From Deltaproteobacteria bacterium (GTDB lineage: Bacteria; Myxococcota_A; UBA9042; DTJE01), in the NCBI GenBank assembly GCA_029555025.1, contig JAKPTZ010000026.1, positions 1 to 32,660 of the forward strand: 32,660 nucleotides of DNA. Direction: 5' to 3'. The notes under the pieces were generated by a model that did no database searches, was not told where the DNA came from, and saw nothing but the letters and a program-made list of their open reading frames with translations. A program made the position numbers and the translations under genes. Of this stretch, positions 1 to 32,660 are shown piece by piece; the stretch's first letter is position 1; every line of letters begins with the position of its first letter.

Positions 1-494
1 TAAAGCGGGGCGTACAGTTCGACGACCGACTCGGTCAGCACACGTTCAAGTTCATTGATGTCCGCCGCGCCCTTGATCGTTGAATTTATCGGGGATCTTT
101 TCTTGACGTCGTGCATCTTCAGGACCAGGCGGATGCCGCCTTCCGGCAATTGAAGGATCTGGCCGCTGACGCCGATATCGGCCTGGACGCGTTCGGCGAA
201 CTTGACCTCGCAGTCGTCGCGGCCCGCCATCAGGCAGTCCTGCAGGTCGATTCCGAAACCTTCCAGGATTACCTGGGCATTTTCCTTGTCCATCAGGGAA
301 TATCCGGTGGCGTACCGACGGGCGCCGTCACGGACGATTTCGGTAAAAAGATCCAGAACTTCGGGGCTTACATTTTTCGAAAAATCACGAAGATCCGAAA
401 CAAAGATGATCTTGTCCTTTTCCTGCGACATGGCGGCCGGGCAGAACAGCACGGCAACCAGGACGGCGGCCAGGCATGTCAGCTTCAAATTCAT
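1..494 (-). CDS. Secreted CsgG/TolB-N-like protein, N-terminal part (runs off the window)
   Basis: The reading frame starts at an ATG at 494 and stays open to the window edge, so only about 164 residues are visible and the C-terminus is missing. The first 23 or so residues (MNLKLTCLAAVLVAVLFC, then PAAMSQ) form a Sec signal peptide without a lipobox, so the product should be periplasmic or outer-membrane associated. The mature part has a helix rich in charged residues, then 'ENAQVILEGFG', a Cys pair (DLQDCL, RDDCEV) and 'FAERVQADIGVSGQI', followed by strands. This layout resembles the N-terminal domain shared by CsgG, TolB-N and FlgO-like periplasmic proteins, where a protein name-like helix precedes 'A..lGa.y.vsG'. 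The assignment rests on that pattern alone. The thioredoxin-fold gene lies 58 bases upstream in the same direction, so they could be co-transcribed. No good ribosome binding site is visible before the ATG. Confidence 0.6.
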   Translation of the reverse strand, partial: MNLKLTCLAAVLVAVLFCPAAMSQEKDKIIFVSDLRDFSKNVSPEVLDLFTEIVRDGARRYATGYSLMDKENAQVILEGFGIDLQDCLMAGRDDCEVKFAERVQADIGVSGQILQLPEGGIRLVLKMHDVKKRSPINSTIKGAADINELERVLTESVVELYAPL

Positions 495-552
495 CGAACA
501 CCACTTGACGGTTTGCGACTGCACCGAACGATACCTGAAAGGGTTTACACGG

Positions 553-1248
553 TCAATTCCCCGAATGGGTTGCAGGAACCGTCGGATTGACCGGAACGGG
601 CGGCGATGACGGCGGAGGGGCGGGAACGGCCGGCAGGGATGAGGGCGGCAAGGATGCCGGCGGCCTGGCGGAAGACGAACCACGACAGGCCGAAATGATG
701 TCATTAACAACATCGGTGCCCGGTTCCGCGATAACGGCCTTAACAACCCCGTCGGCCCCAAAAACGAACGTCCTGGGAACCGTCACCGTCATCTGCGGGG
801 TGGTCAAGCCGAACAGCCTGGAAATGAGCATATTGACGTCCGTGACCGTCCGGAACGGCACCTGAATCCGATCCTGGAACGACCGGACTTTGGGCCTGTC
901 TTCACCGGCCGCGACCAGCACCACGCGAACACCGGCCGACGAAAGGCGGGCCGATTCGGACTTCAGTTGAAGGATTTCCCTTCTGCACGGTTCGCAGACC
1001 GTCGTGAAAAAGACCAGCGCCGCACAGCCGTTGTCCGCGGCAAGTTCCGACAGCATCCTTGCGACCGTGAAGACGTTCCTGTCCAGATCCGGGGCCCCGA
1101 ATTTCGGGACCGGCTGGCCCTCCGATGGGACAACCGCCTCGGCAGGGGCCGCCTGGTCGGCCGCAGTCGAAACAAGCGGAAACAAGGCCACGCAGACCGT
1201 CAACACCAGTGTCGCGAATCGCGCCGGATATCGAAATCCATCAACCAA
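553..1248 (-). CDS. Exported TlpA/AhpC-type thioredoxin-fold protein with Pro-rich tail
   Basis: This is a thioredoxin-fold protein of the TlpA/AhpC-TSA type, likely a periplasmic thiol-disulfide oxidoreductase. The redox motif CEPC sits in 'FFTTVCEPCRREI' at about residues 85-88, preceded by the usual hydrophobic strand (AALVFF), and the cis-Pro region is 'VTVPRTFVF'. I chose a TTG start at 1248: it has GGGGTG about 5 bases upstream and leads directly into a clean signal peptide (n-region with Arg, then FATLVLTVCVALF, cleavage near STA-AD). The frame extends to a TTG at 1281, which would add 11 residues that make a poor signal sequence and would overlap the predicted -10 box. The last 40 or so residues are low complexity and very rich in Pro and Ser, which is unusual for the family and may be a linker or wall-spanning tail. 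Partner and substrate are unknown. Confidence 0.75.
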   Translation of the reverse strand: MVDGFRYPARFATLVLTVCVALFPLVSTAADQAAPAEAVVPSEGQPVPKFGAPDLDRNVFTVARMLSELAADNGCAALVFFTTVCEPCRREILQLKSESARLSSAGVRVVLVAAGEDRPKVRSFQDRIQVPFRTVTDVNMLISRLFGLTTPQMTVTVPRTFVFGADGVVKAVIAEPGTDVVNDIISACRGSSSARPPASLPPSSLPAVPAPPPSSPPVPVNPTVPATHSGN

Positions 1249-1278
1249 CAGGCACCCCGGACAATGCGAACGGATCAC

Positions 1279-1307
1279 CAAATAAATCCACCCGTTGCGA
1301 CAGTCAA
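1279..1307 (-). promoter_or_regulatory. Putative sigma70-type promoter of the thioredoxin-fold gene
   Basis: On the minus strand TTGACT (1302-1307) is followed after 17 bases by TATTTG (1279-1284). A GTTGCG/CGCAAC inverted repeat (1294-1299 and 1309-1314) surrounds the -35 box and could be an operator. The -10 match is weak, so this is tentative. If real, translation must start downstream of 1279, which supports the TTG at 1248. Confidence 0.35.
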
Positions 1308-1420
1308 GCGCAACGACGCCCAGTATAGTCGAAAAGCCCGGGGAACTTTGTACAATCTGCCGGCTCGAGTCATTGGGAAGCGAAGGAACGCAACAGGAAT
1401 CACAGACCGTCCCGGGACCA

Positions 1421-2266
1421 TCATTTCTTCAACAATGCAAGCAGTGTCCGGACATTTGTGGAAACCTCGGCGCAAACAACTTCATCTGCTTTTCCAGTCA
1501 AAAACAGGGCCGCACGAACCGGCCCTGGCGCATCGTGACGGCAGAAGTCCCTTTCCAGAATCGATATGGCTTTCCTGGCGTCATGATGATCCAGGATTCG
1601 GTGAAGATGACTGGCAACGTCGTTAATTCCGGCGGCAAAATTCCTTAACACGTAGTTCAAATCGTATGCGTCCTTGTTTTCGCCACGTCCCTCAAATGCA
1701 AGCGCCTTCATCACGATGAATCCGCCGGGGCCGCATGCCCACAGATTTCGGGATGCGGCTTCATGCTGGATGGTGTGGCACCGAATATTGACACTCATGC
1801 GGTCATGAAAAGCGCATTCGAGACCGGAAGCGACCACCGCCGCAAAATCGCTTTCGATGTTTTTCAACCGACCAGGCACGTCACTCGAACAAGACGGCGA
1901 AATCAGGAAGTCCACACTGATTTCGGGAGTGCCGGATACAACCCACCGATGATTTGTTTGATGTCCCCGTTCATTTCTATCCGGACGGAAGCCGGCATCT
2001 CTAAGCCGGGCAGAGATCTCCCGATACCTTCCGGATTCCAGTACGGCCAGTTTCAGGCCCAGATCCAGATCCATTGTCCCTGCGTGAGGCTCAACGCCCG
2101 GCATTGAGTTGCTTTGATTAATAATCAGGGTCGGTACCAGGCCACCGACCACAATAATGTCGTCCATCATGTCGCCGAGCCGCGTCGCAATAAACAGCAG
2201 CGCGGATTTCACACGTGCGGTATGAGCGCAGTCGTATTGGATTGCCGTGGCGGGCTTACCGGTCAT
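1421..2266 (-). CDS. AbiEii-like nucleotidyltransferase (candidate toxin of a TA pair)
   Basis: The protein looks like the nucleotidyltransferase-fold AbiEii/AbiGii (DUF1814-like) family, whose members act as toxins of type IV TA systems; some modify tRNA or other RNA with nucleotides. Visible signatures are 'IIVVGGLVPTL' (Gly-Gly at 41-42), 'HAGTMDLDLGL' giving the D-x-D pair at about 66 and 68, and a later 'ISVDFLI' that can supply the third carboxylate. The frame runs to 2311, but I place the start at the ATG at 2266. That ATG lies inside the last codons of the upstream gene (ATGACCGGTAA, 11-base overlap, with AAGG just before it), the typical arrangement of translationally coupled TA genes. 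Length is 281 residues, normal for the family. The partner upstream is a wHTH protein of AbiEi type. That this pair is toxic and neutralised is inferred from family and context only. Confidence 0.7.
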   Translation of the reverse strand: MTGKPATAIQYDCAHTARVKSALLFIATRLGDMMDDIIVVGGLVPTLIINQSNSMPGVEPHAGTMDLDLGLKLAVLESGRYREISARLRDAGFRPDRNERGHQTNHRWVVSGTPEISVDFLISPSCSSDVPGRLKNIESDFAAVVASGLECAFHDRMSVNIRCHTIQHEAASRNLWACGPGGFIVMKALAFEGRGENKDAYDLNYVLRNFAAGINDVASHLHRILDHHDARKAISILERDFCRHDAPGPVRAALFLTGKADEVVCAEVSTNVRTLLALLKK

Positions 2267-3320
2267 CCTTATTCCAGTCCAGGATTTGCCGTCGCAGCAT
2301 TGCGGCAGCATCGGCCGATCTTTCGTGGTGTCCCTTCAGATCGACGAAGACCTGTGCCGGATGGGCGCAAATGACGCCATCCTTCGGCCGCGTCCACTGA
2401 AAGACACCATCGTCATCGGGTACAACCAACCACAGGTTGGCTCCCCTTGATTCGGAAATAAAGCCGATCCGTTCCAGGAATTCGGAAGGAATTTCTTCAC
2501 GCACAAAAATTGTGACTGTCCGGAAGGCGGCGAAGCCGGTCATCAGCCATGCGGCACCAAGACCGGTCGCGGCGTATTCCAGACCTTCGCCAGTCAGGCT
2601 CGATGCAACTTGATGAAGCAGCGCTTCGCCCGACCGGGCCGGCAGGCTTCCCCTGATACAATGGTGACGGTCGAAGTTATATGAGTCGCGCCATGCATCA
2701 AGCAACAAACCACGGTCATTCACGCGAACCGTTCGGTCCTTCTGCCTGGATACAAGCTCTTCGGCAACAAGGCGGGACAACAGGCGGCTGACAAAACCGC
2801 GGTCAAGACCGGTAAGTTCGGAAATCCTGGCCTGACTGAATTGTTCCAATGGATTTGCCAACAGCATCCGGACGATTCTTGAGCTTCTGGGGGCAAACAA
2901 GTTCGTTGGACGCCCGGATGAAACGAAAGCATCGCGCTTGCCTTCAATCACAACCTGCAGACCGGGAGCCACGATAAAGGCGTTGCCACTTAGATCGAAC
3001 CAACCCACGCCGCGTTCGTGACAGATTTTTCGTCCGGCTTCCCCCATGTAAGGAACCGCCACCAGGGGGACAATCCCGTCAAACCGGGCGGCCATGGCAC
3101 GAACCTTTTCGACCGCGGAAAGCACTGGGGCTGAAGTTGCCGACTTGCGAAACTCGACAACAAACCTGGATCCAAATTCGAATGTCAAATCCGCCCCTTG
3201 AACCCAGCCGGCCTGGCCGGATTCCAATACTCTGGCCTTCTGATTAAAAGGCGCAAAAATCCGGTTCAAGACCGCCGGCATTGCCGCCACAAGACGCCTG
3301 TGTTCGTTTGATTGCATCAT
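2256..3320 (-). CDS. AbiEi-like winged-helix protein with N-terminal restriction-endonuclease-like domain (candidate antitoxin)
   Basis: This is a two-part regulator. The N-terminal half has 'ADLTFEF' and 'VVEFRKSATSAPVL', then 'VPLVAVPYMGEAG' and 'GVGWFDLSGNAFI', a pattern typical of a PD-(D/E)xK-like domain fused to DNA-binding regions in AbiEi-related antitoxins. A winged helix follows ('QARISELTGLDRGFVSRLLSRL', then 'LVSRQKDRTVRVNDRG'). The C-terminal third (about 150 residues) matches the conserved tail of such proteins and ends with 'AQVFVDLKG', close to the AbiEi C-terminal motif. The frame extends upstream to 3446, but that extension has no ribosome binding site and would cross the putative promoter, so I start at the ATG at 3320; 3341 and 3317 are alternatives. 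It overlaps the nucleotidyltransferase gene by 11 bases. By analogy it should bind the module's own promoter and antagonise the partner. The expected autoregulation is not shown by any repeat I could identify with confidence. Confidence 0.68.
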   Translation of the reverse strand: MMQSNEHRRLVAAMPAVLNRIFAPFNQKARVLESGQAGWVQGADLTFEFGSRFVVEFRKSATSAPVLSAVEKVRAMAARFDGIVPLVAVPYMGEAGRKICHERGVGWFDLSGNAFIVAPGLQVVIEGKRDAFVSSGRPTNLFAPRSSRIVRMLLANPLEQFSQARISELTGLDRGFVSRLLSRLVAEELVSRQKDRTVRVNDRGLLLDAWRDSYNFDRHHCIRGSLPARSGEALLHQVASSLTGEGLEYAATGLGAAWLMTGFAAFRTVTIFVREEIPSEFLERIGFISESRGANLWLVVPDDDGVFQWTRPKDGVICAHPAQVFVDLKGHHERSADAAAMLRRQILDWNKDDR

Positions 3321-3327
3321 TGATAAA

Positions 3328-3356
3328 CAAATACCCTTCATTGCTGAATCTGTCAA
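3328..3356 (-). promoter_or_regulatory. Putative promoter of the AbiEi/AbiEii-like pair
   Basis: On the minus strand TTGACA (3351-3356, perfect -35) is followed after exactly 17 bases by TATTTG (3328-3333). The ATG at 3320 would then lie almost at the transcription start, implying a very short or absent leader. The same TTGAC[A/T]-N17-TATTTG arrangement occurs before the gene ending at 553. Confidence 0.4.
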
Positions 3357-3489
3357 TGTAGCCAATTTATGCAAATCACCCTGACAAATCAACTGCGACG
3401 TGAATTTCGCCAACGCTTGAACTTTCACTCTGACTTCACAAAACACGTATCATCCGGAATCGTGACGACAGCTTTTCCGGGGAGGCGCG

Positions 3490-6312
3490 ATGAGACTCCT
3501 GAACCCGTCAGCATTATTGGTTTCGGTGATGCTGGCCGCGGCGGCACTTGCCGGGTGCGGGGGCGGGCCGGTGGCGTCCGATGTGCCGGGCGACGTGGGC
3601 CAGACGGGGGACGACCACACGGTGCCATCGTTTGCAAGCCTGGCGGACTTCCTGGCGTACGCCGGGGAAGCGACGCCGGCCCAGGTGAAGTTCGTCATCC
3701 GGGACTTCCAGGGCCCGGCGGTGGTCCACTTCGAGGAACCCGGCTTTTATGCGATGCACGACGAATGGTCATGGTTTTCGCTTCTTAACGGGATCGAGAT
3801 CCCGGGATACGACTTCGCCCCGATAAATGGAATGTCGTTTCCGACCGTGGGCGCCATTTTTGACTGGGCCAGGGGCCGAAGTCCGCTTCCGCTTGACCTG
3901 GTGTTCGTGGCCGAGGGCACCCGCCTTTATTCGCCGAAATTTTATGACCGCGCGTTCAACCGTACCAGCAGCCAGGGAACGCTTGCGCCGCGATTTTTCG
4001 GATGCGGATCGGTCCTGTATTTCCCGCCCGATGACAGACGTCCGATTCCCGTTGAGACGTGGGGTTTCGAGCTTGAATACGGCGACGTGCCGACCGAAAC
4101 CGACGTCGAAAGGTTCTTTGAATCCATCGGCGAGGCGCTTCCCGAAGGCGTTGCCGGCGAGATCATCTGGATTGTAAGGTCGGAAACGCAGAAAAAGGTG
4201 GCCCAGACGATTGACGCCGGGGGCGGGCCGCTTGCCGGCAGATGGGCAACCTGGGACATGTTGCAGGTGCCCGGCGAGTCCCAGACTTACAACCCGGGCA
4301 TCTCCGCCGGCTTCGTGAAGATTTTTGAACCGGGCGAAGTGCCCCTGGTCGATGCGGCAAGGACCGTGGCGGTGCTGCGCGAAATCCCGGACGACCTTCC
4401 CCCGGTCGCCGCGATCGTCACGAACGTGCCCCAGACCCCGTTGTCGCACATCGGCATCCTGGCAAAGGCGCGCGGCACCCCGAACCTGTACGTGGCGGGA
4501 ATCGCCGACGACCCGCGGTTCGTGACGTGGGCGTCGTACAAGCGGCCCATCATCGTCAAGGCGACTGCCGACGGGCACGAATTCCGGGAAATGAGCAACG
4601 CGGAATGGTCCCAGTACATGTCGCTTCAGGCACCGCGCCAGGCCGACATCCAGCCGGTCGATGTGTCGGGATTCCCGGACACCTTCGATCCGGGCGCCGC
4701 GACGCCGACGGAGATGGAGGGCCTGATTCCGATGATCGGCGGCAAGACGGCCGGGTTCATCATGTTGAACTCGATCGGTGAACTGGACAAACCGGACGCG
4801 CCGATTGGGATAACCGTTCGTGGTTACCGGGAATTCATCGACACACTGGATCCGCCGCTTGACCAGATACTGGCCCACTCCGCGATGACCGACTCCAGGG
4901 TCGTGCTTGCGGTGACCGAAGGGCCGAACGCCTACCTGGCCGCCAATGGTGGCAGCGATGCGGCGCAGAAGTGGCTTGACGCGTTCCGGACGGCTTACCT
5001 GGGAACGGTCATCGGCCGGGCCGTCGAGGCTGGCGGCATCAGGCAGATGGTCATGACGGCCCCGATGGACGCGGGCTTCGTCGCGCGAATCACGTCCGCG
5101 CTGGAAGAAAGATTCAACTTCCTGGACGACGCCCAAGGACTGCGGTTTCGGTCGTCGTCGTCGGCCGAGGACGTTGAGGGCTTCAACGGCGCGGGCCTTT
5201 ATGAATCCCACACCGGATACCTGCACCCGGAACTGCAATCGCCGAAAAAAAGGGACAAGACGGTTGAAGCCGCCCTGCGCCGAGTCTGGGCGTCATACTG
5301 GCTTAACAACGCATTCCAGGAACGGGCCCTGGCCGGGATCGACCATCTGGCCGCGAACATGGGGGTGCTGGTGCACCCGGTGTTCGACGACGACCGCGAG
5401 GCGGCAAACGGCGTCTTGACGCTTGAGCTTGTGCGACGGGCAGGTGGCGACGTCGTGACCCTGACCGCGAACATGCAGGACGGCGCCCTGTCGGTGACGA
5501 ATCCCCCGCCCGACTCGAATGCGCTGCCCGAAGTCGATGTCGTTACCAGGACCGGCGCGGATGACCCGGTGATTTCGCGCGTCCGGGCCTCGACCGAAGT
5601 GGCCCCGGGAACCCTGCTGCTTTCCGACACCGAGCTGACGTCGCTGCTTGACTCGTTCGTGAAGATGGCGTCTGACTGGCTTGACCTGCGAAACAAGGAT
5701 CTCCTGTCGGCAAGGAAGCGTTCCACGTTGACTGTTGATGCGGAAATCAAACGGATGTCGCCGGGATGGCCGTCGCTGAAGGACGGCACAGTGAACCCGG
5801 CCAGGCTGGTGCTGAAGCAGGCTCGAACCGTCGAAAGGCCGGTGCTGGCCGGTGACGCAATCAGGAAGCTGCCTGTGCCGGACGACCTGCTGTCGTACGC
5901 GATCCTGGCCAGGCAGCGGACTTGCCAGTGCACGGCCTTCCGCGTGGATGTATTTGAATTCACGACGGATCCGGCACATCCCTGGCCGTTTGACTACTCA
6001 AAGACGCCGTTCGTTTCGCACGCGGCCCTGCGATTTACGACGACGATTCCGGACTTTGATTTCAACCCCGGCGACCTGCGGATGCTGACCCACCTTCACG
6101 CCACGTTCACGTTCGATGACGACCGCCAGTGGCGCATGACCGTGACGCCAATTGACACGCAGGCGGCCGGATTCGCGTCGTTGGAACTTGACCAGGCGGG
6201 CGAATGGACGATGACCGGTGGCGGCGGACAGTCGGCCGACGGTGCCGACCTTGCCTGCACTGCGACAACGATTCTTACTTCACCGCTGGCGTTCCTGGAT
6301 TCGCTGATGTAG
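3490..6312 (+). CDS. Lipoprotein with phospho-His swivel motif and PPDK-type ATP-grasp domain in permuted order
   Basis: The 940-residue protein begins with an SPII signal: hydrophobic segment, lipobox LAGC with Cys23, then Gly residues, so it should be a membrane-anchored lipoprotein outside the cytoplasm. At about 308-337 is 'VPQTPLSHIGILAKARGTP', matching the PEP-utilising swivelling domain with its phosphoryl-carrying His (His320). Residues ~415-780 match the pyruvate-phosphate-dikinase/PEP-synthase ATP-grasp domain: 'IGGKTAGF' (Lys419), 'LRFRSSSSAEDVEGFNGAG' (Arg554), 'VDAEIK' (Glu752) and 'LKQARTV' (Gln777, Arg779). These are the positions that bind ATP and metal in the family, and all are present. 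The usual order is ATP-grasp first; here the His domain comes first, and no PEP/pyruvate TIM barrel is visible. The ~300 N-terminal and ~160 C-terminal residues are unassigned. The ATG has GGGGAGG just upstream. Substrate unknown; phosphorylation of an envelope polymer is speculation. Confidence 0.85.
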   Translation: MRLLNPSALLVSVMLAAAALAGCGGGPVASDVPGDVGQTGDDHTVPSFASLADFLAYAGEATPAQVKFVIRDFQGPAVVHFEEPGFYAMHDEWSWFSLLNGIEIPGYDFAPINGMSFPTVGAIFDWARGRSPLPLDLVFVAEGTRLYSPKFYDRAFNRTSSQGTLAPRFFGCGSVLYFPPDDRRPIPVETWGFELEYGDVPTETDVERFFESIGEALPEGVAGEIIWIVRSETQKKVAQTIDAGGGPLAGRWATWDMLQVPGESQTYNPGISAGFVKIFEPGEVPLVDAARTVAVLREIPDDLPPVAAIVTNVPQTPLSHIGILAKARGTPNLYVAGIADDPRFVTWASYKRPIIVKATADGHEFREMSNAEWSQYMSLQAPRQADIQPVDVSGFPDTFDPGAATPTEMEGLIPMIGGKTAGFIMLNSIGELDKPDAPIGITVRGYREFIDTLDPPLDQILAHSAMTDSRVVLAVTEGPNAYLAANGGSDAAQKWLDAFRTAYLGTVIGRAVEAGGIRQMVMTAPMDAGFVARITSALEERFNFLDDAQGLRFRSSSSAEDVEGFNGAGLYESHTGYLHPELQSPKKRDKTVEAALRRVWASYWLNNAFQERALAGIDHLAANMGVLVHPVFDDDREAANGVLTLELVRRAGGDVVTLTANMQDGALSVTNPPPDSNALPEVDVVTRTGADDPVISRVRASTEVAPGTLLLSDTELTSLLDSFVKMASDWLDLRNKDLLSARKRSTLTVDAEIKRMSPGWPSLKDGTVNPARLVLKQARTVERPVLAGDAIRKLPVPDDLLSYAILARQRTCQCTAFRVDVFEFTTDPAHPWPFDYSKTPFVSHAALRFTTTIPDFDFNPGDLRMLTHLHATFTFDDDRQWRMTVTPIDTQAAGFASLELDQAGEWTMTGGGGQSADGADLACTATTILTSPLAFLDSLM

Positions 6313-6327
6313 GGGGCTGCCCGGGAC

Positions 6328-6347
6328 GGGCGAATTTTCATTCGCCC
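6328..6347. repeat. Palindromic repeat, copy 1 (GGGCGAAT-TTTC-ATTCGCCC)
   Basis: An 8-bp perfect inverted repeat with a TTTC loop, 16 bases after the stop of the dikinase-like lipoprotein gene and in the gap facing the convergent BRO-N gene. The identical 20 bases recur at 20614-20633 and 20759-20778. It could act as a bidirectional transcription end signal, although no T-run follows. Confidence 0.8.
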
Positions 6348-6405
6348 TTACGGAATCCGGACGGATGCGTGCGGCCCGTAAGCTCCACACCTTTCGAACA
6401 AAAAC

Positions 6406-7262
6406 TCACTCGTCGGAAGTTTCCTTCAATTGCTTTGCGGATCTGTCGGTCGGCAGAAAACTTTCGCCACTCACCACGCTTCTGCCAGTCTTCTGCTCCA
6501 ATTCCCGGCGGGCCCGCCTGGCAATTCCGCCACCCTTCCTGCCAGCGCTGGCGTTTTCCACCATGCCGGTGGCCTGTACGCTTTCGGCAATCTGCCGCGT
6601 AGAAAGTTCCGCAAGCGCCGTGAAGATAAGTTCCGCCTCGGTCATATGGTCGCGCAAGTTCTGTACATCCAATCCTTTGATCTTCTTATGTTCCTTGACT
6701 GAAACCCCCGCCATTCCTGATGGATGATGTTCGTCAATATGGCATATTCGTCAGCGCCACTGACGTCATGGCTTTTCCAATAATCCGTCAGCTTGTTCCT
6801 GGTTTCCTGGCCCATCATCCGCTGCTGGATCCATTTTTCGCTTCGGCCATGCTGGCGCCAGTAATCACGGGCGCGATCCAGCGACCGCGCCGGGTCGCCC
6901 ATGTCCTGAATTCGCTCGTAACCAACCCTTGCAAGCCAAAGCTTAATCGGTTCAGCTTTGGGACTGGGAACGGACTGAACTATTCGCAAAAGCACTTCCG
7001 GATCGGCGACATCCGTCAGATAGGATTTTCCATCGCTGGCCGTCAACTTCAGTCGGTTACATTTTGTAACCGACTCGCTACCTTCCTTCTTGAGCCTGTT
7101 TTTCAACACCTTCCAGTAGTTACGCGCGGCCTGATAGTCCGGCTGATGGATCAGCGCGGCTACAATGTCAACGACAGAAAAGAACCAGGTCTCGGAATCA
7201 GCGTCGTACACCCGACGAATCTTGAAGTCCTCGAAGACCGCCAGAACCTGTTCCTTACTCAT
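6406..7262 (-). pseudogene. BRO-N / DinD-like protein, split by a one-base frameshift
   Basis: The start is the ATG at 7262 (MSKEQVLAVFEDF) with GGAGGG about 7 bases upstream. The first part (residues 1 to about 185) is a BRO-N domain of the phage-antirepressor type ('WFFSVVDIVAAL', 'YLTDVADPEVLLRIVQSVP', 'KLWLARVGYERIQDM'). It is followed by a region typical of longer BRO-N proteins ('WIQQRMMGQETRNKLTDYWK', 'YAILTNIIHQEW'). After HQEW the frame goes astray and stops at 6642. The missing C-terminal part continues in another frame from 6714 ('AGVSVKEHKKIKGLDVQNL', 'FTALAELSTRQIAESVQATG', 'GESFLP') to the stop at 6406; it resembles the C-terminus of DinD. Adding one base within CCCCCGCCA (6705-6713, plus strand) would rejoin both halves into about 285 residues. 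The cause may be a mutation, an assembly error in the G-run, or slippage. Function in related proteins is poorly known; DinD interferes with RecA filaments in E. coli. Confidence 0.85.
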
Positions 7263-7458
7263 CGTCCTGCCCTCCAATTACGCTTGCCCGGCTATGGCCA
7301 GAACACAGGGATATGAAAAACTAGCACCATCGACAGTGAGGCGCCACACCAATCCTCGCCGAACAAATATTCGGGGAAATACGGCGAAGGCTATCCCGGG
7401 AAGTGCAACGGCATTGACCGTTCATGATACGTTGACTGGAACCGCAGAATCCGGGGAA

Positions 7459-9147
7459 TCATTCGCCGCAGGTCTGGCCGGCGTCGGGGTCAACGTCGTT
7501 CCAGCGGCCGGCTGCCCGGCACTGATCCTCGAAATACACCCGATGCTTCGCGGCCGCGGCCGAATCAAGGCGCGCGACCTGGGACGTCCATCCATACCAG
7601 CCGGCCGGAATCGCCGCCAGCAGGATGACCGCAGCAACCGCCGCGGCAATGCGGCGGGCGCCCGGCCGTGGCATTTCGGACGACGAAACGAAACGCAGAA
7701 CCGCAGCCAGGGCAAGCGCCAGGAAGATGACGGCCGCAAGCACCCACAGCACCGCATACGACGGAAGTTCGGTCAGGACGAATACCTGGGCCAGGCAGCC
7801 GCCCTTAAAAAGCGGAATCGTCAGATCGTGGAACGGGTTCGGGATGTTTTCCGGCAGGTGCGGATACACGACTGTCGCCAGTCCGGTGTACATGATGGAC
7901 GCGCCGACAAGGCCGGGCGCGGCGATTCCGGCGGCCAGCGAACGCTGCATCAGCAGGGCCGCTGGCGCGATCAGGAACGGGATCATCGGGGTCAGGTGCC
8001 GCTGGCCGACTGTCCATCCGCCATCCCAATAGACCATCGAGGAAACGAAAAGGGCCGGCAGAAGGATCTGGGCAAGGCGGAACGCGCCGTCGATGCGCCC
8101 CGCGACCCGGAAATAGCTGACGATGCCGACGAATCCAAGCAAAAGGAACGGCGAGAACACGAACAGGCCCTTTGACGGCAGGAAGAAACTGCCGGCGAAC
8201 TGGGTCCAGCCCGGATAAAGCACGCCCATGAAGCCCTTCTGGTGAACCGACGCGAAGAACGGATTGGCGATGTGGTTGTAACCGGTCTGCAGGACGCCAC
8301 CGAACGACTGGTGATGATAAAACGCCAGGAACGCCAGCGGGATCGCGGCCGCCGCAATCGCAACCGGCAGCCCCCTGGCCAGCGGCCGCACGCGCACCAG
8401 GAACAGAACCGCCAGCGGAAGCAGATAGACGGCCGCCTGGTATTCGGTCATCAGGCAGAACCCGGCCAGGAACCCGGCCCCGGCGGCAGCCTTCAGGCTC
8501 GGGGGTTCGGGACGGCGCCGCAACAGGAACCATATCGCGTAAAGCATCACGGCGACCGGCTGGTGGGCCAGATATGTGACCGAATACGGCATCGCAAGCG
8601 TTCCAAGGCCGTAACCAAGGATGGCGATCGCCCGGACGGGCGACCCGACCCCAAGTTCCTCCATCTCGCGGCGCATCAGCCCAAGAAGCAGCAGTGTCGG
8701 AAGGATGCAGACAAACAGGCGGGCCAGGCGCATGTCGCCACGCAGGCATGTGAACCCGGCCACAAGGTGGCGCAGGGCAATCGCCGGGGCAGCCACCAGA
8801 GCGGTTCCCGGCGGCTTGTCGGAATAGAAGCGTTCCGACCGGTGGGCCTTTCCATCAACGGTGACCGTGTCACGAATCACCGACTTGTCGTTGATGTTGC
8901 CGAACCGGGAAATGAATGGCGTTATCTCGAAATTCCGGTTTTCGACCATGGCCAGGGCCAGATACAAACGACTGAGTTCGTTGGCCGAGTTCATCTTCGG
9001 GAAGTACGGGAAGAACAGGACCTGGGCCAGAAAGACCAGGACGATGGCGTAACGATCAATGCGCAGGGGGAATGCCGCCAACCCCGCTCTGATCGGACAT
9101 CCGCCGCCGCACCCGAACCTGTTTCCTGCCTGTTCGAAGAATTTCAT
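7459..9147 (-). CDS. GT-C-type integral membrane glycosyltransferase-like protein
   Basis: A 562-residue polytopic protein with about eleven hydrophobic segments (for example IVLVFLAQVLFFPYF, LFVCILPTLLLLGLM, AVYLLPLAVLFLV, AAVAAVILLAAIPAGWYGW). The loop after the first segment carries 'NSANELSRLYLALAMVENR' and 'FYSDKPPGTALVAAPA'. An acidic residue in the first periplasmic loop plus a following Lys-Pro-Pro motif is typical of GT-C transferases such as the PMT/ArnT/GT39 type, which use polyprenyl-phosphate sugars. Later 'LPSKGLFVFSPFLLLGFVG' and 'TVGQRHLTPMIPFLIAPA' are also familiar from bacterial members. The frame opens at 9228, but the first 27 residues are Arg-rich and unlike a membrane protein start, so I use the ATG at 9147; no clear ribosome binding site precedes it. 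Acceptor and sugar are unknown. It stands alone between a BRO-N gene and a divergent lipoprotein gene. Confidence 0.7.
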   Translation of the reverse strand: MKFFEQAGNRFGCGGGCPIRAGLAAFPLRIDRYAIVLVFLAQVLFFPYFPKMNSANELSRLYLALAMVENRNFEITPFISRFGNINDKSVIRDTVTVDGKAHRSERFYSDKPPGTALVAAPAIALRHLVAGFTCLRGDMRLARLFVCILPTLLLLGLMRREMEELGVGSPVRAIAILGYGLGTLAMPYSVTYLAHQPVAVMLYAIWFLLRRRPEPPSLKAAAGAGFLAGFCLMTEYQAAVYLLPLAVLFLVRVRPLARGLPVAIAAAAIPLAFLAFYHHQSFGGVLQTGYNHIANPFFASVHQKGFMGVLYPGWTQFAGSFFLPSKGLFVFSPFLLLGFVGIVSYFRVAGRIDGAFRLAQILLPALFVSSMVYWDGGWTVGQRHLTPMIPFLIAPAALLMQRSLAAGIAAPGLVGASIMYTGLATVVYPHLPENIPNPFHDLTIPLFKGGCLAQVFVLTELPSYAVLWVLAAVIFLALALAAVLRFVSSSEMPRPGARRIAAAVAAVILLAAIPAGWYGWTSQVARLDSAAAAKHRVYFEDQCRAAGRWNDVDPDAGQTCGE

Positions 9148-9340
9148 TGGCCGATTGTAGGACAACCGCCGGGGCCGGTACAGTGCCGAACTTCGACCAT
9201 GCCGGGACACAATTTGCCGGCAAGTCACCAGTGTTGGTCCTGTGCGACTCCGGCGAACACTCGCTGCCCGAAGTCGAACTGGCGACAGGCACCGCTAGGT
9301 CATCGCCCAATGAACCTTAGAATCTTATTTGGGCAAGCCA

Positions 9341-9379
9341 TTGACTACAGTCAAATAGACGAGCAGACTGACGTATAGT
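9341..9379 (+). promoter_or_regulatory. Putative promoter and TTGACT/AGTCAA inverted repeat before the propeller lipoprotein gene
   Basis: TATAGT (9374-9379) is a good -10 box 26 bases before the start codon. The hexamer 17 bases upstream of it (TCAAAT, 9351-9356) is a poor -35. The perfect inverted repeat TTGACT-AC-AGTCAA (9341-9354) overlaps that position, as would fit an activator or repressor site. No matching site elsewhere in the window was found, so the regulator is unknown. Confidence 0.35.
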
Positions 9380-9404
9380 GGCTTTTACAAAAAGGGGGGG
9401 ATCT

Positions 9405-12032
9405 ATGAACAGCATGCATCGGACAATGCTCACCATGGCCGCCGCAATCGTCTTCGGGTGGGGGCTCGAAGGCTGCGGCACTGACGAAAACTGCAACTGT
9501 CCGGACGGGAACGCCGCCTGCGACATCGTCGAGAACCAGGACACCAACCTGCAGGATCTTGCGCCCGACAACGGCGAAGATTCGTACCCGGAAGACATGG
9601 AAACGCCCGATGAAGCGGTCGTGCCCGACTCGGACGCCGGACTGACGGACGTTTCGCTGGGCGGAACCGCCACCATCAGGGGGCGGGTGACCTTCACCAA
9701 CATGACCGACCATGGTGGAATCATAATCAGGCTTTCAGACGACATGAATCCGGCCTGGACGGGGGCGTCGACAGTCACCACGACAGGCGGAGACTACGAG
9801 TTCACTACCGTGCCTGAGGGAAAGTACCGAATCAAAGCGACCTATGAAGGCTTCACTGTCGAAAAATCCAGGACAGCGCTGGACGTCGAGGTGGCGGACG
9901 GAGCTGTGGTCGTTATCCCGGACATGACATTAACTGCAACCGGGATAATCAGGGGCCGGGCCGTTTTCGGGGAATCCGCGACCGGACCGGGCGGAAACGA
10001 TGCCGGAATCATGGTTTATCTGCCCGGCAGGGAACACATTTCTGTTACCAGGGCCGACGGCAGTTACGAATTTGCCGGCCTGCTGCCAGGAAAATACAGG
10101 GTCTGCGCGGCCTTGACGAACTACGCGGGAAGCTGCCTGGATTGGGTTGCAGTCACCGGCCTGAAGGTATCTGACCCTTCCGTAATCACGATCTGGCCCG
10201 AGTTCAGTCTGGAGGTTCCATGGAACAGGATCAGCGGTCGGGCGACGATGGTCGGCCAGGAAGACAATGCCGGCATATCGGTTACCGCGATCGAGTCGGG
10301 AATGGTTCGCGGCACCTCGACGACCGACACCGAAGGAAACTGGAATATGGAGGATCTTATTGCCGGCATGTACACATTTGTGTATAGCGCGCCGGACGGA
10401 AGCGGCTTCGAACAGGGCGCCTGGTTCGATGGATACGAAATCTTTTATGGCGTGACTGAAATGATCCCGCCGCAGTACCTCAGCCGCGGACGTGCGGTGG
10501 CAGACCTTCCCGCAAACGACATAATCATGCCGATATTGTCACCCGACAATCGTTATCTGGTCGGCATCACCGCCTTCGGCGTCCTGAAATCACTTGATCT
10601 TCAAGATTCCGGGCTGTGGCGGCCGCTGGCAGCCAACGCGGGGCGACTGCAGGTTTCCCCCGATTCCACGTTCGTGGCGTTCGGAGACCGGGACAATCGC
10701 AACATGCTTTATTCCGTGCCCATCGACGGCAGCGGCGACGCACGGTTGCTTACGACGGTCATGACCGACAGCTACAGCCAGAACTTCATGGTCACTCCGG
10801 ATTCTTCCCGGGTCGTCTTTAACGAAAAAGGCGTGACGCCCACGAATTCGATGGTCACGATCCATTCGGCCGACCCGGTTTCAGGGTCGACCTGGACACT
10901 GTGCCAGTCCGACTCGTGGTCCAGCCTCCACATGACTCCGGACGGAAGGACCATCGTCTGTCACTACAGCAAGGGTTCGACCGTGACGATCGCAAGCATC
11001 GCGGACGGAACCGTCCTGTACACACAGACCGACGCAAGGGGCTTCAGCGCGTTACCGGGCGGCACCTTCGTGGTGACGGTGGATACCCTGGGCGGCATGA
11101 AGCTGGTTGACCTGGCCGACGGCACGGCGACCGATCTGGACGGAACGGCGACTGGAAGCGTCATCGCTTCAGACACGACAGTGTTCTTCAACACCGAGGG
11201 ATCGAAGATCATGGCCACCCCGATCAGCGGTGGACCGGCGACGGAACTTGCCGAAGGCACGATGAGCTTCCTGGCGCTGACACCAGACAAAACCAGACTG
11301 GCAGGATTCAAAAACAACCCAACCCTTGATAACTCCAACGCAATCGATCTGTACTCCCTTGAAACGACGGGCGGTGAACTGACCCTGATTGCCGAAGGGA
11401 TCAGCGGACTGTATTCCAACTACCCGTACCCGGTGTTCAGCGTGACGCCGATCCGGACCCAGAATATGGGATGGAGGATCGCGGACGACTCGACATCGAT
11501 CTACGTGCTGCCAAGGTGCGATTCATACAGTCTGGAAGAATGCGACATGCTCCGGATCATGCTCGATGGTTCGGGAACCGAGGTCCTGATGTCGATCACA
11601 TCCTTTGGAATGGGCGGACGTGAAGATCCCTGGACTGTCTGGGAAGTCAACGACGCCAGGGGCTTCGCGATGGGAACCATAATTGTCGACCAGGGCACGC
11701 TTGCCAAATCGCTGATCATCCACCACATTGCCGACGGGTCGAACCATACCATCGACCACGCGATGGCCGGCGGGATCTCGGCCCCGGATCGAAGCTCTTT
11801 CATCTCGTGGTTTGACGACCCATACGTCCTGACCTGGTATGACCCGGCGACTCTTGAAAGGCGGGCGCTGACGCCCTACAGGCCCGAAGGCACCACAAAT
11901 GTCAACGGACCGATCGATTTCCACTTCTCTGACGATTCCACGAAAATCAATTACAACGCACTGTTCGGGCGCAGCATGACCGGCTATCTGCCGGGCGCGC
12001 GCCAACGACATTACATCGTGGATCTGGACTGA
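9405..12032 (+). CDS. Large lipoprotein: carboxypeptidase-regulatory-like domains plus beta-propeller-like region
   Basis: The ATG at 9405 has a run of seven G just upstream, and gives 875 residues. The N-terminus is an SPII signal with lipobox LEGC (Cys24), followed by a Cys-rich stretch (C24, C30, C32, C39) and an acidic linker to about residue 85. Three carboxypeptidase-regulatory-like/CnaB-type beta domains follow at about 88-175, 179-268 and 275-345; each has the 'G.Y.f..vp.GkYri.a' pattern ('DGSYEFAGLLPGKYRVCA' is clearest). The rest, about 370-870, is made of short repeated beta units with 'SPDNRYLVGI', 'VSPDSTFVAFGD', 'VTPDSSRVVFNE', 'MTPDGRTIVC' and 'LTPDKTRLAGF', the signature of TolB/WD40-like propellers. 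It should be a surface or periplasmic binding protein. Ligand unknown; no enzymatic motif was seen. Confidence 0.82.
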   Translation: MNSMHRTMLTMAAAIVFGWGLEGCGTDENCNCPDGNAACDIVENQDTNLQDLAPDNGEDSYPEDMETPDEAVVPDSDAGLTDVSLGGTATIRGRVTFTNMTDHGGIIIRLSDDMNPAWTGASTVTTTGGDYEFTTVPEGKYRIKATYEGFTVEKSRTALDVEVADGAVVVIPDMTLTATGIIRGRAVFGESATGPGGNDAGIMVYLPGREHISVTRADGSYEFAGLLPGKYRVCAALTNYAGSCLDWVAVTGLKVSDPSVITIWPEFSLEVPWNRISGRATMVGQEDNAGISVTAIESGMVRGTSTTDTEGNWNMEDLIAGMYTFVYSAPDGSGFEQGAWFDGYEIFYGVTEMIPPQYLSRGRAVADLPANDIIMPILSPDNRYLVGITAFGVLKSLDLQDSGLWRPLAANAGRLQVSPDSTFVAFGDRDNRNMLYSVPIDGSGDARLLTTVMTDSYSQNFMVTPDSSRVVFNEKGVTPTNSMVTIHSADPVSGSTWTLCQSDSWSSLHMTPDGRTIVCHYSKGSTVTIASIADGTVLYTQTDARGFSALPGGTFVVTVDTLGGMKLVDLADGTATDLDGTATGSVIASDTTVFFNTEGSKIMATPISGGPATELAEGTMSFLALTPDKTRLAGFKNNPTLDNSNAIDLYSLETTGGELTLIAEGISGLYSNYPYPVFSVTPIRTQNMGWRIADDSTSIYVLPRCDSYSLEECDMLRIMLDGSGTEVLMSITSFGMGGREDPWTVWEVNDARGFAMGTIIVDQGTLAKSLIIHHIADGSNHTIDHAMAGGISAPDRSSFISWFDDPYVLTWYDPATLERRALTPYRPEGTTNVNGPIDFHFSDDSTKINYNALFGRSMTGYLPGARQRHYIVDLD

Positions 12033-12082
12033 ACACAGTCCTGCCGCACAAGAACGTAGCGCAGAAATCCGTCCACAAATGA

Positions 12083-12170
12083 CGAAGGGCCGAACTAACC
12101 CCGAACGGTAGGGGCGAATGACCCTTCGACAGGCCCTTCGGCGGGCTCAGGGCAGGAAAATCGCCCGCCG
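12083..12170. repeat. Repeat cluster with two hairpins in the convergent gap (includes a half copy of the palindrome)
   Basis: CGAAGGGCC (12083-12091) pairs with GGCCCTTCG (12132-12140), and CGGCGGGC (12139-12146) pairs with GCCCGCCG (12163-12170). Between them CGGTAGGGGCGAATG (12106-12120) is the exact reverse complement of 20770-20784 in palindrome copy 3. The part CCCTTCGACAGG...GGGCTCAGGGC (12122-12153) looks like the common 'cctgagcctgtcgaaggg' intergenic repeat known from many bacterial genomes. It lies between convergent genes and may end transcription from both sides. Confidence 0.6.
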
Positions 12171-12177
12171 GGACCGG

Positions 12178-13359
12178 TCACGCGGCGGAGTTCAGGATGC
12201 TTTCGATGTCATCGACGGTCAGCGGCGGCACGCCCGCGATCGCCCCGTTAACACCGAACACGCGCACGGTGTCCTCGGCCAGCCGCCGGATTTCCGCGGC
12301 CGGGATGCCAAGGCCCGAAAGCCTGGTCGGAGCCCCGATGGACGCGAAGAACTCTTCCAGCCTGTCGATGCCGAGCAGCGCGGCCTCGACATCGTCTGCG
12401 CAATCGACAGCCATGACGCGACGGGCAAAGCCGGCCCATTTGCCCGGCCCGACCCTGCGGACAACGAACCGCATCCATGAAGGACTGATTGCGGCCAGGC
12501 CGGCGCCGTGTGAAACGTCATAATGCGCGGAAAGGACGTGTTCGATGCCGTGGCACGGGAAAGGCGCGTTCCAGCCGACGTGGATCCAGTTGTTCAACGC
12601 GACGGTCGAAGCCCACATGACCGCCTCGCGGGCCGCCAGGTCGGAACCGTCCGCGACCGCCCTTGCGCCATGCTCGATCGCCGTCGAAATCACGGCTTCG
12701 GCCATGCGATCCTGCAACGGCGTCCCCGGTTGAGCGTTGAAATAACCCTCGGTCACGTGGGTGATGATATCGACCACGCCGGCGGCCGTGTGATACTTCG
12801 GAACGGTGACGGTCAGTTCGGGATCGATTAAGGCAAGCTTCGGATAAAGGATCGGATAAATCGCGGCCGCCTTCATGTTCGCTTCCCAGTTCGTGATGAC
12901 CGCATTGCAGTTCATCTCGGAACCGGTGGCCGCCAGCGTGGGGACCGTAATCACGGGAAGGCTTGCGGTTGGGGCCACAGGCTTCGCCTGGGACACCTTG
13001 CACATCTTCCAGGGATCCTGGTCGTAAAGGGCGCCGGCCGCCATCACCTTGGCCGCGTCCATCACACTGCCGCCGCCAAGGGCGATGACCACGTTGCCGC
13101 GAAACGCCCTGATCGCGTCGATTCCGCGACGCACCGTCGAAATCCTGGGATTCGGCTCGACACCTTCAAAAACATGGATCGCGACGCGGGCCGCTTCCAG
13201 GGATTTGACGGCCTTGTCCAGGGTCCCGTTGTTCCGGACGCTTCCGCCGCCAATCACCACGACTGCGCGATTACCGATGCCCGCCGTCAACTTCCCCAGT
13301 TCCGAAATCCTGCCGGGCCCGAAAACGACCTGAACCGGGTTCGAGTATTCAAACTTCAT
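12178..13359 (-). CDS. Iron-type alcohol dehydrogenase, YqhD/BDH-like (NADPH-preferring)
   Basis: The 393-residue protein matches group III metal-dependent alcohol dehydrogenases and closely follows the YqhD/butanol dehydrogenase branch, which reduces aldehydes with NADPH. Nucleotide-binding motifs are 'VVVIGGGSVRNNG' (about 34-45) and 'ALGGGSVMDAAK' (93-104). The metal ligands fall at Asp197 and His201 ('GVVDIITHVTEG'), His270 ('FPCHGIEH') and His284 ('VSHGAG'); this is the same spacing as I recall for YqhD. The frame begins at a TTG (13368) only one base from its GGAG; the ATG at 13359 has that GGAG at a normal distance and is preferred. It is the last gene of the hisS-phosphorylase-dehydrogenase run, 16 bases after the nucleoside phosphorylase. 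Detoxification of aldehydes released downstream of nucleoside breakdown is a possible link but not shown. Confidence 0.9.
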   Translation of the reverse strand: MKFEYSNPVQVVFGPGRISELGKLTAGIGNRAVVVIGGGSVRNNGTLDKAVKSLEAARVAIHVFEGVEPNPRISTVRRGIDAIRAFRGNVVIALGGGSVMDAAKVMAAGALYDQDPWKMCKVSQAKPVAPTASLPVITVPTLAATGSEMNCNAVITNWEANMKAAAIYPILYPKLALIDPELTVTVPKYHTAAGVVDIITHVTEGYFNAQPGTPLQDRMAEAVISTAIEHGARAVADGSDLAAREAVMWASTVALNNWIHVGWNAPFPCHGIEHVLSAHYDVSHGAGLAAISPSWMRFVVRRVGPGKWAGFARRVMAVDCADDVEAALLGIDRLEEFFASIGAPTRLSGLGIPAAEIRRLAEDTVRVFGVNGAIAGVPPLTVDDIESILNSAA

Positions 13360-13375
13360 GTCCGACAATCTCCAT

Positions 13376-14692
13376 TCAAAGGGCGGCGCCGTCGATCACG
13401 TCGATGACCAGCGGTCCGGCCGGAACCATTTCATCCCCAATCGAAAAGGCCGACGACAGAAGCTTCGACGCCGCATCCAGGCTGGCGTCCGAGTTGTATT
13501 CGATGACCGCCACGTCGTCGCCCACGGACACGAAAGTTCCCCTTCGGGCCAGAATGCGCACGCCGACGGCAGGATCGATTTCGTCTTCCTTCCTGCGCCG
13601 GCCGCCGCCGACCAGCAGGGACGCAATCCCGACCTTTTCGCAATCGACGGCCGTCACATAACCGTTCCGTGAAGCCTTGACGCCGATCTGGCGGGCGGCC
13701 CGCGGAAGGATCGAAAGGTCGTCCGCGACAGCCGGATTTCCACCCTGCGCCGCAATCATCGCGCGGAACTTGTCGAGCCCCGCCCCGGACGCAATCGCGC
13801 CGAGGATCCTTTCGCGACCTTCCTCGTGACTGACAACCACCCCGCCAAGCAGGAGCATCCTGGCGCCAAGTTCGACCGTCAGTGCGGTCGTATCGGCCGG
13901 GCCTTCATTGCGCAGGATCTGCACAGATTCAACAATCTCAAGGGCATTTCCGACCATCGTTCCAAGCGGCTCGTCCATGTCGGTCAGGAACGCGGTCGTG
14001 CGAACCCCACCGGCCTGGCCGACCGCGACAAGCGTTCCTGCCAGTTCACGTGCCTGGTCAACGCCCTTCATGAACGCGCCGCTGCCCACCTTCACGTCAA
14101 GAACCAGGCCCGAAATGCCCTCGGCCAGTTTCTTCGACATGATGGACGCCGCAATCAGGGGAATCGACTCGACCGTTCCGGTGACGTCCCGCAGCGAATA
14201 CATGCGCTTGTCGGCCGGCACGATGTTTTCGGTCTGGCCAAGCATCGCGACGCCGTTTGCCGCAAGCGCCGCGCGAAATTCGTTTGTCCCGATCCGCGTC
14301 TTGAACCCGGGTATCGATTCGAGCTTGTCCAGCGTTCCACCGGTGTGCCCCAGGCCGCGCCCCGAAATCATCGGAACGTTGACGCCGCATGCGGCCACCA
14401 GCGGGGCCAGCGGAATCGATATCTTGTCGCCGACCCCGCCTGTCGAATGCTTATCGACCTTGGCACCCGGGATATCCGAAAAGTCCATCACGTCGCCGGA
14501 ACGAAGCATCGCATCCGTCCACGCCCACAACTCGTCGGGATTGAGCCCCTTGAAAAACACGGCCATCAGCATGGCGGCCATCTGGTAATCGGGGATCATG
14601 TCGGACGCGTATTCACGGATGAATGAACGTATCGCTTCAGGTTGAAGGGCACGGCCGTCACGCTTGAAACGAATCTGCTGGGAAAAAAGCAT
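13376..14692 (-). CDS. pdp: Pyrimidine-nucleoside (thymidine) phosphorylase
   Basis: This enzyme cleaves pyrimidine nucleosides with phosphate to give the base and (deoxy)ribose-1-phosphate, a salvage and catabolic step in the cytoplasm. The hallmarks are all present: 'VDKHSTGGVGDK' (residues 79-90, phosphate site), 'SGRGLGHTGGTLDKLESIPG' (110-129, the family signature), and 'MYSLRDVTGTVESIPLIAAS' with the following 'IMSKKLAEG', which contacts the nucleoside base. The C-terminal part has the usual beta-rich domain ('VGVRILARRGTFVSVGDDV'). Length is 438 residues, as expected. The start is the ATG at 14692 with GGGGGG upstream; a TTG one codon earlier is also open. Pdp and DeoA cannot be told apart with certainty by eye; the signature and lack of deoB/deoC/deoD neighbours leave pdp as a best guess. 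It sits between the MXAN_5187-like gene and the dehydrogenase. Confidence 0.92.
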   Translation of the reverse strand: MLFSQQIRFKRDGRALQPEAIRSFIREYASDMIPDYQMAAMLMAVFFKGLNPDELWAWTDAMLRSGDVMDFSDIPGAKVDKHSTGGVGDKISIPLAPLVAACGVNVPMISGRGLGHTGGTLDKLESIPGFKTRIGTNEFRAALAANGVAMLGQTENIVPADKRMYSLRDVTGTVESIPLIAASIMSKKLAEGISGLVLDVKVGSGAFMKGVDQARELAGTLVAVGQAGGVRTTAFLTDMDEPLGTMVGNALEIVESVQILRNEGPADTTALTVELGARMLLLGGVVVSHEEGRERILGAIASGAGLDKFRAMIAAQGGNPAVADDLSILPRAARQIGVKASRNGYVTAVDCEKVGIASLLVGGGRRRKEDEIDPAVGVRILARRGTFVSVGDDVAVIEYNSDASLDAASKLLSSAFSIGDEMVPAGPLVIDVIDGAAL

Positions 14693-14730
14693 CAAGACCC
14701 CCCTGCCGCGGGAATTGTTCCACCAAATGG

Positions 14731-15384
14731 CTATTTGACTGGGCGGGCAACAACGACGACGCGACCTTCCTTCACCTTGACGGAAAATTCGACGTCCCTG
14801 ATTTCCGGGTTGGCGGTGTGGATCTGCTTCTGCTTTGCAAGCGTCCTGGCAAATCCTTCCGGCGTAATCCCCTCGGTCGGCAGTCCGACCGATTGGCGGG
14901 CCTGGATGAACTGTTCGTAAAGAGATGCCCGACCGTGGGCCGGCCCGGACTGCGTGCCCGCCGTCCCGTCACCGCCGTCACCGCCGTCACCGCCGTCCGC
15001 GCCTGCCGCGTTCTTTGCCGCGGCCTCGCGAATGCGCCTCATCCGCGGAGTTTCGATATTTTCGACGGCTGCCGCCCCGTAACCCTTTTCGGCCCGCAGC
15101 TTCGCACGGCTGGTACGGCCGGTTTCAAGATCCCGCAGAATCCGATCCCAATAAACCGACATCGTGCGATACCTGGAAACCGCGGCCTGGAAACGGAACT
15201 TGTAGAAGGCCTTGCATTCGTCGTTAAGGATCGATGTCCGGATGCGCCGTTCAAGCTGATCCCGCAGATTCATCGGGGCATTCTTTTCCAGGCCCAGAAA
15301 GTACGCATTGAAGTGAACGCGCAACCGTTCGGTCAATGCCGCGATGTCGGCCAGTTCCTGTTCAAGATCGCTGTCCCGAGCCAT
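14731..15384 (-). CDS. MXAN_5187-C-like protein of unknown function
   Basis: A 217-residue soluble protein without a signal peptide. The first ~110 residues are helical and charged ('LEQELADIAALTERLRVHFNAYFLG', shortened here by family pattern, then 'RLRD', 'RYRTMSVYWDRILRDLETG'). A Gly/Asp-rich linker follows, with four GGD-type units encoded by a 9-base tandem repeat. The last 65 residues ('LYEQFIQARQSVG', 'FARTLAKQKQIHTANPEIRD', 'VEFSVKVKEGRVVVVARPVK') match what I remember of the MXAN_5187 C-terminal domain, where a family member ends with V-F-x-V-x-V-K-D-G-K-x-x-x-K-A-x-P. The two halves with a central linker suggest a small scaffold or RNA/protein-binding factor, but no role is known. 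It lies 15 bases downstream of hisS and 38 bases upstream of the phosphorylase, so it is likely co-transcribed with them. The ATG has AGGTGTCGGAAG upstream. Confidence 0.65.
   Translation of the reverse strand: MARDSDLEQELADIAALTERLRVHFNAYFLGLEKNAPMNLRDQLERRIRTSILNDECKAFYKFRFQAAVSRYRTMSVYWDRILRDLETGRTSRAKLRAEKGYGAAAVENIETPRMRRIREAAAKNAAGADGGDGGDGGDGTAGTQSGPAHGRASLYEQFIQARQSVGLPTEGITPEGFARTLAKQKQIHTANPEIRDVEFSVKVKEGRVVVVARPVK
14971..14997. repeat. Tandem repeat ACCGCCGTC x3 inside a coding region
   Basis: Three perfect 9-base units (14971-14979, 14980-14988, 14989-14997) with degenerate partial units on both sides. They encode Gly-Gly-Asp units in the linker of the gene at 14731-15384, so the linker length may vary between strains. 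Confidence 0.8.
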
Positions 15385-15399
15385 CTTCCGACACCTGCA

Positions 15400-16719
15400 T
15401 CAAACCAGCGCCGAAGCAACCTGGTTACGTTCCACCTGGCCCTGTTCACCGGTGGCAAGGTTCTTCACGGTCACGACGCCCTGACCGACCTCGTCTTCGC
15501 CAAGAAGTATCGCATATCTGGCGCCCCGACGAACAGCGTGGGCAAGCTGCCTCTTCAGTTTGGCGCCAGGCTCGGGGGCCGCCTCGCACGAGATGCCGGC
15601 GTCGCGAAGTTCCGACACCAGGCCAAGGGCCGAATCCAGGGCCCTGTCACCCAGGGTGCACACCACCGCGCGCGGCCCGGCACCGCCCATCGGGGCCTGT
15701 CCAAGTTCCGCAAGCGCCGCGAAAAGCCTGTCAACGCCGATGCTGATTCCGACGGCCGGAACCTCGGGCATGCCATAAGTCTCAAGCAGGCAGTCGTATC
15801 GACCGCCGCTCATGATCGAACCTACCGACGGAAGATCCAGCAGCATCGTTTCATAAACGGTGCCCGTGTAATAGTCCAGGCCACGGGCAATCGACATATC
15901 GACCCGGATGAAAGGTCCAAAACCCATCGACTCAAGGGCCTGAAGGACGCCACGCAAATGTTCGGCCCCGGCCAGTCCGGCTTCGGTGACGACCGTCGGC
16001 ACGCCGGCCCCCGAAATCGTGGCAATAAGACGTCCGGCCTGATCCGCATCCATCAACCCCTGGGCCGCGATCGTTTCCGCGACGGCTCCGGGCCCGATCT
16101 TGTCCAGTTTGTCCAGGTTGCGCAGGATGTCGGCCTGGGCGTCCGGGACGGTCACGCCGAACTGGCCAAGAACGTCGTTCAGGACGCCACGGTGCCCGAT
16201 CCTGACTTCAAAGCGTTCAAGCCCGACCGACTTCAATCCCATGATGCCGGCCGCGATGCAGTCGGCATCGGCAAGGGACGAGGCGGTGCCGATGATGTCG
16301 GCGTCACACTGCATGAACTCGCGGAAGCGACCATGAGCCGGCTTCTCGGCCCGCCAGACGGTGCCAAGCTGATACCGCCTGAACGGCTTCGGAATATCCC
16401 TGTACTGGGCGACCACGCGTGCCAGCGGAACGGTCAGGTCATAACGCAGGGCGACCTGGCGGCCACCGTTATCCTCGAACTTGTAAAGCAGCTTTTCGCC
16501 TTCGTCGCCATACTTTCCAAGAAGGATGTCGGCGTATTCGATGGCGGGTGTGGAAAGTGGTGCAAAACCACAAAGTTCGAAAGCCCCGGTGATACCGGAA
16601 AGCATCGTCTGCCGGGCCGCCTGCTCGTCCGGGAGAAAATCCCTGAAGCCCTTCAGCAGCCTTGGCTCGATGGTCGATTTGTTCGGCCTTGATTCGGTTG
16701 ACGACGTTGTCGATTTCAT
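15400..16719 (-). CDS. hisS: Histidyl-tRNA synthetase
   Basis: Class II aminoacyl-tRNA synthetase that attaches histidine to tRNA-His in the cytoplasm. The N-terminus has 'LLKGFRDFLPDE' (21-32), then motif 2 'FRRYQLGTVWRAEKPAHGRF' (113-132) followed by 'FMQCDADIIG'. The histidine-binding HisA-type motif is 'ARGLDYYTGTVYE' (278-290), followed by 'GGRYDCLLETYG' and motif 3 'VPAVGISIGVDRL' (320-332). The last ~90 residues have the anticodon-binding fold ('GDRALDSALGLVSELRDAGI', 'YAILLGEDEVGQGVVTVKNL'). Length is 439 residues, normal. The ATG at 16719 has GGAGGG 13 bases upstream, a rather long distance. It is the first gene of a minus-strand run that continues with an MXAN_5187-like protein, pdp and the dehydrogenase. 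Confidence 0.96.
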   Translation of the reverse strand: MKSTTSSTESRPNKSTIEPRLLKGFRDFLPDEQAARQTMLSGITGAFELCGFAPLSTPAIEYADILLGKYGDEGEKLLYKFEDNGGRQVALRYDLTVPLARVVAQYRDIPKPFRRYQLGTVWRAEKPAHGRFREFMQCDADIIGTASSLADADCIAAGIMGLKSVGLERFEVRIGHRGVLNDVLGQFGVTVPDAQADILRNLDKLDKIGPGAVAETIAAQGLMDADQAGRLIATISGAGVPTVVTEAGLAGAEHLRGVLQALESMGFGPFIRVDMSIARGLDYYTGTVYETMLLDLPSVGSIMSGGRYDCLLETYGMPEVPAVGISIGVDRLFAALAELGQAPMGGAGPRAVVCTLGDRALDSALGLVSELRDAGISCEAAPEPGAKLKRQLAHAVRRGARYAILLGEDEVGQGVVTVKNLATGEQGQVERNQVASALV

Positions 16720-16760
16720 GAAAGGGACATGCCCTCCGTTTGGAAACGCGGTATTTTATC

Positions 16761-17627
16761 ATGTCGCAAACGAAACGGGTTCCCATGATGCCGCGACGGT
16801 TTTCCATTTCGGCCTGGACTGGACGGGTGCTCGTCGCAGCCGCGCTTGCCGCGGCAACGCTTCACGGGTGCGCGACACCGCAGCCAGCGGAACCACCGGC
16901 TCGATGGAAGGTGGCCGAAATCCAGACGGAAGTGGAGTCCGAAGACTGCTGTCCGGCCCTTGCTGCGGCCGGCTTCGCACTGCTTGCGGCGCGCGACATG
17001 GCGATGCCGGGAAATTCCCTTCGAATCGCGCTCGGCTGTCGCCCCGCAGGAGACGGAATCGAAGTCGCGTCGATGCTTCAACTGAAGGTTTTTTCCCGCA
17101 CGCTGGAATCGGAAACGTTTGAAAGCGCCAACTCCGACACGATCTTCGCCTGCGAAGACGGATTCCTCTCCCTGGGTGCCTCGCTGTTCGATCTTATCCG
17201 TCAGGTTTCCGAAATTCAGGCGATTTCGGGGGTTGCCGATGAAAAGCTGTGCGAAATCGCTTCACGCCGGCGTGGTCCCGTGCCACTTGCAGTCCTGATG
17301 CGGGCGCTGGAGGAGCTTGCCGTCCGCAACAACACCGACTGCGTCGCCGCCGTCGAGGAACTGGCCCTGTCTTCTTCCGGTGACCTGGCCCTTCGTGCAA
17401 TCGGCACGCTGGGGCGCCTGAAGGTTCCCCGGACGGTCCTTACGCTTGGACGCCTGACCCTTTCGAACGAAGGGTCTATCGCATGGGCCGCCACATACGC
17501 CATTGCCGACATCGGCGGACCGGATGCCGTCAGGGCACTGGAAATCATCGCAGGCCAGTCGGTCAGACCGACGCTTGGCCTGGAGGCGGCCAGGCTTGCC
17601 GAATCCCTGCGCGAACGCGGCCGATAA
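16761..17627 (+). CDS. Lipoprotein with C-terminal HEAT-repeat-like helices
   Basis: A 288-residue protein with an SPII signal: basic n-region, VLVAAALAAATLHGC, lipobox LHGC at Cys37, so it should be a lipoprotein. The middle part has beta-type segments ('WKVAEIQTEVESEDCCPALAAAG') with a Cys-Cys pair. The C-terminal ~110 residues are paired helices of HEAT-like type ('ALEELAVRNNTDCVAAVEEL', 'GDLALRAIGTLGRLKVPRTV', 'ALEIIAGQSVRP'), often used for protein binding or for monitoring by lyases. I did not recognise a named family. Start choice is uncertain: ATGs at 16740, 16761, 16785 and 16788 are in frame and none has a good ribosome binding site; 16761 keeps a normal signal n-region. It diverges from hisS by about 40 bases and is followed by the murC-like gene in the same direction after a 155-base gap containing a palindrome. 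Confidence 0.62.
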   Translation: MSQTKRVPMMPRRFSISAWTGRVLVAAALAAATLHGCATPQPAEPPARWKVAEIQTEVESEDCCPALAAAGFALLAARDMAMPGNSLRIALGCRPAGDGIEVASMLQLKVFSRTLESETFESANSDTIFACEDGFLSLGASLFDLIRQVSEIQAISGVADEKLCEIASRRRGPVPLAVLMRALEELAVRNNTDCVAAVEELALSSSGDLALRAIGTLGRLKVPRTVLTLGRLTLSNEGSIAWAATYAIADIGGPDAVRALEIIAGQSVRPTLGLEAARLAESLRERGR

Positions 17628-17640
17628 CACGGGCCCGTGT
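17627..17640. repeat. 14-bp perfect palindrome after the HEAT-like lipoprotein gene
   Basis: ACACGGGCCCGTGT is self-complementary and begins on the last base of the stop codon at 17625-17627. It has no loop and no T-run, so it may be a protein-binding site or a weak end signal rather than a classical terminator. Confidence 0.4.
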
Positions 17641-17782
17641 CGTTGAAGACAATAATCACGTACTGGGTTATCCTTCGGGACGCATAACAGGCTGGGTTGG
17701 ACAACCCGCCACCGGCAGAGCGATCCGCCCGGGCGGGAGATTCGGCGGCCTTCATCTTTCAGTATTTACGGACAGCACCGCA

Positions 17783-19174
17783 ATGAGTCAGATTGAACTT
17801 AACGATTTCAAACACTTTCACTTCATTGGCATCGGCGGCGTCGGGGTCAGCGCCGTGGCCAGACAGGTCCTGCACGCAGGCCACAAGGTCTCGGGTTCAG
17901 ACGTTCGCGAATCGTGCCTGACGATTGAAATGCGAAACGCCGGTGCCGACGTATTCATCGGTCACAACCCGGAAAACCTTCGCGGCGCGGATCTGGTGGT
18001 CGTATCGACAGCGATACCGGAAACGAACCAGGAACTGCTTGCGGCGCGCAAGGCGGGAATCCCGGTGGTTCACCGGTCGATGATCCTTGATGCGGTGATG
18101 CGCGGCCGCAAGTCGATCGGGGTCACCGGGACGAACGGAAAAGGCTCGGTTTCGGCCATGATTACGTGGCTGCTCGAATGCGCCGGTGTCAATCCGGCAT
18201 TTGCAATCGGGGCAAGGCTGCTGAACTTCCAGACGAATTCACGCCCGACGGACGGCGAAACAATCGTTTGCGAACTGGACGAATCGGACGGTTCCTTCAC
18301 CAACATCCGCCCTGACGTCATGGTGATCAACAACCTCGAGGCCGATCACCTTAACTATTACAAGGACCTGGAAGGCCTGCTGGCGCTGTTTTCAGGATAC
18401 CTTGCCGGCCCCATGGCGCCGCGCAGGCTTCATGCAAACGGCGACGACGAAAACATTGCCGAGGTTCGCCGCAGAAGCGGATTTCCGGGCGTCACGTTCG
18501 GATGCGGCCCTTCGTGCGACTTCGTGGTGCGCGACATACGAACCGTCGGGATGACAACGGTATTTTCCATGTCGGGACCGGATGGGGACATGGGCGAATT
18601 CATCCTTCACATCCCGGGCGAATACAATGCGATGAACATGGCCGGGGCGATAAGCGTCGCGATTCACGAGGGCGTCCCGCTCGAAACTGTAAGGGCTGCA
18701 GTCGGCACGTTCCGGGGGCTCGAAAACCGATTTTCGTGCGTCCGGACCGACCGTGGACTGGTGGTCAAGGACTACATATCGCACCCGACCGGCATCCGCT
18801 GCGTGATCAATACGGCGCGCAAGTTCGCGACGGGCAGGATCCTGTGCGTGTTCAAGCCTTACCGTTTCACGATGATCCATTACCTGGGCGACGAGTATTC
18901 TGAAGCCTTCAAGGGCGCCGACCTGACTTTCGTCACGCGCATGTACACCGCCGGTGAGGTTCCAATTCCGGGGATAGATACGGACTGGCTTGTCGGCAGG
19001 ATCCGCGACGCCGGTTCAGATGTGGCGTATATCCCGGAAATGACCGATATCATTCCGGAAATCCTGAAGGTTCTGCGCGATGGCGACACGATCATATTCT
19101 TCGGGGGCGATGACCTTTTCCAGCTTGCCGACGAACTGGTGCAGCGACTCGGCGCCGTTTCATCTGCCGGGTGA
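17783..19174 (+). CDS. MurC-family ligase with a FolC-style P-loop
   Basis: The protein has the layout of UDP-N-acetylmuramate-L-alanine ligase (MurC), which adds the first amino acid of the peptidoglycan stem peptide. The N-terminal nucleotide-sugar domain has 'HFIGIGGVGVSAVAR' and 'VVVSTAIPETNQEL'; the central ATPase domain has 'GVTGTNGKGSVSAM' (113-126), 'CELDESDGSF' (163-172), 'VINNLEADHLNYY' (181-193) and 'GEYNAMNMAGA' (279-289). The C-terminal domain has 'VVKDYISHPTGI' and 'CVFKPYRFTMIH'. Length 463 fits MurC. Two key sites differ from the standard: the P-loop is GTNGKGS as in FolC rather than GTHGKT, and DYxHHPTE has become DYISHPTG. I use the ATG at 17783; the frame opens 300 bases earlier inside the upstream gene. 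murD follows after 21 bases. It is either the cell's divergent MurC or a paralogue with another substrate. Confidence 0.8.
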   Translation: MSQIELNDFKHFHFIGIGGVGVSAVARQVLHAGHKVSGSDVRESCLTIEMRNAGADVFIGHNPENLRGADLVVVSTAIPETNQELLAARKAGIPVVHRSMILDAVMRGRKSIGVTGTNGKGSVSAMITWLLECAGVNPAFAIGARLLNFQTNSRPTDGETIVCELDESDGSFTNIRPDVMVINNLEADHLNYYKDLEGLLALFSGYLAGPMAPRRLHANGDDENIAEVRRRSGFPGVTFGCGPSCDFVVRDIRTVGMTTVFSMSGPDGDMGEFILHIPGEYNAMNMAGAISVAIHEGVPLETVRAAVGTFRGLENRFSCVRTDRGLVVKDYISHPTGIRCVINTARKFATGRILCVFKPYRFTMIHYLGDEYSEAFKGADLTFVTRMYTAGEVPIPGIDTDWLVGRIRDAGSDVAYIPEMTDIIPEILKVLRDGDTIIFFGGDDLFQLADELVQRLGAVSSAG

Positions 19175-19195
19175 AATTGACTCAAGGGGGCCCCA

Positions 19196-20566
19196 ATGCT
19201 TGTTGAAGGAAGAAAATTCTGCGTAATCGGAATGGGAAAAAGCGGCATCGCCGCATCCAACCTGCTTGCCTCGCACGGCGCCCAGGTCGTCCTTTCCGAT
19301 ATGCGCGATAACCGGGATCTGCGGGAATCGGTGGCCGGTTCCGTTGATCGGCGGGTCGAAACCGTCTTCGGATGCGAGGTTGTCAGGCCCGGCAGCGTGG
19401 CGGTACTTTCACCGGGAATCGCGCCCCACGCTCCGGCTTTCAGGCTTGCCCAGCGAGTTGCCGACGAAGTAATCGGCGAGGTCGAACTTTTCTTCCGATT
19501 CTTCCCCGGCCGCACCATCGCGGTCACCGGGACGGACGGCAAGAGCACGGTGACGACCTTGACGGCACACCTGCTGAATGCATGCGGGATTCCCGCGCGG
19601 GCCGCGGGAAATCTTGGCAACGCGCTGTGCGGGGAAGTCCAGGACCTTACGGAAAAGGACGTGGTCGTTGCCGAAGTAAGCTGCTTCCAGCTTATAACGT
19701 GCAGGCAGTTCAGGCCGGAAGTGGCGCTGGTAACCAACCTGGCGCCCGACCACATCGACCACCACGGGACATGGGAGGCTTACGTCCGGGCAAAGGCGAT
19801 GGTCGGGGCGGCACAGATGGCCGGCGATGCCTTCGTCCGCAACATCGACGATCCCGTCCTGAAGACGTGGTTCACGCCAGGCAACCGCTGGATATCCGGA
19901 AACGGGCAGGCGGTCGTTGACGTTTCCCTTGAACACTCCGTCGAGGACGGGGCGTTCCTGGAGGACGGCGGACTGTGGATCGCATCCAGGAAAAGGGCGA
20001 TTGAAGTGTGCAGGCGGGACGAATTGAAGTTGCCCGGCCCGCACAACACGGAAAACGCGCTGATGGCAATCGCGGCGTGTATGGCCCTTCAGGATCGGCG
20101 GGTCAGCATCCCTTCGCTGGTGAACGGCCTTCGTACGTACGCCGGACTGCCGCACCGGATCGAATTCGTCCGTCATCTTGACGGGGTTGACTGGTACAAC
20201 GACAGCAAGGCGACCAATCCCCACGCGGCGGCGGTCGGAATAAGGTCGTTTGCCGGGCGACCGCTTGTGCTGCTGGCAGGCGGATACGAAAAGAACCTGG
20301 AACTTAAGGACATGGCGACCGCGATCGGGGAAAGATGCCGCCACGTGGTGCTGTTCGGTGCATGCGCGGAGCGGATGAAGCGGGAATTCCCGAAGGCCGT
20401 TCCGTTGGAAATCGTTCAGGACATGCGGTCGGCGGTGAACCGTGCCCGCGAAATCGCCGACCCGGACAGCGTGGTCCTGCTGTCGCCGGGGGCGTCGTCA
20501 TTCGACCAGTTCACCAGTTTCGAAGACCGCGGCGACCGCTTCAAGAAGATGATCAACGAAATGTGA
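19196..20566 (+). CDS. murD: UDP-N-acetylmuramoylalanine-D-glutamate ligase
   Basis: MurD adds D-glutamate to UDP-MurNAc-L-alanine in the cytoplasm. The N-terminal domain opens with 'FCVIGMGKSGIAASNLL' (8-24), then 'VLSPGIAPHAP'. The ATPase domain contains 'AVTGTDGKSTVTTLTAHLL' (109-127), 'AAGNLGNALC' (136-145), 'AEVSCFQL' (159-166), and 'TNLAPDHIDHHGTWEAY' (180-196). The middle also has 'LPGPHNTENALMAIAA'. The C-terminal domain carries 'WYNDSKATNPHAA' and 'LLAGGYEKNLE', both MurD hallmarks, and ends with 'LLSPGASSFDQFTSFEDRGD', the classical MurD tail. Length 456 is normal. The P-loop has GTDGK where GTNGK is usual. The ATG follows AAGGGGG by 5 bases and lies 21 bases after the MurC-like gene, so the two are co-transcribed. 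The rest of the usual dcw cluster (mraY, murE, murF, murG, fts genes) is absent. Confidence 0.94.
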   Translation: MLVEGRKFCVIGMGKSGIAASNLLASHGAQVVLSDMRDNRDLRESVAGSVDRRVETVFGCEVVRPGSVAVLSPGIAPHAPAFRLAQRVADEVIGEVELFFRFFPGRTIAVTGTDGKSTVTTLTAHLLNACGIPARAAGNLGNALCGEVQDLTEKDVVVAEVSCFQLITCRQFRPEVALVTNLAPDHIDHHGTWEAYVRAKAMVGAAQMAGDAFVRNIDDPVLKTWFTPGNRWISGNGQAVVDVSLEHSVEDGAFLEDGGLWIASRKRAIEVCRRDELKLPGPHNTENALMAIAACMALQDRRVSIPSLVNGLRTYAGLPHRIEFVRHLDGVDWYNDSKATNPHAAAVGIRSFAGRPLVLLAGGYEKNLELKDMATAIGERCRHVVLFGACAERMKREFPKAVPLEIVQDMRSAVNRAREIADPDSVVLLSPGASSFDQFTSFEDRGDRFKKMINEM

Positions 20567-20610
20567 GGATCGAAGGGCACGGCGCGATTTAAGGCAACGT
20601 GCTCGACCGC

Positions 20611-20657
20611 GGCGGGCGAATTTTCATTCGCCCTTACGGATCGCGGGGCGGATCGGG
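20611..20657. repeat. Palindromic repeat, copy 2 (47-bp form)
   Basis: Contains the palindrome GGGCGAAT-TTTC-ATTCGCCC at 20614-20633, followed by TTACGGATCGCGGGGCGGATC. The 47 bases match copy 3 (20756-20802) with two mismatches and lie 145 bases upstream of it in the same orientation. The gap is between the convergent murD and rarA genes. Confidence 0.8.
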
Positions 20658-20666
20658 CCGGACCAT

Positions 20667-20700
20667 AAGTGTCCGGTGAGGCCTCTCGAACCGGACACTT
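20667..20700. terminator. Inverted repeat between convergent murD and rarA
   Basis: AAGTGTCCGGT (20667-20677) pairs perfectly with ACCGGACACTT (20690-20700) around a 12-base loop that itself contains the palindrome GAGGCCTC. Such a strong 11-bp stem between convergent genes could end transcription from both directions. No T-run follows on either strand, so intrinsic termination is uncertain. Confidence 0.45.
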
Positions 20701-20778
20701 CATGGCCGGCCACAGGCACGACTGCGTCATTCATGGGGCGTGCGGTTACTTCCGAGGCGGGCGAATTTTCATTCGCCC

Positions 20779-23899
<3,121 letters not shown>

Positions 23900-23971
23900 T
23901 CCCGTTCACCCCGCATTCCACTTGATTTTCTGATTGCGACTTATCGGCGACGGACGGGGGCGGCCTGAAGA

Positions 23972-26665
23972 CTATTCGGGGTCATAACCCTTGACGCGGT
24001 CGCACAGCATCTCCTCTTCCGCATCCTGCTGGATGTGCTGCACCATCATCGAAACCTGGGACACAACCAGCATCACCAGACCTACCGGAAGCAGGATGAT
24101 GGTGAACATCAGTTCAAACCCGAACGTCTCGAAGAACTTGAACGTGAACCCTGAAATCCGGAACCTGGTCAGCTTCCGGCTGAAGCGCCATCCGGCGATG
24201 GCGGCAATCACGATTCCCACGATGAAAAGCCCGACGGTGGCCGACACGCGCATGAAGGATGCGATTTTCTTGAACACCTGCTTACGGTGCTCTTCGCGGA
24301 ACGCCTCGATCTTCTGCGCGGTTTCCTCGGTTTCCGCCTGGATTGCGGCAATCTCCTGATTCAAGGCGATCCTTCGGTTTTCCAGTTCGATCTGCTTTTC
24401 CGAAATGGCCTCGGACTTTTCGGCCTTGTACTCTTCCAGGTACCTGGTCTCGACCACCTTGTAGATCTGTTCGTACCGCGGAACCATCGACGACACGCCG
24501 GAAAGCTCCCACAGCAGCCTCAGGTAGAAATAGGTGTTGACCGGGCCCGCGATGACAGAATCAGGGTCGTTGATGTAGGCCTCCAGGAAGCCTGCAACGC
24601 GGGTTTCAAGGACGGCAAGGGCGTCGGCGGAACGTCCGGCCTTGTGGCCGATGACCGCGCAGAACACGCCGTACTCAATCTCCGGACCGTTCGGGACCAG
24701 GGATGCTTCGGGAATCAGGCGCGGATCCGGCACGTTCGTCGAATCCCTTGACGGCAGGAGCCTGAGGCAGCCGTCGAAGGCCGCACTGAAGTATTCGCGC
24801 TCCAGCGCCATGTTCATGATGTTTTCGATCACGTTCTGCTTCGATGAAACCGCGACGATGCGGGCCAGCGCCATCTCGGCGGCATCCCGGAATCCTTCGG
24901 CCTCGAACATGTTGAACAGTGACATCAATTCGTTGTGGAATCGCAGGCGGTTCACGACCGCCATGTTCAGCGGCCCGACCGCATCCTTGAATCCCTTTTC
25001 CATCAGTTCCTTGCGCAGGGTCAGCAGATCCCTTGCCCCGCCAATCTTCTGGACGGCGCCCGAAACGACGACAGAGATGAGCCCCTTGTCGCTTGCCCCG
25101 ACGACGAATCCGGCCAGCGCCCTGAAGTGGGACAGCTTGTACGCGGAAGCGACCGCGGATGAAAAGACCTGTGGCAGCTTGCCGGGCGCGACCTGGTTGC
25201 ATACGCCGGCAATCTTCATGAAATCCTCGAAGCGACGGGTCCGGGCAAGCACGGAATCGACGATCTGCTCGACGAGAGCGGCGCTGTTCATTTCGGCCGC
25301 CAGGTTCATCACATCCAGCAGATCCTTCAGCGTGCCCTTCTTATCGACCGACATCTTCAGATAGGCGATTGCGTCCGAAAGTTTGTCCTGTTCCTTCAGG
25401 TATCTGGAAACAAGGACGAAGTCGGCGATGGATCTGGCGCTTGCGACGGCACGATCCCACGCCTCGGGCGCATTCGGTATCTGATGTTTGGTGGCCAGCT
25501 TGAAGTATGCCAGGAACGCCTCGGTCGTTCTTGCGGACTTAAACGCCTTGTCCATGGCGCCTGCTGCCTCGGCTGGCAGGCCGTTGTTGTAGGCGTAGTC
25601 GGCAAGGCCCAGATAGCCGGCGGAGTCGCGTGCCGTCCTGACGGCCCTGGCATACATTTCCGAAGCCCTGGCCGGATCGCCGTGGGAATTCAGATAGACC
25701 GCTGCCTTCAGGAAATCGACCGCCCCGCGCATCCGGGAAAGAAGCATTTCCAGTGTCGCCCGAAGCTCCTCAGGTCCGAGTCCTGCCGTGTCAAGGTGCG
25801 CCAGCAGGTCGCCCTGCTCCGGTCCGATCGCCGAAGCCTTGCCGATTGCAAGCAGCGCATTGACCGGATCCTTGATTTCCTCGAAGTACTTCAGCATCGC
25901 GACAACCTGATCCAGTTCGCCTTTGGTCGGCTTCAGCAGGGAAAGGGCCCCGGAAAACAGTTCGGTCACTTTGTTGAAGTCCTTGTTTTCATAATAAAGG
26001 CAGCCCAGGGTGTACTTTTCGGTGAAGCTGCCCTTGCGAAAGGACTCGACCGGGATCAGCCACGTGCTGGACACATCGGGAAGGCTCATTTCGATGAAGG
26101 TTTCCGATGTTTCCTCGATGGACACGATCGCCTTGTCGATTTCGCCCGCGTTAAGCAACCTGTTGACCGTCGTGATCTTGGAGTCGATCAGGCGACGGCT
26201 TGAATTGTCCTGGGCAAAAAGATCGACTGAATAAAGAACCAGCAGGATCCCGGCAATCACGGAAATCAGGATCCTGTGCCGCATGAAAAGGGCGCGCTTC
26301 AGGAAGAACAGATAGGCAAGCGCCAGGAGGATGGTCAGGTAGAAGAACGGGATGGACACCTTTGACTTCACGATATCAAGGATAATGTTGAAAACCTTGT
26401 TCTCGAAGCCGGCCCTGGTCATGTCGTTCCACTGCCTGGTGGTCTGATCCAGGCGCAACTGCTCTTCGGCCTTCTTTGCCACAAGCGGCGCGGAATCGAC
26501 CGTGAACTGCTGCTCCATGGCCGTGACCTGCGAGGCGATTTCCGTATCGACCGCGGCCTTGCGATCCTTGAACTCGCCGTACCGCGCCGAATCGACCTGC
26601 GCCACCACGGGACTGGAAAGAAGAACCGCCAGCAACATCACCTGGAAACAGAATCGGGACTTCAT
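23972..26665 (-). CDS. Large membrane protein with TPR-like solenoid and C-terminal coiled coil (unrecognised)
   Basis: An 897-residue protein with a good ribosome binding site (GGAGG) before the ATG. Residues 1-22 form a signal peptide ending at VVA-QV. An amphipathic region follows, then two hydrophobic segments (about 105-123 and 131-150). Residues ~155-740 are helix-rich with repeated pairs such as 'KYTLGCLYYENKDFNKVTEL', 'RASEMYARAVRTARDSAGYL', 'ALEREYFSAAFDGCLRLLP' and 'DAAEMALARIVAVSS', compatible with a TPR or similar alpha-solenoid. A long coiled coil (about 743-797, 'KQIELENRRIALNQEIAAIQ') leads to two more hydrophobic segments (807-826 and 851-872) and a short charged tail. The architecture suggests an inner-membrane scaffold with a large domain on the periplasmic side. 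I do not recognise a family, and no catalytic motif is visible. It lies next to the divergent Rrf2 gene and shares orientation with the downstream envelope genes. Confidence 0.75.
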   Translation of the reverse strand: MKSRFCFQVMLLAVLLSSPVVAQVDSARYGEFKDRKAAVDTEIASQVTAMEQQFTVDSAPLVAKKAEEQLRLDQTTRQWNDMTRAGFENKVFNIILDIVKSKVSIPFFYLTILLALAYLFFLKRALFMRHRILISVIAGILLVLYSVDLFAQDNSSRRLIDSKITTVNRLLNAGEIDKAIVSIEETSETFIEMSLPDVSSTWLIPVESFRKGSFTEKYTLGCLYYENKDFNKVTELFSGALSLLKPTKGELDQVVAMLKYFEEIKDPVNALLAIGKASAIGPEQGDLLAHLDTAGLGPEELRATLEMLLSRMRGAVDFLKAAVYLNSHGDPARASEMYARAVRTARDSAGYLGLADYAYNNGLPAEAAGAMDKAFKSARTTEAFLAYFKLATKHQIPNAPEAWDRAVASARSIADFVLVSRYLKEQDKLSDAIAYLKMSVDKKGTLKDLLDVMNLAAEMNSAALVEQIVDSVLARTRRFEDFMKIAGVCNQVAPGKLPQVFSSAVASAYKLSHFRALAGFVVGASDKGLISVVVSGAVQKIGGARDLLTLRKELMEKGFKDAVGPLNMAVVNRLRFHNELMSLFNMFEAEGFRDAAEMALARIVAVSSKQNVIENIMNMALEREYFSAAFDGCLRLLPSRDSTNVPDPRLIPEASLVPNGPEIEYGVFCAVIGHKAGRSADALAVLETRVAGFLEAYINDPDSVIAGPVNTYFYLRLLWELSGVSSMVPRYEQIYKVVETRYLEEYKAEKSEAISEKQIELENRRIALNQEIAAIQAETEETAQKIEAFREEHRKQVFKKIASFMRVSATVGLFIVGIVIAAIAGWRFSRKLTRFRISGFTFKFFETFGFELMFTIILLPVGLVMLVVSQVSMMVQHIQQDAEEEMLCDRVKGYDPE

Positions 26666-26693
26666 CGGAAGCCTCCATTTGTGTTTGGTTCAC

Positions 26694-26722
26694 ACTCTAT
26701 TCCGTTCGACAACGGCATTCAA
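26694..26722 (-). promoter_or_regulatory. Putative promoter of the membrane solenoid gene
   Basis: On the minus strand TTGAAT (26717-26722) and TAGAGT (26694-26699) are separated by 17 bases, each matching four of six consensus bases. Its position, about 30 bases before the ATG at 26665, is suitable. Confidence 0.4.
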
Positions 26723-26834
26723 GATGATTTAACGAATATGGTTTACCACTATCGGGCGGGCGGCCGTCGGGCGGGCAGATTGTTGCCGCCTGCCGCAAAA
26801 CGGCCCGAAATGAATGCAGATGCGAAACCGGACA

Positions 26835-26863
26835 TTGACGGTCCAGTTTATCTGATGTAACTT
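26835..26863 (+). promoter_or_regulatory. Possible promoter of the Rrf2-family gene
   Basis: TTGACG (26835-26840) is followed after 17 bases by TAACTT (26858-26863), a good -35 with a weak -10. The start codon is 50 bases downstream. The remaining gap sequence (26723-26834) shows no gene or clear structure. Confidence 0.35.
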
Positions 26864-26912
26864 AGCGCCCAGACTGGGGTATCGGATCCCCGGATTGACG
26901 AAAGGTGTCTGA

Positions 26913-27326
26913 ATGAAGATTACCAGGGCCACCGAATACGCGTGCAGGGCACTTCGTTACCTGAACACAAGAATTGACGACAGATGTTACTCAATCCAGG
27001 AAATTGCCGAGGCCGAGGAAGTTCCGGTTCAGTTCCTGGCAAAGGTGATGCAATCCCTGACCCAGGCGGGAATCGTCCGTTCCACCTGCGGAAAAAGCGG
27101 CGGCTACCGGATTCGACGGGATCCGTCCGAAATCACGCTGGCCGATGTCTTCACCGCGGTTGAAGGACCGTTTGCCCTGAACCCGTGCCTGGATGAAGAC
27201 ACGCCCTGCAGCCTTCGCGAAAAATGCCGCGTCCACGACGTGTGGAAGGAACTGCAGGATGCGATGCTTGAAGTCTTGAATAAATATACAGTCAACGACG
27301 TGGCGCCAAAGCAGGAAGACTGCTGA
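26913..27326 (+). CDS. Rrf2-family transcriptional regulator with a three-Cys cluster-binding motif
   Basis: A 137-residue protein of the Rrf2 family (IscR, NsrR, CymR and relatives), which are winged-helix repressors or activators. 'TRATEYACRALRYL' starts the family N-terminus; the winged helix covers about 28-70 ('SIQEIAEAEEVPVQFLAKVM', 'QAGIVRSTCGKSGGYRIRR'). The three cysteines typical of iron-sulfur binding members lie at 92, 99 and 105 ('NPCLDEDTPCSLREKCRVHDVW'). This C-x6-C-x5-C spacing differs slightly from E. coli IscR as I recall it. So iron-sulfur cluster or nitric oxide/redox sensing is likely but not certain. No isc, suf or nitric oxide gene is next to it, so its targets are unknown; the flanking envelope genes are the first to test. 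The ATG has AAAGGTG upstream. Its stop lies one base from the stop of the convergent LPP20-like gene. Confidence 0.88.
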   Translation: MKITRATEYACRALRYLNTRIDDRCYSIQEIAEAEEVPVQFLAKVMQSLTQAGIVRSTCGKSGGYRIRRDPSEITLADVFTAVEGPFALNPCLDEDTPCSLREKCRVHDVWKELQDAMLEVLNKYTVNDVAPKQEDC

Positions 27327-27327
27327 A

Positions 27328-28809
27328 TCACTTCATCTTGCGAATCAGCGGGGCAAGGTTTTTGATGGCGGCTTCCCCGGCTTCCTTGACGGATTCGCCA
27401 AGGGCGGCGGACTTGACCTGTTCCTTCAACAGTACCTTCTTCGTGGCCGCCTCGCGCACTTCGATTTCCATCACGACCGGGACGTTCTGCTTCCCGCCGA
27501 CGGCAACCGCCTGCCCGAGCGAAACCGTCGCCTTCATCTGGAGCTGGCCGTCATTTTCCGCAGCTTCGCCACCCCAGTGACGCGCGACAAATGCCCCGAG
27601 CGCATCCTTCAGTCCGGCCTGATCCTTTCCGACGCCTTCAACGGTAACCACGGTCGAACCGGGAAGACGCTGACCGGAAAGTTCAAGGCGGCCCGCAACG
27701 CCGGACTTTCGCCACAGCCCCTTCAGGATCGGCAGCTTGTCCAGTCCGGCATGACTGACCCTGGCTTCCGTTCCGGAACCGTAAATCTTTCCGACCTTCG
27801 CGGTCGTCGTGCCATCGGACGCGGTGACCACCTGATCCGGGCCGTCCAGCAGGACGCCGACCGGTTCAAGCGCGAAGCGCGTCTGATCCCATGGCCGGCC
27901 GTTACAGGAAAACGCCAGCCTGTTGACCCTTGCGGAAACCAGCAGGGGGCCTTCGAAATCGAGATTCGACGGACTGATGCACCCAAGTATTCCGGCGATT
28001 GCGGCCTGGAACTCGATATGCGCCTTGCGCCACACATTGTCCGGGTCATCCGTGTCACGGATGCGTTCCTTCAGGTACAGAAGATACGAATTCATCATCG
28101 CGAGTTCGGATGGGCCGATACGGCCGGCGGCCTGGATGGTCGCGGCGATGTCCCATGCCGCATCGAATATCTTGATTCCAAGCTGCTCGATGGCGCGCTG
28201 CTTGTCCTGCTTGAACGCCGCGAAATCGAACACGGCCAGTACCGACACTTCGCCGGAAACGTCTTCCCAGCTCTGGGCCACGGTTACGCCGGTGAGAACG
28301 CCGCCGGTTCTTGTCGAGAGCGTCTCCTGGGTCAACTGGATCGCCTCGGTCGAACCGCGGACGCGTCCCCTGGATTCGATCTGATGTTCACGAACCGCCG
28401 TGACCATGTTGAAGGATGAATCAACTTCCACGCTTATCTGGGCCGAAATGACCGCGGCCGCGCGCGAGAAGGCGGCGACCATGTCACGTCCGGATCCGAC
28501 GCCGTAAAGGAAACCGTCCCTGACCGGCGGGCTGTCGAGCCAGGCCGGCCTGGCACCGCCTTTGGCCGGGCCCTGGACCGAACCGGCACCGTCCCTTGTG
28601 GCGGCGCCGTCCTTCGCAAGAGCTGCCCACAGGGCGTTACCACAAGCCTCAAGACCGGCCTCGCAGCCGACCGCCCCGGAAATCGCGGCAACACACCGGT
28701 TGGCGCAATCAACCGCCTCGGCAACCTGCTTAATCGACGCCCGGGCGCCGGTTGAAATCGACATGGCCGCGACGCCGCAGGCCAGAACGAAAATATGCCT
28801 GGAATTCAA
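27328..28809 (-). CDS. Secreted LPP20-like protein
   Basis: The protein has 493 residues; translation starts at a TTG (28809) with an excellent GGAGGT 5 bases upstream. A signal peptide covers about 1-24 (ends GARA-SI), with no lipobox Cys at the usual place, and four Cys lie close together at about 35, 39, 49 and 56. At about 88-215 'RPAWLDSPPVRDGFLYGVGS' followed by 'AAAVISAQISVEVDSSF' is the LPP20 pattern (P-x-W, then G-x-G and A-x-x-I), found in LPP20, FlgP and related envelope proteins. The rest (about 220-490) shows helices and two beta-rich parts with 'LPGSTVVTVEGVG' and 'VVMEIEVREAATKKVL' and is not assigned. It lies 61 bases after the beta-barrel gene in the same direction, so they could be co-transcribed. 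By family comparison it is probably outer-membrane associated or periplasmic. Confidence 0.75.
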   Translation of the reverse strand: MNSRHIFVLACGVAAMSISTGARASIKQVAEAVDCANRCVAAISGAVGCEAGLEACGNALWAALAKDGAATRDGAGSVQGPAKGGARPAWLDSPPVRDGFLYGVGSGRDMVAAFSRAAAVISAQISVEVDSSFNMVTAVREHQIESRGRVRGSTEAIQLTQETLSTRTGGVLTGVTVAQSWEDVSGEVSVLAVFDFAAFKQDKQRAIEQLGIKIFDAAWDIAATIQAAGRIGPSELAMMNSYLLYLKERIRDTDDPDNVWRKAHIEFQAAIAGILGCISPSNLDFEGPLLVSARVNRLAFSCNGRPWDQTRFALEPVGVLLDGPDQVVTASDGTTTAKVGKIYGSGTEARVSHAGLDKLPILKGLWRKSGVAGRLELSGQRLPGSTVVTVEGVGKDQAGLKDALGAFVARHWGGEAAENDGQLQMKATVSLGQAVAVGGKQNVPVVMEIEVREAATKKVLLKEQVKSAALGESVKEAGEAAIKNLAPLIRKMK

Positions 28810-28870
28810 TCTGGACCTCCAAGGGTAAGTCAGACGGGGTCAGTTTAGTGTTAACCGATTGGGATTACAA

Positions 28871-30424
28871 CTAGAAGTTATACGCAAAGTTCAGGGTGGC
28901 GACCGGTCCGTGGAAGACGCCGATGAACTTGGGGTCGCCGACAGCATCCGTTCCATCCGAAAGCATGGCCAGGCCGGCTTCGAACCTGTAGCCGAACCTG
29001 AAGTCCAGGATGAAGCGCGGTGCAAGCTGGAAGCCGAGTTCGATCTGGCCGCTGAGGCCCACGCCGAGCGCGCCGACGCTGTAGTCGCCAAGGTTGGCCA
29101 GCGAGGCGTAGTATCCAAGGTTGATACCGCCCATCAGGCCGAAGATGAAGAAGCGCGAATACCAGCGCTTCAGGACGCCGGCGTCGAACTGGAACATGAA
29201 GGTGACGTCACCGGAACCGACGCTTTCAGAGGTAAGGCTGCTGACCAGCTTATCGAACTCATTGTTCAAATAGGCATCAGCAAACCCGGAAAACTTCAAC
29301 GAACCCCAGACATGAAACTCGGAAATTCCGGTGTAGGGGGCAAGGTTGAATTCCGCGTTAACGGCTGGCGCGGCCCACATCTTGAAGGTTCCCGAGCCGA
29401 CGCCGCCCATCGCCTGGGAGAACGACAGACCGCCACCGACGTTAAGTCCGATCGAGGGCATTTCCCACATCGTGTGGCCGGCCTTGACATCCTTGCCGCC
29501 AAGAATGATCTGGGCTTCCATCGGCTTGATTTCCGGCTTCCGTTTCGACTTCGCGGCCTGTTCCAGGATCTCCGGGGTTTCGTCGCATCCGTCATAAATC
29601 TTTCTGGCCTTGACGAAGCCCTTCCTGACTTCCTTGCCGCCGGCGTTGACCATGACGATGAACGGAAGGTCCAGTTCGACGGTGTCGCGTCCCAGGCAGG
29701 ACTTCGCGACGCCCTTCTTGGCGCTGATTACCGGCGCGTGAACCTGGAACTGCTGGACGTCGAGCATCTTGCGCTTGCCGATAATCGCGGTCATCGGAAC
29801 AAGGGTGTTTAAGGCACTGGCGGTCGCCTGTTCGACCGTCGTTCCCTTGTCGAGGCTTGCCGAAGCCCTCTGGCTGCTTTTCACCTCGACCTTTCCGCCC
29901 TTGCCGAAAGTCGTGTCGGGAACCCAGGAAACCTTGCCGTTGGCCGCCATCGCCTTGAACTTCGAAAACGTGATCTTCGAATTCAGGGTGCACGCCAGGT
30001 AGGGCTTGCCTTCCTCGGTCGTCTTCCTGACGCAGTTGTGGATGACGTCGGCGTCGTACTTGAAGACGTCCGAGCAGCGCTCCTCGACGGCGCGCTGGGT
30101 GATTTCGACTTCCATGTTCTGGTCAAGCGCGCCGCGACGGGTCTGGGTGCCGGCAACGGCCGTCATGCACCACTGCTGGACTGCGGCGGTGTTCGGATCG
30201 CTTTCGGTGATCGCGGTCTTGAAACGGTTGAAGCCGTGGATGAAGAAGAACTTATCGACCAGCGGCGCCGGAAGGGTCGTGTTAAGAACACCCTTCAGCA
30301 TCAGAAGCTGTTCTGTTGTCGTGCTGTACTTGTCGAACTCGACGTCATCCGTCGCTTCCTGGGCCATCGCCCCAACCGGGACGATTAAACAAAGGATCAT
30401 AGCCAGCCAGAACTTCTTGAACAT
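28871..30424 (-). CDS. Secreted protein with predicted C-terminal outer-membrane beta-barrel
   Basis: The ATG at 30424 follows GGAGG by 7 bases and starts a classical signal peptide (MFKKFWLAMILCLIVPVGAM, cleavage after AMA). The first ~300 residues are mixed, with several Cys ('QQWCMTAVAG', 'EERCSDVF', 'IHNCVRK', 'YLACTLN', 'AKSCLGRD', 'YDGCDETP'), and no match to a named family was found. From about 335 onward the sequence alternates aromatic and Gly/polar residues as in membrane strands ('PSIGLNVGGGLSFSQAMGG', 'FFIFGLMGGINLGYYASLAN', 'LGVGLSGQIELGFQLAPRF', 'DFRFGYRFEAGLAM') and ends in 'LNFAYNF'. A C-terminal Phe after such strands is the usual BAM recognition signal, so the part is probably an outer-membrane barrel. 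It lies between the FlgT-like gene (upstream) and the LPP20-like gene (downstream), all on the same strand. Confidence 0.75.
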   Translation of the reverse strand: MFKKFWLAMILCLIVPVGAMAQEATDDVEFDKYSTTTEQLLMLKGVLNTTLPAPLVDKFFFIHGFNRFKTAITESDPNTAAVQQWCMTAVAGTQTRRGALDQNMEVEITQRAVEERCSDVFKYDADVIHNCVRKTTEEGKPYLACTLNSKITFSKFKAMAANGKVSWVPDTTFGKGGKVEVKSSQRASASLDKGTTVEQATASALNTLVPMTAIIGKRKMLDVQQFQVHAPVISAKKGVAKSCLGRDTVELDLPFIVMVNAGGKEVRKGFVKARKIYDGCDETPEILEQAAKSKRKPEIKPMEAQIILGGKDVKAGHTMWEMPSIGLNVGGGLSFSQAMGGVGSGTFKMWAAPAVNAEFNLAPYTGISEFHVWGSLKFSGFADAYLNNEFDKLVSSLTSESVGSGDVTFMFQFDAGVLKRWYSRFFIFGLMGGINLGYYASLANLGDYSVGALGVGLSGQIELGFQLAPRFILDFRFGYRFEAGLAMLSDGTDAVGDPKFIGVFHGPVATLNFAYNF

Positions 30425-30436
30425 AATCACCCTCCG

Positions 30437-30454
30437 CCGGGACAACCATCCCGG
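30437..30454 (-). promoter_or_regulatory. Hairpin just before the ribosome binding site of the beta-barrel gene
   Basis: CCGGGA and TCCCGG form a 6-bp stem with a 6-base loop, ending one base before the GGAGG site (30431-30435). It could influence translation or mark a processing site. The gap 30455-30520 also has a GC-rich stem GGCCC-gct-GGGCC (30481-30493), possibly a weak end signal for the upstream FlgT-like gene. Confidence 0.35.
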
Positions 30455-30520
30455 ACTTGTTATGCATCCCGTTGGAACAAGGCCCGCTGGGCCGGCCCGC
30501 CGGAACGCCCCCTTCGTGCC

Positions 30521-32128
30521 TTAAAGGATCTGAAGAATCGCAAGCGTCGGCGACTGAACGACGATGTCGTATTCCAGCCCTTCGTCGCTTAACGAACGGC
30601 GCAGCTTGCGAAGCATCGACTGACGCTTGGAAGCGGGCAGAACGTAAGTTCCGGAAATGGTCTGTTTGGTGGTCATTTCGCTGTTCCACTTGCAGGAACC
30701 CATGCAGTCGGACTTGCCGATGACATCGACCAGGCGCTCGTCAAGAAATTCCTCGATCGTGTCAACGATGTCGTTGGTGAACTGTCCACGCAGGACGATC
30801 TTTGTCGGGACGCCCTTTTCAGCCATCGAGGACCAGTACGAAAGTATCTGGTTGATGACGACCGGCATCGCCTTGCCGATGGCCTTGGCCGTCGCGTTTT
30901 CCTTTTCCTCGTTGAACATCTTGTTCGACGACTCGACCGTCGATGCCAGCAGCTTTCCGGTCACGACGTCGTACGCCTTGACGGAAAAGACAAGCTGATA
31001 CGCGCCGCCCGGGCTGGTTTCCTTGAAGTCGTGAACCACATACACGTCGGCGCCGGCCAGCAGCGCGGTCGCGGCAACCGGGTCGGCCGGGATTCCCTCG
31101 GTCGAGGTCATCGCGTCCAGGCTGCGCTGGGCCTTGTTGATCGCGTCGGCGTCAACGATGTCCCACTGCTCGCCGATAAGCCACTTGTTGACGCGAAGGG
31201 TGGTCGTGTCGCTGTCCATCACCTGGGCGCGCAGTCTTTCAAGTTCATCCTGGGCCTGATCCCTCTTCGCCTTGATCGCCTGATTCTCGCGCAGCAGGCC
31301 GCCCGCCTGGTCGATGAAGACCTTGCAATTCGGGCTGGCCTGGATCAGTTCCATGGCGGCTTCGGTCGTCGTGGAACGCTTGAAGCTTGCCGATGCCCTG
31401 ACGCTGGTGCGGCTGGCGCCCCACGAATGGAACATGCCGCCGCCACCGACCGCGGTGCGCCTGGCAGAAACACTGGCTGAACCTTCGGCCTTGTCGGTCG
31501 TCTTCGAGGAAGCGCGAAGCTCGGTCGGACGCAGGCAGTCCGAAGCGGTGACCTTTTCGAAAAGCTGGTCGATCTTCGCCTCGTTCTTTTCGACCTCGGC
31601 GTTGAATTCCTTGATCTTCGCCGGGATCGCGCAGATCGGCGACGTTTCCGAACCACGGGCGCAGTCGCCCTGGTTATAGACGACAAGAAGCTTCGGCTTG
31701 CCGACGGCGTCGGAAAGCTGGGCGCCCGTCGTGGTCACGCCGGCGGCGACCAGGTGGGCCTTCAGTCCCTTGATGTCAACCATCACGAACATTCCGACCA
31801 TCATCTTGTCGCCGGATGCATCGAAACCGCGCTTGAAGATCTGGCCGGGCGTCGCAAATGAATTCAACTGCGCCAGGTTCTTCTTCACATAGGCCTGGGC
31901 GCTCAACTTCTCGTTGGGATCCCCGGTGACTTCACTGGCGGCGAAATTCAGGGCCGCCTCGACCGCGGTCGCGACCGCGCCTTCCTGTTCGATGCCAGCG
32001 GCGCCGTCAATGCGGTACTTCGCGGTATCGGTGTCGGCCGACACCAGCTTCACCGTCTGGGCGAAACCGGCGACGGCAAGAACGGAAACTGCAACGAATA
32101 CGGACAGAAACGAAAAGAGCCTGGACAT
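30521..32128 (-). CDS. Secreted FlgT-like protein with coiled-coil segments
   Basis: The ATG at 32128 follows GGGGG by 5 bases and starts a signal peptide (MSRLFSFLSVFVAVSVLAVA, cleavage after GFA). The frame is open upstream to 32287, but that part crosses the strong promoter. Residues ~45-130 have 'AVATAVEAALNFAASEVTGD', then 'VKKNLAQLNSFATPG' and 'MMVGMFVMVDIKGLKAHL', which follow the pattern of the FlgT N-terminal domain (repeated A-x-x-A, then a helix, then a beta strand with V-x-V and L). Later come helices with heptads ('KIKEFNAEVEKNEAKIDQLF', 'LRENQAIKAKRDQAQDELER'), a Gly-rich segment between them, and a region from about 345 resembling the TolB-N-like C-terminal part of such proteins ('LLAGADVYVVHDF', 'VFSVKAYDVVTGKLLAST'). 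The similarity is by pattern only. The gene has its own promoter at 32199-32227 and precedes the beta-barrel gene. Confidence 0.68.
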   Translation of the reverse strand: MSRLFSFLSVFVAVSVLAVAGFAQTVKLVSADTDTAKYRIDGAAGIEQEGAVATAVEAALNFAASEVTGDPNEKLSAQAYVKKNLAQLNSFATPGQIFKRGFDASGDKMMVGMFVMVDIKGLKAHLVAAGVTTTGAQLSDAVGKPKLLVVYNQGDCARGSETSPICAIPAKIKEFNAEVEKNEAKIDQLFEKVTASDCLRPTELRASSKTTDKAEGSASVSARRTAVGGGGMFHSWGASRTSVRASASFKRSTTTEAAMELIQASPNCKVFIDQAGGLLRENQAIKAKRDQAQDELERLRAQVMDSDTTTLRVNKWLIGEQWDIVDADAINKAQRSLDAMTSTEGIPADPVAATALLAGADVYVVHDFKETSPGGAYQLVFSVKAYDVVTGKLLASTVESSNKMFNEEKENATAKAIGKAMPVVINQILSYWSSMAEKGVPTKIVLRGQFTNDIVDTIEEFLDERLVDVIGKSDCMGSCKWNSEMTTKQTISGTYVLPASKRQSMLRKLRRSLSDEGLEYDIVVQSPTLAILQIL

Positions 32129-32198
32129 AAAAATCCCCCGATAAAAGGAAAATAACCGCGGTAACGATACACAATCGCAATCTGGATTCATGGTGGAC

Positions 32199-32227
32199 AG
32201 TATATCCCTACATACAAGACAAGTCAA
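32199..32227 (-). promoter_or_regulatory. Strong sigma70-type promoter of the FlgT-like gene
   Basis: On the minus strand TTGACT (32222-32227) and TATACT (32199-32204) are spaced by 17 bases; both match five of six consensus positions. GTCAA-CCCAAA-TTGAC (32223-32238) is an inverted repeat overlapping the -35 box and is a plausible operator. The untranslated leader would be about 65 bases. Confidence 0.7.
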
Positions 32228-32258
32228 CCCAAATTGACAGAATCTTAACAATCGGGGT

Positions 32259-32660
32259 CTATCTGATTCGGACAAGAATGGCGGCAAGGGCGGCCGGGGT
32301 CATTCCTTCAAGGCGGTTTGCGGCACCAATCGTTGCCGGGCGTTCTCTGGAAAGGCGGCCGCGCAGTTCAATCGACAGGCCGGGCATGGATCCGTATTCG
32401 ATGTCGGGCGGAATCCTCATGGAATCATGGCGTTCCATCCTTTCCGCCTCGACCTGCTCGCGGGCAATGTAGCCCTCGTACCTTACTCGGATCAGGACTG
32501 CCCTTGCCTCGTCCGGGGAAAGCCCAGCCAGCCTGCCGGTCGGATCCAGTGCGACAAGGGAATCCCATGAAGCGTTCGGGCGCCTGGCAAGCTGGGCGAG
32601 CACGGCCCCGTCGCTGGACACCGGCACGTCTTCCGTGGCCTGGCCAGGCTTGACCCTGGT
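32259..32660 (-). CDS. mnmG: tRNA uridine-5-carboxymethylaminomethyl enzyme MnmG (C-terminal part)
   Basis: The frame is open to the window edge, so only about 133 C-terminal residues are seen. They match the MnmG (GidA) helical C-terminal domain: 'VLIRVRYEGYIAREQVEAER' (K/RYxGYI motif), 'MRIPPDIEYGSMPGLSIELR' and 'RPATIGAANRLEGMTPAALA', followed by the stop. MnmG with MnmE installs the carboxymethylaminomethyl group on wobble U34 of certain tRNAs, using FAD; the C-terminal domain binds MnmE and tRNA. The family usually continues a few residues past 'AILVRI', here it ends at once with R-stop. The N-terminal FAD domain lies outside the window. The gene is on the same strand as the FlgT-like gene but a separate promoter lies between them. 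Confidence 0.93.
   Translation of the reverse strand, partial: TRVKPGQATEDVPVSSDGAVLAQLARRPNASWDSLVALDPTGRLAGLSPDEARAVLIRVRYEGYIAREQVEAERMERHDSMRIPPDIEYGSMPGLSIELRGRLSRERPATIGAANRLEGMTPAALAAILVRIR

Follow-up and report, generated by a model that had tools for sequence, protein, structure and literature searches.

A predicted exported, dikinase-like lipoprotein and its Myxococcota-wide family

Within the window, the 32,660-nucleotide stretch of a Deltaproteobacteria bacterium genome analysed here (GCA_029555025.1, contig JAKPTZ010000026.1), one gene encodes a protein, P0001, in which the motifs of an ATP-dependent dikinase follow an apparent lipoprotein signal. Little ATP is normally present outside the cell, and known dikinases act in the cytosol or in plastids. 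The locus raises the question of what such a protein may do on the outer side of the membrane. The preliminary description of the gene placed a lipobox, a His motif and then a PPDK/PEP-synthase ATP-grasp domain in this order, and sequence, Pfam and profile alignment bear this out (Table 1); its residue numbers (Cys23, His320, Lys419, Arg554, Glu752 and Gln777/Arg779) are exact in the translation. The start codon is supported by ggggagg directly 5' of the ATG, at the spacing of a ribosome site. The N-terminus reads MRLLNPSALLVSVMLAAAALAGC, a signal peptide that ends in the lipobox Cys (C23 in LAGC), the sequence mark of bacterial lipoproteins. H320 lies in QTPLSHIGILAKARGTPN, K419 in IGGKTAG, R554 in LRFRSSSSAEDVEGF, and Q777 and R779 in LKQAR, with E752 upstream of the latter pair.

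Table 1. Features of the P0001 gene, in window coordinates, with the evidence for each
Feature	Position	Strand	Evidence
Exported dikinase-like lipoprotein P0001, 940 aa, ATG start	3490..6312	+	ORF call, Pfam, orthologue alignment
Signal peptide with lipobox L-A-G-C, predicted lipidated Cys23	3490..3558	+	sequence, orthologue/paralogue conservation
N-terminal domain, residues ~46-255, proposed acceptor-substrate domain	3625..4254	+	conservation; role inferred
Phosphohistidine (swivel) domain, ~256-385, H320 in TxVPQTPLSH	4255..4644	+	alignment to PpsA catalytic His
PPDK_N-type ATP-grasp, ~400-784: GGK419, R554-SSxxED, D750xE752, KQ777xR779	4687..5841	+	Pfam, profile alignment
C-terminal subfamily domain, ~791-940, conserved C812 and C923	5860..6309	+	orthologue alignment; disulphide likely

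The sole Pfam match in P0001 is PPDK_N (PF01326) at residues 414-642 (E 1.9e-11, 44.3 bits against a cut-off of 27), and weak NCBIfam matches to PEP synthase and rifamycin phosphotransferase cover part of the same stretch. Domains were assigned by profile-profile alignment (hhalign) against 14 PEP synthases, namely E. coli PpsA and Myxococcota relatives. For the ATP-grasp region the alignment spans PpsA 13-339 end to end (E 3.9e-28, probability 99.8), with K419, R554, Q777 and R779 falling on the corresponding PEP-synthase motifs. Since the Pfam PEP-utilizers model gives no match in P0001, the His motif is assigned from alignment: its region matches PpsA 365-438, and H320 falls on the PpsA catalytic His. 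This match scores 31.3, against a best of 21.5 among 30 column-shuffled controls, with a modest pairwise E-value of 0.0016, and a sub-threshold PEP-utilizers match at the same motif of the paralogue L067 agrees with it. A swivel His domain in the family is thus supported rather than proven. Characterised dikinases carry a T/SxxGGxxxH signature ahead of the catalytic His (PMC12167813), in place of which the whole P0001 family has TxVPQTPLSH, where the GG is not kept. A PDB sequence search with P0001 or the orthologue profile matched only the PEP synthases 8a8e and 9dae, and AlphaFold2 models built from only three sequences were too poor to use, with a mean pLDDT of 40.7 for full-length P0001 and 33.9 for residues 251-796.

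The domain order had been described as permuted relative to PPDK, PEP synthase and rifampin phosphotransferase (RPH). H320 does precede K419 in all relatives, whereas PpsA has the ATP-grasp first and then the His; yet this is not a lone permutation, as the order is common to the whole family and to a Streptomyces relative. Searches with P0001 gave matches in 132 of 284 Myxococcota genomes, about 30 of which extend over nearly the full length with 32-62% identity, and the paralogue L065 as query matched in 144 of 237 genomes, where the weak matches may include cytosolic PPDK_N proteins. The source genome encodes seven proteins with PPDK_N frames. Four have the P0001 architecture (P0001, L065 of 813 aa, L066 of 650 aa, and L067 on contig C80), and of the other three one is an ordinary PPDK, one a receiver-type PPDK_N protein and one a long rhodanese-domain protein with hydrophobic stretches. 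By its sequence relationships, P0001 is a member of a large Myxococcota-wide family with a non-exported relative, and not a single permuted oddity. Further arrangements occur: L050 (13387-18548, minus strand), from another Myxococcota genome, holds two P0001-family PPDK_N genes in tandem on one strand; L087 (1767-4820, minus strand) has receiver-like domains ahead of a PPDK_N ATP-grasp; and L088 (1937-6001, minus strand; G000:C76:82500-88500), about 2 kb from L065, is a long protein in which hydrophobic stretches and a rhodanese domain are followed first by a PEP-utilizers His domain (SGGRLSHAA) and then by a PPDK_N ATP-grasp, a second and separate His-first arrangement in the source genome.

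Outside Myxococcota, the distribution of the family is known only from plasmid records. Plasmid-borne Streptomyces genes (L143, 3875-5881; L144, 3752-5764) encode proteins of 668-670 aa with the order N-domain, His, ATP-grasp and no signal peptide. The Streptomyces proteins WP_142270066 and WP_331760287, uncharacterised and named 'PEP/pyruvate-binding domain-containing protein', share this order with P0001 and carry the invariants of its N-domain, but have neither its signal peptide nor its C-terminal domain. The orthologue profile aligns with one Streptomyces protein over residues 26-580 (hhalign, 99.4%, E 2.5e-21), and a tree of the ATP-grasp region, rooted by midpoint only, splits 47 exported-type Myxococcota proteins from the Streptomyces proteins and PEP synthases with support of 100/99. 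The same architecture thus also exists without an export signal, and it is the Myxococcota branch that carries one. In both Streptomyces strains the gene for the PEP/pyruvate-binding protein lies between those for an ATP-grasp protein and an MFS transporter (L143 2505-7332; L144 2391-7071), which looks like an uncharacterised biosynthetic cluster.

Export was proposed in the preliminary description from a single lipobox, and it is the recurrence of this motif in orthologues and paralogues that upholds the proposal at the sequence level. A lipobox Cys stands at the expected place in about 25 of the 27 full-length orthologues; the two exceptions are L027, which has a signal-peptidase-I-like ASA-Q instead, and L037, which is ambiguous. 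The sister subfamily has a lipobox in 18 of 22 readable N-termini as scored by script, and two more are lipobox-like by eye (L116, LCSC; L133, STGC), so that overall about nine in ten readable N-termini of the family bear one. The four family members of the source genome read LAGC (P0001), WAGC (L065), AISC (L066) and LSGC (L067). The last was read on contig C59, the end of which shares sequence with the beginning of the C80 frame. Relatives without a lipobox that keep the catalytic residues, which had been named as evidence against the proposal, do occur in the form of the Streptomyces L143/L144 proteins, and L027 looks like a signal-peptidase-I substrate; the lipobox therefore does not define the whole family, but export still appears nearly universal within Myxococcota. 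The cysteines lend export independent support, as only three Cys columns are strongly conserved among the orthologues: the lipobox, C812 (27/27) and C923 (26/27). The latter two likely form a disulphide pair, which would fit a location outside the cytoplasm. P0001 is accordingly regarded as an exported, predicted lipid-anchored protein, as the conserved motif supports.

The catalytic residues H320, K419, R554, E752, Q777 and R779 are invariant in 30 of 30 aligned relatives, P0001 included, which argues against a chance set. A joint alignment of 50 proteins, drawn from both subfamilies and including further paralogues and two Streptomyces relatives, keeps T316, P317, H320, K419, R554, S555, S556, E560, D561, A568, G569 and Y571 in every row, and E752, Q777 and R779 in each of the 48 rows that extend that far. 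The earlier alternative of a structural protein is disfavoured by this invariance. In RPH, K22A abolishes activity, and R117A abolishes rifampin resistance and the formation of phospho-rifampin (PMC4844700); the equivalents in P0001 are K419 and R554, both invariant in the family.

The profile of residues ~46-255 gave no credible Pfam or PDB match. H90 and D199 are nonetheless present in 49 of 49 sequences, K67 in 48, and Y152 and R168 in 47, with the Streptomyces relatives included, and within the source genome the domain is confined to P0001-family proteins. It is, on this sequence basis, a conserved domain of the family that the Pfam models used do not describe. In other dikinases a third domain serves for acceptor binding and varies with the acceptor (PMC4844700), and by analogy the N-domain is likely the acceptor domain of the P0001 family.

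Compared with known dikinases, P0001 shares the ATP-grasp residues and the swivel His with PEP synthase (EC 2.7.9.2) and PPDK (EC 2.7.9.1), which are cytosolic, have the ATP-grasp first and end in a PEP/pyruvate-binding domain. P0001 lacks that domain, as neither Pfam nor hhalign of its C-terminal region found one. Its combination of ATP-grasp, swivel His and an unrelated acceptor domain is that of RPH and the two-component dikinases HpeHI, CreHI and PpsAB, none of which is known to be exported. These differ from P0001 in their acceptor domain and GGxxxH motif, and RPH also in having the ATP-grasp first and the His last. The plant enzymes GWD and PWD, which are plastidial and carry starch-binding CBM domains, carry an LSHVxVxAR-like His motif and a His domain that precedes the C-terminal nucleotide domain. 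They resemble P0001 in this His-first order; no Pfam match to a starch-binding CBM was found in P0001 or its relatives. Superfamily members with other acceptor domains are established by HpeHI, CreHI and PpsAB (PMC12167813). The search of open-licence literature found no characterised exported dikinase, in line with the preliminary description, which knew of no characterised example.

The reading preferred here, at a probability of roughly 0.55, is that P0001 is an exported, membrane-anchored phosphotransferase of the dikinase type using extracytoplasmic ATP. Once exported and lipidated at Cys23, the protein would bind Mg-ATP in its ATP-grasp domain and transfer the beta-phosphate to His320, with release of AMP and Pi. 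The His domain would then swing to the N-domain and phosphorylate the acceptor held there, which may be a small molecule, a glycan or another compound of the envelope or environment. The ATP could come from outside the cytoplasm, for example from lysed neighbours or prey. Catalysis, phosphate path, N-domain role, acceptor and ATP source are all inferred. Low extracellular ATP need not forbid such activity, because the Km of RPH for ATP is only 8.4 uM (PMC4844700). Counting against a dikinase are the absence of GG from the swivel motif, an N-domain with no relative of known function, and the lack of a conserved neighbour hinting at a substrate.

The main rival, though an unlikely one, is a non-catalytic exported protein in which the dikinase fold has been put to a new use, binding ATP, AMP or another phospho-compound outside the cell for signalling or adhesion. 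The scarcity of ATP, the departure of the swivel motif from the classical GG signature, the anchoring of the protein and the lamin-tail domain borne by one relative would all suit a binding or sensing role, but pure binding has no use for a phosphohistidine, and H320 and the complete K/R/E/Q/R set are kept without exception, phylum-wide, in the 50 proteins. Free ATP would also be dispensable if the protein used another phosphoryl donor, such as a phosphate ester or pyrophosphate, or ran in reverse. HpeH alone transfers phosphate from 4-phosphoacetophenone to another phenol, so that the His half-reaction is possible without ATP (PMC12167813); given that the residues placing the ATP phosphates in the ATP-grasp are invariant, this reading is quite improbable.

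More improbable still is a ligase, in which phosphate transfer would activate one substrate for condensation, as in the prodigiosin ligases PigC and RedH. The sister proteins match the NCBIfam PigC and RedH models over the ATP-grasp, far below the cut-off, and the Streptomyces relative lies between ATP-grasp protein and MFS transporter genes, as in a biosynthetic cluster, but PEP-synthase and RPH models score equal or higher, and the matches reflect only the common ATP-grasp. Outer-membrane exchange of lipoproteins is known in myxobacteria, and a cargo delivered in this way or by vesicles to another cell, where ATP is present, would account for both the lipidation and the kept ATP chemistry. 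This has a very slight chance of being correct, as no immunity gene or other neighbour is conserved beside the family, and the C-terminal domain shows conservation rather than polymorphism. The least probable reading takes P0001 as cytosolic and the lipobox as chance or a mis-called start. A cytosolic Streptomyces relative with the same order does exist, but dozens of divergent orthologues and paralogues have the lipobox too, and the ggggagg ahead of the ATG fits the start as called.

The surroundings of the gene were also inspected. No conserved gene neighbourhood was found across 20 family loci beyond the sister genome, the phage records searched held no match to the family, and a defence-system library gave none for P0001. 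Upstream in the window, an overlapping pair on the minus strand (1421-3446) encodes a nucleotidyltransferase-like protein with no Pfam match and an HTH protein with a MarR_2 match. The pair is reminiscent of an AbiE-type toxin-antitoxin system; its PADLOC matches are weak and of candidate-system rank only. Directly downstream, a BRO-N domain protein (6642-7277, minus strand), possibly derived from a mobile element, is not among the genes that the window shares with the sister-genome locus L045. Further on, an 884-aa protein with a carboxypeptidase-regulatory-like (SdrD_B/SpaA-like) domain (9378-12032, plus strand) is likely a surface protein. Among the dikinase-like proteins, the relative L039 (1321-4494, minus strand) and the paralogue L079 (4605-7700, minus strand) have lamin-tail domains between the lipobox and the dikinase-like core.

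In a broader and more tentative reading, somewhat short of even odds, the family would represent secreted ATP-dependent dikinases, found across the phylum, that draw on extracellular ATP to phosphorylate molecules of the envelope or the environment, by way of a new family of acceptor domains. A widespread branch of exported lipoproteins that keep all the catalytic residues poses the question of where the phosphate comes from and which target is modified. The family defines an N-terminal domain that none of the Pfam models used describes, and it offers a single conserved set of proteins on which bacterial ATP chemistry beyond the cytoplasm can be put to the test.
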